From contig DAIDGV010000025.1 of the NCBI GenBank assembly GCA_027452205.1, forward strand, positions 1-64,000: 64,000 nucleotides of DNA. The letters run 5' to 3'. Each line of letters begins with the position of its first letter. Within the stretch, counting starts at the first letter, position 1. A program made the translations under genes and the position numbers. This document shows, one piece after another, positions 1-64,000 of this stretch. The notes beneath the pieces are model-generated. The model was given only the letters and a program-made list of their open reading frames with translations. It was not told where the DNA came from and searched no databases. The stretch is from a candidate division FCPU426 bacterium (GTDB taxonomy: Bacteria; Oederibacteriota; Muellerivitia; Muellerivitales; Muellerivitaceae).

Positions 1-66
1 CTGCTCTACTTCCACCTGGCGAAGTATGGAAATGATCTGTTCTGCGTTATGTTTCTTTCTCGGCAT
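1..66 (-). CDS. IS3-family transposase OrfA, N-terminal fragment
   Basis: Twenty-two codons are visible, running off the left edge of the window. The product starts MPRKKHNAEQIISILRQVE, the start of the helix-turn-helix DNA-binding domain (HTH_8 type, motif EQII-x-ILRQ-x-E) of IS3-family OrfA proteins. A purine-rich site (AAGGGGG) four bases before the ATG at 66 supports the start. OrfA normally binds the IS ends and is joined to the OrfB integrase by programmed frameshifting; OrfB would lie outside the window. The fragment is too short for the ORF size cutoff but is clear from the translation. Confidence 0.8.
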   Translation of the reverse strand, partial: MPRKKHNAEQIISILRQVEVEQ

Positions 67-140
67 AAAGCCCCCTTTTTCAGCCCGCCTTTCGGGTTAT
101 TATAACCTTACAGGTGGACCAGTTTTTGGGGGGCAGGTCA
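1..140 (-). mobile_element. Terminal part of an IS3-family insertion sequence
   Basis: Read on the minus strand, a typical IS3-family terminal repeat begins at 140 (TGACCTGCCCCCCAAAAACT, continuing to about 113). It is followed by a short leader and a transposase OrfA start at 66. The rest of the element lies beyond the window edge, so the second end and any target-site duplication cannot be seen. The element sits inside the 3' part of the NHL-repeat lipoprotein gene and supplies that gene's last codons and stop. Family assignment rests on the terminal repeat style and the OrfA N-terminus; subgroup is not assigned. Confidence 0.8.
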
Positions 141-1159
141 AACTCTTGCACCCGATAATTATCCCTGTCACTTACGTAAACAATACCAGTCGAACTAACA
201 GTAATACTAAAGGGATTGTCGAATTGTCCATTTCCAGTACCTAGTGTTCCCCATTGGCTTTGATAAACCCCGGATGCGTTAAAGACCTGAATCCTCTGAT
301 TATTCGTATCCGCCACAAAAACATTGTTAGAACTATCCAAAGCGATGCCATAAATACCTGAAAATTGACCATTACCACTACCCGCACTTCCCCATTGGTT
401 CACATAAACACCAGCCGAGGTAAATACCTCTATCCGATTATTTCCATCTCCCACATAAACAGTGGTACCAGCCGAATTGAGAGCAATGCCTAATGGTTGG
501 TTGAACTGGCCGTTTCCCGTCCCTAAAGTCCCCCATTGGGTAATATAAATCCCGGTTGAAGTGAATGATTGAACTCGGTTATTGCCAGTATCAGAAACAT
601 AAACATTTCCGGAAGAATCGACTGCAATACCAAAGGGATCGCTGAATTGACCATTACCTGAACCCGCGGATCCCCATTGGGTCTGATAAATACCAGAAGA
701 ATTGAACTTCTGGATCCGGTTATTCTGACTATCCAAAACATAAACATTGTCAGACCCATCCAAACCAAGCCCGTGAGGATAATCGAACTTTCCGTTCGTC
801 GCGCCAAAACTTCCCCATTGGCTTGAATAAACACCACAAGAACCGCTGGTTGCCGTAGAGGTGGCTGTCGCTGTCATCGTGGACGTAAAAGTCGATGTCA
901 TCGTGGAAGTGAAAGTCGATGTCGTTGTAGAAGTGCTTGTCGATGTTGCCGTATTTACGCCGGCGGTTGAGGTCAATGTTGCTGTCGAAGTCGAGGTCGA
1001 AGTCGGACCTAAGGTTTGGGTATTAGTGACGGTACTGGTCGGTGTTATTGTTGTGACTGACGGACTTACTGAAAGATACTTGGAACAAGCCAAAGGAAAG
1101 AACGATAAACCGAACAACACAGGGAACAAAAAGATAACGATCCAAAACCGAACATTCAT
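80..1159 (-). CDS. NHL-repeat lipoprotein with Thr/Ser-rich linker, 3' end replaced by IS
   Basis: The product is a probable secreted lipoprotein of 359 residues. Residues 1-24 form a hydrophobic signal followed by Cys25 (FFPLACS, an atypical lipobox). Residues about 30-106 are a low-complexity Thr/Ser linker. Residues about 107-337 hold five NHL-type beta-propeller blades of 47 residues, each with QWG..G.GNGQF..P.GIA...NVYV.D..NNR. The last 22 or so codons after VQEF are encoded by the inserted IS end, so the native C-terminus is lost. Five blades plus a break suggest a propeller completed by lost sequence or closed in another way. The ATG at 1159 has GAGG five bases upstream. It follows aspS by 43 bases. 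The ligand is unknown. Confidence 0.8.
   Translation of the reverse strand: MNVRFWIVIFLFPVLFGLSFFPLACSKYLSVSPSVTTITPTSTVTNTQTLGPTSTSTSTATLTSTAGVNTATSTSTSTTTSTFTSTMTSTFTSTMTATATSTATSGSCGVYSSQWGSFGATNGKFDYPHGLGLDGSDNVYVLDSQNNRIQKFNSSGIYQTQWGSAGSGNGQFSDPFGIAVDSSGNVYVSDTGNNRVQSFTSTGIYITQWGTLGTGNGQFNQPLGIALNSAGTTVYVGDGNNRIEVFTSAGVYVNQWGSAGSGNGQFSGIYGIALDSSNNVFVADTNNQRIQVFNASGVYQSQWGTLGTGNGQFDNPFSITVSSTGIVYVSDRDNYRVQEFDLPPKNWSTCKVIITRKAG
145..850 (-). repeat. Five 141-bp tandem repeats encoding NHL blades
   Basis: The word ccattgg recurs at 251, 392, 533, 674 and 815, an exact 141-bp period (47 codons). The copies are similar at DNA level, which suggests recent expansion or homogenisation of the blades. 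Confidence 0.9.
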
Positions 1160-1202
1160 AATGACCTCTGCCTCATAAAAACAAAATCAGTGAGCAATCA
1201 GT

Positions 1203-2981
1203 CTAGCTAAGGTCTTCGAGCTCGATCTTGATATGGAGCTCATCCATCAGCTCTTGATCAATGACCGAGGGCGACCCGGTCATCAGGTCGGTGGCCTTGG
1301 CCGTCTTCGGGAAGGCAATGACCTCGCGGATATTGTTGGTACCCGCCAAGAGCATGATCAGACGGTCCAAGCCGAAGGCCATCCCCCCGTGAGGAGGAGC
1401 GCCAAAGGACAGGGCCTTCAAGAGGAATCCAAAACGTTCTTCGGCCTTTTCGGGGCTGATATCGAGGATCTTGAAGATCTTGGACTGCAGGTCCATGTCA
1501 TGGATACGGATGGAACCGCCGCCGATCTCAAACCCGTTCAGGGTAATGTCATAACCCTTGGACTTGGCTTTCATGGGGTCCGTATCCAACAAGGCCACAT
1601 CGGCCTCTTTAGGGCTGGTAAAAGGATGGTTCATCGAGAAGGTCCGTCCCTTCTCATCCTTGCCGAACATGGGAATATCGACCACCCAGCAGAAGGCCCA
1701 CTTGGGACCCTTTTCGATCAAGCCCTTGCGCTTGGCGATCTCCACCCGCAATTGGCCTAACGACTCGTTCACGACGTCGATGTTGTCCGCGCCGAAAAGG
1801 AACAAGTCCCCTTCCTCGCCTTTTAAAGCGGTCAGTATCTCTTTTTGGGTCTCTTCGTTGAAATACTTCACAATGTTGGAATCGAGCTTGCCTTCCTTCA
1901 CCTTGAACCAGGCCATCCCCTTGGCGCCGTACTTGGCGACAAAAGCGGTCAGGTCTTCCATGTCCTTGCGTGAAAAGTCCGCGCAGCCTTTGGCGTTCAG
2001 GGCCTTCACCGCATCCCCGCGGGAGACCACATCCTTGAACACTTTAAAGTCTGACTTACCCGCGATGGCCGTCACATCCACCATCGGCATATCAAAACGA
2101 AGGTCCGGCTTATCGTTGCCGTACTTGTTCATCGATTCTTCGAAGGTAATACGAGGAAAAGGGGTCTTGATGTCCTCGCCCGTCACTTCCTTGATGACAT
2201 GTTTCATGATGCCCTCACCCAAACCATAAATGTCATCTTCATCGATGAAGGACATTTCGATATCGACCTGGGTGAATTCCGGCTGACGATCGGCGCGGGG
2301 ATCCTCATCACGGAAGCAACGGGCGATTTGGTAATAGCGATCCAGACCGGCAACCATCGAGAGCTGTTTGAAGATCTGGGGACTTTGCGGCAACACATAG
2401 AACTTGCCGGGATATACACGGCTGGGCACCACGTACTCGCGGGCGCCTTCCGGGGTGTTCTTGATGAGAATCGGCGTTTCGATCTCGAGGAAGCTTTGGC
2501 TGTTCATGTAAGAACGGATCGCCGTGGAGGTCTTGTGGCGCAGGACGATCTTGTCCTTCATGGAGGGACGGCGCAGGTCCAAATAGCGGTGTTCCAAACG
2601 CACTTCCTCGGCCACTTCCACTTCGTCTTCAATGGGAAACACAGGGGTCAGGGACGAGTTGAGGACCTTCACTTCTTTACAAGTGACCTCAATTTCGCCG
2701 GTAGAAAGCTTGGGATTGATCGTACCTTCGGGGCGGGCGGTCACTTCACCCTTGATCGCCAAGACCCACTCGTTGCGGACCAAATGGGATTGTTGATGGG
2801 CCTTGGGGTCGAACACGATCTGGGTAATGCCATAGCGGTCGCGAAGGTCCACGAATACCAGGCCTCCGTGGTCCCGGCGGCGGTGTACCCATCCCATCAG
2901 GATGACGCTTTTGCCTTTATCGGCTCCGCGCAAATCACCGCAAGTATGTGTTCTTTTCCAGCCGCCTAAGAATTCCGCCAC
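1203..2981 (-). CDS. aspS: Aspartyl-tRNA synthetase
   Basis: This class II enzyme charges tRNA-Asp in the cytoplasm. At 592 residues it is the usual bacterial-type length. An OB-fold anticodon domain occupies residues 1 to about 105, the catalytic core follows, and a GAD insertion lies at about 285-400. Motif 2 is seen as CFRDEDPRADRQPEFTQ and motif 3 as FGLDRLIMLLAGTNNIR. Translation starts at a GTG at 2981 with GGAG seven bases upstream. Whether it is discriminating or also charges tRNA-Asn cannot be told here. It lies just after a terminator that separates it from hisS, so it probably has its own promoter. Confidence 0.97.
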   Translation of the reverse strand: MAEFLGGWKRTHTCGDLRGADKGKSVILMGWVHRRRDHGGLVFVDLRDRYGITQIVFDPKAHQQSHLVRNEWVLAIKGEVTARPEGTINPKLSTGEIEVTCKEVKVLNSSLTPVFPIEDEVEVAEEVRLEHRYLDLRRPSMKDKIVLRHKTSTAIRSYMNSQSFLEIETPILIKNTPEGAREYVVPSRVYPGKFYVLPQSPQIFKQLSMVAGLDRYYQIARCFRDEDPRADRQPEFTQVDIEMSFIDEDDIYGLGEGIMKHVIKEVTGEDIKTPFPRITFEESMNKYGNDKPDLRFDMPMVDVTAIAGKSDFKVFKDVVSRGDAVKALNAKGCADFSRKDMEDLTAFVAKYGAKGMAWFKVKEGKLDSNIVKYFNEETQKEILTALKGEEGDLFLFGADNIDVVNESLGQLRVEIAKRKGLIEKGPKWAFCWVVDIPMFGKDEKGRTFSMNHPFTSPKEADVALLDTDPMKAKSKGYDITLNGFEIGGGSIRIHDMDLQSKIFKILDISPEKAEERFGFLLKALSFGAPPHGGMAFGLDRLIMLLAGTNNIREVIAFPKTAKATDLMTGSPSVIDQELMDELHIKIELEDLS

Positions 2982-2999
2982 GTGGTTTCTCCTATGAAT

Positions 3000-3022
3000 A
3001 AAAAAGGCCCCTTCAAGGGGCC
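3000..3022 (-). terminator. Rho-independent terminator after hisS
   Basis: On the minus strand the hairpin GGCCCCTTGAAGGGGCC (7-bp stem, 3-nt loop) is followed by six T residues. It lies between the hisS stop (3065) and the aspS start (2981), so it ends the upstream transcript. Confidence 0.9.
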
Positions 3023-3064
3023 GTATAATAACACAAGGTTTTAGGCTTATTCAGGCAAAAACCC

Positions 3065-4453
3065 TCAAGAAAGCAGGGCTTTTAACTCTTCCGCCGTCAT
3101 TTCGGTATCCTTGCGGGTCGAAAGCTGGCGCACCTTGAATTTGGAAGCGCCGGGCGCGAATTCGGTAATGGCATATTCAAGACCCGCTTCTTGGGCGGCG
3201 ATAAGCTGTTTCACTTTATCTTTCTTTTCCAACCCAGCCTCCACCGCGACACCCTTCGAGCGCAGGATTTCAGCCAGGGTCTGCAGGTCTTTCTCCGCTT
3301 GGCCGTCATTTACCAGATAGACCCGGGGATAGGTAGCCTTGGCGACCGCCCCTTCTTTTTCGAGAAGGATGGTCAGGATACGTTCAAAACCCAGCGATAA
3401 GCCGACCGCCGGGGTGCCCTTGGGGCCGCCGAGCTTTTCAATGAGACCGTCATAACGCCCGCCGCCGCCGATGGAGAAAGCGAAGTTCTTGTCTTCCACA
3501 TTAATTTCAAAGACCGGGCCGGTGTAATAGTCGAAACCACGGACCAACAACGGATCGAAGACTACCTGCGCGTTCGGATTGATCGCGTGTACCCTTTGGC
3601 GGATGGACTCGATCTGCAGCCACAGCTTTTCCGCTTCACCGATCTTGTAATGGACCGGATCGACCTGTTTGTTCAAGGCGTTCTTGATGAATCCATCGAC
3701 CTTATTGAGCACTTCCAAGGAATGGCCCAAGGCCTCGATCTCTTTCCAAACTTGTTCGTAAGGTTGCTTATCCAGCTTATCGATGGCTACCGCGATCTTG
3801 GCAACGCCATTGGCATCCACGCCAAACCCGGTCAAAAGTTCGGACAAAAGTTGTTTGTGGCTGATACGGATCTTGAACTTACCGACACCCAATTCTTTGA
3901 GGACCCGGTCGGTGGCTAAAAGAAGCTCCACTTCGCAGCTATCCGAAGCGCCGCCTACGATGTCGATATCACATTGATAAAACTCACGGAAGCGCCCTTT
4001 TTGGGGACGGTCCGCCCGCCAAACAGGACCAATATGGTAACAGCGGAAGGGCTTAGGGAGTTCCGCCGCGTGATTTCCGTAATAACGGGCTAAAGGAACT
4101 GTCATGTCGAAACGAAGGCCCATATCAGCCGTTTGTTGAATTTCGGCTCTTGCTTGAGCAATTCTCGCCATTGTTTGTTCAGCGACTGAATTCGACTTCT
4201 TTATTAACTCTTCAAAAGCACGGTCTAATTCATCGCCTCTCATCTGAACTTTGAACATCAATTTTTCGTTCTCCCCGCCGCCCTTGCCTTGAAGGACCTC
4301 GATATTCTCCATGACCGGCGTATCAATGGGTTGGAACCCATAAAGTTGGTAATGGCTTTCGATGAGGCGGATAAGCTTTTGGCGCAGAAGGACTTCCTTG
4401 GGAAGCCAATCCCGCATGCCCTTCGCTGGTACGAACTTGGAGTTGTCGGCCAC
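3065..4453 (-). CDS. hisS: Histidyl-tRNA synthetase
   Basis: This class II synthetase charges tRNA-His. The 462-residue product shows the class II core with LRFDMTVPLARYY, the HisRS motif RGFDYYTGPVFE, GGGGRYDGL and a C-terminal anticodon-binding domain. Residues about 71-112 (RGDELDRAF... to ...EIQQTAD) form a charged helical insertion before the LRFD motif, and the matching DNA (about 4120-4260) is much lower in GC (about 40 percent by hand count) than the rest of the gene. The start is GTG with AGGA upstream. Only 8 bases separate it from the upstream LpoA-like gene, so the two are probably co-transcribed. Confidence 0.97.
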   Translation of the reverse strand: MADNSKFVPAKGMRDWLPKEVLLRQKLIRLIESHYQLYGFQPIDTPVMENIEVLQGKGGGENEKLMFKVQMRGDELDRAFEELIKKSNSVAEQTMARIAQARAEIQQTADMGLRFDMTVPLARYYGNHAAELPKPFRCYHIGPVWRADRPQKGRFREFYQCDIDIVGGASDSCEVELLLATDRVLKELGVGKFKIRISHKQLLSELLTGFGVDANGVAKIAVAIDKLDKQPYEQVWKEIEALGHSLEVLNKVDGFIKNALNKQVDPVHYKIGEAEKLWLQIESIRQRVHAINPNAQVVFDPLLVRGFDYYTGPVFEINVEDKNFAFSIGGGGRYDGLIEKLGGPKGTPAVGLSLGFERILTILLEKEGAVAKATYPRVYLVNDGQAEKDLQTLAEILRSKGVAVEAGLEKKDKVKQLIAAQEAGLEYAITEFAPGASKFKVRQLSTRKDTEMTAEELKALLS

Positions 4454-4461
4454 GCTTGTTC

Positions 4462-6810
4462 CTATTGCACCTGTTGTAATTGGCCGCCCTGGATCTTCAG
4501 GACCGGCACCAGCTTGTCCGCCTCGCCATGCCCGGCGAAGGTGGTCAAACCGCTGACCCCATCATAATTGGTGATGGTCAGAAGGTTGGTGCGAATATCG
4601 TCCCGGGTGGCCGAGGCGGAGACCGCCTTGAGCAGGATATTCATGGCGTCATAGCTTTGAGCGGCCAAAAAGTCGGGCCGTTTGTTGAATTTCCGTAGGA
4701 AATCGTCGGCGAATTTCTTCACCTTGCCCTGCTGGCTGTCCACATAGAAGCCGGTCACGAAATAGGACCCTTCCAGGTCTTTGCCGCCTTCTTGGCGCAC
4801 CGAATCGTTCTCCCACAAATGCCCGCCGAGCAGCACCGGGCTAAGCCCGTAGAAATGCACCTGCGACGCCAATTGGGGTATCTCCACCGCCGTATGACCG
4901 GGCATGTAAAGGGCCTGGATGTTATCGGTGTTCTGCGCCGCGGCCACCGGCTTAACGGCGTTATAGAGGATCTTGTTCTGATAGACCTTCACGAACTTCT
5001 TTTTCGTACGGTCGAATTGATAGGCCTCGAAATGCACCCCGTAAAGCCAAACCGGGCCATAGACCGGGTCCTTGGAATTGTCGTCATAGACTTGAAGGGT
5101 CACGATCAACGTCGATTGGGTGTCCTGGGCCAGGTCGCCCCACTGCTCGCTGGTTTGCGGATAAGCGACACCCCTCGGCAAGCGGGTAAAAGATTGCTTC
5201 ACAAGGTCCTCGCTACGGACCGCGTAGGCTTTTTGGTTCTTCAAGGAAACGCGGACCACATCCGCCAAGGAAGAGGTGATGAGGGGGATGGTCCTATCCG
5301 TCGCGGTCACTTCCGGCAGCACCACAAAAGCCACCGCCGGTTCGGGAATGGGCGTGGGGGTAATGGTCTGCGAAGGGTCCGGCGTGGGGGTATCAAGGAC
5401 CGGCTGGCTGGCCTGAAAATCCTTGGCGCGCACCAGGATCTTGTCGACCTCTTTGCCCAATTTATAGTCCAGCTCATCCAAACGGCGTTTGCCCTCGCGG
5501 TCGCCTTCTTTGACCGCGCCCGGGTCCTGCCCACCCAGGGCCACCAACTGTTCACGGAAGTCCGTCGAGTTGGCCGGATAAGTTTGGGAAGAAGTGACCG
5601 TCGCGCCCTCGGCCTTCACCGCGTCGGCAAAGGATTGGGCCAGGGTGCTGCCATAGCTGTTCGAGTCGCTATCATCCGGCGCCAGGATACCGAAACGCTT
5701 GAAGCCCAAATGCTCGACCGCGTATTTGGCCATGGCACGGCCCTGCATCTCGTTGGTCATGCTGTTGCTGAAAAGATAAGGGCCGAGGGTGGAAAAACCG
5801 TCCCGGGGAGCGGAAGGACAGATCAGGGTGATCTTGGCTTGGTTGGCCAGGGTGCCGACCACGCTGAACTCCGACGGCAGTACCGGACCCACGATGGCGT
5901 CCAGGCTATTGTCCGCGGTCAGGGTCTGGAAGACCTTGGCGGCTTTTACCGGGTCGCCCGCAGTGTCGCGCACCACCAGGGTAATGGTCTTGTGGGAGGA
6001 ATTGTCCTGTTCGGCCTGTTCCGCCGCCAATAAGACGCCGTTCAGGACCGATTCACCGAAACCTTTATAACGGCCCGTCGTTGGCACCAGGACCCCCACC
6101 CGCCAGGTTTTCGACGAGGACTTCACCTGCAGAGATTGCAACAGAGCCTGGGCCGCTTGGACCGAATCGTCCTTGGGACAATCGGTGAGGTAGTTGTTCA
6201 AATGCTGGAAGGCCTCATCCTGCATGCCCGCCTGGGCCTCGTGGGCGCCCAATTGATAAAGGGCCTTGCACCGGTAGGGCGAATCCGAATAGTTGTTCAC
6301 GAAACTGCGCAGGTCGTCCAACCCCAGGAAATGGTCCAGGACGAACCCGGTCATCTGGCGGCTTTGGCCCGCGTAAGTCGAGGTGCCATATTGGCTCATC
6401 ACGCTTTGGAAGGCCGCCAAGGCGGGCAAGTAGTTCTTCTGGTCGTAATAGACCTGGCCCACCATGTATTGGGCCTTGTCCTGCTGGCTGCCGGCGGCTA
6501 GGGACAGCTTTTGATAGTTCTTCAGGGCCCCGCCCAGGTCACCGTGGTTGTATTGATATTGTGCGATCAGCTGGTAATCCGCCGAGTTGGAATCGCTGAC
6601 GTCCGCGCCGGCGACACGGGTGAGGGCCGCCTGGTCATCCGCGTCGGACACATTAGCGTGGATATCGACCAAGGCGGGGGCTTGAAGGAGCGCCGGGGTG
6701 GGCGTGGCCGTTACCGCCGGTGCCTCGACGGCTTGTTGGCGGACCATCGCCCGGGGAGCGCATCCCAAGGCGGTCAAGGTTGCGGCGATAAGGAACCATC
6801 TTAATTTCAC
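4462..6810 (-). CDS. LpoA-like periplasmic-binding/TPR lipoprotein with an inserted domain
   Basis: The product (782 residues) starts with a lipoprotein-type signal (LTALGC, Cys17). TPR-like helices occupy about 77-225 and a type I periplasmic-binding fold runs from 237 to the end (VLVPTTGRYKGFGESVLNG; late part LLGGHLWENDS and GSYFVTGFYVD). This architecture is that of LpoA/penicillin-binding-protein activators and branched-amino-acid-type binding proteins. Unusually, residues about 427-630 interrupt the binding fold with a Thr/Pro linker (TPTPDPSQTITPTPIPEP) and an alpha/beta segment starting AVAFVVLPEVTATDR. The GTG start at 6810 has AAGGA upstream. A role in peptidoglycan synthesis is inferred from family only; a plain solute-binding role is possible. 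Confidence 0.75.
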   Translation of the reverse strand: MKLRWFLIAATLTALGCAPRAMVRQQAVEAPAVTATPTPALLQAPALVDIHANVSDADDQAALTRVAGADVSDSNSADYQLIAQYQYNHGDLGGALKNYQKLSLAAGSQQDKAQYMVGQVYYDQKNYLPALAAFQSVMSQYGTSTYAGQSRQMTGFVLDHFLGLDDLRSFVNNYSDSPYRCKALYQLGAHEAQAGMQDEAFQHLNNYLTDCPKDDSVQAAQALLQSLQVKSSSKTWRVGVLVPTTGRYKGFGESVLNGVLLAAEQAEQDNSSHKTITLVVRDTAGDPVKAAKVFQTLTADNSLDAIVGPVLPSEFSVVGTLANQAKITLICPSAPRDGFSTLGPYLFSNSMTNEMQGRAMAKYAVEHLGFKRFGILAPDDSDSNSYGSTLAQSFADAVKAEGATVTSSQTYPANSTDFREQLVALGGQDPGAVKEGDREGKRRLDELDYKLGKEVDKILVRAKDFQASQPVLDTPTPDPSQTITPTPIPEPAVAFVVLPEVTATDRTIPLITSSLADVVRVSLKNQKAYAVRSEDLVKQSFTRLPRGVAYPQTSEQWGDLAQDTQSTLIVTLQVYDDNSKDPVYGPVWLYGVHFEAYQFDRTKKKFVKVYQNKILYNAVKPVAAAQNTDNIQALYMPGHTAVEIPQLASQVHFYGLSPVLLGGHLWENDSVRQEGGKDLEGSYFVTGFYVDSQQGKVKKFADDFLRKFNKRPDFLAAQSYDAMNILLKAVSASATRDDIRTNLLTITNYDGVSGLTTFAGHGEADKLVPVLKIQGGQLQQVQ

Positions 6811-6919
6811 GGGTCTTCCTTTAGGATAATCGACATTGAGGGGGCATCCCCAAGAGGGCTAAATCTTCGTCGGTTTCGGCGCTATTTTCAAGTTTTGATG
6901 TGAAAGAAAGGCCGGCTTA

Positions 6920-7372
6920 TTAATGGGTACCTGTATGGCCAAACCCGCCCGAACCCCGGGTGGTCTCATCCAAACTCGGAACCGGCTCGATCCGGGCTTG
7001 GACCACCGGTGTGATCACCAGTTGGGCGATACGCTCTCCCCTTTTCAGGGTGAAGGCCTCTTGGCCCAAGTTAATGAGCAGCACCTTCACCTCGCCCCGG
7101 TAGTCGGAATCAATGGTACCCGGCGTGTTGGTCACGGTCAGGCCATGCTTCATCGCCAGGCCGCTGCGGGGACGCACTGTTCCCTCGAAACCCAAGGGGA
7201 TGGCCATCTTGAGGCCGGTCGGCACGATCGTGCGCTCGCCCGGTCGCAGGACAAAAGGTTCGGTCAAGGCGGCCCGCAGGTCCATTCCCGCGGCGCCTTC
7301 GGTGGCGTAAGAAGGCAAGCCTAGGTCTTCATGACCCGGCAGCACCTCGATCTTCAGGACCGGTCCGTTCAT
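6920..7372 (-). CDS. dut: Deoxyuridine 5'-triphosphate nucleotidohydrolase
   Basis: This enzyme hydrolyses dUTP to dUMP and pyrophosphate, keeping uracil out of DNA and supplying dUMP. At 150 residues it has the normal trimeric dUTPase length, and all five motifs are visible: [44 protein letters not shown] and the C-terminal glycine-rich arm [10 protein letters not shown]. Its ATG overlaps the stop of the preceding gene by 4 bases (ATGA), indicating translational coupling with the BshC-like gene. Confidence 0.97.
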
Positions 7373-8952
7373 TTCACGCCCTCGGTCAAAGCCCGGTCGA
7401 TCTTTCCTTTCATGTCCTTATAAACATCCTCGCCATAGCAGAAGAAGGGATATTCCCGGCAAGCAAAAACGCTTTTGGCCTCTTCCAAACCCTGGGCTTC
7501 CAGGATGCCCCGGGTGATCGCTTGAAAAACATTGCTGTAAGCAATGTTCAATTCCTCATTCACCTGCTTGATATGTTTGCCCGCGCGGGGTTTCTTGTCC
7601 GGGTCCTTGAGATCTTCCAGGGCCTTCCTCTTTTGATCGACCAGCTCCCGCAGCTTCGGGTCGGCGAAGCACTTTTCCATCGGGGCCTGGATATCCTTGG
7701 GCAGGGTCGACTTCCATTCGGCGGAACGGGTAAAAAGATATTCGGGATTCTGTTCCAGGGCCCTTTTCCAGGCCTCCAGTTTCTTTTCGCCGCCCCCAAG
7801 GGTCTTCAATTCCTCGTTTTGCGCCGGATCGATGAAATAGGTCGCCGAGATCACCCCATAAGCCGGGGGTTCGATGACGGTCGTTTTATGGAAGAACCGG
7901 TCCACTACCTCCTCATAGATTCCGCCGCCGATGCCGTGGATGAAGAAATCACAAAGATACATCCGAAGGAAGAGGGTCTGGGGGATGGCCTTGGGCCATA
8001 TCCGCAGGCTGGAGGCCTTCAATTCGTTCTCCAGGTCGTCAAAATGGAAGGTAAATTGGTTGTCCATGCCCTTCAGCCGGATGGTCAGCATTTTCCCGTC
8101 GGTCTTGGCCCAAATGGTGTCACGATATTGGTTCTTCACCACACCCCAGAAGGGCATCTCGAAATACCAGTCATCGAACTTGAGGTTGGACACCGGTTCG
8201 ATATCGTGGGTGATCCCCTTTTCCTTGCGGTACTCGTTCAGGGTGTCGTTATAGCTGTGGACCAGGTCCGCGGCATGGATGAACCAATAAGCCACAAAGT
8301 GCATGAATGGGTCGGAAGCCCAAATGGCGCTTCCTTCCAGGATGGCCCTTTTGGTACCGCTCAAACGGTCCAGCACATCCACCGTATGGGCATGGAATTG
8401 GTTCCAAGTGCGGTTGGCCTTGAGCCCACTGACGAGTTTATCGGCAAAAAATGCCACGGCGTCCTTGACCGCCGAAGGGCCAAAAACCCGGGTATCTTCC
8501 AGCACTTTTTCCAGGGCCGGTTTGTCCGGGGCCGCCAAAAAAGCGTAAGGCAGCATCTTTTCCTTGGTCTTCAATTCCTTGGAGCTGAAAAAATCCACCT
8601 CTTGCTTACGCGCGTTGGTCCGGCTGCTGGCCTCGGGGATGTAATGTTTGAACTCCGGCGACAAGGCCGTATCGGTGATGAGGTGATAGACGGCCGCGTC
8701 GGTCTGCTGGGCCAGTTCACTGGCCGCGAGACATTTGGCCCAAAGCCCCGGATAAAAGAAGACGGGTTGGTGCCCCGTCAGGACGATGGGACGTTCGGTT
8801 GGCATTTTTAGTTCGGCCCGCACCTTGGAGGGATACTGACCCCAAAGCACCGCTTTGAAATGGTCCCGGCGGTTGCGGATGACCGCCAGCTTCCATTCGC
8901 GTGGATCCGGCTCGAAATAGAATTCGCCGTGACCCTGGGGAACTTGATTCAT
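7369..8952 (-). CDS. BshC-like protein of unknown function
   Basis: The 527-residue product has no signal peptide or membrane segment and is probably cytoplasmic. Near the N-terminus, [20 protein letters not shown] resembles the VVTGQQ..L..GP..T..K segment of BshC (the putative cysteine-adding enzyme of bacillithiol synthesis), and a charged helical region near the C-terminus (about 430-480) could match the BshC coiled coil. BshA and BshB are not in this window, so bacillithiol synthesis cannot be claimed. The ATG at 8952 has AAGGAG seven bases upstream. It is coupled to dut by a 4-base overlap and follows a GT2 gene by 25 bases. Confidence 0.6.
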
Positions 8953-8977
8953 TGATTGGCTCCTTGGAGCGTTTCCC

Positions 8978-9688
8978 TCATCGTACGGGGGTAAGGCCGA
9001 GACTCTTGGCTTCCCGGTCCATCACTTCCAGGTAATGGACAAGACGTTCGTCCCGGTTGGCGAACTGGTTATTGAAGTTCCGGCTGTGATCTTTATAGAT
9101 CAAAGGTACCGCGCATTCATTCACGGTCAATCCCGCCTTGGCGGCCTGCAACCAGAACTGGATGGGAAAACCGTAATTGGTCTCGGTCAATTTCAGTTTC
9201 TTGAGACCCTCCACCCGATATCCTTTGAACCCGCAGAAACTGTCCGTGAGGTTATAGGGGATCAACTGGTGTAGTTTTTCGGTGATGATCCGGTTCACTT
9301 CCAACCTTTCGACCGGCGGGACATCCGTTGCAAGCATGGGGTCCAGATAACGGCTCCCCGAGACGATGTCGAATCGGGATAGTTTCTCGAGGAAACGAGG
9401 GATGAAGCTGGGTTCATGTTGCTCATCCGCATCCATAGTAACGCAATATTCATAACCATGTTCGATCACATAATTGAATCCATCGATCAGGGACTGCCCA
9501 TAACCTATGTTCTCGGCATGGCGGATGATGGCGCTCACCTTGATCCGCTCCAGCACCGAGGGAGTGGCGTCGGTGGAACCGTCGTCCACCACGACCACAT
9601 CCGCTTCCTTGAATTCAGATAAGCGATCGACCACTTTGGCCAGGGTCGGCGCTTCGTTATAGACCGGCAGGATAATGGCGAATTTCAT
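8978..9688 (-). CDS. Family 2 glycosyltransferase (DPM1/polyprenyl-phosphate type)
   Basis: The product (236 residues from the preferred start) is a GT-A fold transferase: ILPVYNEAPTLAKVVDRL, VVVDDGSTDAT and the metal-binding region MDADEQHEP. It lacks C-terminal membrane helices, like dolichol-phosphate mannose synthase-type enzymes that load a sugar on polyprenyl phosphate. A longer frame to 9727 exists, but the ATG at 9688 has GGAG five bases upstream and begins the conserved fold directly. The donor sugar is unknown. Confidence 0.88.
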   Translation of the reverse strand: MKFAIILPVYNEAPTLAKVVDRLSEFKEADVVVVDDGSTDATPSVLERIKVSAIIRHAENIGYGQSLIDGFNYVIEHGYEYCVTMDADEQHEPSFIPRFLEKLSRFDIVSGSRYLDPMLATDVPPVERLEVNRIITEKLHQLIPYNLTDSFCGFKGYRVEGLKKLKLTETNYGFPIQFWLQAAKAGLTVNECAVPLIYKDHSRNFNNQFANRDERLVHYLEVMDREAKSLGLTPVR

Positions 9689-9769
9689 CGGGACTCCACG
9701 AAGATCGATCTCAAAATAGTGACGCAAAACATAGGGAATGGGGGTCGGATTCTCAAGGGATAAAAAGGA

Positions 9770-11107
9770 TTATTGCGGCAACTTGGGGATATCGCCGCTT
9801 TGGACCGGGGTGGTCGTAGGCGCGTCGCCGACGGCGACCAACCCCGAGGGTGAAGCTGAAGTGGTGCCGGAAGCAGGGGCTTGGTCCGCGGGCGCGACCA
9901 CTGCGGGCTGAGAGGCATTAGCGTTCGCCGGGCCGGTGCTGACCGAGGAGACAACCGTGGGTTCGTTGGTGGCCAAGGAAACGGTCGGTTCGACTTTAGG
10001 GACTTGGACCGCGGCGCTGGGATTGGAATCCCAGGGATTGGGCGGAGCGCCGCCATTATCCTGCGGCATCGGCAAGGGCCCCGAAGGGGTGGCGGTCTGC
10101 ATGGCGGCTTCTTCATCCTTCAATTTCTTCTCAGCTTGCAACTGGTCGATCTGTTTCTTCGAGAGCAGCGGTTTACGGATCTTCAGGATGTGGTCCTGCG
10201 CCTCTTTGTCTTTCGGGTTGATCTCGGCGTACTTGTTCCAGTGATAAAGGGCTAGGCCGAATTGCTCGTCCCGCTCGAAGATCAGGGCCAATTGGCGGTG
10301 GGCCTTGGCCTGCTCGTTATCCACCGAAAGGATGATCAAATAGAGCCGCTTGGCATGGTCCCAATCGCGGATATCCTCGTAATGTTCGGCCAGACGATAC
10401 TGGGCCTCGATGCTCTTGGGGGCAATGTCGGAGGCGTACTTGAACTGCTCCACCGCTTTCTTTTCGTCACCCAGGGCCAAGAAGGACTCGCCCATCTTGC
10501 CCCGGGCGGTGGCGTCAAGGGGATCCACGTCCAAAGCTTGACGGTAATAAGCGATGGCTTCTTCATGGCGGGCTTGGGCTTGGAAGGCGTCCCCTAATTT
10601 TTCATAGACCGGGGCCGTGTCCTTGTAACTGCGAACGGCCAATTTCAATTCATCCACGGCGTCGTTGTAGCGCTTTTCCCCCAGATAGGCCGTGCCCAAG
10701 TTGAAGTGGGCCGATCCTGATTCCGGATCGATGCTCAAGGCTCGTTTGGCGTAATAGATGGTCTTGTCATAAATGCGTTTTTGAAGGAAAAGGTAAGCCT
10801 CATTGGTGAGTGCCGGGACATAGTTGGGTTGGATCTCCAACGCTTTGTCGAACTGCTCCATCGCTTGAGGAACATCATTGTCACGGGCGTAAAGTTCGCC
10901 CAAGTTGTTGCGCGCTTGAACGTTGTAAGGGTTCCGTTCGACCGCTTCTTTATAGTACTGCATGGCGGTCGAAGGCTTGCCTTCCTTGACGTAAAGATTG
11001 CCCTTATCGAGGTAGAATTGGGCATCCGGGGAGTTATCGGCGAAAAGACCGACCGGGACCATCAGGGAGCCTAAAACCAGAAGAAAAAGACGGGTACGGA
11101 AGGACAT
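9770..11107 (-). CDS. Secreted TPR-repeat protein
   Basis: The product (445 residues) has a Sec signal peptide (residues 1 to about 23, cleavage near LFA/DN), about eight tetratricopeptide repeats over residues 28-325, a charged helical stretch (about 326-350) and a long Pro/Ala/Ser/Thr-rich disordered tail to the end. TPR proteins of this type act as periplasmic scaffolds; no catalytic motif is present. The ATG at 11107 has AAGGAG five bases upstream. A strong promoter lies 42-70 bases before the start. The partner is unknown. Confidence 0.85.
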   Translation of the reverse strand: MSFRTRLFLLVLGSLMVPVGLFADNSPDAQFYLDKGNLYVKEGKPSTAMQYYKEAVERNPYNVQARNNLGELYARDNDVPQAMEQFDKALEIQPNYVPALTNEAYLFLQKRIYDKTIYYAKRALSIDPESGSAHFNLGTAYLGEKRYNDAVDELKLAVRSYKDTAPVYEKLGDAFQAQARHEEAIAYYRQALDVDPLDATARGKMGESFLALGDEKKAVEQFKYASDIAPKSIEAQYRLAEHYEDIRDWDHAKRLYLIILSVDNEQAKAHRQLALIFERDEQFGLALYHWNKYAEINPKDKEAQDHILKIRKPLLSKKQIDQLQAEKKLKDEEAAMQTATPSGPLPMPQDNGGAPPNPWDSNPSAAVQVPKVEPTVSLATNEPTVVSSVSTGPANANASQPAVVAPADQAPASGTTSASPSGLVAVGDAPTTTPVQSGDIPKLPQ

Positions 11108-11148
11108 CCGGGCTCCTTGGGGATCACAAAGACTTCAACAGACCGACG

Positions 11149-11177
11149 ATTTTACGGGAGGGTACCGGGGCCGTCAA
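11149..11177 (-). promoter_or_regulatory. Sigma70-type promoter of the TPR gene with shared upstream 16-mer
   Basis: Minus-strand -35 TTGACG (11172-11177), a 17-base spacer and -10 TAAAAT (11149-11154) give a leader of about 35 bases. The -35 box is the end of CCTCTTGGTCGTTGAC (11173-11188), which recurs exactly at the promoter upstream of the UgpC-type gene. Confidence 0.65.
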
Positions 11178-11230
11178 CGACCAAGAGGCCTAGCGGTCAG
11201 AAACAGCCCCCAAAAACCTTTATAGACAGA

Positions 11231-12622
11231 CTATTTCACTAAAGACTGGGCCGCTTTTAGGAGAGCCTGCATTTGTTGGGTCGAAGGCGCTTCCGCGTAA
11301 AGCCGCAACAAGGGTTCCGTGCCTGAGGGACGGACCATCAGCCATCCGTTCTCCAGCTTCAATTTAACGCCGTCCAAGGTCTGAAGACCAACCACCTTTT
11401 GTCCCGCAATGGAAGCGGGCGGCGACTTTTTGAGCCGGTTCAGTACCGCGGCCTGTTTTGCGAAGGGCATGTTCTCAACGTCGATGCGGCCCGAATAGTA
11501 GGGACCGAATTCTTTTTGGAGGAAGGCCACCGCTTCGGTGGGAGTTTTTTTCATGGTCACCAACGCCTCAAGCAACAAGAGCCCGGATAAGAGACCGTCC
11601 CGCTCGGGCAAATGGCCTTGAATGGCGATGCCGCCGCTTTCCTCAATCCCCAAGAGGACATTCTCTTTGAGCATGACCCCGCCGATATATTTGAAACCGA
11701 TAGGGGTCTCAAAAATAGGGATACCCCATTTTTTCGCCATGCGATCGATCATCAAGGTTCCGGACACGGTCTTGACCACCGCGCCCCGCATGCCCCGATT
11801 CACCCAAAGGTGATAGAGCAGGATTCCGTGGAGTTTATGGACATCCACATAATGGCCTTTCTCGTCCACCATACCGATGCGATCCCCGTCCCCGTCGGTG
11901 GCGAACCCCACGTCCGCTTTCCAATCTTTCATCATTTTGAAGAGAGGCTTTAGGTTGGGTCCGATGGGCTCCGGTTGGATGCCGCCGAAGAAAATGTCCC
12001 GGTTCGCCGCCACGGTCCCCGCTTGGGTCTTGGAGCCGGAAATGAGCTCCTCAAAGTGCTTCCCGCCCACGCCGTGCATCGAGTCGATGACTACTTTGAA
12101 CCCCGCTTGGCGGATAGCCTTCAGGTTCACCTTGGCCGAAATGGCCTTCAGGTAAAAGGGCAGCCAATCCTGGGTAGTGACGGGCCCGGCCAGGGACAGG
12201 TCCGGTTCGAAGTTCGGAATATTCTTTTCGACGACCTGGGTGAAAGAGGACGGTGCGGAAACGCCCGGCGGCAGTTTGATCTTGAAACCGTTATAGGCGC
12301 CCGAGTTATGGCTGGCGGTGATCATGACGCCCGCGTCAGCCTTGTATTGTTTCACAGCCAGGGACAGGGCCGGGGTCGGCAGGATACAGGAAGACAGAAC
12401 TACCCGGTGACCAAAGGACGCCAGCACCTTGGCCGCCTCGGCGGCATACTGGTCGGAATAAAAGCGGGTGTCGTAACCAACGAAAACAAGGGCGGACTTC
12501 TTCTTTTTCTTAAGGGTCACACCCAATCCATAAGCGACCCGGCGCACATTGGGAAAATTGAAGGTCGTGCTGATCTTAGCGCGCCAGCCATCAGTGCCGA
12601 AGTGAAGTTGATCCAATGTCAT
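11231..12622 (-). CDS. Phosphomannomutase/phosphoglucomutase family phosphohexomutase
   Basis: This alpha-D-phosphohexomutase interconverts hexose 6- and 1-phosphates, feeding sugar-nucleotide synthesis. The 463-residue product shows the N-terminal FGTDGWRA motif, the phosphoserine loop TASHNSGAYNGFK, the metal loop DGDGDR, the sugar-binding EESGG and the phosphate-binding RPSGTEPLLRLY, so all four domains are present. It lies 9 bases after a Rieske gene and near a mannose-1-phosphate guanylyltransferase-like gene, so mannose 1-phosphate is a likely product. Sugar specificity (Man, Glc or GlcN) cannot be set from sequence alone. Confidence 0.92.
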   Translation of the reverse strand: MTLDQLHFGTDGWRAKISTTFNFPNVRRVAYGLGVTLKKKKKSALVFVGYDTRFYSDQYAAEAAKVLASFGHRVVLSSCILPTPALSLAVKQYKADAGVMITASHNSGAYNGFKIKLPPGVSAPSSFTQVVEKNIPNFEPDLSLAGPVTTQDWLPFYLKAISAKVNLKAIRQAGFKVVIDSMHGVGGKHFEELISGSKTQAGTVAANRDIFFGGIQPEPIGPNLKPLFKMMKDWKADVGFATDGDGDRIGMVDEKGHYVDVHKLHGILLYHLWVNRGMRGAVVKTVSGTLMIDRMAKKWGIPIFETPIGFKYIGGVMLKENVLLGIEESGGIAIQGHLPERDGLLSGLLLLEALVTMKKTPTEAVAFLQKEFGPYYSGRIDVENMPFAKQAAVLNRLKKSPPASIAGQKVVGLQTLDGVKLKLENGWLMVRPSGTEPLLRLYAEAPSTQQMQALLKAAQSLVK

Positions 12623-12631
12623 TCCCCTTTT

Positions 12632-12943
12632 TTAGAACTTGATCCAAACAAAACCGTCTTCAATGACCGTCGGAAAAGTGTTCAACTTCACATCCGGCTC
12701 TTCCATACACTCGCCTGTCTTGATGTTGGAGCGGTAGCCATGGGCCTTGCAGATGATCAGGTCCCCCGAGGTATTGCGGGGGTCCAACCTGACTTCAGCA
12801 TGGGGGCAATAGATCCCGGTGGCATAGACCCGGTCGCCCCGGCGGTGCAGCAAGAGGGCCATGTTCTCGACTTCCACCGCGACGCTTTGATTGTCGATCA
12901 GGTCCTTGAAAGCGACGGATTTTTTATACCCTTCCAGGCTCAT
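12632..12943 (-). CDS. Small Rieske [2Fe-2S] protein
   Basis: The product (103 residues) is a single Rieske domain with both cluster motifs, C-P-H in IYCPHAEV and C-K-A-H in IICKAHGYR, spaced as in Rieske ferredoxins, plus a C-terminal beta strand GFVWIKF. There is no membrane anchor, so it should be a soluble electron carrier or the ferredoxin part of an oxygenase or nitrite reductase-like system. A longer frame overlaps the upstream gene; the ATG at 12943 lies 13 bases after that gene's stop and starts the domain cleanly. No oxidoreductase partner is nearby; the neighbours are sugar-activation genes. Confidence 0.85.
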   Translation of the reverse strand: MSLEGYKKSVAFKDLIDNQSVAVEVENMALLLHRRGDRVYATGIYCPHAEVRLDPRNTSGDLIICKAHGYRSNIKTGECMEEPDVKLNTFPTVIEDGFVWIKF

Positions 12944-12956
12944 GGAATATCCCGGA

Positions 12957-13997
12957 TCAGGCTTTGGCGTGATCGCCCAGCACGCTACCCTTGGCCAATT
13001 TGGTGAAATCGAGCACTTTGCAATGGCGGCCCAGGACCACTTCTTCCAACTGGACATGACTGCCGACGGAAACACCGTCCCACAGGACACTTCGGGTCAC
13101 CGAGCTGTTCTTTTCGATGACGCAACCCTTACCCAGGACCGAGTAAGGAAGCACCCTTGCGCCCTCGGCGATAACACAGCCGTCGCCGATGATGGCCGGG
13201 CCCTTGAGCAAAGCGCCCTTGCCGATCTTGACACCCTTACCCATATAGACCTTATTGGAAAGCGAAGTGTGTTCCGCATAGACAGGGAACGCGCCATTGA
13301 GGATATCCCAATGGGTGGTCAGGTATTTCCAAGGCGTGCCAATGTCCTGCCAATAGCCTTCCCATACATAACCACCCATGTTTTTCTTGTCCTTGAGCAG
13401 GCTGGGGAAAAGACCCCGCTCGGCCGAGTAGTTCTGCCCTGCGGGAATATAGTCGAACACTTCGGGCTCAAAGAGATAAACACCGGCATTGATGGTGTCG
13501 GTCACGATCTCGTCTGCGGCTGGTTTTTCGAGGAACTTGGTGACGTAATTTTTCTTATCTAGCAGGACCAGTCCATAAGCAGTAGGATCCTCGACCCGCA
13601 CCAGTCCCAGGGTGGCCACATCTTTGTTTTTCTTATGGAAATTGATCATCTTGGCCAAGGGAATGTCGGTCAGGATGTCGCCATTGAGAACGATGACCGG
13701 CGACCCTTTCACGAATTTTTCGGAGTTCTTCAATGCCCCTGCCGTACCCAACGGCGCTTTCTCCAGCGCGTAATGGATCTTCACGCCATGACGGCGGCCA
13801 TCCCCATAGACCGCGCGGATATCCTCGGGCCGGTAACCGATGGAAAAGACGATCTCCTTGACCCCGACACTCTTTAAGTATTCGATCTGGTAAGTCAGGA
13901 AAGGCACTCCGCAAACCGGAACGATGTTCTTGGGAAGATGACTGGTCAACGGACGCATACGGCTACCCTGTCCGCCGACGAGGATGATGGCTTTCAT
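12957..13997 (-). CDS. Sugar-1-phosphate nucleotidyltransferase (mannose-1-phosphate guanylyltransferase-like)
   Basis: The product (346 residues) combines an N-terminal nucleotidyltransferase domain (LVGGQGSRMRPLTSHLPK, then VLNGDILTD and FLEKP) with a C-terminal left-handed beta-helix of hexapeptide repeats (about 240-345). This layout is typical of GDP-mannose and glucose-1-phosphate pyrophosphorylases of bacteria and archaea. The downstream phosphohexomutase would supply the sugar 1-phosphate. The ATG at 13997 has AAGGAG five bases upstream. GDP-mannose is the likeliest product, but UDP- or dTDP-hexose is not excluded. Confidence 0.88.
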   Translation of the reverse strand: MKAIILVGGQGSRMRPLTSHLPKNIVPVCGVPFLTYQIEYLKSVGVKEIVFSIGYRPEDIRAVYGDGRRHGVKIHYALEKAPLGTAGALKNSEKFVKGSPVIVLNGDILTDIPLAKMINFHKKNKDVATLGLVRVEDPTAYGLVLLDKKNYVTKFLEKPAADEIVTDTINAGVYLFEPEVFDYIPAGQNYSAERGLFPSLLKDKKNMGGYVWEGYWQDIGTPWKYLTTHWDILNGAFPVYAEHTSLSNKVYMGKGVKIGKGALLKGPAIIGDGCVIAEGARVLPYSVLGKGCVIEKNSSVTRSVLWDGVSVGSHVQLEEVVLGRHCKVLDFTKLAKGSVLGDHAKA

Positions 13998-14010
13998 GAC
14001 AGCTCCTTGG

Positions 14011-14931
14011 TTATTTGGCTTTTTGATAGAACTTCAGCGTTTCGTAAAGACCTGCTTTCAAGTTATAAGAGGGTTCCCATTTTAAAAGGTCCCGGGCCTT
14101 ATCGCAGTTCAAAACGCTTTTTTTCAGGTCGCCCAACCGGGGCACGATATGGTTGGCAGGCAGTGGATAATCCATCAAAAAGCCCATCATGTCGAAAAGC
14201 TGGTTCACCGTAGTTTCCTGCCCAGTGCCGATATTAAAGGCATCATTCATTGGATAATGAAGGGCTAATAGGTTGGCCCGGGCCACATCTTTGACATAGA
14301 CGAAATCGCGGACATTGAACCCGTCGCCGAAGATCTGGAGCTCTTGCTTGTGGGCCATGCCATTGGCGAAAATGGCCACCACGCCGCCTTCCCCCTGGGC
14401 GTCCTGCCGGGGACCGTAAACATTAGCGTAACGCAGAATGACATATTCCATACCGAAGGTTTGATGGAACACATCCACATAGGATTCGACCGCGGTCTTG
14501 CTGGCGCCATAGACCGAGAAAGGCCTGGCTTTGTGGTCTTCCGTGAAAGCACCTTGGTCGGCTTCGCCATACATGGCCCCACCCGAGGAAGCATAGATGA
14601 ACTTTCGCACCCCCGATCGGCGGCAGAGGTCCAAAAGCAGGACCGAGCCCAGCACATTGACCTTCGCGTCGAAGTAAGGATCCTCGATGGAAGCCTTGAC
14701 CTTGATCTGCGCGGCGTGATGGTTGACCAGTTCGATCTTCTCGTCCTGAAGGATCTGTTGGAGCTTGTCGTCCAAAATGTCCATTTGATAGAACTTGGCT
14801 TGGGGATTGAGGTTCTGGCGTAAACCGGTCGAGAGATCGTCCACCACGACCACATGGTGCCCCGCCTCGATATAAGCGTCGACCACATGACTGCCGATGA
14901 AACCAGCCCCACCGGTAACTAGAATTTTCAA
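14011..14931 (-). CDS. NAD-dependent nucleotide-sugar epimerase (GalE/WbpP-like)
   Basis: This extended short-chain dehydrogenase (306 residues) has the NAD-binding GGAGFIGSHVV motif, an SSGGAMYGE segment and the catalytic Y-x3-K as YGASK. Such enzymes epimerise C4 of UDP-hexoses or make related sugars. A longer frame begins at a TTG at 14955, but the TTG at 14931 has AGGGG seven bases upstream and immediately precedes the Rossmann strand KILVTGG, so I prefer it. A 33-bp near copy of this gene's start lies upstream at 15020-15052. The gap to the downstream nucleotidyltransferase is 13 bases, suggesting one operon. Confidence 0.88.
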   Translation of the reverse strand: MKILVTGGAGFIGSHVVDAYIEAGHHVVVVDDLSTGLRQNLNPQAKFYQMDILDDKLQQILQDEKIELVNHHAAQIKVKASIEDPYFDAKVNVLGSVLLLDLCRRSGVRKFIYASSGGAMYGEADQGAFTEDHKARPFSVYGASKTAVESYVDVFHQTFGMEYVILRYANVYGPRQDAQGEGGVVAIFANGMAHKQELQIFGDGFNVRDFVYVKDVARANLLALHYPMNDAFNIGTGQETTVNQLFDMMGFLMDYPLPANHIVPRLGDLKKSVLNCDKARDLLKWEPSYNLKAGLYETLKFYQKAK

Positions 14932-15052
14932 GACCGTACCCCTGTTCCCCCGCAAAGTTGGGCCCGCGCCCAGTTGGTTTCGACCCCGTCACATTGAATA
15001 AACAAAAAAAAGAACGGGGTGAAACCAACCCCACCGGCAACTAGAATTTTCA
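14898..15052. repeat. 33-bp direct repeat of the epimerase gene start
   Basis: Positions 14898-14930 and 15020-15052 match at 31 of 33 bases. The left copy is the genuine start of the epimerase. The right copy encodes KILVAGGVGF after a GTG, then loses similarity, so it is a remnant. Confidence 0.85.
15004..15032 (-). terminator. Possible weak terminator upstream of the epimerase
   Basis: On the minus strand GGGGT-TGGTTTC-ACCCC is followed after four bases by eight T residues. The stem is only 5 bp, so termination would be partial. It lies within the epimerase-start remnant, between the WcaJ-type gene and the epimerase. Confidence 0.35.
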
Positions 15053-15065
15053 CGTTCAATTCCTT

Positions 15066-16460
15066 TTAATAAGCGTGCTCATGCTCGAACAATTCCAGGA
15101 TCGTCCAGATGATGATCTTGATATCGAGGGTCAGGCTCCAGTTCTCAATATAGTAGATGTCGTACTTTACCCGTTCGTGCAGGGATGTATTGCCCCGGAA
15201 GCCGTTTACTTGGGCCCAACCGGTGATGCCTGACTTTACCTGGTGCCGCTCGAAATACCGCGGGATCTCTTCTTCGAACCTTTCCACCAATCCCGGCACT
15301 TCGGGCCGGGGTCCCACCAGGCTCATTTGACCCATGAAGACATTGAAGATCTGCGGCAACTCATCCAGGCTGGTCTTACGGATGAACTTACCGAAGGCCG
15401 TCACCCGGGGATCGTCTTTAGCGGTAAAGGCTACTGTTTCCGTCCCCACAGCCATGGAGCGGAATTTATACATGGAGAATTGTTTCCCGTCCCGGCCCAC
15501 CCGCTTTTGCCGGAAAAAAATAGGGCCCGCCGACGAAAGCTTCACTCCCAATGCCAACACCGGCAAGACCGGGATGACCGTTAGAAGGATGATACCGATA
15601 AAAGAGAACACCAGGTCGAAGCTGCGCTTGACCGCCCGGTTGTGCCACGAATTGAGCGGAGCTTCTTTCATCTGAAAGATAGGCATATCCAAAAGGACGT
15701 CCGTTCCCACGGGATGCGAGATGAGCCCGAAAAGGTCCGAGACGATCTTATACTTGATGCGATGATCCTGAAGGGTGACCAGCATGGGAACTAGTTTGGG
15801 ATAGGCGGTCGCCGGCAGGGCAAAAATGACCTCGGCGGGCGATTGAGTCTCCAAGAGCGCGCTGAACTGGTCCAGCGTTCCCAGGACCTTGAACCCTTCC
15901 ACCAGACCTGAGATCTTATTCTCCGAGACAACCCCAATAACGCGATAACCCAGGCCGGGATTCTTTTTGAGCCTCTGAATGAGCACTTGAGCGGTCTCCC
16001 CCGTGCCCGCGATCAGGACCCGTGTAACTCCGATCCCCCGCCGGCGCATCATGATCTGGACCCGGCGCAGGAAAGTCCGCTCGATCCACACCGTGACGAT
16101 AATCAAGACCGCGGAAAGCAGGATCACCAACCGCGAGAAGGCGAAAAAGCGGGCCAGGAAGGTGGAGGCTGAAAGGATGATGGTCGCGACGAAGACCGCT
16201 TGGATGATCTTGGAAAGTTCATCGATGCCCGAAATGCCGCGCCGCTGGCGGTAAAGGCCGATGTATTTGAAAATGAGCAAATAGACCCCGACGAACAACA
16301 CCACGAAAAGACGGTAATGGCGGTAATCGGTAACGGTCGAGACCGGAATCCAGTGGGAGTAAAAGCGGATCCAATTGGCGGCGACGAAGGAAAGGGCCAC
16401 CATGATGCCATCCAAACAAAAGCTGCTGATAGCGAAGATGGAGTGGATTCGGAATTTCAT
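15066..16460 (-). CDS. Polyprenyl glycosylphosphotransferase (WcaJ/WbaP type)
   Basis: This membrane enzyme transfers a sugar phosphate from a UDP-sugar to undecaprenyl phosphate, the first step of exopolysaccharide or O-unit assembly. The product (464 residues) has four or five N-terminal membrane segments (about 10-125), a central CoA-binding-like Rossmann domain (VLIAGTGETAQVLIQRL) and the C-terminal catalytic domain with KRSFDLVFS, YKFRSM, DELPQIFNVFMGQMSLVGPRP and GITGWAQVNG. The ATG at 16460 has GAGG four bases upstream. It is the only initiating transferase seen in the window, so it probably serves the whole glycan locus. Confidence 0.93.
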   Translation of the reverse strand: MKFRIHSIFAISSFCLDGIMVALSFVAANWIRFYSHWIPVSTVTDYRHYRLFVVLFVGVYLLIFKYIGLYRQRRGISGIDELSKIIQAVFVATIILSASTFLARFFAFSRLVILLSAVLIIVTVWIERTFLRRVQIMMRRRGIGVTRVLIAGTGETAQVLIQRLKKNPGLGYRVIGVVSENKISGLVEGFKVLGTLDQFSALLETQSPAEVIFALPATAYPKLVPMLVTLQDHRIKYKIVSDLFGLISHPVGTDVLLDMPIFQMKEAPLNSWHNRAVKRSFDLVFSFIGIILLTVIPVLPVLALGVKLSSAGPIFFRQKRVGRDGKQFSMYKFRSMAVGTETVAFTAKDDPRVTAFGKFIRKTSLDELPQIFNVFMGQMSLVGPRPEVPGLVERFEEEIPRYFERHQVKSGITGWAQVNGFRGNTSLHERVKYDIYYIENWSLTLDIKIIIWTILELFEHEHAY

Positions 16461-16528
16461 AGCGCCTCTTGTCGTTGTTTCAGAGCCCTTAGTTTATCGG
16501 CTAACCCCGGCCCAAGCAAATCCGGCCC

Positions 16529-17629
16529 TTATAGGTTCTCATTTTCGATCTGGGTCTCGATACCGAACAAACGCCGGAAATAGACCTGGATCCGGAAAAG
16601 GGCCCGGGCCTTCGAGAACCGATTGGCCTTTTGCCGGAGGGTCTCCACGCTGAAAACGGTTTTATCGAATGCAGTTGCGTCTTTTTTCAGGTCCTGGACC
16701 GTGAAACGAAGGCCCGTCTCGCCCAGGGTCAACACGTCAACCAAAGCAGTGTCCTCCAGCACCCAAAGCGGGCAACCCGCTGCCAAGGCCTCGCCCGCGG
16801 GAACCAGGCACTCTTCTTCCTCCAAACAGACCAGCGCCTTGGCCCCGCAAAGAGCTTCAGCCCAAGGAAGGCTTTTTTGGTTCTCCACCTGAATGGCGTC
16901 CTTAGCGGTCTTGGCCCAACGCCCCAGCGTTTCTCCTTGGACCCATATCATCAACGGAAGGCCTTCTTTTTTAAAAGCGGCCACCGTCTTCACTACCGTG
17001 GCGGTCGGTCGGGTCGTCGTTCTTAAGAGAAAATATTGGCCCTCTTCCTTCGGTTTTTGGAAATGCTCGGTCTCGATAGGAGGAAAAAAAACATCCGAAT
17101 CCCGTCCATACAGACCCTTGATCTTGGTCTGGACACCCGCAGAGGCGGCCATGAAATGTTTCACGCCCTGATTGGAAAGCCGGTCACAATATTTGAGGTA
17201 ACCATTAAAAAGACTTCCCGGCCAATGGGAAGGAGAGAATCCGGAGGGATCGAAGATCGCGTCTGGAAGGTTCCAGGTGGCCTCCCAGGGCCGGTGGCAA
17301 TAACAAACATGCATGGCGGTCTTGGAAACACGCACCCATTTGGCGCAGACCGCGCTGGAAGAGACCACCAGGTCATATTCGGCCAGGTCCAAACGGCCCA
17401 TCAATTCCCAATAGATCGGGAAGAAAGCCTGGTAGTTCTTGATCCCGCCGGGGATGGATTGCAAGGCGGAGACCTTGATCTTGCGCATGCCTAAATGGGG
17501 GTCAAAGAGGGCCCGGTCATAGACCAGGGTAAAGACGTCCGCCCCGGGAAAAAGCTCCGCCAACGACAGGAATATCTTTTCCCTGTCGCCCATCTCTACC
17601 AGCCAATCATGGACCAAAGCGATTTTCAC
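16529..17629 (-). CDS. Family 4 glycosyltransferase
   Basis: The product (366 residues) looks like a GT-B, family 4 enzyme: N-terminal VKIALVHDWL and the acceptor-side motif CYCHRPWEATW, common in WbaZ-like mannosyl- and rhamnosyltransferases. The C-terminal domain is degenerate: the usual E-x7-E nucleotide-sugar motif appears only loosely as CLVPAGEALAAGCP. The frame is open to 17710, but the GTG at 17629 has GAGG/AGGCGG upstream and starts the first beta strand. Donor and acceptor are unknown. It is divergent from the GT9 gene at 17777 and shares a 147-base promoter region with it. Confidence 0.8.
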   Translation of the reverse strand: MKIALVHDWLVEMGDREKIFLSLAELFPGADVFTLVYDRALFDPHLGMRKIKVSALQSIPGGIKNYQAFFPIYWELMGRLDLAEYDLVVSSSAVCAKWVRVSKTAMHVCYCHRPWEATWNLPDAIFDPSGFSPSHWPGSLFNGYLKYCDRLSNQGVKHFMAASAGVQTKIKGLYGRDSDVFFPPIETEHFQKPKEEGQYFLLRTTTRPTATVVKTVAAFKKEGLPLMIWVQGETLGRWAKTAKDAIQVENQKSLPWAEALCGAKALVCLEEEECLVPAGEALAAGCPLWVLEDTALVDVLTLGETGLRFTVQDLKKDATAFDKTVFSVETLRQKANRFSKARALFRIQVYFRRLFGIETQIENENL

Positions 17630-17717
17630 GCGGACCGCCTCAATTCGGATTCCAAGGCCATGGAGTTTAACACCCCCAACCATCGTTTTTGCAAGTTTTT
17701 CCCTGGACAAGCCCTGG

Positions 17718-17745
17718 TTGTCATTTACCCACCCGATGGTAGAAT
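17718..17745 (+). promoter_or_regulatory. Sigma70-type promoter of the GT9 gene
   Basis: The -35 TTGTCA (17718-17723), 16-base spacer and -10 TAGAAT (17740-17745) place transcription start near 17752, about 25 bases before the ATG at 17777. Confidence 0.5.
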
Positions 17746-17776
17746 CGCCCTTCGATTCTTTTCCGACCGAGGTCCC

Positions 17777-18964
17777 ATGAAGGGCAATAAATTTTTTAAG
17801 AAGATCGACCGATTCCTCGGTGTTCCTTTGGTTTTTTTATTCGGTCTTGTGGCCGGCTTGGCGCGTCTTTTTCAAAAGGAAACCCAAAGAACCTTGAGTG
17901 AAGGCGACCGGGTCTTGGTCGTAAAGCTATCGGCCTTGGGCGACACCTTGATCCTCTTGCCCGTCTTCAAGGCCATCAAACAAAAGGTCGGTCCTCAAGG
18001 AAAGGTACTGGCGGTCGTTACCCCCATCAACCAGGCCGCCTTGGAAGGTTTCCCTTATATAGATGAGGTCATCGTCCTCGATTTCGGGACCTGGGTGAAA
18101 AAGCCAAGCTCGGTTTGGGGTCTTTTCTCAGCCCTGCGGGCCTTCAAACCTCGCTTCGCTTTGGATTTCGATCAATGGCTCCGGATCTCACCCTTGCTTT
18201 GCTTCTTGTCCGGCGCTTCCCGCCGTTATGGTTTCAAAACCCCCGGCCAATACCGCCACTTTCTCTATCATCGCACCACGCCCAACGAAAAGACCCGACA
18301 CGAGTTCGAACAATTCGTCTCGATTGCCGCCTTAGCGGGCGTCCCTCGGGAAACCATTGATCCCTTTAATGGTTTTTTGGAAAAAGAAGGGCTTTACCAG
18401 GGCTCCACTAAGGGCAAGAACACTTCTCACCCCCTTGTGCACATCCATCCGGGTTGCGGCGCTTACGGCTGGCAAAGGGCCTGGCCGGAGACCTATTACA
18501 TCCAACTCATTCAAAAGTTGGCGGCCGATGGTATCCAAGTGCGCGTGACCGGCATGGGCAATTATGAAGAGCAACTGGTCGCGGGGATCATCCGGGAATC
18601 GGGCGTAGCCATCGATAACCGCGCGGGCAAACTGGGCATGAGCGAATTGAGCGGCTTGGTTCGGGAAGCGGACCTGGTTGTTTGCGGCAACACGGGCATC
18701 CTGCATTTGGCCACCGGCCTTGGAAAACCCGTGGTGGTCATGAATGGGCCCGCCAACCCGATCAAATGGGGGGCCTTGGGCCCGGTGCCCGGTCAAAAAG
18801 GCGGCGAGGTCAGCCAGCTTCTGGCCACGGTGCCTTGCAGCCCTTGCACTACTTTGGGTTATGAATACGGTTGTCCGAAAAGGCCTTGCATGGAATCGAT
18901 CCCGGTGGAAAAGGTCTATCAGGAATGTTTACGGTTATTGGGCAGGGGTCAAAAAACGAAGTAG
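17777..18964 (+). CDS. Family 9 glycosyltransferase (heptosyltransferase-like)
   Basis: The product (395 residues) has the ADP-heptose-LPS heptosyltransferase fold: VLVVKLSALGDTLILLPVF at the start of the first Rossmann domain, HIHPGCGA, and VVCGNTGILHLATGLGKPVV in the donor domain. Residues about 1-35 include a hydrophobic stretch that may associate with the membrane. The ATG at 17777 has GAGG five bases upstream and is preferred over the open frame to 17495. No heptose synthesis genes are nearby, so the donor could be another sugar. It overlaps the convergent zinc-ribbon gene by 16 bases. Confidence 0.88.
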   Translation: MKGNKFFKKIDRFLGVPLVFLFGLVAGLARLFQKETQRTLSEGDRVLVVKLSALGDTLILLPVFKAIKQKVGPQGKVLAVVTPINQAALEGFPYIDEVIVLDFGTWVKKPSSVWGLFSALRAFKPRFALDFDQWLRISPLLCFLSGASRRYGFKTPGQYRHFLYHRTTPNEKTRHEFEQFVSIAALAGVPRETIDPFNGFLEKEGLYQGSTKGKNTSHPLVHIHPGCGAYGWQRAWPETYYIQLIQKLAADGIQVRVTGMGNYEEQLVAGIIRESGVAIDNRAGKLGMSELSGLVREADLVVCGNTGILHLATGLGKPVVVMNGPANPIKWGALGPVPGQKGGEVSQLLATVPCSPCTTLGYEYGCPKRPCMESIPVEKVYQECLRLLGRGQKTK

Positions 18965-19287
18965 TTCAACAGCAAAAATACCGCGCCGATCACCAGCACG
19001 GCCATGCCGCCCACAAAGATCAACCGCGGCAGGTCCCAATTGATGTTCTTTTCTTTTTTAGCGTAAGCGATCGGGTCCAGCCCGTCGTTCTCGGCCAAAT
19101 GGGTGCAATTATCACCCGAAAAACTCTTGGAGGCCCAAGCGCTGTCCCAGCATTGGCGGCAGACCCGCTTATGGCAATGCGGGCATTCCATAAAGTCCTT
19201 GGGATAAAGGGTCAGTTTAGTATCGCAGATCTCGCAACGGTTCTCCGCCGCGATGACCGCCGCATTTCGTTTCCCAATTCTTTGCAT
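18949..19287 (-). CDS. Small zinc-ribbon protein with C-terminal membrane anchor
   Basis: The product (112 residues) has two Cys pairs arranged as C-x2-C (CEICDTKL) and CPHCHKRVCRQC, a likely zinc ribbon at residues about 15-50, and a single hydrophobic C-terminal helix (about 86-109, GGMAVLVIGAVFLLLNYFVF). It should be tail-anchored with the zinc domain in the cytoplasm. The frame is open to 19566, but the ATG at 19287 has AGGCGG upstream and a promoter match lies beyond it. Function is not recognised. Confidence 0.7.
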   Translation of the reverse strand: MQRIGKRNAAVIAAENRCEICDTKLTLYPKDFMECPHCHKRVCRQCWDSAWASKSFSGDNCTHLAENDGLDPIAYAKKEKNINWDLPRLIFVGGMAVLVIGAVFLLLNYFVF

Positions 19288-19330
19288 AAGCCGCCTTATT
19301 CCCCCGAATTCACTATGGAACTGCAAGGAA

Positions 19331-19358
19331 AGTGTACTATCGTGTCCATTAATTTCAA
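19331..19358 (-). promoter_or_regulatory. Promoter candidate for the zinc-ribbon gene
   Basis: The -35 TTGAAA (19353-19358), 16-base spacer and -10 TACACT (19331-19336) lie 44-71 bases before the ATG at 19287. Its position inside the longer frame supports the shorter start. Confidence 0.4.
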
Positions 19359-19489
19359 ACTGTATTCGCCCTGGGGCCGGAGCCCGCATGCTAAAATCGC
19401 CGAAAAATGTCGCGGGTGGATCCAAGTGGATGTGAAACGCGGCATGGATCGCTTCAATGACTGGAAATTTCTTCGAGGTGATGTTTTTA

Positions 19490-21004
19490 ATGAAAACAAA
19501 ATTCAGCTTGGCCGATGGCCGTCTTAAGTCATTATTGCTGATCGGCATGGGGGTCGCTTTGATCATCCTGATCTTACTGCCTTATATGATCAACGGCATG
19601 TGGAGCGACGACTCGTACAATTGTCAGATCTGGGGCCAGATCAATCGATTCCATTCTAGCCTCTGGGCTTTTAACGTCAGAACAGTTATTTTTTGGATCG
19701 ACCACGGACGCATGCTATTCTTTTTGCCCTTTCAAAACGGTTTCTTCTATCTGCTGCGAGATGTAAGGGTGATCCGTCTCGCTCACGTGGCTATTTTGTT
19801 GACCCATATCGGGTGCGTCGTTTATCTGCTCCGGCAGATACGCTTTTCTTGGCCGACCATTGGGGTTTTCGTATTATTTCTCGTTTCCCTATTTCAAATA
19901 CGAAATTACCACGATCCGATCGCGGCTTTCGCCCCAACTTATCAAGTCCTTGGCCTCTTTATGACGGCCGCGCTGATCTTTCTGGTCAAGTGGTACAGAA
20001 CGGGATCGAGCGGCTATCTGATCGCGTCATCTTTGGTCTTAACCCTGTCGTTGTTCTTCTATGAACTGAACGCGATCTATATCCCGATCGCCGTTACCAC
20101 TATCCTGGTGGCGCCGCGCGCTAAGCGCATCACCAACTTGCTGATCGTGCTCATTCCATTCGCGATCTGGTCGGCGATCTATCTCTACGTAAAGAGCCAT
20201 TCGACAGGCGCTTACGCTGGAACGTCATTAGGGGACATTCGAGCGGTCCCATGGACATACCTAAAGCAATTTTCCGGGGCATTCCCTGGAAGTTTTTATT
20301 ATCTGCAAGAAAAGCACGATTACCACTCAGCTCAACTCTTCGCTGATCTAAAAGACAGTCCAATAGCCTGGGCCATAGGGATCCTTTCTTTTATTTCTTA
20401 TTTTCTTCTCGCAAAGAAACAGAACGAGAAACCCAACAATATCCCGTGGGGTGCGGTTTGTGTCGCTGCCGTATTCTTGTTCTTACCCCCCCTTTTGATC
20501 TCCATCACACAAAAATATCAATCAGAAGTCACCTGGGGACGGCCCTATCTTCCCGTGTACTATCAATATTTTGGGTTGGCTTTTCTGGGCGCTCTGGCTT
20601 CAGAAAAATTAGCGAGGACTAAGAACCTTCGAGTTTTCGTGGCGGTGGCTTTTGCTTTTTCGCTCTATACGGCGTCCAATTGGACGGTCAATATGCATGA
20701 AGTGCATGATCAGTATGTCAGCTGGGACGACTGGCGAGATTCGCTTGTCGCCGCGATGAAAGCGGGTCTCTTGGACAAGGTTCAAGACGGCGATATTGTC
20801 GAGATGAAAGATCAACCCTGCTTTGTTAACGGCGGTTTGATCTATCAGACGATCGGGAAGAACGTATCAATCCCCAACGAAAACCGTCCTATCAATGATG
20901 GGTTCGAAGAAAAACCAAGACCGTCGGCGAAACGGTTCAAACTGTTTCGTGACCCCAAGTCAGGTAACGCTTGGCGGTTGGAGCCAGTAACGCACTCTTC
21001 TTGA
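19490..21004 (+). CDS. Multi-pass membrane protein, GT-C-like
   Basis: The product (504 residues) has roughly ten to twelve hydrophobic segments from residue 12 to about 420 and a soluble C-terminal tail. The first extracytoplasmic loop carries an acidic pair in MWSDDSYNCQIWGQINRF, the position where GT-C glycosyltransferases hold their catalytic acid. I do not recognise the family; a GtrII- or ArnT-like transferase using a polyprenyl-linked sugar is plausible. The ATG at 19490 has GAGGTGAT seven bases upstream, better than the earlier start at 19457. Its base composition looks more AT-rich than the flanking housekeeping genes. Confidence 0.7.
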   Translation: MKTKFSLADGRLKSLLLIGMGVALIILILLPYMINGMWSDDSYNCQIWGQINRFHSSLWAFNVRTVIFWIDHGRMLFFLPFQNGFFYLLRDVRVIRLAHVAILLTHIGCVVYLLRQIRFSWPTIGVFVLFLVSLFQIRNYHDPIAAFAPTYQVLGLFMTAALIFLVKWYRTGSSGYLIASSLVLTLSLFFYELNAIYIPIAVTTILVAPRAKRITNLLIVLIPFAIWSAIYLYVKSHSTGAYAGTSLGDIRAVPWTYLKQFSGAFPGSFYYLQEKHDYHSAQLFADLKDSPIAWAIGILSFISYFLLAKKQNEKPNNIPWGAVCVAAVFLFLPPLLISITQKYQSEVTWGRPYLPVYYQYFGLAFLGALASEKLARTKNLRVFVAVAFAFSLYTASNWTVNMHEVHDQYVSWDDWRDSLVAAMKAGLLDKVQDGDIVEMKDQPCFVNGGLIYQTIGKNVSIPNENRPINDGFEEKPRPSAKRFKLFRDPKSGNAWRLEPVTHSS

Positions 21005-21033
21005 TCACTTCAAACGTGGGACCTTTGTAAACT

Positions 21034-22011
21034 TCAGCGGCTTTCAGGCTTTAGAGCGGACATGAAGAACAGCAGTTTGCCCACCGCTCGGGCAAAACAA
21101 GCCCGCGCCAAGGCCGCGTCCCGCTGGGATGGAACGACCAAATAGTAGAAGCCCATCAAAACGAATGAAAGTCCCATATCAAATGACAAGATCGGGAACC
21201 TCGAACAGAAAGGCACCGGTACCTTTTCGCGCAAAGCCGCTCGAGCCATGTCCCGGGACCAAAGATAGACCTGACGTGATCTTTTCAATACGCTGGCGGC
21301 TCCCTTTTTACCCGACAAGGCGAAGACACCCCGAAATGGCGTGATACCCAAGGTATTGTCCGGGTGTTGTCGATAAGCAAGTGTTGGTTCGTGCAGCGCG
21401 TAAACCCCGCCATAGACCGAAGCTAAAAAGGGATACCAATGATCCGGGTGATAGAACTCCGGCGGGATGACGGGGTATCGTTCGACCAATTCCGCGTCGA
21501 ACAGCATTGAACAACCCGCCACCACATTGCGGATCAAGAAATGCCCTGGCCCCGAATGGTCCACGCCCCGACGCTCTACCTGCCATCCCGTTTCTTTGGC
21601 GACAGTCTCCTCCCCCTGGTCGTTCGGATAAAGAAGATCCATGTCGGTGTGTAGCAACCCCATGGAAGGCTTTGAGGAAAGCACTTCGACTGAGCGGGCA
21701 ATTTTGTTTTTATACCAGACGTCATCTTGATCCGCGCAAGCAATGACCTCGGCCCCAGCACGGACACAAAGCTGGATGGCCTTCTCGAAGTTCTTCGTCA
21801 CACCCAATTGTTTTTCATTCTCGACCCATTGGAATTTCGGATGATCCTTGAACCGGGCTAGGCCCGGCGCTTGAAAGATCTCAGCTAGTGGAGAATCCAA
21901 TGTGCCTATGCAGAACCAATCTGAATAGGTCTGCGCTTCGATCGATTCGAGTTGTTTTTTGAAGAATTCGGGATGGGGGCGGTAAACAGCCAGCGCGATT
22001 CCGACCCGCAT
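21034..22011 (-). CDS. Family 2 glycosyltransferase
   Basis: The product (325 residues) has a GT-A domain starting VGIALAVYRPHPEFFKKQLESI, with the acidic motif ACADQDDVWYKNK matching the WbbL/rhamnosyltransferase style DxDD-W, and a C-terminal hydrophobic helix (about 282-300, FDMGLSFVLMGFYYLVV). It probably adds a sugar to the lipid-linked glycan on the cytoplasmic side. It lies one base after rfbA, so it may be co-transcribed with it and use dTDP-rhamnose; that link is inferred from position only. Confidence 0.87.
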   Translation of the reverse strand: MRVGIALAVYRPHPEFFKKQLESIEAQTYSDWFCIGTLDSPLAEIFQAPGLARFKDHPKFQWVENEKQLGVTKNFEKAIQLCVRAGAEVIACADQDDVWYKNKIARSVEVLSSKPSMGLLHTDMDLLYPNDQGEETVAKETGWQVERRGVDHSGPGHFLIRNVVAGCSMLFDAELVERYPVIPPEFYHPDHWYPFLASVYGGVYALHEPTLAYRQHPDNTLGITPFRGVFALSGKKGAASVLKRSRQVYLWSRDMARAALREKVPVPFCSRFPILSFDMGLSFVLMGFYYLVVPSQRDAALARACFARAVGKLLFFMSALKPESR

Positions 22012-22012
22012 T

Positions 22013-22891
22013 TTATTGGACCGGGTTCTCGTTCAAGACCTGGCGCAAATAGGCTCCATAACCGCTTTTCGAGTATTCCTCGGCTAATTGTTCCAATTGC
22101 TTGACCCCGATGAACCCCTTCAGGAAAACGATCTCTTCCAGACAGGCGATCTTCAGACCCTGTCGCTGTTCGATCATTTGAACGAATTGGGACGCAATCA
22201 AAAGGGAATCATAGGTACCACTGTCCAGCCAAGCCACACCGCGACCCATCTTGTTGATCCGAAGGGCGCCCTGTTCCAAATAACGCAGGTTCAGGTCGGT
22301 GATCTCCAATTCCCCGCGGGCAGAGGGTTTGAGCGATTTGGCGATACGAACCACTTGCGAGTCATAGAAATAAAGACCTGTCACGGCCCAGGAGGATTTC
22401 GGTTTCTTCGGTTTTTCTTCCAAGCTGATCGCGATGCCGTCATTGTTGAATTCCACCACGCCGTAACGTTCAGGGTCGGTGACGTGATAAGCGAAAAGTT
22501 CCGCTCCCTTGGTCAATTGAGCGGCCTTTTCCAAAGCGGTAACCAATTCGTTGCCATGGAAGATGTTGTCACCCAGGACAAGACAGACAGAGTCATTGCC
22601 GATGAACTTTTCCCCAATGACAAAGGCTTGAGCGATGCCTTCGGGTTTGGGCTGCTCCGCGTAAGAAAGCGAGATGCCCAGTTTCGACCCATCTCCCAAC
22701 AAATTTTGGATCATGGGCAGGTCCCGGGGAGTGCTGATGATCAGGATCTCGCGGATTCCCGCCAAGAGCAAAGTGGACAAGGGATAATAGATGGTGGGCT
22801 TGTCATAGACCGGCAGCATTTGTTTGCTGATGGAACGGGTCAAAGGGTAAAGACGCGTTCCGCTGCCGCCCGCCAAGATGATACCCTTCAT
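22013..22891 (-). CDS. rfbA: Glucose-1-phosphate thymidylyltransferase
   Basis: This enzyme makes dTDP-glucose from dTTP and glucose 1-phosphate, the first step to dTDP-rhamnose. The product (292 residues, the normal RmlA length) has [41 protein letters not shown] and the C-terminal [14 protein letters not shown]. The frame is open to 22942, but the ATG at 22891 has GGAGG upstream and is the family start. rfbC and rfbD lie 19-22 kb away on the same strand; rfbB is not in the window. Confidence 0.95.
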
Positions 22892-22961
22892 AAAACCCTC
22901 CCAATAACGTCCTTGTAATGATCGAACCAGGGCCACTTCCAATAAAGAATGGCGGACAGGA

Positions 22962-22967
22962 ATTATA
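22962..22967 (-). promoter_or_regulatory. -10 box candidate for rfbA
   Basis: A perfect TATAAT on the minus strand lies about 70 bases before the rfbA start in the divergent region shared with the gene at 23053. No good -35 box is seen 16-18 bases upstream. Confidence 0.3.
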
Positions 22968-23052
22968 GTATACTTCCGGCCTGCGGAGCCCTATGGCGCC
23001 GTAAGTTTGTTCCCCCGTGTATTTCAAGTCAAGCCAAAAAGAGGCACCTTTC

Positions 23053-24531
23053 ATGAGCGACAAACTAAAGTCGGATTTCTTCTTTTATTTCGCCTTCGCC
23101 GCTTTCATTTTCGGCACAAAACTATGGCTCATCAATAAATATGGCAACGCCACACCCTTCTGGGATCAGTGGGATGCGGAAGCGGCCTCCCTATATGTCC
23201 CATTCCACAATGGCACTTTAAGCCTCGGCGATCTTCTCGCCCCTCACAACGAACATCGAATCCTGAGCACACGTTTGTTGGCACTGGCCGAACTGGTTCT
23301 GAACGGGATCTGGAACCCGCTTCTCCAAATGGTCGTTAACGCAGTCCTGCACGTTATCACCCTCGTGCTCGCCATTCTCTTGATGACCCAAGTAATCGGC
23401 CGGAAGTATTTACCCGCGCTACTGGTCTTTTCAGCTCTACTTTTCGCTCTTCCCTTCGGCTGGGAAAACACCTTGGCTGGTTTCCAGGCCCAGTTCTATT
23501 TTGTCCTTCTTTTTTCCATCTTAAGCTTGTGGTTCACCACGACTCACGAACCTTTCTCGGCCAAATGGTTTATTGGTCTCCTTTTCTCGGGGCTCGCTTT
23601 CTTTTCGTTGGCGTCAGGAGTTTTTTGCATCGCCGCTTCAGCGGCCGTTTCTTTCATCTTTTATATTTTCGGTTATCGACGAACCCTGGGACAGTTATTA
23701 GCGTCCGCTCTTTTGACGGTGTTCTTCGTTATCGGTGTCCATTTCACACCTGTCATTCCAGCCCATCAGGTACTCAAGGCCGGTTCGGCGGGCCAGTTCC
23801 TCAAGGCTTTTTTCCATATCCTTTGGTGGCCGTGTCCCAACAAATTCCTGGGTCTGTTGCAAAACGCCCCGGTGATCCTGTTCGGTCTCTGGATGGTCAA
23901 AAAGAAGCCCGCCGCCAAGGACAACCAGTGGTTTCTCGTCGCCATTTTGATCTGGATGATAGGAACGGTTGCCAGCGTAGCCTACGGAAGAGCGGTAGCG
24001 CCCCTGTCGCCGCGTTACCTGGACCTGTTCACCATCGCGGTTTTACTGAGTTTCGTCTGTTTGTTGTTGTTGATCAAAGAATGTCCGCAAAAGATGAAAA
24101 AATACGCCTATGTGGCCGCCACTGTCTGGATTTTATCCGTCGGGACCTGCGCGGAAGTTTACAACTCACGACCGAATTTCCCGTCCCTCCAGATCAAAAA
24201 GGACCAATCGACTGCAGAGGAGATCAACGCGAGGAATTATGTCGTGACCGGCAATATCTCTTGTTTGGAGGATAAACCTTGGCTGGACATCCCTTACCCC
24301 GTTCCAGAGCACCTGGCTTCAATCTTGAATAACCCTCAGGTCCGGTCGATCCTGCCGTCAAACATCGCGCCTCCAGACAGGCCTATTAAAGAAGGATACT
24401 TTGACGGTTTTGTCGCTTGGCTGCTGGCGAATTATTCTATTTTTATCGGGATCGGGATACTGGCGGCGGTTATCGGGGTTCTACTGAACCTTTTTGGGTG
24501 GGCTGAAAAGGGCGAAAAAGTACCAATGTAA
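23053..24531 (+). CDS. Multi-pass membrane protein, GT-C-like
   Basis: The product (492 residues) has about ten to eleven hydrophobic segments. After the first helix the loop reads TPFWDQWDAEAASLYVPFHNG, with acidic residues where GT-C enzymes keep their catalytic acid, followed by LLAPHNEHRILSTRLL. A last helix lies near the C-terminus (about 455-480). The ATG at 23053 has GAGG eight bases upstream and is preferred over an earlier start at 23017. The exact family is not recognised. It overlaps the convergent GT2 gene at 24481 by about 50 bases. Confidence 0.72.
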   Translation: MSDKLKSDFFFYFAFAAFIFGTKLWLINKYGNATPFWDQWDAEAASLYVPFHNGTLSLGDLLAPHNEHRILSTRLLALAELVLNGIWNPLLQMVVNAVLHVITLVLAILLMTQVIGRKYLPALLVFSALLFALPFGWENTLAGFQAQFYFVLLFSILSLWFTTTHEPFSAKWFIGLLFSGLAFFSLASGVFCIAASAAVSFIFYIFGYRRTLGQLLASALLTVFFVIGVHFTPVIPAHQVLKAGSAGQFLKAFFHILWWPCPNKFLGLLQNAPVILFGLWMVKKKPAAKDNQWFLVAILIWMIGTVASVAYGRAVAPLSPRYLDLFTIAVLLSFVCLLLLIKECPQKMKKYAYVAATVWILSVGTCAEVYNSRPNFPSLQIKKDQSTAEEINARNYVVTGNISCLEDKPWLDIPYPVPEHLASILNNPQVRSILPSNIAPPDRPIKEGYFDGFVAWLLANYSIFIGIGILAAVIGVLLNLFGWAEKGEKVPM

Positions 24532-25206
24532 GTAGGACGGCAGCCACTTCCAAAGTTTGAAATTGGACTTCCCCGCTGCCCGGTCCTGCCAGGACGTGGG
24601 AACTTCATCGACCTTATAGCCCCACTTCCAGGCCTTCACCACGATCTCCATACCCAACTCGAACCCGCCGTTGCTCTCGATGGCGAGGCCCTGCACAAAA
24701 GAACGGCGGTAAAGCTTAAAGCTGTTGGTCACGTCATGGGTCGGCAAGCTGGTGATGTACCACAAGGAAGTCCCCGCCAAACGCGAAAGGATCCTTTTCA
24801 GGAAGGGCCCGCCTTTTTGTGAACCACCCTTCATATAACGAGAGCCGCAGACCACATCGGCCTTCTTCGCCTTGGCCTTATCGATCATATCGTTGATCAC
24901 TTCAGGAGGGTCCGACAGGTCCGCCATAGTCACCACAACGAACTCCGAATCAGCAAAGGCCAGACCGCTCTTGATGGCGTTCAGGGCGCCGCGGCCGATA
25001 GAATTCTTATGTAAAACCACTTCTTGTTTGTTCTTCTTCGCGTTCAGATAACCTTGGACCGCAGGTACGGTTGTGTCTTGGTCGAAATCATAGACCACAA
25101 TAACACGGCAAGGATAAATGACCTTCTCGGCGATCAGGTCGAGGGCCGTGATGATATTGTCGCCCTCGTTATAGACCGGAATAACAATATCAAGGACCCG
25201 TTCCAT
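24481..25206 (-). CDS. Family 2 glycosyltransferase (DPM1-like)
   Basis: The product (241 residues) is a GT-A enzyme with VIPVYNEGDNIITALDLI, VVYDFDQDTT and MADLSDPPE, and no predicted membrane helix apart from a weakly hydrophobic C-terminus. The third gene of a tight three-gene operon: its ATG shares one base with the stop of the upstream epimerase (TGATG). It probably transfers a sugar made by the two upstream enzymes to a polyprenyl or glycan acceptor; that is inferred from context. Confidence 0.87.
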   Translation of the reverse strand: MERVLDIVIPVYNEGDNIITALDLIAEKVIYPCRVIVVYDFDQDTTVPAVQGYLNAKKNKQEVVLHKNSIGRGALNAIKSGLAFADSEFVVVTMADLSDPPEVINDMIDKAKAKKADVVCGSRYMKGGSQKGGPFLKRILSRLAGTSLWYITSLPTHDVTNSFKLYRRSFVQGLAIESNGGFELGMEIVVKAWKWGYKVDEVPTSWQDRAAGKSNFKLWKWLPSYLHWYFFALFSPPKKVQ

Positions 25207-26225
25207 CAGATGCCGCCTACTTCCACTTGCTTCTTGATCCAGGGAATGACCTCGTCCAAGATCTCGTCTAGGCCCGTCGTGGCCTCGAAGCCCAAAACGT
25301 TCTTGGCCTTGCTCACGTCGGGAACGCGCATTTGAACGTCATATTTGAAAGCCTTGTCCGAGGTGTAACGGAAAGGAACACCCGGCTTTAGCTTTTTCCA
25401 GATGATCTCGGCCAGTTCCAACACCGACGTAGACTTCGCCGTCGAGATGTTGAAATCCTCATTGAGGGCTTTGGGGTGCTCGATACAAGTACGGATACCC
25501 CGGGCCAGATCGCCCGCGTAGGTATAGTGTCGCACCTGGTTACCCGATCCCAAGATGTGCAAGGGATCCTGCCCCTTGACGATCTTTTGGACGATATCCG
25601 GCACCACGTGGCTCATGGCCAATTTGACGTTACCCGAGAGGATCTCGGAATCGCAAAGAGCGCGTTTTTCACCGGTGCCCACGCAATTGAAGGGCCGGAT
25701 GATGGTGAAAGGCAGACCATATTGCTCGAAAGCGCCCTGGGCGAAATACTCGGTCGCCAATTTCTGGAAACCGTAGGTGCTCATCGGCGGTGGGCTGGTC
25801 CGCTGCGCCCCTTCCTTGGTCGGGAACTCGGTGGCGCATTCATAGACCATGCTGGAGCTCAGCACATTGATCTTCTTGAGTTTCTTGTTCTTATGGGCCC
25901 AGATGGCGGCATCGAAGGTCGAGGCTGTGATCCGTTCGTTCTCGGCCAAAAGCTCATAGGCCAGTTCATGGAAATAGGAGATGCCACCGATCATGGCGGC
26001 CGCCGCGACGACCGTGTCGCAATCGCTCAGCAGTTCCTTCAACAGGTCCACGTTCTTCACATCGCCCTGCACCAAACGGTATTTGGGGTTGTTGTCGTAG
26101 GACTTTTCGACCCTTCCATATTTGGAAAAATTATCGACACCGACCACCTCATGGCCCGCGGCCAGAAGGTCCTCGATCAAGTATCCACAGATGAATCCCG
26201 ACGAACCCGTTACTAATATTTTCAT
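25206..26225 (-). CDS. NAD-dependent nucleotide-sugar epimerase/dehydratase
   Basis: This extended SDR (339 residues) has the Rossmann motif GSSGFICGYLIEDL, a Ser-rich LSSSMVYE strand and the catalytic Y-x3-K as YGFQK. IIRPFNCVG and DLARGI are typical of the epimerase/dehydratase group. The start ATG at 26225 lies two bases after the stop of the dehydrogenase upstream and has AGGA seven bases before it; the longer frame to 26264 overlaps that gene. It probably modifies a uronic acid or keto-sugar nucleotide. Confidence 0.85.
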   Translation of the reverse strand: MKILVTGSSGFICGYLIEDLLAAGHEVVGVDNFSKYGRVEKSYDNNPKYRLVQGDVKNVDLLKELLSDCDTVVAAAAMIGGISYFHELAYELLAENERITASTFDAAIWAHKNKKLKKINVLSSSMVYECATEFPTKEGAQRTSPPPMSTYGFQKLATEYFAQGAFEQYGLPFTIIRPFNCVGTGEKRALCDSEILSGNVKLAMSHVVPDIVQKIVKGQDPLHILGSGNQVRHYTYAGDLARGIRTCIEHPKALNEDFNISTAKSTSVLELAEIIWKKLKPGVPFRYTSDKAFKYDVQMRVPDVSKAKNVLGFEATTGLDEILDEVIPWIKKQVEVGGI

Positions 26226-26226
26226 T

Positions 26227-27402
26227 TTATTTCCTTTTTCTCCAGATGCCCCAACAGTCCACATAGGGCTTTGTGATCTTCAGGTCCAAATACTCGTTAT
26301 GCGGCACACCCACGATGACGCCATCGGCCTTCTCCAACGCTTCCTTTAAAGGGGTGAACTCGGGCGCGGGTAAATAAGGATCCGAAGCCAGCACATGGGC
26401 CCGCTTGATCTCCAAAACCTTGCGCAATTTGAAAGCCAATGACTCACGGATGTCGTCATTATTGGCTTTGAAGGTCATCCCCAGGATGGCGATGTTCTTG
26501 CCCTTGAGGTCTCCCATCTTGGCTTCCAATTGGTCGGCCAAAAAGACCGGCAGGCCTTCATTGACCAACATGGCCGATTGGCCCAGGAAGAAATTGCTCT
26601 TATGGAAGGCGGAAAGCTGCATGGTGTCCTTGAAAAGACAGGGACCCGCCGCCAGACCCGGACGGGTGAAATGCTTGGCCCGGGGATAATCTTCCCGGAG
26701 CGCGTCATATATTTTATAGAAGTCCAACCCTTGGGATTCGGTCATCATATAGAACTGATTGGAAATGGCGAATTCCAGGTAACGCCAGGCATTGGCCATC
26801 AATTTGGCCACTTCAGCTTCCTTGGGGGCCAATCGGATGATCTTGGGGGCAATGGTGCTGAAAAGCTCCTCAGCCATCTTTTCGGCCGCAGGGCTGTTAC
26901 CCGAAATGATCTGAGGAAGGTGAAAAATCTCCTCGATACCCTTTCCCTGCACGATCCGCTCGGGGCAGAAAGCGACTTTAATGTCGGGGATAGTTTCAGA
27001 AAGCACATCGCTCAGGACGTCCATCACACCCGGATAGACAGTGGAACGCAGGACGATCAAAGCCTTTGGATTGATCTTATCCGCGTAGGAACGCATCACC
27101 TTGATGACATCGTGGACCTTGGGGTTGTGATGCTCGTCCACCGGGGTGCCGGTAACGAAGATGATGACATCGGAGGTCTTGAGCGAATCCGGCGAGGTAG
27201 TGGCCCGGAAATTCTTGTTCAGGACCGAGGGAAATATCTCTTCGGCGCCTTCTTCGATAAAGGGCACCTTTCCCGCGTTGACCATCTCGACGGCCTTAGG
27301 ATTGATGTCCAGCAAGGTCACATCATGGGCGACCTTCGCCAGGGCCAAGCCCAGAGGAAGTCCAACGTGGCCGCAGCCGCCGACAATGGTTACCTTTTTC
27401 AT
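26227..27402 (-). CDS. Nucleotide-sugar dehydrogenase (WecC/UDP-ManNAcA-type)
   Basis: The product (391 residues) belongs to the UDP-glucose/GDP-mannose dehydrogenase family, which oxidises a sugar nucleotide C6 to an acid using NAD. Visible motifs are VGGCGHVGLPLGLALA, FCPERIVQGKG and the catalytic-cysteine region GLAAGPCLFKDT, closer to WecC-like enzymes than to the UDP-glucose type (GGSCFPKD). A three-domain length is normal. It opens an operon with an epimerase and a GT2, driven by a good promoter at 27441-27469. The actual substrate is unknown. Confidence 0.87.
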   Translation of the reverse strand: MKKVTIVGGCGHVGLPLGLALAKVAHDVTLLDINPKAVEMVNAGKVPFIEEGAEEIFPSVLNKNFRATTSPDSLKTSDVIIFVTGTPVDEHHNPKVHDVIKVMRSYADKINPKALIVLRSTVYPGVMDVLSDVLSETIPDIKVAFCPERIVQGKGIEEIFHLPQIISGNSPAAEKMAEELFSTIAPKIIRLAPKEAEVAKLMANAWRYLEFAISNQFYMMTESQGLDFYKIYDALREDYPRAKHFTRPGLAAGPCLFKDTMQLSAFHKSNFFLGQSAMLVNEGLPVFLADQLEAKMGDLKGKNIAILGMTFKANNDDIRESLAFKLRKVLEIKRAHVLASDPYLPAPEFTPLKEALEKADGVIVGVPHNEYLDLKITKPYVDCWGIWRKRK

Positions 27403-27440
27403 GGATGAAGTCCTGACTTTAAGGGATTTTTAGGAAAGCC

Positions 27441-27469
27441 ATTAGATAAAATAAGACTGGCAAAGTCAA
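27441..27469 (-). promoter_or_regulatory. Sigma70-type promoter of the dehydrogenase-epimerase-GT2 operon
   Basis: Minus-strand -35 TTGACT (27464-27469), 17-base spacer and -10 TCTAAT (27441-27446) predict a start near 27434 and a leader of about 32 bases. Confidence 0.6.
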
Positions 27470-27556
27470 TTTTGTTCTAAGCCGTGTTTAAACGGCTTTC
27501 AGAGTGAAGACAAAAGAATACAGAATAAATGGCCGCTAAAGCTTTACGCGGAAGCG

Positions 27557-29596
27557 TTATTCTTTCGCCGCATCGTACACATAGGTAGAATCGGCATGGA
27601 AGACCGACCTTTTTCCAACCCTATCCCAAGAAGGCATATTGGACCCTGAGCACACATACCAGCGGATCCCATGGGACCTTAATTGTTCAAAAGCCTTGGC
27701 TTGGTCCGCGGCTCCGTCGATCATTTTCATTTCCGCCGCCCGCTCCTGGATGATCTGCGCTGTCTGGGGCGATCGCGTTTTTAATTGAAAGTCGATCCTC
27801 CCCACATAGACCGGCAGATCGGTCATAGAGGCCAGTTCGACCGTCGCGCAAGAGTTGGTCTCATAAGCTCCTTTACCACCGACCGCGATCATGTCTTTCG
27901 GGTGGGCATTCGCGTTGAGAAAAACCGCCATTTGTACCACGCCCGGATCTATTTTCTTGTCATAAGCGTTCCAAGCAACGATCTTTCCGACAGGACTACC
28001 CGGATCGGTGTTTCGATACAGGAGCACTGTCGTCAAAAGGACCGCGGCGGCCGTCATCGCCGAAACGGCGGGGCGCCAAGAGGCCACATACCGGTCGATA
28101 CCTACAGCGCCTATCAGACGAAGGCCCGTCCATAAAACCACGAGCGCGTAAAGCAGGACAAATGACCTTTGTTTATATTCATCCAGGGTGCCGTTGTAAG
28201 CTATCGGCGCCCAAAAGATCAAAAGTAAATAGGCAACGGTCGCGAGAGGAAGAAAATAGTCCTCCACTTTGAAACGGCCATGGCGCCCTTCCCACCAGAT
28301 CGCCAACGGAAAAAGGATGGCCCAAAAGCCCAATGTCACCGGTAGCATCCCTATCCCGCCGACGATGGCGCTGAAGGGCTGACCGAAATGTTGGACCGAA
28401 CGCCCAAAGAGGTCCGCGTAATGATCGGGCCCCATCGTGTAAACCCATTGGATGTAAGTGAAGGGCTGGGCCCTTTCCGAACCATACCGGCCGAATTTTC
28501 CATTCAAAAGCAGGATCGTCAAAACAAAGGCGGCAAGGCAGCCCGCCATCACGATGCGTTTGCGCCAGGTTTCGTTCAAAAAAGAGAGGACAATGGTGCC
28601 TGCCAAAGCAGGCGCCATCAAGAGGAACAAATGGGCCCGGATCATGACGAGTAGAAACGTGAGAAAGCCCGAAAGAAGCAATGCCCCTAACTGACGACCC
28701 CGGAGCCAACCCAAGGCGCACCCAAAGCTCACCCCGCATAGACCGATCGCGTAGCCCGCTCCCGGCGAGGTATAGACGCTCCAATGAAAACCGTAAAAGG
28801 GATTACGCATCCAATAGCGCGACGCGTCCGGCAGCAGGCAAACCAACCAAAGACCCAAAAGGGCCGTGCCGACGCCGGCCCATTCCGCAGCCAGGGAGTA
28901 AAGACCGAACAACCCGACCAAGAGACCCAGCGGCAGCATGACCGCGGTCGCCAATCCTAAGCCACAAAGTCCCGTTACCGGTTGCAGTGCCGCGGGCAGC
29001 ATGAAAATGCCGTAGTGGTAAAAGGCTTGGGGCGATCCGGACAGCATGATGTCCCCCGCCCAAGTCGCCCGGGGATCCCCAAAAGAAGCGACGACCATGC
29101 CATGGATGAAATAATCGTCCCAAACCTGAAGGATATCTTTGGTCATCAGCGCCGGCAAAGTTACAGCTTGATGGAGTGAAAAGAAGACGACAAAAATGGA
29201 AAAAAGCGAAGCGGCACCCAGATCAGTGAGAACCATGGCGGCGTTTCGTACCAACCTATGCCGCGCCCATACCCCCGCGAGAATGACAAGCCCGCTCCAT
29301 CCCAGAAACGTGTTTTGGGCTGTCCAATGCAGGAAAAAAGTGGGAGCTATCATCGCCACGCTGGTCACCGACGTTCCCGCGACGAAGGACGCCGGGAGCC
29401 AGCCCCTCAACGAGCTTATCCCAAAGGACAGGAAGAGGACCTCGCCGGCTAGGGTGAGGATCCCGGCCGCGGCCACGGGCACGAGGAGCCAAACGAACCC
29501 CGTCCGCACCCCCGCAAGCCACAACAAAACATCGACGGTCGCGCCGACGATCAAGGAAAACAGCATTCTGTAATAAATTGCTCGAAATGATTTCAA
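27557..29596 (-). CDS. Large multi-pass membrane protein, GT-C-like
   Basis: The product (679 residues) has about twelve to fourteen hydrophobic segments through residue about 525 and a soluble C-terminal domain (about 530-679). The first large loop has VWDDYFIHGMVVASFGDPRATW and QAFYHYG, acidic and aromatic residues in the place GT-C glycosyltransferases use for catalysis. Translation appears to start at a TTG at 29596 with GAGG five bases upstream; an internal ATG ten codons in is an alternative. The family is not recognised; a polyprenyl-sugar-dependent transferase is the best inference. Confidence 0.7.
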   Translation of the reverse strand: MKSFRAIYYRMLFSLIVGATVDVLLWLAGVRTGFVWLLVPVAAAGILTLAGEVLFLSFGISSLRGWLPASFVAGTSVTSVAMIAPTFFLHWTAQNTFLGWSGLVILAGVWARHRLVRNAAMVLTDLGAASLFSIFVVFFSLHQAVTLPALMTKDILQVWDDYFIHGMVVASFGDPRATWAGDIMLSGSPQAFYHYGIFMLPAALQPVTGLCGLGLATAVMLPLGLLVGLFGLYSLAAEWAGVGTALLGLWLVCLLPDASRYWMRNPFYGFHWSVYTSPGAGYAIGLCGVSFGCALGWLRGRQLGALLLSGFLTFLLVMIRAHLFLLMAPALAGTIVLSFLNETWRKRIVMAGCLAAFVLTILLLNGKFGRYGSERAQPFTYIQWVYTMGPDHYADLFGRSVQHFGQPFSAIVGGIGMLPVTLGFWAILFPLAIWWEGRHGRFKVEDYFLPLATVAYLLLIFWAPIAYNGTLDEYKQRSFVLLYALVVLWTGLRLIGAVGIDRYVASWRPAVSAMTAAAVLLTTVLLYRNTDPGSPVGKIVAWNAYDKKIDPGVVQMAVFLNANAHPKDMIAVGGKGAYETNSCATVELASMTDLPVYVGRIDFQLKTRSPQTAQIIQERAAEMKMIDGAADQAKAFEQLRSHGIRWYVCSGSNMPSWDRVGKRSVFHADSTYVYDAAKE

Positions 29597-29632
29597 AATG
29601 CCCTCGATAATTCCTCAAAATTCATCCAGCGA

Positions 29633-29638
29633 ATTATA
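29633..29638 (-). promoter_or_regulatory. -10 box candidate for the 679-residue membrane protein gene
   Basis: A perfect TATAAT lies about 37 bases before the TTG start. The -35 region is poor (GGTGAG or TGGTGA with 18-19 spacing). Confidence 0.35.
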
Positions 29639-29800
29639 TCCATGATCCAAGAAGACCTCACCATTTCCCTGCGGCAAGAACACTTTCTTCTTCCTCGATA
29701 GGACCGATTAGGGTAAAAAACGGTGCCTGGACCGATTAAGATATGTCCGCCGCCCTATGGAAGGGCCGCTCAGGCATAACCAACCGAGGTGATCTTGATA

Positions 29801-31414
29801 ATGTATTATTTTTTAGCCTTAGAAGTCTTATTCGGAACGTTTCTTTTCTTCGCCCTCTTTGGCGGTTCTGCTATCGCTTGGATCGAAAAGACGTTCAAGT
29901 ACCACTGCCCGAACTTCCTTCTACGAGCTTCTTTCGCTGTTACTCTTTCGGTGGTCATTTCGGCTCTCGCCGGGATCCTGGTAGCCGTCGCGCCCTTCTC
30001 ACTCAAAACTCCGTTGGCCATCCTCCTTCTTTCGATCTTCTTTCTTCTCGGCTCGATCGGCTTTTTTCATTTCAAGACCTATCGATCGTTGGCCGAGGCC
30101 TCGAAAGTGGAAAAGGTCATTTTCATCGCTTACCTTTTATTCTCGACCCTCTGCCTCATTTTGGCTTGTTCGAATCCCACCATGCCACCGGACCTTCCAG
30201 ACGGCGCTTATGTTTCCAAGGAATGGACCCGCGGCGTCAAGATCCAATACATCACCGGAAACTTACCAGCGGACAACGTAATCCCCTTTACCGCCGCCGA
30301 ATACTTTTTAAGGAACATATCTTTCCAGGCGAATCACCCCATGTTACCCGGGCAAGAGGTGACCAACCGGCCGGTTATGACCGCGGCGATCGTCACTCCC
30401 GTCCTAGCCGCCATCGCCCCGCCCGATTCGATGGATCCCACTCTACCCACCTTCAGTTATGTCAAGACTCAGTGGCCCGATTTCAGGATATTGGTCCGGG
30501 ATGACCGAGCCTGCACCGTTTATCTGGCCGTCATGATCGCGCTCAACGCAGCTCTTTTATTGGGAGTAGCGGCCTTTTTCAATTCGTGGGTTCGATGGGA
30601 AATGGCGCCCGCTGTGCTGGGCGCCTTACTTTTCACCACTTCTCCCTATTTCATTTTCCAGACCATTTTCACTTGGCCAAAAGACCTAGCCGCCTTCTTT
30701 ATCCTTCTCGCCCTGACCCATGCCTTGACCACAAAAAAACATCATTGGATTACCGGCTGCCTGGTAGGCCTCGCTTATCTATCCCACCCTTACGCCGGTG
30801 CTTTTCTGCTCGGCTTCTGTCTTTATTACTTGGTGAAAGAAAGAACAAAGGACGGGATCCGGAACATCTTGTGGATCGTTGCCGGTTTCGTTTTAACGAC
30901 CTTCTTTTGGTTTGCCTGGAAAAAACATTTGAACTTGCCCTCAGATCTTGTCTCTCAGAACTTCTCCTTAGCGGGCCAAGGCCGGCTCAACTTCGTCTGG
31001 GCCCGACTGACCAATCTTCTGAACACCTTTTTACCCGTCCATCTACTAGCCTACCCCTTCAACTTGAGTGGGATTTTGATCGGATCGACCTTGAATGTGG
31101 CCGGAGCGGTCGGCCTTTTGGCCTATGGAGCTTGTCTTTACCACGTCTCGGAAATCCACCGCCTCAAGAACTCAGTGGCAATGACCACCATTATGGGTCT
31201 CCCCTGCCTTCTCTTAGTGGCGGTCTTCAGCAACCAGGCCGTTCCAGTGGTACATGGTCTTCAAGTATTGGTACCCCTCTTGGTCTTTGGGATCGCTTAT
31301 CGCTTGGGCGCCTACGGTTCTTGGTTTCGTAACACGGTCCTTGGCGCCCAGATCCTGATAAACACCGCGCTCTTCACGAAATACCTGATTTCGATCGGGA
31401 TCATACACAGTTGA
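29801..31414 (+). CDS. Multi-pass membrane protein, GT-C-like
   Basis: The product (537 residues) has about twelve hydrophobic segments. A large extracytoplasmic loop (about 115-230) contains DLPDGAYVSKEWTRG and NHPMLPGQEVTNRPV before more helices, including FTTSPYFIFQTIFTWPKDLA. The layout fits a GT-C-type or flippase-like membrane enzyme, but no family motif is certain. The ATG at 29801 has GAGGTGAT seven bases upstream, so it is chosen over an in-frame GTG at 29789. It diverges from the 679-residue membrane protein gene. Confidence 0.68.
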   Translation: MYYFLALEVLFGTFLFFALFGGSAIAWIEKTFKYHCPNFLLRASFAVTLSVVISALAGILVAVAPFSLKTPLAILLLSIFFLLGSIGFFHFKTYRSLAEASKVEKVIFIAYLLFSTLCLILACSNPTMPPDLPDGAYVSKEWTRGVKIQYITGNLPADNVIPFTAAEYFLRNISFQANHPMLPGQEVTNRPVMTAAIVTPVLAAIAPPDSMDPTLPTFSYVKTQWPDFRILVRDDRACTVYLAVMIALNAALLLGVAAFFNSWVRWEMAPAVLGALLFTTSPYFIFQTIFTWPKDLAAFFILLALTHALTTKKHHWITGCLVGLAYLSHPYAGAFLLGFCLYYLVKERTKDGIRNILWIVAGFVLTTFFWFAWKKHLNLPSDLVSQNFSLAGQGRLNFVWARLTNLLNTFLPVHLLAYPFNLSGILIGSTLNVAGAVGLLAYGACLYHVSEIHRLKNSVAMTTIMGLPCLLLVAVFSNQAVPVVHGLQVLVPLLVFGIAYRLGAYGSWFRNTVLGAQILINTALFTKYLISIGIIHS

Positions 31415-31472
31415 CAGTCCGGGTCTTCTAAAAAGCGGTCCTCGTACCTGGATAAAGCTCGCTCAATATTCC

Positions 31473-31502
31473 TTGTGAAACGAACAAAACGGACATTATA
31501 TT
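31473..31502 (+). promoter_or_regulatory. Promoter candidate with overlapping palindrome before the tandem GT2 gene
   Basis: The -35 TTGTGA (31473-31478), 18-base spacer and -10 TATATT (31497-31502) precede the ATG at 31556. GGACA-TTATAT-TGTCC (31491-31506) is an inverted repeat across the -10 box and could be an operator. Confidence 0.35.
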
Positions 31503-31555
31503 GTCCACGAACCCATCCTTATGAAGCGTCAAATTAAAGACAAAGGTCTGTGCCA

Positions 31556-33490
31556 ATGCCCGTCCCGAGCTCTCGGTCCTCCCAACCAGCCAAAAGGACC
31601 TTCAATAAATTAACCCGCCCTTTCGAGCCTCATCTCCGTTTTGTCGAGAACGCGATCGCCACGGTCAAACGCCTCGGCGGGATCCCGACCGTCGTCAAAA
31701 AGATGTTCCTGATCGTTCACCGGGAAGGGCCTCGCGGAATTTCCAAGCGTTTCAAACGGATCGCCAAAATGAAGAATAGGCGGACCTACCCTATCTGGAT
31801 CAATAAATATGACCGAAACACCCCCTCCACCCGTGCCACCCTAAGCCGGTCGATCCGCCAGTTCCGCGTCAAGCCCCTTATTTCCATCCTCATGCCCGTC
31901 ACCCAAACCCAACCCGATCGTTTTTCGACCGCGGTCCAGTCGGTCCTCGCGCAGATATACCCCTCTTGGGAACTATGGATCGCCATCGACCCGACCGCTG
32001 GCCCGACCATCCGCCAAACCGCTGAAGATTTCTCAAAAAAAGACCGGCGTATTAAAACCGTCTTCCTCGACAAAAAAAGCGGCGAACCCGAACTTTTTAA
32101 TTCCGCCTTGAGCAAGTCCCATGGGGATTGGGTCACACGACTCGGGTCCGAAGATACCCTGAGCGAAGCCGCTTTATTCTGGGTCGTTAAAACGATCTCG
32201 CTCTCCCCCGACGCGCAACTGCTTTACACCGACGAGGATAAGATCGAACCGAACGGCGCCCGGAAGGACCATTATTTCAAGACCGATTGGAACCAAGACC
32301 TTTTTTACTCACAGGACTTTGTCGGTCATTCGGGCTTTTACCGGACCTCTCTCGTGAAAAACCTGGGAGGTTACCGACCGGGGATGGAAGACGCGTGGAG
32401 CTACGACCTTACCCTGCGCTATATCGAACATATCCGGATCGACCGGATACACCATATCCCTCGGATTCTCTACCATTGGGGCTCCGCTTCCGGCAAAAAC
32501 CTGAACCCCTTCGCCCCCCTAGCGGGTGTCAAAGCGCTCAATCATCATTTCCAGCGCCTTAAGATAAAAGCGAAAGCGGAACGGACGCCCTTCGGCTTCC
32601 GGGCCCGTTATCCCCTGCCATCCAATCCACCCTTGGTCAGCTTGATCATCCCCACCCGGAATGGTTTGAAACTGATAAAGACCTGCGTCAACAGCATCCT
32701 TCAAAAAACAACCTATCCCCACTACGAGATACTGATCGTGGACAACGGCTCCGACCAACCGGAGACTTTGGCTTATTTGGGGGAGCTCAAGAAAACGGGA
32801 AAAGTACGCGTCATTCGGGACAACAGTCCTTTTAACTATTCCGCCCTGAATAACAAAGCCGCCAAAGCGGCCAAAGGGAAGCTCTTAGGCCTTTTGAACA
32901 ATGACCTGGAGGTCATTTCCCCTGATTGGTTGTCCGAGATGGTGAGCCACGCCCTGCGGCCCGAGATCGGCGCGGTCGGCGCTAAACTCTATTTCCCCAA
33001 CGGCAACGTCCAGCATGCGGGCGTCGTGACAGGCATCGGAAGCACCGCCGGGCATTTTCACAAGCATATCCCTCGGAACGATCCGGGCTATTGGGGACGG
33101 GTCGCTTCGATCCAGGATTTTTCCTGCGTAACGGCCGCTTGCCTGGTCATTCGAAAGTCGGTCTATCAGGAAGTTCACGGTCTTGACGAAAAGAACCTGG
33201 TAGTCGCCTTTAACGATGTGGATTTCTGCCTGCGGATCCTGGAAAAAGGATACCGGAACCTTTATACGCCCTATGCCGAGCTGTACCATTATGAATCGGC
33301 TACCCGCGGGCTCGATGACGATCCGGTCAAACGCCGCCGCTTCAACAAAGAGAAAAAATATATGCACGATCGCTGGGGGGAAAAGCTCTTGAACGATCCG
33401 GCCTACAATCCCAACCTGAACATCGTCCACGAATATTTCGGGTTGGCTTGGCCGCCCCGGGTCGAGGCGATACCGCGCAAAAGGAAATGA
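31556..33490 (+). CDS. Tandem-domain family 2 glycosyltransferase
   Basis: The product (644 residues) carries two GT2 domains. The first (about 105-330) starts PLISILMPVTQTQPD and has the acidic LYTDEDKIE; the second (about 355-600) starts PLVSLIIPTRNGLKLIKTC with VDNGSDQPET, LGLLNNDLEVI and the late FNDVDFCLRI. This is the rhamnosyltransferase/RfbF-like double-domain type that can add two different residues. The ATG at 31556 is placed better from AAGG than the GTG at 31550. The N-terminal 100 residues are basic and not conserved. Confidence 0.88.
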   Translation: MPVPSSRSSQPAKRTFNKLTRPFEPHLRFVENAIATVKRLGGIPTVVKKMFLIVHREGPRGISKRFKRIAKMKNRRTYPIWINKYDRNTPSTRATLSRSIRQFRVKPLISILMPVTQTQPDRFSTAVQSVLAQIYPSWELWIAIDPTAGPTIRQTAEDFSKKDRRIKTVFLDKKSGEPELFNSALSKSHGDWVTRLGSEDTLSEAALFWVVKTISLSPDAQLLYTDEDKIEPNGARKDHYFKTDWNQDLFYSQDFVGHSGFYRTSLVKNLGGYRPGMEDAWSYDLTLRYIEHIRIDRIHHIPRILYHWGSASGKNLNPFAPLAGVKALNHHFQRLKIKAKAERTPFGFRARYPLPSNPPLVSLIIPTRNGLKLIKTCVNSILQKTTYPHYEILIVDNGSDQPETLAYLGELKKTGKVRVIRDNSPFNYSALNNKAAKAAKGKLLGLLNNDLEVISPDWLSEMVSHALRPEIGAVGAKLYFPNGNVQHAGVVTGIGSTAGHFHKHIPRNDPGYWGRVASIQDFSCVTAACLVIRKSVYQEVHGLDEKNLVVAFNDVDFCLRILEKGYRNLYTPYAELYHYESATRGLDDDPVKRRRFNKEKKYMHDRWGEKLLNDPAYNPNLNIVHEYFGLAWPPRVEAIPRKRK

Positions 33491-33497
33491 TGCCGTT

Positions 33498-34469
33498 CTA
33501 GGCGCCCGTTAAATGGGCTGCTTTTCCGAACCCGCAAGCGAACAGAAGGTCTTGGGCACGGCGGGCATAAGTATGGTCCCTCTGGGCCCGGGCTTGGGAA
33601 CGTTCCGCGATCTGCCGGCGCCGTTGCGGGTCTTTTTTCAACCCTTCCAATAATGACTTCAATTCGGCCGGCGAATCAAAGACCAAGATCTCCGTACCCA
33701 GGTCGAAATATTGGGTCAATTCCAGGCCTTCCAAGTAAACACACTGGACCGCCCCTGCCATGGCGGCTTCAAAGGTACGGGGACCAGGGGTCCCGGCATC
33801 CAATTGGTAGCGGCTATTGGCCAAATTGAACCGGCGCCCCACATTCAAGGTGGTCAAAGAAGAAGCGTAATAGTCCGGCAAAGAGTCGTTAGGCAAACGC
33901 TCGTTACGGCAAAAGGACAAGGAAGCTGGCCACTGGTCCCCATAAACCTCCGCATGAAAAGGCGCTAGCACCGTGGCGCAATCAGTCAGCAATTCCTGAC
34001 GGTTCGGGAAAGCCACACCGCAGAAGAAAAGATCACGGTCCAGATGATCTTTCACCGGACGAAAGTGGGCTTGCGGGTCCGCGGCCAAAGGCAGATGAAA
34101 GGCCTTTGGGTGGTCGATATGGGTCACTGCCCATTTGTCGTTCGAAAAAACGAAGTCAGCGTAAGGATAGATCTTTTCGTTGAAATCGAACTCATAAGGG
34201 TCGTCGTGCAACCAAAAGGCCATCTTGGCGCCGGTTCGCAGGCAATAACCTTTAAGACCCGTATAATCACAGCAGGCAGGCATACAAGACCCAAAAACGA
34301 CGATCAAGTCCGGTTGGAATTCTTTGGCGGCTTCCACCGCGCGGTCATAGGAAGAGGTCGTGACATTTCCCTTGGGAAGCACCTCTGAAAATCCGCGCCC
34401 CACGTAAGTAAGCAACACCGCGTTAGTGTTCAGACGGTCGGGCGAGGCGCTGCAGATGAGAACTTTCAT
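33498..34469 (-). CDS. CgeB-like glycosyltransferase
   Basis: The product (323 residues) has the CgeB/Glyco_trans_1_2 layout: LWLHDDPYE-like motif as FWLHDDPYEFDFN, RDLFFCGVAFPNR and the donor-site PGPRTFEAAMAGAVQC, followed by YFDLGTEILVFDSP. It is clearly related to the N-terminal third of the adjacent upstream gene (HLPLA, FPNR/WPNR, SSLTTL, RTFEAAMAG/RLYEAALAG). The ATG at 34469 lies two bases after the stop of that gene and has GGAG seven bases upstream. Substrate is unknown; such proteins modify cell-surface or spore glycans. Confidence 0.82.
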   Translation of the reverse strand: MKVLICSASPDRLNTNAVLLTYVGRGFSEVLPKGNVTTSSYDRAVEAAKEFQPDLIVVFGSCMPACCDYTGLKGYCLRTGAKMAFWLHDDPYEFDFNEKIYPYADFVFSNDKWAVTHIDHPKAFHLPLAADPQAHFRPVKDHLDRDLFFCGVAFPNRQELLTDCATVLAPFHAEVYGDQWPASLSFCRNERLPNDSLPDYYASSLTTLNVGRRFNLANSRYQLDAGTPGPRTFEAAMAGAVQCVYLEGLELTQYFDLGTEILVFDSPAELKSLLEGLKKDPQRRRQIAERSQARAQRDHTYARRAQDLLFACGFGKAAHLTGA

Positions 34470-34471
34470 GT

Positions 34472-36976
34472 TCACGCTCCCAGCTTTTCTTTGACGAACC
34501 GGACGGTCCGACGGACCATGGAAACAAGGCCATGCTTCCGGTAATACTTCACGCCGCGGACCCCCAATTTAGCGACCTTGATCCCGAGCTTGACGATAGG
34601 GGGGCTTTGTTTGACCGGGACCACAGGTTTTGAATCCTCGATGATTTCCGCCCAATTCTCGGCTTTCGGCAGCCAGAACTGGAAATATCTTTCTTGGGCC
34701 ATTAATCCGTTGTTCGGGTCGTTCAATTTGCCCTTCAAGATAGCGTCCCGGTAGACCTTCTTCAGTCCCGTTACATGAGGCTCGGTCCGGGAAATGGGTG
34801 CCTTCGCGATGTTCTTTTGCATCTTTTCAAGCAGCCCGGGCGTTTCACGCAACCGGCGGAGGATTTGTTCCAGGTCCCCTTCCGAATCCGCGGGTATCTT
34901 GAAACCATCGACACCTTGGGTCACCCGTTCCGCCAAAGCCCCGATATCGCTCACGATCGGAACCATCCCGTGATCCCAAGCTTCGGTCAAGGTCAAGCAA
35001 TAGGTCTCCGGCCAGATCGACATGTGGAGGGATACGTGACAGGAATGGATGACCTCCGGGAATTGACCGGGTTCGTAAGGTCCATGGACATGGACATAAG
35101 GAAGGTACTCGTTCTTTTGGAGCAAAGAGCACCACTCGCTGCTGGCGAAGATGTGGAACTCGATATTGCTGCCGGCCATCAGGGGAACGATCCGGGCGAT
35201 GACATTAGAACCTTTATGACGGTTGAAATTGCCAAGCACCGCTACCTTCATCGGTTCTTTATCGGACAAAGGCGCTTTCGGGCGGACCGGGACCGGGTCC
35301 ATCGGCACCGGCAGGATGATGACATTCTGATGGGTCGCGACCGAGGGATAGATCCTGGCGGTCAATTCACGGCTGCCCTCGGTATTGAAGATCAAGGCAT
35401 TCATGGAGCGGAGAATCTTATCCCAATAGGTCCGGCGGGCCGCCTGTGACCCCGGTAGGATCTGATGTTTATCCAAAAGGCAGACATCGCACTGGGATAG
35501 CGGGATCTGGTCCGGATGGCAATAACGCCAGTTAAAGTCGAGGAGCATGAACTCGTTGCAGACCGAGTAGTAATCGTGCATCGTCATGACCGTCGGGATA
35601 CCCAAGACTTTGGCCACCTCGACCAAGCTTGGCACATGACCGATAAAGTGATGGAAATGGACCAAAGAGATGTTCAATTTGGTCAGGGCCGAGGTGAAAG
35701 CGTGTTCCCGCTCAGCGTTGGAAAGCTGCCAATAGGTGATCGGTGTTGAGAATTGATAGGTGTGGATGGAATTCCCTTGCCCGTCATAGAGCACCGCGCT
35801 GTAAGGATGGGAGTGGGGGCTGGACATGTAGTAATAGGGTTCATACTCGTCCGCTAAAGCGCCACACATATGCTTGAGATAGACCTCGACCCCGCCAAAA
35901 CGCAGGTTGCCAATGATATTGTGCACCACGAACAACACCCGGGGTTTAGCCTTTGACTTGGCGGTCATTTCGATCGGTCGAGCCTGTTTTTTCAAGGCCT
36001 TTACCTCAGCCAGGATCGTCGCCATCCTGTTTTCGTAGCAATGTTGGGATAGGGCCTTTTTTTGGGCCCGCCGGGTGATGTCATAACGCAATTTGGGATC
36101 TTCCTTCAAAGCGGCCAAGGAATCGGTCAAGCTTTTGGCGCTATCGAAATAGAGGAAATCCTTCCCGGGTTCGAAATATTTGGCCGCGTCGGCCAATTTG
36201 GATTGGACCAGTTGGACCGTGCCGGCCAAGGCCGCTTCATAAAGGCGAGGCGGAGGGGTTTCAGCGAAATCCCGGTTGCCCGAGGCGGAAAAGACCCGGG
36301 GTAGGACCAAAGTGGTAAGGCTGGAATTAGCGAAACGGGCGAAATCCGCGGGGGAGGTACGCCAATTGATCTGGCTTAAGGGTAGGGACAGGTCCCGGGG
36401 TGGCAGGAACTGGTTCGTTGGCAAGGCGATCTTGGCCTTGATGGTTTCCCCGCCCCACTGGGTGGCTAAGACTTCTTTTAAAAGAGAAACACGATTAGGC
36501 CAGGCTGTGCCCGCAAAGAAGACGTCATAGCGCAGTTTTCGGACATCCTCTTGGATCGGTAAATAGTGGTAGGGTTTGGCCCCGGCCAATGGAAGATGAC
36601 GGCCCTTTGCCCCATAAGCATGAACGCAACCCGAATCATTGGTGAAGACCAGATCGAACAGGTCGGCATTGCCGACATTGACGCTCATCTCGTAGGGATC
36701 TTCGGTCACCCACAGGACCGAGGTACCACAGACCGCGGCCACCCGGGAACAGATCAAACGGTCCAGGGCCTCGGCGTCGAAAGCGATGAAAAGATCGCAG
36801 TTATTTTGAGCGGCCAGGGAAACGGCGTTGGAATAGTCTGCCTTGACGACCAGTTCCACATCGGCCATCCCCTTCAGAGCCTCGCGAATGGCCAGGCAAA
36901 TGTAATGGTTGGGGTTCTCGCTTTTGGTGTCCAAAAGCAGGATACGAAAACCTTTGTTCGACGAAGTACCGCTCAA
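34472..36976 (-). CDS. Fused CgeB-like and family 4 glycosyltransferase
   Basis: The product (834 residues from the preferred start) joins a CgeB-like domain (about 10-320, with WVTEDPYEMSV, FFAGTAWPNR, PPPRLYEAALAGTVQ) to a GT4 domain (about 345-745, with FGGVEVYLKHMCGAL, VLGNFNRHKGSNVIARI and WPETYCLTLTEAWDHGMVP), then a basic C-terminal tail. The bifunctional layout suggests addition of two residues in sequence. The frame is open to 37057, but the TTG at 36976 has GAGG six bases upstream, and a TATTAT box at 37049-37054 lies inside the longer frame. Confidence 0.8.
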   Translation of the reverse strand: MSGTSSNKGFRILLLDTKSENPNHYICLAIREALKGMADVELVVKADYSNAVSLAAQNNCDLFIAFDAEALDRLICSRVAAVCGTSVLWVTEDPYEMSVNVGNADLFDLVFTNDSGCVHAYGAKGRHLPLAGAKPYHYLPIQEDVRKLRYDVFFAGTAWPNRVSLLKEVLATQWGGETIKAKIALPTNQFLPPRDLSLPLSQINWRTSPADFARFANSSLTTLVLPRVFSASGNRDFAETPPPRLYEAALAGTVQLVQSKLADAAKYFEPGKDFLYFDSAKSLTDSLAALKEDPKLRYDITRRAQKKALSQHCYENRMATILAEVKALKKQARPIEMTAKSKAKPRVLFVVHNIIGNLRFGGVEVYLKHMCGALADEYEPYYYMSSPHSHPYSAVLYDGQGNSIHTYQFSTPITYWQLSNAEREHAFTSALTKLNISLVHFHHFIGHVPSLVEVAKVLGIPTVMTMHDYYSVCNEFMLLDFNWRYCHPDQIPLSQCDVCLLDKHQILPGSQAARRTYWDKILRSMNALIFNTEGSRELTARIYPSVATHQNVIILPVPMDPVPVRPKAPLSDKEPMKVAVLGNFNRHKGSNVIARIVPLMAGSNIEFHIFASSEWCSLLQKNEYLPYVHVHGPYEPGQFPEVIHSCHVSLHMSIWPETYCLTLTEAWDHGMVPIVSDIGALAERVTQGVDGFKIPADSEGDLEQILRRLRETPGLLEKMQKNIAKAPISRTEPHVTGLKKVYRDAILKGKLNDPNNGLMAQERYFQFWLPKAENWAEIIEDSKPVVPVKQSPPIVKLGIKVAKLGVRGVKYYRKHGLVSMVRRTVRFVKEKLGA

Positions 36977-37133
36977 TGCCGCCCTCGGACCGCGAAATGA
37001 AAGCTGCTGATCCCGCTTGACCTGCCCGGGGACCGGAAAAACAAGAAGATAATACAATAGGGCCCGGCAAAATCATTTAAATTCCGACCCCGGACCGCGC
37101 GCCTTATCCCTTTACCGGTATTTCCGTTTGTAT

Positions 37134-38399
37134 ATGATGGGTAACTCGACTGGAATCCAACGAACGAAAGACTCCAACTTGCGAAAGCCCGGCCTCCTCA
37201 ATCTCCTCTCCCGTTCAACGTGCCTGTTCCAACTCGGCCCCTTCCGGTACAAGGAATTCCTCAAATACCCAACACTTCGTAACTCTTCCCTCTTCAGCGC
37301 CTTACACTTTTGGCTTCGGGGCTACGACCAGGTCCTTCGGGGCGACCGACGTCTTGCCTTCATGTTGAAGGGCCAGTATTACGAATATGTGGAGTCGGTC
37401 TATCTGCAAGCCAATCCGGATGTTCAAAAGAAAGTAACCGCCGGACAGCTACCTGACGGTCTATCTCATTTCCTTTCAGAGGGTTTTAAAGAGATCCTGC
37501 AGGGACAAAGACGATACTCGGCGGTATCTTTCCTGCCGAAGGTCTTGGCGGTATCCCGGCAAAAGCAAAGAGCCGCCGGGAAAATCCTGGCCCTTTTCGC
37601 CCATTATGATTCCCAAGGCCTGATCGATCCCTATGTGCTTGTCTACCTCAAAGCCTTGAAGGACCTTGGTTGTGAGATCGTCTTTATCAGCGAGACAGCC
37701 AAGAAAAGTGAACTCAAAAAGCTGAAGGACCTCTGCGCCATGACCCTGCTGCGGTCCCGGGGCGGGTTGGATTTCGGCTCCTGGTACTGTGCCCTCAAGA
37801 GCCTGTCTTTGGACCTGTCCAAATATGAGTCTATTCTTTTAGCTAACGACAGCGCTTATTTCCCGGTGCGGCCCGTAAAGGGTTTGCTTTCCAAAATGAA
37901 TAAAACACGGCTCGATTTTTGGGGGTTAACTGAATCCTTGCAGGCCGGTCCTATAGTCGACCCTTACCATATCCAGAGCTACTTCATGGTTTTCTCTAAG
38001 AAAGCGGTGAAGAGAGGATTGCTCGGTCATTTCCTAAAGGAATATGAGAAGCGGCCCATCCTAAGCAAGTGTGGCATTATCGAGATCTTTGAATATGGGA
38101 TGACCCAATGGGCCCGCGATCTGAAGTTGAAGATCGGAGCCCTTTGCGATCTCAAAAGCTGTTACGAACACACCCAAATGTTGCGGTCTTTACCGCCCCT
38201 GGATCGCGTCACCCCCACCCTGGACCTATGGGACACCCTGATCGAGGTCTATGATTGCCCTATGTTGAAAGTAGGTTTAGTGCGGGATGACCCGAAAAGG
38301 AACTTCGACAAGGACAGGACCAAGGAGATCTTAGAAAAAGGCGGCTACGATTTCGACCTGATCCTGGACCATATAAGACGGGTCACAAAGGATCGGTAA
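37134..38399 (+). CDS. RgpF-type rhamnan synthesis protein
   Basis: The product (about 421 residues) has a C-terminal RgpF domain (about 150-420): GKILALFAHYDSQGLIDPYV, RGGLDFGSWYCAL, ILLANDSAYFPV, SYFMVFSK. RgpF proteins take part in rhamnose-glucose polysaccharide assembly. Upstream, YLQANPDVQKKV with SHFLSEGFKE is the short NPDV motif often found in bacterial glycosyltransferases. No good ribosome site is seen before the ATG at 37134 or 37137, so the start is uncertain. The 3' end overlaps the convergent wzt by 17 bases. Confidence 0.82.
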   Translation: MMGNSTGIQRTKDSNLRKPGLLNLLSRSTCLFQLGPFRYKEFLKYPTLRNSSLFSALHFWLRGYDQVLRGDRRLAFMLKGQYYEYVESVYLQANPDVQKKVTAGQLPDGLSHFLSEGFKEILQGQRRYSAVSFLPKVLAVSRQKQRAAGKILALFAHYDSQGLIDPYVLVYLKALKDLGCEIVFISETAKKSELKKLKDLCAMTLLRSRGGLDFGSWYCALKSLSLDLSKYESILLANDSAYFPVRPVKGLLSKMNKTRLDFWGLTESLQAGPIVDPYHIQSYFMVFSKKAVKRGLLGHFLKEYEKRPILSKCGIIEIFEYGMTQWARDLKLKIGALCDLKSCYEHTQMLRSLPPLDRVTPTLDLWDTLIEVYDCPMLKVGLVRDDPKRNFDKDRTKEILEKGGYDFDLILDHIRRVTKDR

Positions 38400-39144
38400 A
38401 AACCAAGTCCTTATAACGGGCCGTCCCGCCCTTGGCATCCCCGTCATAAACCTTTCGGGAATTCTCAATGACGATACAGCGGGAACAATAGCGCTCAATG
38501 GCCTCGGGGCTGTGAGTGATCAAGACGATGGTCCTTCCCGACTTGTGCATCTCGTCGATCTTGGCCAAGCATTTCAGTTGGAAGCCCGCGTCTCCCACCG
38601 CTAGGATCTCATCGACCAAAAGTACCGGCGCTTCTAAATTGATGGCCACCGAAAAGCCGAGACGGGCCAGCATGCCGCTGCTGTAATTGCGGATGGGTTT
38701 ATAGATCTGCTCCCCCAGCTCGCTGAATTCCAGGATCGAGGGAACGATCGCCTCCGTGGCTTTTTTGCCGAACCCCAAAATAGCCGCGTTCAAGAAGATG
38801 TTCTCATAACCCGAAAGGTCCGGGTGGAATCCCGCTCCCAGCTCGATAAGCGGCGCGATGATCGCCCGGGCCTCGATAGTACCGCTGGTAGGCGTATAGA
38901 TCCCCGAGATCAACTTCAGGAGCGTGGATTTCCCCGCCCCGTTACGTCCCATGATGCCGACAAATTCACCGGGATAGATATCGAAACTGACATCGTTCAA
39001 GACCGTGAATTGTTTCCGTCCCTTGAAAGGGTTCCATTCGCCCTTGGAGATACGCATCAACAAGTTCTTGAAGGAATGGGGTTGGTCCATCCAATGATCG
39101 AAGCTTTTGGTCAGGTTTTTGACCTCAATGATCGGTTCGCTCAT
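38383..39144 (-). CDS. wzt: Polysaccharide ABC exporter, ATP-binding subunit
   Basis: This ATPase powers export of a lipid-linked polysaccharide across the inner membrane. The product (253 residues) has Walker A GRNGAGKSTLLKLISG, the modified signature NYSSGMLARLGFSVA and Walker B VLLVDEILAVGD, as in Wzt, TagH and KpsT. At this length it lacks the C-terminal carbohydrate-binding domain of O-antigen-type Wzt proteins. The ATG at 39144 has GGAG five bases upstream and overlaps the wzm stop by 4 bases. Confidence 0.93.
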   Translation of the reverse strand: MSEPIIEVKNLTKSFDHWMDQPHSFKNLLMRISKGEWNPFKGRKQFTVLNDVSFDIYPGEFVGIMGRNGAGKSTLLKLISGIYTPTSGTIEARAIIAPLIELGAGFHPDLSGYENIFLNAAILGFGKKATEAIVPSILEFSELGEQIYKPIRNYSSGMLARLGFSVAINLEAPVLLVDEILAVGDAGFQLKCLAKIDEMHKSGRTIVLITHSPEAIERYCSRCIVIENSRKVYDGDAKGGTARYKDLVFTDPL

Positions 39145-39968
39145 AATTTCTCCAATACCCCCAAGAAGCGGCGGCGCATGAAGGCCATCCCGATCAAGGT
39201 AAAGAACACCGCCCAACCCCCGCTAAGCAAGATCGCGTTAATCCCTGGCATCCGGCCATCCGTGAAGATGGTGTGAAGTCCTGAGACAGCGTCCGCCACC
39301 GGGTTCAAATGGATCACCGCCCGGTATTTTTCCGGCACCATTTCAAAGGAATAGACGACAGGCGTGGCAAAGAACCACATTTGCATGATCAAGGCCATCA
39401 CATGCCGCAGGTCGCGGAAGAACACCAACCCAATGGAGAGGACCAAGGCCAAACCATAGGCCACCAAGAAAAGAACGAGATAAAAATACACGACCATCAA
39501 GGTATGCCAACCAAAAGGTACGCCTTGGAAAAGGGAAACCGCTATCAAGATAGGGATACTCGCCGACAGGGTTATTAAATTCGTGACAGCGTTCACAAAG
39601 GTCAAGACCTGTAACGGCAGCGGTATCTTGCTCACCAGGCCCGCGTTCCCTACTATGGAATCCATCCCTTCCATGACGCATTGGGAGAAAAAGGCCCAAG
39701 GAAGCACTCCGGACAGAATGAACGCCAGGTAATTGTCGATCTGCACATGCATGACCTTCTTGAAGACCAGGTAATAGATAAAGGCCAGCATCATCGGCGA
39801 CAACAAGGTCCAGCCGAGACCCACGAAAGAACGGTCATATTTCGATTTGATGTTCCGGCCCACCATGTTGTAAACGAGGAACTTTTTCCCCAAACAAAAA
39901 TAATCAAAAAATGTTTGATAGATGACTTTCAAAAAGATCTCCTCGATCGTTCCCATGAGGCCGGGCAT
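39141..39968 (-). CDS. wzm: Polysaccharide ABC exporter, permease subunit
   Basis: The product (275 residues) is an ABC-2-type permease with six membrane segments; the cytoplasmic N-terminus contains RNIKSKYDRSFVGLGWTLLSP, the conserved Wzm/KpsM/TagG segment, and the C-terminal part has FFRDLRHVMALIMQMWFFATPVVYS. With Wzt it forms the exporter. It lies 21 bases after a GT4 gene and is the penultimate gene of the operon that starts at ugd. Confidence 0.93.
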   Translation of the reverse strand: MPGLMGTIEEIFLKVIYQTFFDYFCLGKKFLVYNMVGRNIKSKYDRSFVGLGWTLLSPMMLAFIYYLVFKKVMHVQIDNYLAFILSGVLPWAFFSQCVMEGMDSIVGNAGLVSKIPLPLQVLTFVNAVTNLITLSASIPILIAVSLFQGVPFGWHTLMVVYFYLVLFLVAYGLALVLSIGLVFFRDLRHVMALIMQMWFFATPVVYSFEMVPEKYRAVIHLNPVADAVSGLHTIFTDGRMPGINAILLSGGWAVFFTLIGMAFMRRRFLGVLEKL

Positions 39969-39989
39969 GTGACCGTTCCTGAATTTAAA

Positions 39990-41081
39990 CTATTCCCGGG
40001 TCAAAAGCGAGTCTATTACCCCGCAAGTACCTTGGGCCGTCTTCTTCCACGAAAAACGCCGGGCCTGCTGTTTGCCTAGGGCGATCATTCGCGTCCTGAG
40101 TTTTTTGTTCCGAAGGACTTCCGTGATCTTTCGGACCATCTCATCGACGTTCAGCGGATCGAAATACTCGGCGGCCGACCCGCAAACTTCCGGCAAGGAC
40201 GCGGCCCGAGAGACAACAGCCGGACAGCCACAAGCCATCGCTTCCAAGGGCGGCAATCCAAAACCTTCATAGAGGGACGGGAACACCAAAAGATCCGCAT
40301 GGGCGTAATACTGGCCTAACCGGGCTTGATCGACCGTTCCGGTGAAACGGACACGTCCCCCCATCTTTTCAGCCTTTTCCAATACAGACGGGTCCCCCGT
40401 AATGAATCCTTCCTTCTTTCCGACCACCATTAGATCGTGAGGGATCTTCCCTTTGATCAGATCAAAAGCATTCAACAGCGAGCTTAAGTTCTTGTTCGGT
40501 TTGACGTTGCCCACAAAAAGAAGATAAGGCCGGTCATGGGGTCTCTTGCCCTTCTTGACCTTGAACCAAGCCTCGTCGACCCCATTTGAGATGACCTTTG
40601 TCCGCTCCGGCTTAGCGTCGGTCAAACGGAACAGTTCTTTTTGGGTGAATTGGGAAACGCAAATAAGCGCGTCCGCCTGGCGAGTGAGTCGACCGAACAT
40701 CCTGCGGGCATAAAAACGTTTTGTCAGGTTGCCGATCCCCTTGAGCATGGCCAAGTGGTAAACATCGTGGACCGTCACCAGCAGTTTTCCCTTCCAGAGA
40801 ACAGGAAAATTGTAATGCGGCGACCAAAAGAGGTCCGTGTCCTTGGGGATCTTGCGTTCCAATTCGATTTGTTCGGCGATCGTATAGATCGGCGAGGTGG
40901 TCTCGACCCATTTCACCCGCGCGCTTTGGGCAAAGCCCCTCCATTGCCGCATCTCGGAAGGACGTCCCAAGAGATAGAACCGGGCCTTAGGCATGGAACG
41001 GATGACCAGGGGGACCAAGTGGCGGATATAGGACCCGATCCCCGAAGAGAACATCATTCGGACATCAACGGCGATTTTCAT
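39990..41081 (-). CDS. Family 4 glycosyltransferase
   Basis: The product (363 residues) is a GT-B family 4 enzyme: N-terminal DVRMMFSSGIGSYIRHL, the acceptor-side LLVTVHDVYH, the donor domain YLLFVGNVKPNKN and the E-x7-E motif SLYEGFGLPPLEAMACGCP. Such enzymes are often mannosyl- or rhamnosyltransferases. The ATG at 41081 has a GGAAAG-type site upstream. It lies between rfbC and wzm on the same strand, consistent with making the glycan exported by Wzm/Wzt. Confidence 0.92.
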   Translation of the reverse strand: MKIAVDVRMMFSSGIGSYIRHLVPLVIRSMPKARFYLLGRPSEMRQWRGFAQSARVKWVETTSPIYTIAEQIELERKIPKDTDLFWSPHYNFPVLWKGKLLVTVHDVYHLAMLKGIGNLTKRFYARRMFGRLTRQADALICVSQFTQKELFRLTDAKPERTKVISNGVDEAWFKVKKGKRPHDRPYLLFVGNVKPNKNLSSLLNAFDLIKGKIPHDLMVVGKKEGFITGDPSVLEKAEKMGGRVRFTGTVDQARLGQYYAHADLLVFPSLYEGFGLPPLEAMACGCPAVVSRAASLPEVCGSAAEYFDPLNVDEMVRKITEVLRNKKLRTRMIALGKQQARRFSWKKTAQGTCGVIDSLLTRE

Positions 41082-41112
41082 GGGGTCTTTCCTTTTCGAA
41101 AAGCCGACGAGG

Positions 41113-41667
41113 TTAGGCCTTCTTCAACGCTTCTCGGAACTTCTTCCAGGTCAGGTTCTGGCGGTCCTTATCGGACAGGACCGGCGTTTCGATGGGCCAG
41201 TCGATGCCCAGGTCCTTATCGTTCCAAAGCACTCCCGATTGATCGTCCGGCACATAAAGGGAGGAACATTTGTAGTGAACAATGGCCGTCTCGGAAAGCA
41301 CGCAAAACCCATGCAAAAAACCCTCGGGAATGAACAATTGCCGCAGATTGGCCCCCGAAAGATAGTCCCCATGCCACTGGCCAAAGGTCGGCGAGTTGGG
41401 GCGGGCATCCACCGCCACATCGAAGATCTCACCCGAGACCGCGCGGACCAACTTAGCTTGAGGAGACCGAAGCTGGGCATGGAGCCCCCGGAGTACGCCG
41501 CGCACCGAGTAGGACTGGTTGTCTTGAACAAAGTCGCAATTAACCCCGAAGTGTTTATATTTGTCTTTGTGGTAGGTCTCCGCCAAATAACCGCGGGCAT
41601 CCTCAAAGGAGAGCGGCGCCATCAACAGTAGGCCTTCTAACGGGGTCTTTTCGACTTTCAGGTTCAT
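41113..41667 (-). CDS. rfbC: dTDP-4-dehydrorhamnose 3,5-epimerase
   Basis: This cupin-fold enzyme epimerises C3 and C5 of dTDP-4-keto-6-deoxyglucose. The product (184 residues) has SVRGVLRGLHAQ with the catalytic His, VAVDARPNSPTFGQW with the partner Asp, IPEGFLHGFCV and the Tyr region YKCSSLYVPDDQSG. The frame is open to 42039 over the neighbour, but the ATG at 41667 has AAGGA seven bases upstream. It has its own promoter candidate in the 80-base gap. Confidence 0.95.
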   Translation of the reverse strand: MNLKVEKTPLEGLLLMAPLSFEDARGYLAETYHKDKYKHFGVNCDFVQDNQSYSVRGVLRGLHAQLRSPQAKLVRAVSGEIFDVAVDARPNSPTFGQWHGDYLSGANLRQLFIPEGFLHGFCVLSETAIVHYKCSSLYVPDDQSGVLWNDKDLGIDWPIETPVLSDKDRQNLTWKKFREALKKA

Positions 41668-41704
41668 GATCGGTTCCTTGGGGAATGACGGATTTTTCAG
41701 CGAC

Positions 41705-41733
41705 ACTTTAACAAGACTAGTGTTTTTTGGCAA
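41705..41733 (-). promoter_or_regulatory. Internal promoter candidate for rfbC and downstream genes
   Basis: The -35 TTGCCA (41728-41733), 17-base spacer and -10 TAAAGT (41705-41710) would give a leader of about 31 bases. Confidence 0.4.
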
Positions 41734-41747
41734 ACTAGGCCCAAAAC

Positions 41748-43181
41748 CTACCGAAGCCGTAGGACGGACAAGGCGCTTTTTTGGTCTTCCGGTTCCAGCG
41801 CGCTGAAAAAATAAAGGCCCAACCCGTAAACGACCGGACCCAGAATCAACCAGTAAAGCTCTGGCGAGAAATAGATCCCGACGCCCATTAAGGCCGCCGC
41901 GGTCAAAGAACCTACCAAGGCCCGGACCAGCGACAGGGTCCGCTCGGCTGGAAGATATTTCCAGATGAGGCCCAAACCCCAAGCCAATCCCACGATCTCG
42001 CAAAGTACCGTGGCCCAGGCTGCGCCTTGGGCCGCCCACTGCGGGATGAACAAGAAATTGATCCCCACGTTCAGAACAAAGAGAGAGAAATAGACGATGT
42101 TCAACATCTTGGGATTCTTGACCGTCAGCACATTGATATAAACGTTCGAAATGAAAAAAGGAACGACCGACAACACCAAGACCCGGAACAGGTCCCCCGA
42201 AGGCAGGTATTTTTCACCGGAGAAGAAAGTCAGCAATCGGTCCGATAACAGCATGCCGCCGATCGAAATGGGCACACCAATGACGATCAAAAGACGGATG
42301 GATTTGAGGGCCAGTTTCCCGAAGTCCTTTGGGTTCTTGGACGCCGAAAAGGCCGGCAGCACCGATAGACCGAAAAGCTGGGATAAAGTCAGCGTGCTTC
42401 GAAGCAGCGTGTAAGCCGCGTCATAGAATCCGACCGATTCGTTTCCGCTCAAACTTTTAAGGAGCACCGTATCGACCTGAAAGTAGAGCATTTGGAAGGA
42501 CCAAAAACCCGCCAGGGGCAGCGCCTGGACCAAAGTGGCCTTGATCTCCACCCAGTTCAACCGGGACAGTTCCAGTTTCCATCCCTTTTTCCGGCCGATC
42601 AGTACCAGCACTACCAAAGCGACCAAGCTCGCCAGGGTCCAGACCCCGCAAGCGCCCCACAGACCCCAACCCAGGAAGAAAACCGTGACCAAACCGCCCA
42701 ACCGAATGATGCTGCCCAGCACAACGACCCCGCCTTGGATGCCCATTTTTTCGTGGGCCTGAAGCAGGTAAACATAAGCGCCCGCCAAGCAATCGAAGAT
42801 GATCCGGCAGCCCATCAGAACGAGACCCACTTGAACGATCGGTTCATAGTGAAGGACGACCCCGAAGATCGCCAAGGCCGCGACCAGGACAATGGAAAAG
42901 ACCGACCGGATACCCATGACATTGCGCAGGTAAAAACCCGCCAGACCCTTTTTGCGGGCCACTTCCCGGATGGTCAGCGAATTGAGGCCCAGGTCGCTGA
43001 ACGTAGCAAAGATGGCCACCCAGTTCTTGATGAGCGCGTATTGACCGTAAGTCTGGACATCCCAGTAACGGGTCAAAAAGATGAAAGCGACGAGAGAAAA
43101 GAGCTGTGCGGCCTTTTCAGAACCAAAAAGAAGCAGGGTATTGTGGATGATCCGGCGAGCGCGGCCTTCAGAAGCGGGCAT
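41748..43181 (-). CDS. Wzx-type flippase / polysaccharide biosynthesis protein
   Basis: The product (477 residues) has about twelve to fourteen membrane segments and the MOP-family start NTLLLFGSEKAAQLFSLVAFIFLTRYWD, with typical AYTLLRSTLTLSQLFG and LPAFSA segments. Wzx proteins flip undecaprenyl-linked oligosaccharide units to the periplasm. The ATG at 43181 follows an AAAGGGGA site. Presence of both a flippase and an ABC exporter in one operon is unusual. Confidence 0.88.
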   Translation of the reverse strand: MPASEGRARRIIHNTLLLFGSEKAAQLFSLVAFIFLTRYWDVQTYGQYALIKNWVAIFATFSDLGLNSLTIREVARKKGLAGFYLRNVMGIRSVFSIVLVAALAIFGVVLHYEPIVQVGLVLMGCRIIFDCLAGAYVYLLQAHEKMGIQGGVVVLGSIIRLGGLVTVFFLGWGLWGACGVWTLASLVALVVLVLIGRKKGWKLELSRLNWVEIKATLVQALPLAGFWSFQMLYFQVDTVLLKSLSGNESVGFYDAAYTLLRSTLTLSQLFGLSVLPAFSASKNPKDFGKLALKSIRLLIVIGVPISIGGMLLSDRLLTFFSGEKYLPSGDLFRVLVLSVVPFFISNVYINVLTVKNPKMLNIVYFSLFVLNVGINFLFIPQWAAQGAAWATVLCEIVGLAWGLGLIWKYLPAERTLSLVRALVGSLTAAALMGVGIYFSPELYWLILGPVVYGLGLYFFSALEPEDQKSALSVLRLR

Positions 43182-43199
43182 AGGTTCCCCTTTGACGGG

Positions 43200-43943
43200 C
43201 TATTTGGAGGAGTAAAGACCTTTGATGTTGTTCCACCGGATGATGAAAAGCTCGGCGAAGGTGCGGATCGAGTCCCGCAAAGCGTTCACCCGGGTATTGG
43301 GGTCGTCCCGCCAAATGACCGAGCGCTCCACCATCGAGAAGCGGTATTTGCGGACCAGATAAAGCAGTTCCACATCAAAACCGAAACGTTCGATGGTTTG
43401 CAGGGGAAAGATGACCTTCGCGGCCTTTTGGCTGAAAGCTTTGAACCCGCACTGGGTGTCGCCGATACCCGGCACCAAAAGGAGCTGGATGATGATGTTG
43501 CCGATGCGCCCGATCAGTTCCCGGTGCAGGGGCTGGCGCACCTTCACTTGTTTGCGGTCCACCGCGCGGCTACCAACGATGACATCCACGCCCTTTTTCA
43601 GGTCCGCCTTGAACTTTTCGTACTCCGACAGGGGGGTCGCGTTGTCCGCGTCCATGTAGAGGATGACATTTCCCTGGGCTGCCAAAGCGCCCGTGCGCAC
43701 CGCCGCGCCCTTGCCCTGGTTCACTTTATGTTTGAGGATCTTGAGATTATGCGAGGCCGTGGACATCTTTTTGAACCGGCCGACCACCTCTAAAGTTTTG
43801 TCCTTGGAGCCGTCATCCACCACCAGGATCTCGGACTTGATCTTTTTGAGCCGCAAATAGGTGAAAACCTCGTCCAGGGTCTTACGGACCCTTTTCTCCT
43901 CGTTATAGACAGGGATGACAACGGATAGGTCGTAACGGTTCAC
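43200..43943 (-). CDS. Family 2 glycosyltransferase (DPM1-like)
   Basis: The product (247 residues) is a GT-A enzyme similar to dolichyl-phosphate glucose/mannose synthases: SVVIPVYNEEKRVRKTLDEV, LVVDDGSKDKT, MDADNATPLSEYEK and GSRAVDRKQV. It probably loads a sugar on polyprenyl phosphate that the GT-C-like membrane proteins could then use outside. The GTG start at 43943 overlaps the rfbD stop by 4 bases (GTGA), indicating coupling. Confidence 0.9.
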   Translation of the reverse strand: MNRYDLSVVIPVYNEEKRVRKTLDEVFTYLRLKKIKSEILVVDDGSKDKTLEVVGRFKKMSTASHNLKILKHKVNQGKGAAVRTGALAAQGNVILYMDADNATPLSEYEKFKADLKKGVDVIVGSRAVDRKQVKVRQPLHRELIGRIGNIIIQLLLVPGIGDTQCGFKAFSQKAAKVIFPLQTIERFGFDVELLYLVRKYRFSMVERSVIWRDDPNTRVNALRDSIRTFAELFIIRWNNIKGLYSSK

Positions 43944-44797
43944 GCCATTTCCTTCTCGATGTAGTCTTTCACCGCTTCCTGCCAGGGCCGGGGCGCGTGC
44001 CCCACCGCTTTCGTCGCCTTGGACAGGTCAAAACAGGAGTTCGCGGGCCTTTTCGCCGGACGAACGAACTGCGCGCTGGTGGCGTCGAGGATCTCGCAAG
44101 AGACCGCGCCGGTCACCTTTTGGATCTCCTTCGCGAAGCCATTCCAGGAAGTATCTCCGCTGTTAGCGAAATGATAGGTGCCTGGTTCCGCCTTGAGTTG
44201 GATCAATTCTAAGACAAACCCGGCCAGATCGCCTGTATAAGTCGGGCCGCCGACCTGGTCGGTCACCACCGGCAATTGGGGCTTGGTCTTCAAGAGACCA
44301 GCGATGGTCTTGACGAAATTGGGGCCATTGGGCCCAAAAACCCAGGAGGTGCGGATCAAGTAATAGAAAGGCGCTTCTTGGCGTAGCCGGTTCTCCCCAT
44401 CTAATTTGGTCTGCCCATAAGCGTTCAAGGGGTCCGTTGGGTCATTCTCTTGGTAGTAACCCTGTTTTTGGCCATTAAAGACATAGTCGGTCGAAAAATG
44501 GACCAGGGTGCGCCCGGTCTTTTTACAACAGCGGGCGAGGATCCCCACTGCCATGCCGTTGACGGCAAAAGCAGTGGGTTTATTTTCTTCTTTCTCGCAG
44601 TCATCGACCTTGGTATAGCCCGAGCAATTGATAAGGACATCAAAAGCATTCTCTTGAAAGAATTTTTCGACCGATTCAGATCGGGTAATGTCCAATTCCG
44701 CGTGGGTGGGTTTTAAAAGCTCGTAACCCGCTTTTTGACAAAGCTCAGCGGTCTTGGAGCCTAACATGCCTGTGGAACCGATCAACGCGATCTTCAA
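43940..44797 (-). CDS. rfbD: dTDP-4-dehydrorhamnose reductase
   Basis: This SDR completes dTDP-L-rhamnose synthesis by reducing the 4-keto group. The product (285 residues) has IALIGSTGMLGSKTAELC, STDYVFNGQKQGYYQE, DPLNAYGQTKLDGE with the catalytic Tyr and Lys, and RTSWVFG. It starts at a TTG (44797) with GGAG six bases upstream. It is 17 bases after ugd and coupled to the following GT2. Confidence 0.95.
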   Translation of the reverse strand: MKIALIGSTGMLGSKTAELCQKAGYELLKPTHAELDITRSESVEKFFQENAFDVLINCSGYTKVDDCEKEENKPTAFAVNGMAVGILARCCKKTGRTLVHFSTDYVFNGQKQGYYQENDPTDPLNAYGQTKLDGENRLRQEAPFYYLIRTSWVFGPNGPNFVKTIAGLLKTKPQLPVVTDQVGGPTYTGDLAGFVLELIQLKAEPGTYHFANSGDTSWNGFAKEIQKVTGAVSCEILDATSAQFVRPAKRPANSCFDLSKATKAVGHAPRPWQEAVKDYIEKEMA

Positions 44798-44813
44798 GAG
44801 GGTCTCCCGCTAT

Positions 44814-46121
44814 TTATAAAAGGACGGTCTTACTGCCGCGGCCCATTCCATGATGAACAAAACCCAGTTCGGCCATGTGGACCGGGTCATAAACGTTCCG
44901 GCCATCGACCACAATGGGACGGCGAACGGTCTTCTTTAGTTTTTGGAAATCGACCTGAACGAACTCATTCCATTCGGTCAAAAGCAGCACTGCGTCCGCG
45001 CCCTTAGCCGCCTCATAGGGATCCTTACAGTAGGTCACTTTCTTGAAATAGGGTTTGGCAGCAGGCATGGCCACCGGATCATAGACCCGGACCTTGGCGC
45101 CCTTGGCGGTCAAAGCGGGGATGATGGTCAGGGACGGCGCTTCGCGCATGTCATCCGTATTGGGTTTGAAGGCCAGTCCCCAAACCGCCAAGGTCTTTCC
45201 CTTCACCGACCCGACAGCCCGATAGACCTTTTTGAGGAACTCTTTACGTTGGTCTTGGTTGATCTCCAGAACCTCGGGCAATAAACGGAACTTATACCCG
45301 TTCTTTTTACCGATCTGCACCAAGCCCGCCACATCCTTGGGAAAACAGCTGCCGCCAAAACCCAGCCCGGCATTGAGGAACTGACCCCCGATGCGGGTGT
45401 CGTAGCTCATCCCCTTCACGACCTGCACGATATCCGCCCCCGCTTTATCGCAAAGGTTCGCGATCTCGTTGGCGAAGGATATCTTCATGGCCAAAAAGGC
45501 GTTGGAAGCGTATTTGATCATCTCGGCGCTCTTGAGGTCCGTGATCAGGATGGGCCGGTGCAGAGGTTCATAGATTTCGGACACCTTTTTGGCCGCCGAT
45601 AAGCGGCTAGCCCCGATGACCACCCGTTCCGGTTTCAAAAGGTCCGTCACCGCGGATCCTTCCCGCAAGAATTCGGGATTGGAGACCACATCGAAAGAAG
45701 CATTCTTCGGACCGTGTTTTTGGATGATCTGCGTCACGATGTCGCCCATGCCGATGGGCACCGTGCTCTTATTGATGATGATCTTGTAGCCGTTCAAATG
45801 CCGGGCGATACCCTTGGCCACCGCCTTGACGTTGGTGATATCGACGTCGCCGTTCTTGCCTTGGGGCGTATTGACCGCGATAAAGATGAGTTCGGAGGTT
45901 TCGACGGCTTTTTTGAGGTCGGTGGTGAAGGTCAACCGCTGGTTGCGGTTACGCTTGATGATCTCTTCCAGACCCGGTTCATAGATGGGAATGACGCCCT
46001 TGCGCAGCTCTTCGACCTTTTTATGGTTCACGTCGACGCAGGTCACCTCGTTGCCCAGGTCCGCGAAACAACAGCCCGTGACCAGACCCACATAGCCCGT
46101 CCCCACCACCGCGATCTTCAT
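44814..46121 (-). CDS. ugd: UDP-glucose 6-dehydrogenase
   Basis: This enzyme oxidises UDP-glucose to UDP-glucuronate. The product (435 residues) has KIAVVGTGYVGLVTGCCFADLG, NPEFLREGSAV, and the catalytic GLGFGGSCFPKD, all of the UDP-glucose dehydrogenase type. It opens an eight-gene polysaccharide operon running ugd, rfbD, GT2, wzx, rfbC, GT4, wzm, wzt. The ATG at 46121 has GAGGAG upstream. The strong terminator of the upstream gene at 46134-46175 implies an own promoter in the short gap. Confidence 0.95.
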   Translation of the reverse strand: MKIAVVGTGYVGLVTGCCFADLGNEVTCVDVNHKKVEELRKGVIPIYEPGLEEIIKRNRNQRLTFTTDLKKAVETSELIFIAVNTPQGKNGDVDITNVKAVAKGIARHLNGYKIIINKSTVPIGMGDIVTQIIQKHGPKNASFDVVSNPEFLREGSAVTDLLKPERVVIGASRLSAAKKVSEIYEPLHRPILITDLKSAEMIKYASNAFLAMKISFANEIANLCDKAGADIVQVVKGMSYDTRIGGQFLNAGLGFGGSCFPKDVAGLVQIGKKNGYKFRLLPEVLEINQDQRKEFLKKVYRAVGSVKGKTLAVWGLAFKPNTDDMREAPSLTIIPALTAKGAKVRVYDPVAMPAAKPYFKKVTYCKDPYEAAKGADAVLLLTEWNEFVQVDFQKLKKTVRRPIVVDGRNVYDPVHMAELGFVHHGMGRGSKTVLL

Positions 46122-46133
46122 AACCGCTCCTCA

Positions 46134-46175
46134 GCCAAAAAAGTAAAAACCGGAGTGGTCTCCCACCCCGGTTTT
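46134..46175 (-). terminator. Rho-independent terminator after the UgpC-type gene
   Basis: On the minus strand AAAACCGGGGTGG-GAGA-CCACTCCGGTTTT (13-bp stem with one mismatch) is followed by a T-rich tract. Confidence 0.9.
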
Positions 46176-46201
46176 AGTGCGTCAAAAGAAGAGGCTGACC
46201 T

Positions 46202-47308
46202 TTAGTTGGTCAGGCACTTTTCCGTTTCCTTGTCGAAAATATGGGCCTTCTGCATATTGAAGACCAGTTCGATATCTTGGTTGATCTCGATCTGATCGTA
46301 GCTCGGCACCCGGGCGATGAAGGGGCTCTTGCCCGTGGTCAGATAGACATAGGCTTCCGCGCCGAGGGGCTCGATGATCTCCACCGTCGCGTTGATGGTG
46401 TTGTCCGGCGAGGCGTTGGAGGCGTCCATCTTGTCGTGGATATCCTCCGGACGGATCCCGAGGATGACTTCCCGGCCCACATGGGCTTCCACTTGGGCGG
46501 CGAAGCTATCCGGTAATTTGATCTCGAAATTGTCCTCGTTGAAATAAACGCCCGTGCGCTTCTTCACCAAAGAACCGTCCATGAAATTCATGGCGGGCGT
46601 TCCGATGAAACCGGCCACGAACTTGTTCACCGGCTTCTCGTAAAGGCTGATCGGGTCGGCGATCTGTTGCACCAAGCCGTTGCGCATGACGACGATACGG
46701 TCGCCCATGGTCATGGCTTCCAACTGATCATGAGTGACGTAGATCATGGTGGCTTGCAAACGCTTGTGGAGCTTGGAGATCTCCGCGCGCATTTGAACGC
46801 GCATCTTGGCGTCCAGGTTGGACAGAGGTTCATCGAAGAGGAACACTTTCGGCTTGCGCACGATAGCGCGGCCCAAGGCCACGCGCTGACGCTGACCGCC
46901 CGAGAGGGCCTTCGGTAAACGATGGAGCAATTCTTGGATACCCAGGATGCTGGCCGCTTCCTGCACCCGTTGCCTGATCTCTTCTTTGGGGTACTTGCGC
47001 AGTTTCAGACCGAAAGCCATGTTGTCGAACACGCTCATATGGGGATACAAGGCGTAGTTCTGGAACACCATCGCGATATCGCGATCCTTGGGGGGCACGT
47101 CATTGACCAGGGTATTGTCGATCCACATCTCACCGCTGGTCAGCTCTTCTAAGCCCGCCACCATCCGCAAGGTCGTGGTCTTGCCGCAGCCCGAAGGGCC
47201 GACCAGTACCACGAATTCCTTGTCCTGGATCTCGATGTTGACGTTATTGACCGCGACAACATTCGTTCCGTAAACCTTATTGACGTTGCGTAAAACGACC
47301 TTCGCCAT
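46202..47308 (-). CDS. UgpC/MalK-type sugar ABC transporter ATPase
   Basis: The product (368 residues) has Walker A GPSGCGKTTTLRMVAG, signature LSGGQRQRVALGRAI, Walker B VFLFDEPLSNLDAKMRV and a C-terminal OB-fold regulatory domain (about 240-368, with GIRPEDIHDK), all as in MsmK/UgpC/MalK. These ATPases drive carbohydrate uptake and may serve several transporters. No permease or binding protein is nearby, so it is an orphan or shared ATPase. The ATG at 47308 has GGAGG-type bases upstream. A long leader of about 150 bases is predicted. Confidence 0.93.
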   Translation of the reverse strand: MAKVVLRNVNKVYGTNVVAVNNVNIEIQDKEFVVLVGPSGCGKTTTLRMVAGLEELTSGEMWIDNTLVNDVPPKDRDIAMVFQNYALYPHMSVFDNMAFGLKLRKYPKEEIRQRVQEAASILGIQELLHRLPKALSGGQRQRVALGRAIVRKPKVFLFDEPLSNLDAKMRVQMRAEISKLHKRLQATMIYVTHDQLEAMTMGDRIVVMRNGLVQQIADPISLYEKPVNKFVAGFIGTPAMNFMDGSLVKKRTGVYFNEDNFEIKLPDSFAAQVEAHVGREVILGIRPEDIHDKMDASNASPDNTINATVEIIEPLGAEAYVYLTTGKSPFIARVPSYDQIEINQDIELVFNMQKAHIFDKETEKCLTN

Positions 47309-47463
47309 GGAATCCTCCGCGAAAGGAACCGGATCGCCCCGAGATCTTCGCCGATAACGTTGAAAGCATCGGCCTTCGTCAAGACACTAGCGGATATACG
47401 ATCGAGTACCAAAATAGCTTTCGGCCCTTATTTCCGCCGAAAAGCCCATAAAAACAACGGGTT

Positions 47464-47492
47464 ATTTAAACATCGCCCCCCCACCCTGTCAA
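47464..47492 (-). promoter_or_regulatory. Sigma70-type promoter upstream of the UgpC-type gene with shared 16-mer
   Basis: Minus-strand -35 TTGACA (47487-47492), 17-base spacer and -10 TTAAAT (47464-47469). CCTCTTGGTCGTTGAC (47488-47503) is identical to the sequence at the TPR gene promoter (11173-11188). Confidence 0.6.
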
Positions 47493-47556
47493 CGACCAAG
47501 AGGGCCCAAAGCCCTCAAAAAGGTCCTCAAGACCTTACTCCGACCGCGATTCAGTT

Positions 47557-47570
47557 TATAATCCCACCCC
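47557..47570 (+). promoter_or_regulatory. -10 box placing a leaderless start for the ligase-family gene
   Basis: TATAAT at 47557-47562 ends eight bases before the ATG at 47571, and no ribosome site is present. Transcription would start at or within a few bases of the ATG. The -35 region is weak. Confidence 0.45.
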
Positions 47571-48740
47571 ATGAGCCAACCTTCCTCGATCCGTCGATAC
47601 GATTATTACTCCCTGCTGGCATTCGCCCTTACCGCCGTCGCATCCATCGCCCTGCAGAACTTCGTCTGGATCGCTGTCGCCTTGTTTCTTTTTTCGGCTT
47701 TAAAGGACCATCAAAAGATCGATTGGCCCTCCAACCTTTTTGTGACCGCAACGCTGGTCTTTCTCGCTTCTTATATCCTTGGCTGTATCGTCGGCATCAA
47801 CCCTGCTCAAAGTTTCCAGTCGGTCCATAAATACCTGACCTTCTTACTGATCCTTCCCGTCGGCGCCATGGCCCTCTCGACCCTGGATATCCGCCGGATC
47901 TTTTACTATTTCATCGGGGGCGCGGTTGTTTGTTCGATCTTCGGCATCGGCAAATATTTCATATACCACCAAGACCGCATCGACTCTTTCTCGGGCGACA
48001 AGATGGTCTTTGGCGGCATGCTGATGGTGACTGTCCTTTTCATTACCTGCCTTTTGATCTCCACTCCTAAGAATTACTACTTGTGGGCCAGCCTGGTCAT
48101 CGTTACCTGGGCGCTCATCCTGACCCAGACCCGCGGGGCTTGGGTGGGTGTTTTCACCGGATTCATCCTTCTCACCTGGCGTTTCAACAAAAAATGGCTA
48201 TTGTTGGGTTTGGCCCTGGCCCTGGCCGGCTTCTTCCTTTCGCCCCAGTCCTTTAAGGACCGGGTGGAAAGCATCGTGACCGTTCATTTTGTTTATAACG
48301 ACCAGAACCAAGTGGTCAACGCTACCCAAACCCGGCTTCTCATTTGGAAATCCGGTTTCCAGATCATCAAGGAACATCCGATGGGCATCGGCCAGGGCAA
48401 CCTGGAGGACATCTACCCCAAATACCGCATCGACGCCATCGGCAACGACCCTAACGTGCCCCACCTACATGACAACTTCTTGCAGATCCTTCTCCAAAAT
48501 GGCTGGATCGGCCTGGCGGTCTATTTATTCTGGATCTTTTCTTTTTACTGGGAAGCCCTGCGGTTCAAGTCGTCCGACGAGGAATTGAACCTTTGGAACT
48601 GGATGTTCCTTTGTATGTTCTCCGCGGTGCTGGTCTGGGGTTTGACCGAGTACACCTTCAGCCATCAATTCATGAACATTCAGTTCTTTTTTATGGGGCT
48701 CGCGGTACTGCTTTGGAAGAACAACTCGGTCAAAAGCTAG
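47571..48740 (+). CDS. O-antigen ligase/polymerase family membrane protein
   Basis: The product (389 residues) has ten to twelve membrane segments and a large periplasmic loop near the C-terminus ending NVPHLHDNFLQILLQNGWIG, the H-x-N motif of the Wzy_C/WaaL family. Members either join O-antigen to lipid A-core or polymerise repeat units; the sequence does not decide. TQTRGAWVGVF holds a conserved Arg. It is transcribed apart from the main locus and overlaps folC by 4 bases at the shared CTAG. No Shine-Dalgarno is seen. Confidence 0.88.
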   Translation: MSQPSSIRRYDYYSLLAFALTAVASIALQNFVWIAVALFLFSALKDHQKIDWPSNLFVTATLVFLASYILGCIVGINPAQSFQSVHKYLTFLLILPVGAMALSTLDIRRIFYYFIGGAVVCSIFGIGKYFIYHQDRIDSFSGDKMVFGGMLMVTVLFITCLLISTPKNYYLWASLVIVTWALILTQTRGAWVGVFTGFILLTWRFNKKWLLLGLALALAGFFLSPQSFKDRVESIVTVHFVYNDQNQVVNATQTRLLIWKSGFQIIKEHPMGIGQGNLEDIYPKYRIDAIGNDPNVPHLHDNFLQILLQNGWIGLAVYLFWIFSFYWEALRFKSSDEELNLWNWMFLCMFSAVLVWGLTEYTFSHQFMNIQFFFMGLAVLLWKNNSVKS

Positions 48741-50014
48741 ATCTTCTCCAAACCCTTCAAACCCATTAACTCTCCGCGGCAATCCCCCACTAAATAAAGG
48801 GAACCCGTTATCAAAAGACCGGTCTTTCCTTGCGCTTTAGCCTGGGCCAGTGTCAGGGCCTTTTTCCAATCCTTGACCAAGAGCGCCCGAGAACCTTGGT
48901 TCTCCCAGCAAGAGAACACCTTTTCACCCTTTTCAGCCCGGTCAATGGAAGGTTCGGTCACCACCGCAAGGGCGGCCAGGGGCTTGAGCGCCTTCACAAA
49001 AGCCCGATGGTCTTTATCTTGCAGTTGCCCATTCAAAACAACCCACCTCTGACCCGGATATTTCTTTTGAAGATAAGCGGTCAAGGCCTTGGCCCCATCC
49101 GGATTATGGGCCCCATCCAGGATAACCAAGGGATCGGTTGAAACCACCTCAACCCGGCCCGGCCAACGCATGTCCGAAAAGGACTTTTGAAGGGTTCTGT
49201 CCGAAGTCATCAAATGATCGTTCGTCCGCAGATATTGAATTCCCGCTAGGGCCAGGGCTGCGTTCGTCACTTGGTAGTGCGGTGTCGCCGGAAGGGTGAC
49301 ATCGCCGGAGAAGCCCGGCCCCTCCCAGTGAAGGCCACGGGGTATGGGACCATAATCAAAATCCCATCCCGCCTTCCAAAGCAGCGCCGCCTTTTCCCGG
49401 GCAACCTTTTCAATGGTTCGATAGGCCGCGGGTTCATATTGGACGGTCGCGACGAATTCGCCCGGTTTGATGATGCCCGCCTTTTCCCAGGCGATCTTTT
49501 CGACGGTCTTCCCCAGGATGGCCTGATGTTCCAACCCAACGGGAGCGATGAGGGAAACTGCCGGGTTTTGAATGACATTGGTCGCGTCAAGCCGGCCACC
49601 TAAACCTACTTCCAGCACCACCCAATCCACTTTCTGTTCTTGGAACCAGCAAAAGGCGATGGCCGTCAGGGCCTCGAAATGGGTCGGGTAATGGCCCAGC
49701 TGTTTTTTGACCGTTTCGCAGGCAGTTAAGACCTTGGCCGAAAACCGGTCAAAGTCCTGAGTGCTGATCCAGGCGCCATTGATACGGAACCGTTCACGGA
49801 TATCACAAAGATGGGGCGAGGTATAAAGTCCGGTCTTATAGCCGGCTTGTTTGAGGAAGGAAGCGGTAAAAGCGCAGGTCGAACCCTTGCCGTTGGAACC
49901 GGCCACATGGATATAGCGAAGACCGACTTGGGGATTACCCAAGACCGACAAAAGGGTTTGAGTGGTCTCTAAGCCGAATCGCCAACCGAACTTTTCCAGC
50001 GATTCCAGCTTCAT
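48737..50014 (-). CDS. folC: Bifunctional folylpolyglutamate/dihydrofolate synthase
   Basis: This Mur-ligase-like enzyme adds glutamate to dihydropteroate or tetrahydrofolate. The product (425 residues) shows the P-loop HVAGSNGKGSTCAFTASFL, TSPHLCDIRERFRING, LEVGLGGRLDATN and DGAHNPDGAKAL. It lies 7 bases after accD, the common accD-folC pair. The ribosome site is weak, which suggests translational coupling to accD. Confidence 0.95.
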   Translation of the reverse strand: MKLESLEKFGWRFGLETTQTLLSVLGNPQVGLRYIHVAGSNGKGSTCAFTASFLKQAGYKTGLYTSPHLCDIRERFRINGAWISTQDFDRFSAKVLTACETVKKQLGHYPTHFEALTAIAFCWFQEQKVDWVVLEVGLGGRLDATNVIQNPAVSLIAPVGLEHQAILGKTVEKIAWEKAGIIKPGEFVATVQYEPAAYRTIEKVAREKAALLWKAGWDFDYGPIPRGLHWEGPGFSGDVTLPATPHYQVTNAALALAGIQYLRTNDHLMTSDRTLQKSFSDMRWPGRVEVVSTDPLVILDGAHNPDGAKALTAYLQKKYPGQRWVVLNGQLQDKDHRAFVKALKPLAALAVVTEPSIDRAEKGEKVFSCWENQGSRALLVKDWKKALTLAQAKAQGKTGLLITGSLYLVGDCRGELMGLKGLEKI

Positions 50015-50021
50015 GGACGGG

Positions 50022-50861
50022 TCAGGCGCCGAAGAACTTCAGGTAATTCCCCAGGGAAGCTTTCAGGTCTTGGCGTTGGACGATGACGTCCACAAAGCCA
50101 TGGTCGAGCAGGAACTCGGACCGTTGGAAACCCTTCGGCAATTTTTGGCGGATGGTCTGTTCGATGACCCGGGGACCCGCAAAACCGATCATGGCCGCCG
50201 GTTCGGCGATGTTCAGGTCGCCCAGCATGGCGAAAGAAGCGGCCACGCCACCGGTGGTAGCGTCGGTGAGGACCGAGAGATAAGGCAAGCCATGCTCGCC
50301 TAAACGGGCCAAAGCCGCGGAGATCTTGGCCATCTGCATCAAGGAAAAGATACCTTCTTGCATCCGGGCGCCGCCCGAAGCGGAGATGATGACCATTCCA
50401 CATTTGCGCAAGATCGCTTGTTCAATGGCGCGCGTCATTTTTTCCCCGACCACGATACCCATACTGCCGCCCATGAACTGGAATTCCATGATAGCGATAC
50501 AGGTGGGTTGGCCGTTGATCTTGCCGAACCCGGTCACGACCGCGTCGTTCATGTTGGTCTTTTCGCGGCCCTTGGCGTACTTGGAGTCATATTCAGGGAA
50601 ATCCAGGGGATTTACCGACAACAGATTCTCGTCGAACTCTTGGAAGGTACCCGAATCCACCGTCAGGTAAAGGCGTTCCAGGGAGGACAGTTGATTGTGA
50701 TAGCCGCAATTAGGGCAAACCTTCAGGTTCTTATCCAGGTCCTTGTTATAGAGGACTGACGAACAGGCCTTGCACTTGGTGTACAGACCTTGGGGAACAT
50801 GGACCTGTTTCTTCCCCTCGGCCCGGGCGATCTGATTTTTCGGCTTTTTGTACCAAACCAC
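50022..50861 (-). CDS. accD: Acetyl-CoA carboxylase carboxyltransferase subunit beta
   Basis: This subunit and AccA transfer the carboxyl group from biotin to acetyl-CoA, the first step of fatty acid synthesis. The product (279 residues) has the N-terminal zinc ribbon (C-K-A-C at about 31-34 and C-P-N-C) and the carboxyltransferase crotonase fold with MGGSMGIVVGEK, SASGGARMQEG and DATTGGVAASFAMLGD. The start is GTG at 50861 with GGAG six bases upstream. It follows trpA after a repeat-bearing 100-base gap. Confidence 0.96.
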   Translation of the reverse strand: MVWYKKPKNQIARAEGKKQVHVPQGLYTKCKACSSVLYNKDLDKNLKVCPNCGYHNQLSSLERLYLTVDSGTFQEFDENLLSVNPLDFPEYDSKYAKGREKTNMNDAVVTGFGKINGQPTCIAIMEFQFMGGSMGIVVGEKMTRAIEQAILRKCGMVIISASGGARMQEGIFSLMQMAKISAALARLGEHGLPYLSVLTDATTGGVAASFAMLGDLNIAEPAAMIGFAGPRVIEQTIRQKLPKGFQRSEFLLDHGFVDVIVQRQDLKASLGNYLKFFGA

Positions 50862-50872
50862 GTTGAACTCCG

Positions 50873-50966
50873 TAATTTTTAATTATGAATGTTGAATTCT
50901 AAATTGATGTCGTTTCCGCTTCGCGGAAACTTCCATAATTCAAAATTTTAAATTCAAAATTCATCA
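50873..50966. repeat. Element D: inverted A/T-rich short-period repeat with central hairpin
   Basis: Two A/T-rich arms built from AATTATGAAT/TTGAATT phrases (50873-50909 and 50934-50966) lie in inverted orientation around a perfect 8-bp hairpin GTTTCCGC-TTC-GCGGAAAC (50912-50930). It fills the trpA-accD gap and reaches the trpA stop codon. Confidence 0.7.
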
Positions 50967-51761
50967 TTTCAGTTTCCCGACCACTTGCCGGCAGAACGAC
51001 TCAACATTCTTGCCGATCTGGGATACCTTCCAGGTTTCGATCTTTTTGACCAAAGCGCTGGCGATAATGACCCCATCCGCCACTTGGCCCACCTGCCCCG
51101 CTTGTTTGGGGTTCGAGATACCAAAACCCACCACGATGGGGGTTTTCAAACGCTTGCGTAGGTCCGCCAGGGTCTTCAAAAGGCCGGGTGCCAGGCTTTT
51201 GCGGGCTCCCGTGACCCCGGTGACCGAGACATAATACAGAAAAGGGGCCCCCTGGGCATCGGCCTTCTTCACCCGTTGGGGGCTGGAAGTGGGCGCAATA
51301 AAAGGGATTAAGCTAAGACCCTTTTGGTTCAGCACCTTCTTGGGGCCCACCGACTCTTCCAAAGGCAGGTCCGGAACGATCGCCCCATCCCCGCCCGCCA
51401 CCGCTAAGTTGTAAGCGAATTTTTCCCAGGTCATTTGTTCGATCATGTTCAGGTAAGTCATCACCAAGAGCGGTTGCTGATAGCCCTTCAAGCGGAGGGC
51501 CTTGATCAAACGGAAGACATCCAAAAAATGGGTGCCGTGGTCCAAAGAATACTGGGTGGCCTTTTGGAGGGTCGGCCCATCCGAAATGGGGTCTGAAAAA
51601 GGAACTCCCAGTTCCAAAGCTGCCGCGCCTCCCTTTAAAGCGCCTTCCGCCGCCGCTAAGGACGCCTCGAAGGTCGGATAGCCCACGCAGAAGTAAGGCA
51701 AGAATAATCCCTTCTTGTTCCGGCGGGCATCGGCCATCAGTTGATGAAGATGTTGGCTCAT
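50964..51761 (-). CDS. trpA: Tryptophan synthase alpha chain
   Basis: TrpA cleaves indole-3-glycerol phosphate and passes indole to TrpB. The product (265 residues) is a TIM barrel with ALELGVPFSDPISDGPTLQKA (catalytic Glu49-type residue), IVPDLPLEE with the catalytic Asp, and VVGFGISNPKQAGQV. It starts at 51761, 15 bases after trpB, in the order trpD-C-F-B-A. Confidence 0.97.
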   Translation of the reverse strand: MSQHLHQLMADARRNKKGLFLPYFCVGYPTFEASLAAAEGALKGGAAALELGVPFSDPISDGPTLQKATQYSLDHGTHFLDVFRLIKALRLKGYQQPLLVMTYLNMIEQMTWEKFAYNLAVAGGDGAIVPDLPLEESVGPKKVLNQKGLSLIPFIAPTSSPQRVKKADAQGAPFLYYVSVTGVTGARKSLAPGLLKTLADLRKRLKTPIVVGFGISNPKQAGQVGQVADGVIIASALVKKIETWKVSQIGKNVESFCRQVVGKLK

Positions 51762-51776
51762 AAGTGGAGGGGACCC

Positions 51777-52973
51777 TTAAGCGTATTTCGAACCCAGGCG
51801 TTGCAAGGCGGTGTTCACATCCTTATCGCCCCGGCCCGACAGGTTCACGATGATGATCGACTTCTTGCCCATCTTGGGCGCCAGCTTCAAAGCGTAAGAG
51901 ACCGCGTGGGAACTTTCTAAAGCCGGCAAGATGCCTTCGGTCTGCGCCAAGGTTTGGAAAGCCTCCAACGCTTCGTTGTCGGTCACGGAAGCATAGGTCG
52001 CCCGGCCTGTATCGCGCAAATAACTGTGTTCCGGGCCCACGCCCGGATAATCCAACCCCGCGGAGATGGAATGGGTCTCGGCGATCTGGCCTTCAGGAGT
52101 TTGCAGCAAATAGCTGCGGCTGCCATGCAGGATGCCCGGCTTACCCTTGGCCATGGTGGCCGCGTTGCGGGGGGTGTTCAACCCATCTCCCGCCGCTTCC
52201 ACGCCGTACATTTTGACTTTCTTGTCTTTGAGGAAGGGATAGAACAGACCGATCGCGTTCGATCCGCCATTCACGCATGCTACCAAGGCATCCGGTAGGC
52301 GGCCTTCAGCCTTCAGTATCTGACGGCGGGCTTCCTCGCCGATGACCTTTTGGAAATCACGGACCATCATGGGGTAAGGATGCCCGCCGACCGAGGAACC
52401 GATCAGGTAATAAGTGGTCTTCACGTTGGTTACCCAGTCGCGCAGGGCTTCGCTGGTGGCGTCTTTGAGGGTCTTGGTACCGGAGGTGACCGAGTGGACC
52501 TTGGCTCCAAGTAGTTTCATTCGAAAGACATTGAGGGCCTGGCGGTGAACATCCTCTTCACCCATATAGACCTCGCATTGCAGGCCAAAGAGGGCGCAAA
52601 CGGTAGCGGTGGCCACCCCATGCTGTCCGGCCCCGGTCTCGGCAATGATGCGCTTTTTACCCATGCGTTTGGCCAGAATGATCTGTCCCAAGGCATTGTT
52701 GATCTTGTGGGCCCCGGTATGGTTCAGGTCTTCCCTTTTCAGGTAGATCTTGGCGCCTTTGGCCTTTTTCGTCAGGTTCGCCGCGAAGGTCAGCGGGGTC
52801 GGACGGCCGTCATAATTGGTCAGGTAGTATTTAAGCTCTTTTTTGAAAGAGGGGTCTTTGCTGAACTTGGCGTAAGCGTCGATCAGCTGCTGATGGGCCA
52901 CCATCAGGGTTTCGGGCACATATTGCCCGCCATAAGCGCCGAAATAGCCTTTTGAATTGGGAACGGATGTCAT
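51777..52973 (-). CDS. trpB: Tryptophan synthase beta chain
   Basis: TrpB condenses indole with serine using pyridoxal phosphate. The product (398 residues) has [14 protein letters not shown], the PLP lysine in [27 protein letters not shown], the phosphate loop [11 protein letters not shown] and the C-terminal LSGRGDKD. The ATG at 52973 has GAGG five bases upstream. This is TrpB1, the form that partners TrpA. Confidence 0.98.
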
Positions 52974-53025
52974 AAAAACCTCACCAAGAGTTGGAGCGGT
53001 ATTTTCGTCTATTTTGTGGAGAATT

Positions 53026-53652
53026 TCAGCGTAATTTAAAAGCTTTGCGGGCCTGGACCACGAATTTTTTGACCTTTTTAGGGTCTTTCATCCCAGGGCT
53101 CACCTCGACCCCGCTGGCCACATCCACCCCGAACACCTTCGAGGCGCGAATGGCCTTTTGAACGTTCTCGGAGTTCAAGCCGCCCGCCAACAAGACCGGG
53201 GCCGGTAATTCGGCGACCGCTTTTTTAGCCCAAGCAGGCTCAAAGCTTTTACCCGTGCCGCCGCGAACGCCTTTGTGAAACGAGTCCAACAAGAAAGCCG
53301 CGACCTTATATTTTTTGTAGGTCCGGTGGGTGGTTCGGTTCTTCATGCGGATAACCTTCATCACCGGCACATGGATCTGTTCGCAATAGGCGGCCTTTTC
53401 GTCGCCATGCAATTGCACCGCTTGAAAACCGCAGAACTTGATGAGCTTTTTAACTTTGGCTAAAGGTTCGTTCACGAAAACACCAACCGGGGTCAAATAA
53501 GGCGGGACGAGCTTGATGAGCTTCTTGGCTTGGGCCGGGGTGATCTTGCGGGGACCTTGCGACATTTGAAACCCGATGGCGTCCGCGCCGGACTGGGCCA
53601 CCAGGCGGACATCTTGAGGGCGGGTCACCCCGCAAATTTTGACCCTAAACAT
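53026..53652 (-). CDS. trpF: Phosphoribosylanthranilate isomerase
   Basis: This TIM-barrel enzyme converts phosphoribosylanthranilate to CdRP. The product (208 residues from the preferred ATG) begins [17 protein letters not shown] with the catalytic Cys, has [14 protein letters not shown], the Asp in [18 protein letters not shown] and [11 protein letters not shown]. The frame extends to 53682, but the ATG at 53652 fits the family start. Repeat element A lies immediately upstream, between trpC and trpF. Confidence 0.95.
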
Positions 53653-53669
53653 AGGATTGAACCCTTTCA

Positions 53670-53755
53670 CCACAGAGTACACAGAGTTAAATCTTTATTC
53701 TAAAACAACCAATCTTTAAGCCACACTCTGTGTACTCCGTGTACTCTGTGGTTAA
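53670..53755. repeat. Element A: inverted CACAGAGTA repeats between trpC and trpF
   Basis: The left arm (53670-53690) has two 9-nt units of CACAGAGTA type; the right arm (53725-53755) has three, in inverted orientation (CACAGAGTA, CACGGAGTA, CACAGAGT). The trpC stop codon TAA lies at the right edge (53752-53754). Confidence 0.8.
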
Positions 53756-54534
53756 ATTGTTGGCATTAAAGCTTTTACCGCCGCCTCGACATCCTTTTGA
53801 GTCATAAAAGCTTCGCCCACCAAAATGGCGGAAGCGCCGTTCTTTTGAAGCAGCAAAGCATCTTCCCGGGTAAAGATGCCACTTTCACTGACAACCGGCA
53901 ACCCAGCGGGCAAACCCTTCATCAGGTTCAGCGAAGTCTGCAAAGTTACCGTGAAGTCATTGAGGTTGCGGTTATTGATACCCAGCAATTGGATATTGGC
54001 CTGAAGAGCGGTTTCCAATTCTTTTTCATCGTGCACTTCTACCAACACCGCCATTCCCAGGCTTTGGGCCAAGGTTTGCAGGTCTTTCAATTGACCCAGG
54101 GAGAGCATGGCCACGATCAAAAGAATGGCGTCGGCGTTGGCCTCGCGCGCCTCATAAACCTGGTGTTCGTCGATAATGAAATCTTTACGAAGGGCTGGCA
54201 ACCCCGAAGCGTCCTTCGCCTTTTGGATATTGGCCAGAGCGCCTTGGAAATATTGGACGTCCGTGAGAACCGACAGAACTTGCGCCCCGCCCTTGGCATA
54301 AGCCTGGGCCAGGGGCTCGATCTGAAAATCAGGCCGCAAAACACCCTTCGAAGGGCTGGCTTTCTTCAGTTCGGCGATCAGGGACAATTTGCCAGGGCGG
54401 TGCAAAGCCCCTTTAAAGTCCTTCGGGGCCTTTTGAGAACGCGCGCCTTCTTTCAAGGACACCAATCCCCTATCCCGCTTTAAACGGGAGACCTCTTCTT
54501 TTTTGGTTTCACCGATCTGGGCCAAGATGCTCAT
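53752..54534 (-). CDS. trpC: Indole-3-glycerol phosphate synthase
   Basis: This TIM-barrel enzyme closes the indole ring from CdRP. The product (260 residues) has LIAELKKASPSKGVLRPDF with the catalytic Glu and Lys, VLTDVQYFQG, LRKDFIIDEHQVYEA, GINNRNLNDF and VSESGI. Its ATG overlaps the trpD stop by 4 bases. Its stop codon borders repeat element A. Confidence 0.97.
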   Translation of the reverse strand: MSILAQIGETKKEEVSRLKRDRGLVSLKEGARSQKAPKDFKGALHRPGKLSLIAELKKASPSKGVLRPDFQIEPLAQAYAKGGAQVLSVLTDVQYFQGALANIQKAKDASGLPALRKDFIIDEHQVYEAREANADAILLIVAMLSLGQLKDLQTLAQSLGMAVLVEVHDEKELETALQANIQLLGINNRNLNDFTVTLQTSLNLMKGLPAGLPVVSESGIFTREDALLLQKNGASAILVGEAFMTQKDVEAAVKALMPTI

Positions 54535-55544
54535 GAGTGGGACACTTCCGCCAAGGTTTTCAGGGCTTTTAAGGCCTTGCCAGAATCGATGGCTTCTTCC
54601 GCCAAAGCCCGCCCGCCTTTGAGGTCCGGCGTCTTACCCGCTACATAGAAACCGACCGCCGCGTTCATGACCACCGCGTCCCGCTTGGGGCCCTTTTCCC
54701 CGTTCAAAATGGCCGTCAATATCTTGGCGTTGCTGGCCGCGTCGCTGCCCTGTAAGTCATTCAAGGACCCCGGCTTGAACCCGAAGGTTTCAGGAGTAAT
54801 ATCCGTTTGTTTGACCGGTCCGCCAGCTCGGGCTTCGAATAAGGTGGTCACTCCGGCATTGGAAACTTCGTCCAATCCCTCGGCGCTGTGAAGGGAGATC
54901 ACTCTCTCGCTTCCCGACTTCACTAGGACCTCGGCAATGAGCTTGGCCTTTTCTTTGTCGAAAACCCCAATGACCTGATGTTTGACCGAGGCCGGGTTAC
55001 ACATCGGCCCTAAGATGTTAAAGATGGTCCGAATACCCAATTCCTTACGGATAGGGCCGACATTCTTCATCGCCGGGTGGTAATGGGGGGCGAACAAAAA
55101 GGCGATTTTCGCTTCTTTAAGACACTTCTCAACGATAAGAGGGGACGGGTCCAACTTCACGCCCAAGTTATCCAGCACTTCGGCGCTGCCGCATTGACTG
55201 CTGGCCGCCCGGTTGCCGTGCTTGGCCACCACTACCCCGCCCCCGGCCAAAACCAGGGAAGCGGTCGTGGAGATATTAAAAGTACCCCGGTGGTCGCCCC
55301 CGGTGCCGCACATATCGATGGCGTTCAAACCTTCGGCATTGATCCGCACCATCTTCTCCCGCATGGCTTTAACGCTGCCGATCACTTCCAGGGCAGTTTC
55401 GGTCTTATAGCTTAAAAAGGTGACATAGCTGGCCAACTGGGCAGGCGTGGCTTTACCTTCGAAAATTTCGAGGGTGCAGTCGTAAGCCTCTTGCTCGGTC
55501 AGCGACTGTTTTTGTGAGAGTTTGACCAGCATTTCCCGGATCAT
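54531..55544 (-). CDS. trpD: Anthranilate phosphoribosyltransferase
   Basis: TrpD joins anthranilate to PRPP. The product (337 residues from the preferred ATG at 55544, with AAGGA six bases upstream) has DMCGTGGDHRGTFNISTTAS, HGNRAASSQCGSAEVL, RKELGIRTIFNILGPMCNP and VISLHSAEGLDEVS. It starts the visible trp operon. trpE and trpG, needed to make anthranilate, are not in the window. Confidence 0.97.
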   Translation of the reverse strand: MIREMLVKLSQKQSLTEQEAYDCTLEIFEGKATPAQLASYVTFLSYKTETALEVIGSVKAMREKMVRINAEGLNAIDMCGTGGDHRGTFNISTTASLVLAGGGVVVAKHGNRAASSQCGSAEVLDNLGVKLDPSPLIVEKCLKEAKIAFLFAPHYHPAMKNVGPIRKELGIRTIFNILGPMCNPASVKHQVIGVFDKEKAKLIAEVLVKSGSERVISLHSAEGLDEVSNAGVTTLFEARAGGPVKQTDITPETFGFKPGSLNDLQGSDAASNAKILTAILNGEKGPKRDAVVMNAAVGFYVAGKTPDLKGGRALAEEAIDSGKALKALKTLAEVSHS

Positions 55545-55572
55545 GGGAGTTCCTTTGATGAAATGAGGAGTC

Positions 55573-55601
55573 ATTCTACAGACCCTATAAAGCTTTTTGA
55601 A
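55573..55601 (-). promoter_or_regulatory. Promoter candidate of the trpDCFBA operon
   Basis: The -35 TTCAAA (55596-55601), 17-base spacer and -10 TAGAAT (55573-55578) predict a start near 55566 and a 22-base leader, too short for an attenuator. The -35 box lies at the edge of repeat element B. Confidence 0.4.
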
Positions 55602-55771
55602 CCACGAAGGGCACCCCTAACCCATGATTCTCAAATGAATCATACGGGGTAGTACCGCCCTCAATATTGGGTTATTGAGGGGCGGCACACAAAGAACACT
55701 AAGTAAGGCCCATATTGTTCCATTAACCCATTTTTGTCTTCCTTTATGCCCTTGGTGCCCTTTGTGGTTAA
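55599..55771. repeat. Element B: inverted CACAAAGGG repeats in the trpD-hrpB divergent region
   Basis: The right arm (about 55730-55771), read on the minus strand, has 9-nt units CACAAAGGG, CACCAAGGG, CATAAAGGA. The left arm has CACGAAGGG at 55602-55611 and, after an interruption, CACAAAGAA, CACTAAGTA at 55688-55705. The interruption holds two hairpins and may be a small insertion. Confidence 0.65.
55614..55687. mobile_element. Possible small hairpin insertion inside element B
   Basis: The segment breaks the left arm of element B and is flanked by GGCA at 55610-55613 and 55684-55687. It contains ATGATTC-TCAAAT-GAATCAT (55624-55643) and a long hairpin of CCGCCCTCAATA pairing with TATTGAGGGGCGG (55655-55685). 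Removing it restores the repeat phrase. The insertion model is inferred from this one copy. Confidence 0.35.
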
Positions 55772-55790
55772 CCGACTTAGCCTTTACAAT
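55762..55790 (+). promoter_or_regulatory. Promoter of hrpB with a leaderless start
   Basis: The -35 TTGTGG (55762-55767), 17-base spacer and -10 TACAAT (55785-55790) end eight bases before the ATG at 55799; no ribosome site lies between. The -35 falls in the right arm of element B. Confidence 0.45.
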
Positions 55791-55798
55791 AACCGCCC

Positions 55799-58324
55799 AT
55801 GAATTCCCCCAACCCCGTCCTGCCCATCGATACGTTGATTCCCGGCATTCTTCAAGCCCTCGAACAGCGCACCGCCGCGGTGGTCATCGCCCAACCCGGC
55901 GCGGGTAAGACCACCCGGGTCCCGCCCGCTTTTTTGAAAGCCCCTTACCTGGCTGGCAAAGAAATATGGGTGCTTCAACCCCGCCGCTTGGCCGCCAAGC
56001 TGGCCGCCTTGCGGGTAGCCGAAGAACTGGGTGAAAAAGCGGGCGACCAAGTGGGTTATCAATTTCGTTTCGAGAAGATCGTCGGCCCTAGGACCCGTCT
56101 GCGGTTCCTGACCGATGGCATGCTGTTACCCCTGGCCCAAGAGGATAAAACCCTTCAAAAAGTGGGCCTAGTCATTTTGGATGAGTTCCATGAGAGAAGT
56201 TTGGAATTAGAGCTGGGCCTGGCCTGGCTTCGCCGTTTACAGCAAACCACCCGACCCGACCTGAAACTGCTGGTCATGAGCGCCACCTTGGATGCTGAAG
56301 CCCTGTCCGGCTATTTATCGAACGCTCCAATTTTTAGCAGCGAAGGCCGTCTCTTTCCCATTCAAGTCGAGTATCTGCCCCAGCCTGAGCAACATGACCT
56401 GAGCTTAAAAGTTAAAGGGGCTATCCGCCATTTGCACCAAAAGGGTATCCAAGGAACCACCCTGGTCTTTCTGCCGGGATTAGGCGAGATCAAGCAATGC
56501 CAAAGGGCCCTCGGTCAGGAAAAAGCCGAAGTCCACGCGCTTTATGGAGCCCTATCCGTAGAGGAACAACAAGCCGTGTTAAAACCTGTGCCCGGCAACA
56601 AAGTGATCCTCAGCACCAACGTGGCCGAGACTTCCCTGACCGTGCCCGGCGTCACCGCTGTGGTGGATGCGGGCCTCACCCGCCAATCTCGGGTGTCGGG
56701 CTGGTCCGGGCTTCAAAGCTTGGTCACTGTACCCGCCAGCCAGGCCTCGGCAGCCCAAAGGGCGGGCCGTGCGGGTCGGTTGCAAGAAGGCACCTGTCTG
56801 CGGCTCTTTACCAAATATGACTTCGACCACCGCGCCGCCTTTGACCTGCCGGAGCTTTTACGGGCGGACCTATCCAAAAGCCTTTTGGACCTACTCAATT
56901 TAGGCGTGACGGATTTTAAGACCTTCCCCTGGTTCTTGAGCCCTTCGGACAATTCTCTTTCATCCGCCCTGACCCTTTTAAAACGCCTTGGTGCAGTGGA
57001 CGAGCTGAACCACCTGACCCAAATAGGCCGCCGCATGGCTAACTTACCCTTGGCCCCCCGCATTGCCCGATTCTTACTGGAAGCCGAAAAACATGCAGGG
57101 TCCAATCCCATGGTTCTGCGTCAGGCTTGCCGTTTGGCCACCTATATCAGCGAAGAGAAGATGGGCGCCGAAGATTTGATGGAGGACCTGCGCCGCTACC
57201 AACCCAGTTATGAAGCCTCCAAGTTGGACGAAAAGCTAGCGGGGCTTTTAAAGGTAAGTCATCTGTCCGCCAACCAAAAACCCGATACCAAACTCATCTC
57301 CACCAAGGCCTCAAGCCGAGGTGAACGCCTTGATAGGGCCGATTCCAAAAAAGAATCGGTCCAGGAAGCTTTGGCTTTTTCCCTTTTAGCCGCCTTCCCT
57401 GATCGCGTGGCCCAAACCCGGCCTCAGAACAAGAAAGAACTTTTAATGTACGAGGGCGGCACTGCCATGGGCAGCGACGAGGTGTTATTAAGGCATCACG
57501 ACTATTTCATTGTGGTGGAAGCTCAAGAGGTGACCTATGGCGGTCGACATCCGAAAGATATCGCCAAAACCCAAGTCAAAGCCCGTTCTATTTGCCCCAT
57601 TGAAGAAACCTGGTTGCTCGACCTCTTCCCCGATGACCTGAAAGACATCATTTTTTGTCAATGGAACGACAAGTCCCAACGAGTGGAGGGTTATAAACGC
57701 CTTCAGTACGGGTTGTTGATTCTGGATGAGAAAGTCTTAGGGCCAGGGGATTGGCCCACCGAGGCCCAAGAAATGCTGTTCAAGGAAGCTTTATCGAGAG
57801 GGCCCCAAACCTATTGCGACCCCGAGGAATTGACCAGTTTCTTGAACCGTGCCCGTTTCATGGGCGAAAGGACCAAGGACTTCCCTGTTTTTAACGAGGA
57901 ACTAGTCGAAAAGACGCTGAGAGAACTTTGCGAAACCTGCCGTAGCTTCAAGGACCTGCAAGAAGCCGGTTTCGTTTCTTATTTAAGGGCTAAATTGACG
58001 CCCCAAGAGCAAAGCCTGATGGACCGTCTGGCTCCCAGCCATATCGCTTTGGACGCTGGACGCCGAGTGATCATTCACTATGACCAAGGCAAACCGCCTT
58101 GGGCCGAATCGCGTATTCAGGATTTCTTCGGCATGAAAAAGGGACCAACGGTGGGTGGTGGCGAAGTGCCAGTCGTTTTGCACTTGTTGTCACCGAGACA
58201 GCAGCCTCTGCAGGTGACCAGCGACTTAGCGGGCTTTTGGGTTAATCACTACCCACAAATTCGAAAAGAAATGATGCGTCGCTACCCACGGCATAAGTGG
58301 CCGGAGAGTCCAATTGTTTTATAG
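55799..58324 (+). CDS. hrpB: ATP-dependent DEAH-box helicase
   Basis: The product (841 residues) matches HrpB: Walker A AQPGAGKTTRVPPAF, DEFHERS (DExH), MSATLD, STNVAETSLTVPGV and QRAGRAGR, then the helicase-associated and C-terminal HrpB domains. Its cellular role is not settled in well-studied bacteria; RNA helicase activity is inferred. It stands alone, divergent from trpD, with a leaderless-type start. Confidence 0.93.
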   Translation: MNSPNPVLPIDTLIPGILQALEQRTAAVVIAQPGAGKTTRVPPAFLKAPYLAGKEIWVLQPRRLAAKLAALRVAEELGEKAGDQVGYQFRFEKIVGPRTRLRFLTDGMLLPLAQEDKTLQKVGLVILDEFHERSLELELGLAWLRRLQQTTRPDLKLLVMSATLDAEALSGYLSNAPIFSSEGRLFPIQVEYLPQPEQHDLSLKVKGAIRHLHQKGIQGTTLVFLPGLGEIKQCQRALGQEKAEVHALYGALSVEEQQAVLKPVPGNKVILSTNVAETSLTVPGVTAVVDAGLTRQSRVSGWSGLQSLVTVPASQASAAQRAGRAGRLQEGTCLRLFTKYDFDHRAAFDLPELLRADLSKSLLDLLNLGVTDFKTFPWFLSPSDNSLSSALTLLKRLGAVDELNHLTQIGRRMANLPLAPRIARFLLEAEKHAGSNPMVLRQACRLATYISEEKMGAEDLMEDLRRYQPSYEASKLDEKLAGLLKVSHLSANQKPDTKLISTKASSRGERLDRADSKKESVQEALAFSLLAAFPDRVAQTRPQNKKELLMYEGGTAMGSDEVLLRHHDYFIVVEAQEVTYGGRHPKDIAKTQVKARSICPIEETWLLDLFPDDLKDIIFCQWNDKSQRVEGYKRLQYGLLILDEKVLGPGDWPTEAQEMLFKEALSRGPQTYCDPEELTSFLNRARFMGERTKDFPVFNEELVEKTLRELCETCRSFKDLQEAGFVSYLRAKLTPQEQSLMDRLAPSHIALDAGRRVIIHYDQGKPPWAESRIQDFFGMKKGPTVGGGEVPVVLHLLSPRQQPLQVTSDLAGFWVNHYPQIRKEMMRRYPRHKWPESPIVL

Positions 58325-58330
58325 TTGGTT

Positions 58331-58510
58331 TTAAAGTTTAAGAAAAAACGAAACTACCAATAACAGAAAATACAAGAAGACCAAAAACCAAAACAACCCT
58401 GGAGTTTCATCCCTTCGAATTGTAAAAAACAACAGTTCGACTTTCCCGATCACAAGTGTAAATAAAATGGTGAGACCCAAAACAATAGCTATAAGTATGT
58501 GAGGATACAT
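58331..58510 (-). CDS. Small two-helix membrane protein, 59 residues
   Basis: The ORF runs from an ATG at 58510 to a TAA at 58331-58333. The product starts MYPHILIAIVLGLTILFT, has a short charged loop (IRRDETPGL) and a second helix (FWFLVFLYFLLLVVSF). The two hydrophobic helices and the E-T-P-x-L-F-W turn resemble many uncharacterised small inner-membrane proteins. A GGAG lies eleven bases before the start. It sits between hrpB (convergent end, 6-base gap) and tatD on the minus strand. Function is unknown. Confidence 0.65.
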   Translation of the reverse strand: MYPHILIAIVLGLTILFTLVIGKVELLFFTIRRDETPGLFWFLVFLYFLLLVVSFFLKL

Positions 58511-58574
58511 TTTATTAAAGACTCCGTGTCAAAAACCTAACCAATGAAAATTTAATTTCTACAATTGAAGCCGA

Positions 58575-59336
58575 TTAAATATTAAAAAAACTCTTGGCAG
58601 TTTGTGTTGTTGCCACAGCCAATTCTTCTAGCGTTATCCCCTTCACTTGCGCAACTCTCTCCGCTGTATATCGAACATAACCCGGTTCATTGCGCTTACC
58701 CCGATTAGGCTCCGGGGTCAAATAAGGTGAGTCCGTCTCGACCACTAAGCGGTCCAGGGGGATCTTGGCGACCGCGTCGCGGATGGATTGACCATTCTTA
58801 AAGGTGACCGGCCCGGCAATGGAAAAGGTGCACCCCAGGTCCATGAAGCGTTCCACATAATCCGGCCCCGCCGAGTAGCAATGCATGAGGATCTTCAGGC
58901 CTTTCACCTTTTCCGAAAGCACTTTCAGAAGATCATCGTGGGCATCTCGGTCGTGGATGACGATGGGCAGGGACAGCTCCCGGGCCAGGGCGATCATGCG
59001 CTCGAACACCTCGAACTGGCGCTTTTTATCTGAAGTATGATGATAATCCAGCCCAATTTCGCCAATGGCAACCGGCTTGGTTTCTCGGGCTAACCGCTCG
59101 ACCTCTTGAAGGATGGTCTCATCAAAACGGTCCACATCCGAAGGGTGAGCCCCCACGGTGTGATAGACCTTGCCCGGGTGCCGGGAGGCGATCTTGGCCG
59201 CCGCCGCGGAGGTTTGCTCGTCGGTGCCGATGGTCACGAACAGCTCCACGCCCATCTCTTTGGCCTTCTGAAGGACCGCTTCCTCATCCCCGATCAGCCG
59301 AACGTCATCCAAATGGCAGTGGGTGTCGATTAACAT
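58575..59336 (-). CDS. tatD: TatD-family metal-dependent DNase
   Basis: The product (253 residues) has the TatD amidohydrolase-fold motifs: LIDTHCHLDD with the metal HxH, GEIGLDYHHT, IVIHDRDAHDD, LMHCYS and VETDSPYLTPEPNRGKRNEP. These proteins are 3'-5' exonucleases or metal-dependent hydrolases in DNA repair and quality control. It lies two bases after metG, the common metG-tatD pairing, and is probably translationally coupled. The 3' part (about 58560-58690) is AT-rich relative to the rest. Confidence 0.93.
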   Translation of the reverse strand: MLIDTHCHLDDVRLIGDEEAVLQKAKEMGVELFVTIGTDEQTSAAAAKIASRHPGKVYHTVGAHPSDVDRFDETILQEVERLARETKPVAIGEIGLDYHHTSDKKRQFEVFERMIALARELSLPIVIHDRDAHDDLLKVLSEKVKGLKILMHCYSAGPDYVERFMDLGCTFSIAGPVTFKNGQSIRDAVAKIPLDRLVVETDSPYLTPEPNRGKRNEPGYVRYTAERVAQVKGITLEELAVATTQTAKSFFNI

Positions 59337-59338
59337 GG

Positions 59339-61198
59339 TTAGCCCGCGTTCGTGAAAAGCTTTTGGGTTTCGGCCAGCAAATGGTCGTAAACCCCATCGA
59401 CTGCCTTGGAGTCCGCCAGTTTTTGCTGCTCGACCTCGATAATGACCCGCTTTTTATCGGGTGTGCGGACATAGAACCCATACTTCCCCTGGGCCAATAA
59501 CACCGGATATTCCAGGCTGGAGGAGGCCAGCCAGCCGCATTCAGGTTTCAGGTTCAAAGCGGTCTTGAAGTGCTGGGTGATCTTCTTTTTCAGGTTTCCT
59601 TGGGCGGCCACAATGGCGTCTTGCCCGCCAACCTCGGCCTTTTCTCCCTCTTTTTTCTTCTCGATCCGGGGGAACAAAGGCGTTCCCACCTTTACCTTTT
59701 GGCCCTTTTGATAAACACCCGCCGTCTCGGTTTCCGAAAAGGAATGTTTTTCGACCTTATCCGTAAAGCCCAGCTGTTCCCAAATGGCTTGGGCGGTAAA
59801 GGGCATGAAGGGCGACAAGCGCAGGGCGGTGACCCGCAGCACCTCGACCATGGTGAAGATGACCTTTTGGAGTTCTTCCTTTTTGGACTCGTCCTTTGCC
59901 AAGTTCCAGGGGGCCGAGTCTTGGATGTATTTATTGGCTGCTTTTATCAGCTCCCAATATTGTCCCAAGACTACGTCAAAAGCCAATTTATCCATTAATT
60001 CTCTGGCGTGTTCTAGCGAACCCATCTTCCACGCAATATCCAAATTACTATCAAAACTTTCCTTTTTTGAAGGCTCAGGAATTGATCCGCCAAAATATTT
60101 TTCAACCATCGTTAGGGTTCGGCTAATCAAATTACCCAAGTCATTCGCTAAGTCGCCATTGAAACGGCCCTCAAAGGTTTCTTCGGTATATGTGCCATCA
60201 AAACCGAACACCACTTCGCGCAAAAGGTAATAGCGCAAAGCATCCGGGCCGTAAGTATCCATGAGGTTCATGGGGTTGACCACATTGCCCAGGCTTTTGG
60301 ACATCTTCTCCCCGCCCATGTTGATATAACCCGTGCCAAAGACCCGCTTGGGCAGGGGCAAACCCGCCGCCATCAGCATGGTGGGCCAAATGGTGGCGTG
60401 GAAGCGCAGGATGTCTTTGCCGATGACATGCACATCCGCGGGCCAGAACTTTTTATAGTTCTCGCCGTCCGGCCAGCCGAGGGCCGAGATGTAATTGATG
60501 AGCGCGTCGAACCAGACATAGATGGTGGCGTTGCCGTCCACGGGCGCCGGAATGCCCCACTTGACCGTAGAGCGGGTGATGGAAACATCCGCCAGGCCGG
60601 GCTTAATGAAGTTATTCACCAACTCGTTCTTGCGGCTATCGGGTTGGATGAAGTCCGGATGATCCGCCAGATACTTTTCGAGCTGGGTTTGGAATTTGGA
60701 CATAGCGAAGAAGTAATTCTCTTCTTTGATGCGTTCGACCGGACGGCCGCAATCCGGGCATTTGCCGTCGATGACCTCGGAATCGAGCAGGAACTTCTCG
60801 TCGGGCAGGCAATACCAGCCCTCGTAATCCGCTTTATAGATATAGCCCGTGTCCATGACCTTTTTGAAAAAGGCCTGGGCGGCCTTGCGGTGATCCTCAT
60901 CGGTGGTGCGGATAAAGCGGTCATTGGTGATACCCAGCCGTACCCAAACTTCTTTAAAACGCTCCACCACTTGGTCGGCCAATTGCTTGGGCTCCAGGCC
61001 CTTTTCCTTGGCGGTCTTGGCGATCTTTTGGCCGTGTTCGTCCGTACCCGTTAAAAAGAAAACCTCATAGCCGTCCATGCGCTTGAACCGGGCCAAAGCG
61101 TCGGCCCCGACCGTGGAATAGGCATGCCCGATATGAGGCACATCGTTGACGTAATAGATGGGGGTGGTGACGTAAAAGGTCTTCTTTTCCAAAGCCAC
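59339..61198 (-). CDS. metG: Methionyl-tRNA synthetase
   Basis: This class I synthetase charges tRNA-Met. The product (619 residues) has YVNDVPHIGHAYS (HIGH), a single CPDCGRP zinc knuckle, and KMSKSLGNVV (KMSKS), followed by the helical anticodon-binding domain. The C-terminal 100 residues (about 520-619) do not look like the usual tRNA-binding OB domain and are not recognised. The GTG at 61198 has AAGGAG six bases upstream; the longer frame to 61267 runs into element C. The DNA at about 60001-60180 has about 42 percent GC, lower than the flanks. Confidence 0.95.
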   Translation of the reverse strand: MALEKKTFYVTTPIYYVNDVPHIGHAYSTVGADALARFKRMDGYEVFFLTGTDEHGQKIAKTAKEKGLEPKQLADQVVERFKEVWVRLGITNDRFIRTTDEDHRKAAQAFFKKVMDTGYIYKADYEGWYCLPDEKFLLDSEVIDGKCPDCGRPVERIKEENYFFAMSKFQTQLEKYLADHPDFIQPDSRKNELVNNFIKPGLADVSITRSTVKWGIPAPVDGNATIYVWFDALINYISALGWPDGENYKKFWPADVHVIGKDILRFHATIWPTMLMAAGLPLPKRVFGTGYINMGGEKMSKSLGNVVNPMNLMDTYGPDALRYYLLREVVFGFDGTYTEETFEGRFNGDLANDLGNLISRTLTMVEKYFGGSIPEPSKKESFDSNLDIAWKMGSLEHARELMDKLAFDVVLGQYWELIKAANKYIQDSAPWNLAKDESKKEELQKVIFTMVEVLRVTALRLSPFMPFTAQAIWEQLGFTDKVEKHSFSETETAGVYQKGQKVKVGTPLFPRIEKKKEGEKAEVGGQDAIVAAQGNLKKKITQHFKTALNLKPECGWLASSSLEYPVLLAQGKYGFYVRTPDKKRVIIEVEQQKLADSKAVDGVYDHLLAETQKLFTNAG

Positions 61199-61218
61199 AG
61201 ACAACTCCTTACTGGGAA

Positions 61219-61326
61219 CCACGGATTCACACGGATGGACACAGATGATAAATCCTAATAGGTCCAAAAACCGCCAGTTTTTTTGATTTTGGGGACTTAT
61301 CTGCGTTTATCTGTGTGCATCTGTGG
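61219..61326. repeat. Element C: inverted CACAGATNNA repeats between metG and holB
   Basis: The left arm (61219-61246) has three units of 10 nt, CACGGATTCA, CACGGATGGA, CACAGAT. The right arm (61299-61326), inverted, has CACAGATGCA, CACAGATAAA, CGCAGAT. The arms agree at 22 of 28 positions. Confidence 0.8.
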
Positions 61327-61337
61327 CTAAGAATGCC

Positions 61338-62381
61338 TCAGACTTGAACGGCCAATTCGATAAAGGACCGCTCGTCGATTTGGCCCGTTTTAAGGCCTTC
61401 GCGAAGCTCGAGAAAGAGATGGTCCATGATCATGCGGGTTCCCAGATAGGCTGGGATCATGTCCTGGTGCTTTTGAAGGCAGCGCAAGACCTGTTCGGGA
61501 GGCAACCCGGATAGGCCCGCTGGCACCGGGGTTTGACCCATCAAGCGGCGGGACCAAAGATTGAGATAGACCTGCAGGATGGCCTGATGGACCTGGGACT
61601 TTCGTTGGGTAGCGGTCAACTCCTCGTCACCTAAAAAATCCGGTTCCCATTGGTCATATTCGCTGACCAACTTGAGCCATTCGGGGTCCTTGCCTTGAAG
61701 GGCCCGGTCCATGTCCTCGCAAACTTTCTTTCGAAAATCCGTCCAGGAGCTGTCCCCTGCCTTGAGGGCTAGCGTGAGATTGCCGTTGGCTTCTTCCGCC
61801 GCGGCCTGGGCGTCCGCCGGGGACCAACCATGGGTTTGGACCAGGATGGACTGGACGGTGGAGGCGGGCAGCGCCGCGAAACGCACCAAGCGGCAACGTG
61901 ACAGCACCGTCGGCAGGAATTTGCTGGTCTTGGAGGCGATCAGGATGATGATGGTATTGGCCGGCGGCTCTTCGAGGGTTTTAAGAAAAACGTTCTGGGC
62001 GGATTCATTGATCCTGTCGCCTTCGGGAACGATGGCCACCTTACAAGGCGCGGACAAGGGCGCGTTCGAGAGTTTTCGGTTCAGGGCCAAAATATCGTCG
62101 ACTGAAATTTCATTCTTCCCCTCGGCCCTTTCCACCCAGAAAAGATCGGGATGGGACTTGGATAAGACCTGCTTGCAGACCGCGCAACCGGGGCAATCCG
62201 GCCCTTCCTGGCAAAAGAGGGTACGGACCATGGCCAGGGCGTGGGTCTTCTTACCCGTGCCTTCCGGCCCAGCCCAAATGTAGCTTTGGACCGATCCCTG
62301 GGCCAAAAGGCCTTTGAGCAGTTTTTCGACTTCCGGTTGGGAGGTAAGCTTTTCTAAGCGGGGGACGGCCAGGTCAGACAT
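61338..62381 (-). CDS. holB: DNA polymerase III delta-prime subunit
   Basis: This clamp-loader subunit helps load the sliding clamp. The product (347 residues) has an AAA+ core with the P-loop-like IWAGPEGTGKKTHALAMV, a zinc module C-x5-C-x2-C-x2-C (CQEGPDCPGCAVC), and the arginine-finger region LSRCRLVRF. Its start overlaps the tmk stop by 8 bases. The tmk-holB pairing is common in bacteria. Element C follows its stop. Confidence 0.93.
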   Translation of the reverse strand: MSDLAVPRLEKLTSQPEVEKLLKGLLAQGSVQSYIWAGPEGTGKKTHALAMVRTLFCQEGPDCPGCAVCKQVLSKSHPDLFWVERAEGKNEISVDDILALNRKLSNAPLSAPCKVAIVPEGDRINESAQNVFLKTLEEPPANTIIILIASKTSKFLPTVLSRCRLVRFAALPASTVQSILVQTHGWSPADAQAAAEEANGNLTLALKAGDSSWTDFRKKVCEDMDRALQGKDPEWLKLVSEYDQWEPDFLGDEELTATQRKSQVHQAILQVYLNLWSRRLMGQTPVPAGLSGLPPEQVLRCLQKHQDMIPAYLGTRMIMDHLFLELREGLKTGQIDERSFIELAVQV

Positions 62382-63042
62382 GACGGCCCTTGGAGCCGGA
62401 GATCGCTTGGGGCGGCGGTAACCGGTGGATGAGATTCTTCAGCATTTGCTGATAGACCTGTTCCTGGTCTTGGCTGGCATCCAACACTAGGACACGCTTT
62501 TTGTCCTGCTTGGCGATGGTCAGGAATATCTCACGGACCCTTTGATGGAACTCGATCTTTTCCTGCTCCATGCGGTCCTTGCCCTTGCCCCGCCCCACAG
62601 CGCGGCGAAGACCCATATCCACGGGCAGGTCGAGCAAAAGGGTGATGTCCGGCTTGAGCCCGCCGGTGGCCATTTGGTTCATTTTCACGAGCATGTCCAT
62701 GTCAAAGCCGCGTCCGCCGCCCTGATAGGCCAGGGTGGAATCCGTATAGCGGTCGCATAGGACCACTTTGCCCTTGGCCAAGGCCGGTTTGACCACTTCT
62801 TGCACATGCTGCGCCCGGTCGGCCAAGAAAAGGAAAAGTTCGGTCTCGTTGGTGAGGTTATATTCCAACTTATTGAGGATCCAGCGGCGCAAATGGGTGC
62901 TGAGCTTGGAACCGCCCGGTTCGCGGGTAACGATGAAAGGAATGCCGTATTTCTTGAGGAGGAGGGACAAATGCTTGATTTGCGTGGTCTTGCCCGCGCC
63001 TTCGGGGCCCTCGAAAGTGATGAATAAACCTTTGTTGTTCAT
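62374..63042 (-). CDS. tmk: Thymidylate kinase
   Basis: This kinase makes dTDP from dTMP. The product (222 residues) has the P-loop FEGPEGAGKTTQIKHL, the catalytic DR(Y/H) motif DRYTDSTLAYQGGGRG, TREPGGSKLS and the lid RGKGKDRMEQ. The ATG at 63042 has AAGGCGG upstream. It starts the tmk-holB-metG-tatD gene run; a promoter lies 31-58 bases upstream. Confidence 0.97.
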   Translation of the reverse strand: MNNKGLFITFEGPEGAGKTTQIKHLSLLLKKYGIPFIVTREPGGSKLSTHLRRWILNKLEYNLTNETELFLFLADRAQHVQEVVKPALAKGKVVLCDRYTDSTLAYQGGGRGFDMDMLVKMNQMATGGLKPDITLLLDLPVDMGLRRAVGRGKGKDRMEQEKIEFHQRVREIFLTIAKQDKKRVLVLDASQDQEQVYQQMLKNLIHRLPPPQAISGSKGRHV

Positions 63043-63072
63043 ATCCGCCTTTTCCTTGAGTAGGACATACAG

Positions 63073-63100
63073 AATATAGCGGATTTCACCGGAATTTGAA
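63073..63100 (-). promoter_or_regulatory. Promoter candidate of the tmk-holB-metG-tatD run
   Basis: The -35 TTCAAA (63095-63100), 16-base spacer and -10 TATATT (63073-63078) give a leader of about 24 bases. Confidence 0.4.
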
Positions 63101-63157
63101 TGGTAAACCGATGCCCCCTCTCCTCTTCAGGTCAAAATAATGATATGTCTGAAAATG

Positions 63158-63276
63158 AAAAAGCCCCGCCTCGCTTCGCTCATAGGGGAACTTCCCCCTA
63201 TGTACCCCATATTCAAACCCCAAAGAGCTCACGCCCTTTGCATCCCGGAGTCGGGAAAATAAAAAAGCCCCGCCTC
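63158..63276. repeat. 15-bp direct repeat of the rplL terminator left arm
   Basis: aaaaagccccgcctc occurs at 63158-63172 and 63262-63276. The second copy is the left arm of the terminator; the first lacks a right arm. A separate hairpin lies between them (cataggggaa pairing with cttccccctatg, 63181-63202). Confidence 0.7.
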
Positions 63277-63298
63277 CCTTTCGGAAAGCGGGGCTTTT
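63257..63298 (-). terminator. Rho-independent terminator after rplL
   Basis: On the minus strand AAAAGCCCCGC pairs with GCGGGGCTTTT around an internal loop, followed by a T-rich tail (TTTTTTATTTT). It is 16 bases after the rplL stop. Confidence 0.9.
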
Positions 63299-63313
63299 CG
63301 GAACAGCTGAAGC

Positions 63314-63697
63314 TTACTTGACTTCCAATTCGGCGCCAGATTCTTTGAACTTGGCGATGATGGAATCGGCTTCCGCCTTGGGAACGCCGGTCTTGACAGG
63401 CTTCGGAGCGCCGTCGACCAGGTCCTTGGCTTCTTTCAAGCCCAGGCCGGTGACTTCGCGGACGACCTTGATGACGCCGATCTTGTTGGCGCCAGCGTTC
63501 TTCAAGATAACATCGAACGCGGTCTTTTCTTCGGCGGCGGCAGCAGCGCCAGCGCCGGCTCCGGCAGCAGCGACCGCCACAGGGGCAGCAGCCGACACGC
63601 CGAACTTGGTCTCGAGAGCCTTCACGAGTTCGTTCAATTCCAGAACGCTCATGGACTCGATGGCCGTGATGAATTCATCTTTCGTTAAAGTAGGCAT
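63314..63697 (-). CDS. rplL: 50S ribosomal protein L7/L12
   Basis: L7/L12 forms the ribosomal stalk that recruits translation factors. The product (127 residues) has the N-terminal dimerisation helix region ([20 protein letters not shown]), an Ala-rich hinge, and the conserved C-terminal domain [20 protein letters not shown] and [19 protein letters not shown]. The ATG at 63697 has GGAGG nine bases upstream. It is the last gene of the rplJ-rplL unit, ended by a strong terminator. Confidence 0.98.
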
Positions 63698-63773
63698 TTG
63701 AATCTTCCTCCAAAATTTGATCTAAGTTGTGCCCGGGACCCAAAGGGCCCGGAACGGGTTAATAAAACAACGA

Positions 63774-64000
63774 TTAAGCGGTCTTCCCTTTCGCTTCAGC
63801 GACGGCGCTAAGGGCATAAACCAATTTGCGTTGCGGTCCAGCCAACACTTGAACGATGCCGGAGATCGGCGACTTCATGCTGCCGAGAGCCTTGGCAATG
63901 AGAACTTCGCGGCTGGGCAAGTTAGCGACGGCTTTCAGGTCATCCAAAGAGACCTTGCGGCCATCCAACCATCCGCCCTTCACGTTCAACTTCTCGTGGG
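63774..64000 (-). CDS. rplJ: 50S ribosomal protein L10, C-terminal part
   Basis: About 75 codons are visible; the gene continues beyond the right edge. The segment has HEKLNVKGGWLDGR, LPSREVLIAKALGSMKSP and VLAGPQRKLVYALSAVAE, the C-terminal half of L10, which anchors L7/L12 to the ribosome. It lies 76 bases before rplL in the usual order. Confidence 0.93.
   Translation of the reverse strand, partial: HEKLNVKGGWLDGRKVSLDDLKAVANLPSREVLIAKALGSMKSPISGIVQVLAGPQRKLVYALSAVAEAKGKTA

Follow-up and report, generated by a model that had tools for sequence, protein, structure and literature searches.

A 16-mer shared by the predicted sigma-70-type promoters of a TPR-repeat gene and an ABC ATPase gene in a candidate division FCPU426 bacterium

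A 16-mer occurs twice, letter for letter, in the window (the whole stretch of 64,000 nucleotides analysed here), each time in the predicted promoter of one of two unrelated genes. These are probably two sigma-70-type promoters, each independent of the other and bordered upstream by a T-rich edge; chance would have made them identical in this genome, building on an older resemblance that was only partial. The eye-catching exact match weakens on comparison with orthologues, which retain the -35/-10 core and a loose edge upstream of it. The sequence-only reading had proposed a shared regulator or a sigma-specific site linking the TPR gene and the UgpC-type ATPase gene. Conservation supports the promoters themselves, with conserved bases that extend 7-9 positions upstream of the -35 box; the sigma-specific site is not supported, and the shared regulator has little in its favour.

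The two copies and their promoters in the window

The minus strand of the window carries two exact matches of CCTCTTGGTCGTTGAC, copy 1 at 11173-11188 and copy 2 at 47488-47503, and the 2.89-Mb genome (28 contigs) likewise contains two. Both copies end in the TTGAC of a -35 box, copy 1 consisting of 11 upstream bases and this TTGAC, and at each of them a 17-base spacer leads to a -10 box (TAAAAT or TTAAAT). The sequence-only reading had described the pair and its promoter elements correctly. Across the window, a search for CCTCTTGGTCGTTGAC with up to three mismatches gave a single additional match, with three mismatches.

The TPR promoter, TTGACG-17-TAAAAT at 11149-11177 (-), precedes the gene of a TPR-repeat protein of 445 aa (9770-11107, -), which adjoins a glycosyltransferase gene. 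The conserved -10 block of this promoter, CTCCCGTAAAATCGT, lies at 11146-11160 (-). The second promoter, TTGACA-17-TTAAAT at 47464-47492 (-), precedes the gene of a MalK/UgpC-type ABC transporter ATPase of 368 aa with the domains ABC_tran, OB_MalK and TOBE_2 (46202-47308, -), whose nearest named relative, encoded on candidate division FCPU426 contig PLZG01000022.1, is 87% identical. A strict promoter scan reported the TPR promoter and did not report the ATPase promoter, in which the second base of the -10 box is T, not A. Terminator-like sites were absent from 10950-11350, while two were present in 47150-47750, none at the 16-mer; there were no Rfam matches at the gathering score within the window. 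TTGGTCGTTGAC was not found in the literature searched.

How unusual is such a match? An exact 16-mer pair is ordinary as such, since 14 overlapping 16-mers are repeated within the window, forming nine separate pairs; the expected number, from 40 simulations of first-order Markov windows, has a mean of 2.3 per window. Of the nine, the CCTCTTGGTCGTTGAC pair alone has its two copies in intergenic DNA, a situation that arose 0.025 times per window in the simulations. In the genome, 45 consensus promoter-like sites were detected against 11 in the reversed control. We read 44 of them, one near a contig end having been dropped by the position filter, and given that control part of the 44 will be chance. 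No two of the 44 sites match over a longer stretch than the 11 bases that these two share in front of TTGAC; the runner-up is 7, and an 11-base match was reached in 1 of 1000 column shuffles, which counts against two independent promoters. The match exceeds chance for a pair named beforehand, and is modest when one allows for the selection of this pair by its match.

Several features around the two promoters were also observed. By eye, a short inverted repeat GAGGGC-CCAAA-GCCCTC at 47500-47516 overlaps the outer CCTC of copy 2. It has no counterpart at copy 1, and the outer bases of the two copies may therefore differ in origin. Divergent from the ABC ATPase gene lies an O-antigen-ligase-like gene at 47571 (+), where a perfect TATAAT ends 8 bases before the ATG (47557-47573), a position that suggests a leaderless transcript. 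TATAAT was found 6-8 bases before the ATG of a divergent ORF of similar length in 5 of the 7 loci read, the window's genome included; a census of called genes gave no clear general excess of starts with TATAAT just before the ATG. A 527-aa ORF (7369-8952, -) that follows the TPR and glycosyltransferase genes has no Pfam match at E 0.001.

Conservation of the promoters and of their upstream edge

We compared nine genomes of the order, eight of the family and 45 of the phylum; the lineage is candidate division FCPU426. The TPR promoter lies upstream of its gene in 9/9 genomes of the order, and the ATPase promoter in all seven genomes in which it is readable; G003 (65% complete) has no full orthologue, and the contig of G007 ends before the promoter. 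At each of the two, the -35 box, the spacing and the -10 box are all conserved, and this conservation upstream of orthologues supports the view that both predicted promoters are real. That orthologous promoters align in nine and seven genomes, respectively, also speaks for their independence. In G004 the ATPase promoter has a degenerate -10 box, GAAAAT, and in G002 both promoters are displaced to about 280-360 bases upstream of the genes.

In the TPR rows, TTGACG and TAAAATCGT are invariant. The -10 block of this promoter, CYCCCKTAAAATCGT (11146-11160, -), is exact in eight of the nine genomes of the order, and its exact form occurs only at the TPR gene. The -10 blocks of the TPR and ATPase promoters differ, and both facts argue for independent promoters. 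As a separate observation, CYCCCKTAAAATCGT is better conserved than the 16-mer and extends beyond a normal -10 box.

Upstream of the -35 box, conserved bases extend for 7-9 positions at each promoter, and the columns beyond are not kept. The edge that is kept reads approximately T-Y-T-T-G-N-N-C-G. Counting columns backwards from the first base of the -35 box, we found T at -7 in 8/9, T at -6 in 9/9, G at -5 in 8/9, C at -2 in 8/9 and G at -1 in 6/9 TPR rows; the corresponding counts in the ATPase rows are 7/7, 5/7, 5/7, 6/7 and 7/7. Three or four T stand at -9 to -6 in 8 of the 9 TPR rows and 6 of the 7 ATPase rows. The full YTTGNNCG is in register in six of nine TPR rows (broken in G004, G006 and G008) and in four of seven ATPase rows (broken in G002, G004 and G006), and the ATPase site also persists in a second family. 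Over the 44 consensus sites of the genome, T is commonest at -4 and -3, and not at -9 to -6. The T-rich edge is therefore not a general feature of promoters in this genome, which counts against a reading in which independent promoters carry such an edge.

The last 15 bases of the 16-mer were present in one of the 45 phylum genomes and absent from the other 44. This limitation to one species among the genomes compared favours independent promoters; it would also fit an identity due to pure chance, with bases upstream of the -35 box that have no functional meaning, as would the commonness of repeated 16-mers in the window. Pure chance nevertheless appears quite improbable, because positions -9 to -5 and -2 to -1 are kept at each promoter despite the TPR proteins being just 48-57% identical across the family genomes (37% in G008).

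The likeness of the two edges was also evaluated beyond G000. When G000 rows were excluded from all groups, 18 of 20000 column permutations reached the score of the TPR/ATPase pair; six groups make 15 pairs, and when the best of these was taken each time the count was 93 of 5000. With G000 included, the two counts were 2 of 5000 (TPR/ATPase pair) and 16 of 2000 (best pair); with G000 left in the efp group alone, they were 12 of 20000 and 59 of 5000. Since it is the columns of fixed profiles that are permuted, and since the six comparison groups were chosen by the analyst, the test is only moderate evidence that the two orthologue profiles are alike even without G000, and this likeness counts against independent promoters. 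However alike the profiles, TPR and ATPase sites, again with G000 left out, agree at 5.5 of 11 bases within a genome and at 5.6 of 11 between genomes. The absence of a better match within genomes speaks against a co-evolving regulator and for promoters that are independent of each other.

Searches for a common motif and a common regulator

Copies of CCTCTTGGTCGTTGAC with one or two mismatches number seven more in the genome, against three in the reversed control, and each of the seven is located within an ORF that is 196 aa or longer. A larger regulon was rejected on this ground. A single looser copy, L190, falls outside long ORFs, and it lacks a correctly spaced -10 box. Additional copies at promoters, as expected of a regulon with a shared operator, were thus not seen in the genome, and the genome scan suggested by the sequence-only reading gave, for the 16-mer, the very outcome that the reading had named as speaking against it.

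The extended -35 site of that reading, specific to a sigma factor, found no support. The motif occurs at 2 of the 44 consensus sites of the genome, CG precedes TTGAC at 5 of the 44, and other conserved promoters have other flanks. It is true that the conserved bases directly adjoin the -35 box at both promoters. It is also true that of the 101 TTGAC-18-TNAAAT sites found across the order, where the control yielded 37, 18 have CG in front of TTGAC, compared with about 6 expected if all dinucleotides were equal; the control for the pattern with CG gave 3. However, 13 of these 18 sites belong to just three genes, those of the TPR protein, the ATPase and a zinc-ribbon TPR protein. A general extended -35 motif was rejected on these counts, and a lineage-wide one, recognised either by the main sigma factor or by an alternative one, is highly improbable, the efp-like, rpsP-like and most pilin-like promoters inspected having other flanks. 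In front of the -35 box, rpsP-like genes have GGCCTATTTCC or GTCTTTTCC, and efp-like genes have TTTGT, ACTGT, CTGGT or TTGGT (the efp-, rpsP- and pilin-like names were assigned by eye from translations). That other conserved promoters have upstream edges of their own, and that the motif is at 2 of 44 sites, agrees with independent promoters.

The efp-, rpsP- and pilin-like promoters (L224, L348, L341 and their relatives) are conserved in several family genomes with distinctive flanks, such as GGCCTATTTCC before TTGACA in the rpsP-like and CCTCTTTTGC after the -10 box in the efp-like promoters. Another promoter, with CGTTGACA, was observed in G000 and G003 (L249, L285). It is followed by a leader that by its motif resembles a cobalamin riboswitch, and promoter and leader are divergent from a protein that by eye resembles a cytochrome bd oxidase subunit.

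A looser search for YTTGNNCGTTGACR across the eight family genomes found 28 sites, compared with 6 in the reversed control, an excess that weighs against independent promoters. Among the 26 sites inspected, nine have a correctly spaced -10 box, and all nine are TPR or ATPase promoters. The two others, L197 and L201, were excluded by the position filter at contig ends. L201 is a second G007 contig carrying the TPR promoter; L197 is missing from the matches of TTGNNNNTTGAC-18-TNAAAT given next and thus carries no correctly placed TNAAAT. In the nine genomes of the order, TTGNNNNTTGAC-18-TNAAAT had 14 matches and its reversed control none. Eight of the matches are TPR promoters (two of them on two G007 contigs), four are ATPase promoters, and two belong to a third gene. 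This third gene encodes the zinc-ribbon TPR protein; it has an orthologue with TTGAC upstream in 9/9 genomes, and TTGNNCG stands before that TTGAC in three of the nine (G002, G006 and G007), all of genus g3, and not in G000. Its presence there is a further point against independent promoters.

These matches speak for a dedicated transcription factor that would bind YTTGNNCG next to the -35 box at both promoters, perhaps at the third in one genus, from a class II-like position and with a very small regulon. The element is present at both promoters in several genera (six of nine and four of seven rows), the profiles are alike without G000, 12 of the 14 matches are TPR and ATPase promoters and 2 the zinc-ribbon TPR gene, and the G006 orthologue of that gene has the element as well. 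We still regard such a factor as rather unlikely: the genome has no additional copy with a correctly spaced -10 box, the two sites show no co-variation within genomes, the zinc-ribbon TPR gene has the element in 3/9 genomes only, all g3 and not G000, and the element is broken in three rows of each promoter, as given above. In a broader form, YTTGNNCG directly upstream of the -35 box would be read in this family by a putative regulator or a special RNA polymerase contact, coupling the sugar-ABC ATPase gene and the TPR gene, and in one genus the zinc-ribbon TPR gene too, in a tiny regulon, which we think unlikely. The shared regulator suggested from the sequence alone thus has little in its favour, with near-copies inside ORFs, L190 lacking a -10 box, the last 15 bases absent from the 44 other phylum genomes and the two sites not tracking each other in a given genome. 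These results give no indication of a broader system of common control.

Proposed origin of the match and comparison with known systems

Returning to independent sigma-70-type promoters as the probable explanation, we suppose that each of the two unrelated genes would have inherited its own promoter from the ancestor of the order. The T-rich edge, whose position beside the -35 box and whose conservation are read directly from the alignments, may act as a contact comparable to the proximal portion of an UP element; it would then raise the basal strength of each promoter. Substitutions at free positions would have happened to make both edges identical in one species. We infer that chance completed a partial resemblance of ancestral origin to give the exact 16-mer, which is probably not the site of a common regulator.

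A modest view of how promoters are built in an uncultured division comes from the conserved ones described here, those of the TPR, ABC ATPase, zinc-ribbon TPR, efp-like, rpsP-like and pilin-like genes. Were the loose element a genuine binding site for a regulator, a sugar-transport ATPase would be linked with a TPR/glycosyltransferase gene cluster in a regulon of very small size.

The consensus of the sigma-70-type housekeeping promoter is TTGACA-17-TATAAT. Both promoters have its hexamers (TTGACA or TTGACG at -35, TAAAAT or TTAAAT at -10) at a 17-base spacing, and both lie upstream of genes and are conserved between species, upstream of orthologues in 9/9 (TPR) and 7/7 readable (ATPase) genomes. 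As far as sequence can tell, they do not appear to differ from this class in any essential respect. A class II activator site adjoins the -35 box, and the edge has the same position; unlike such a site, it has no established repeat architecture, its promoters number two (with a third in one genus), and the regulator is hypothetical. The proximal subsite of the UP element is contacted by the alpha subunit of RNA polymerase. Like that subsite, the edge lies directly upstream of the -35 box and has three or four T at -9 to -6 in most rows (8/9 and 6/7). Two related papers are PMC9655642 and PMC4390567. In contrast to the subsite, the edge contains a conserved G and a CG instead of a pure A/T tract, and the contact is a putative one.
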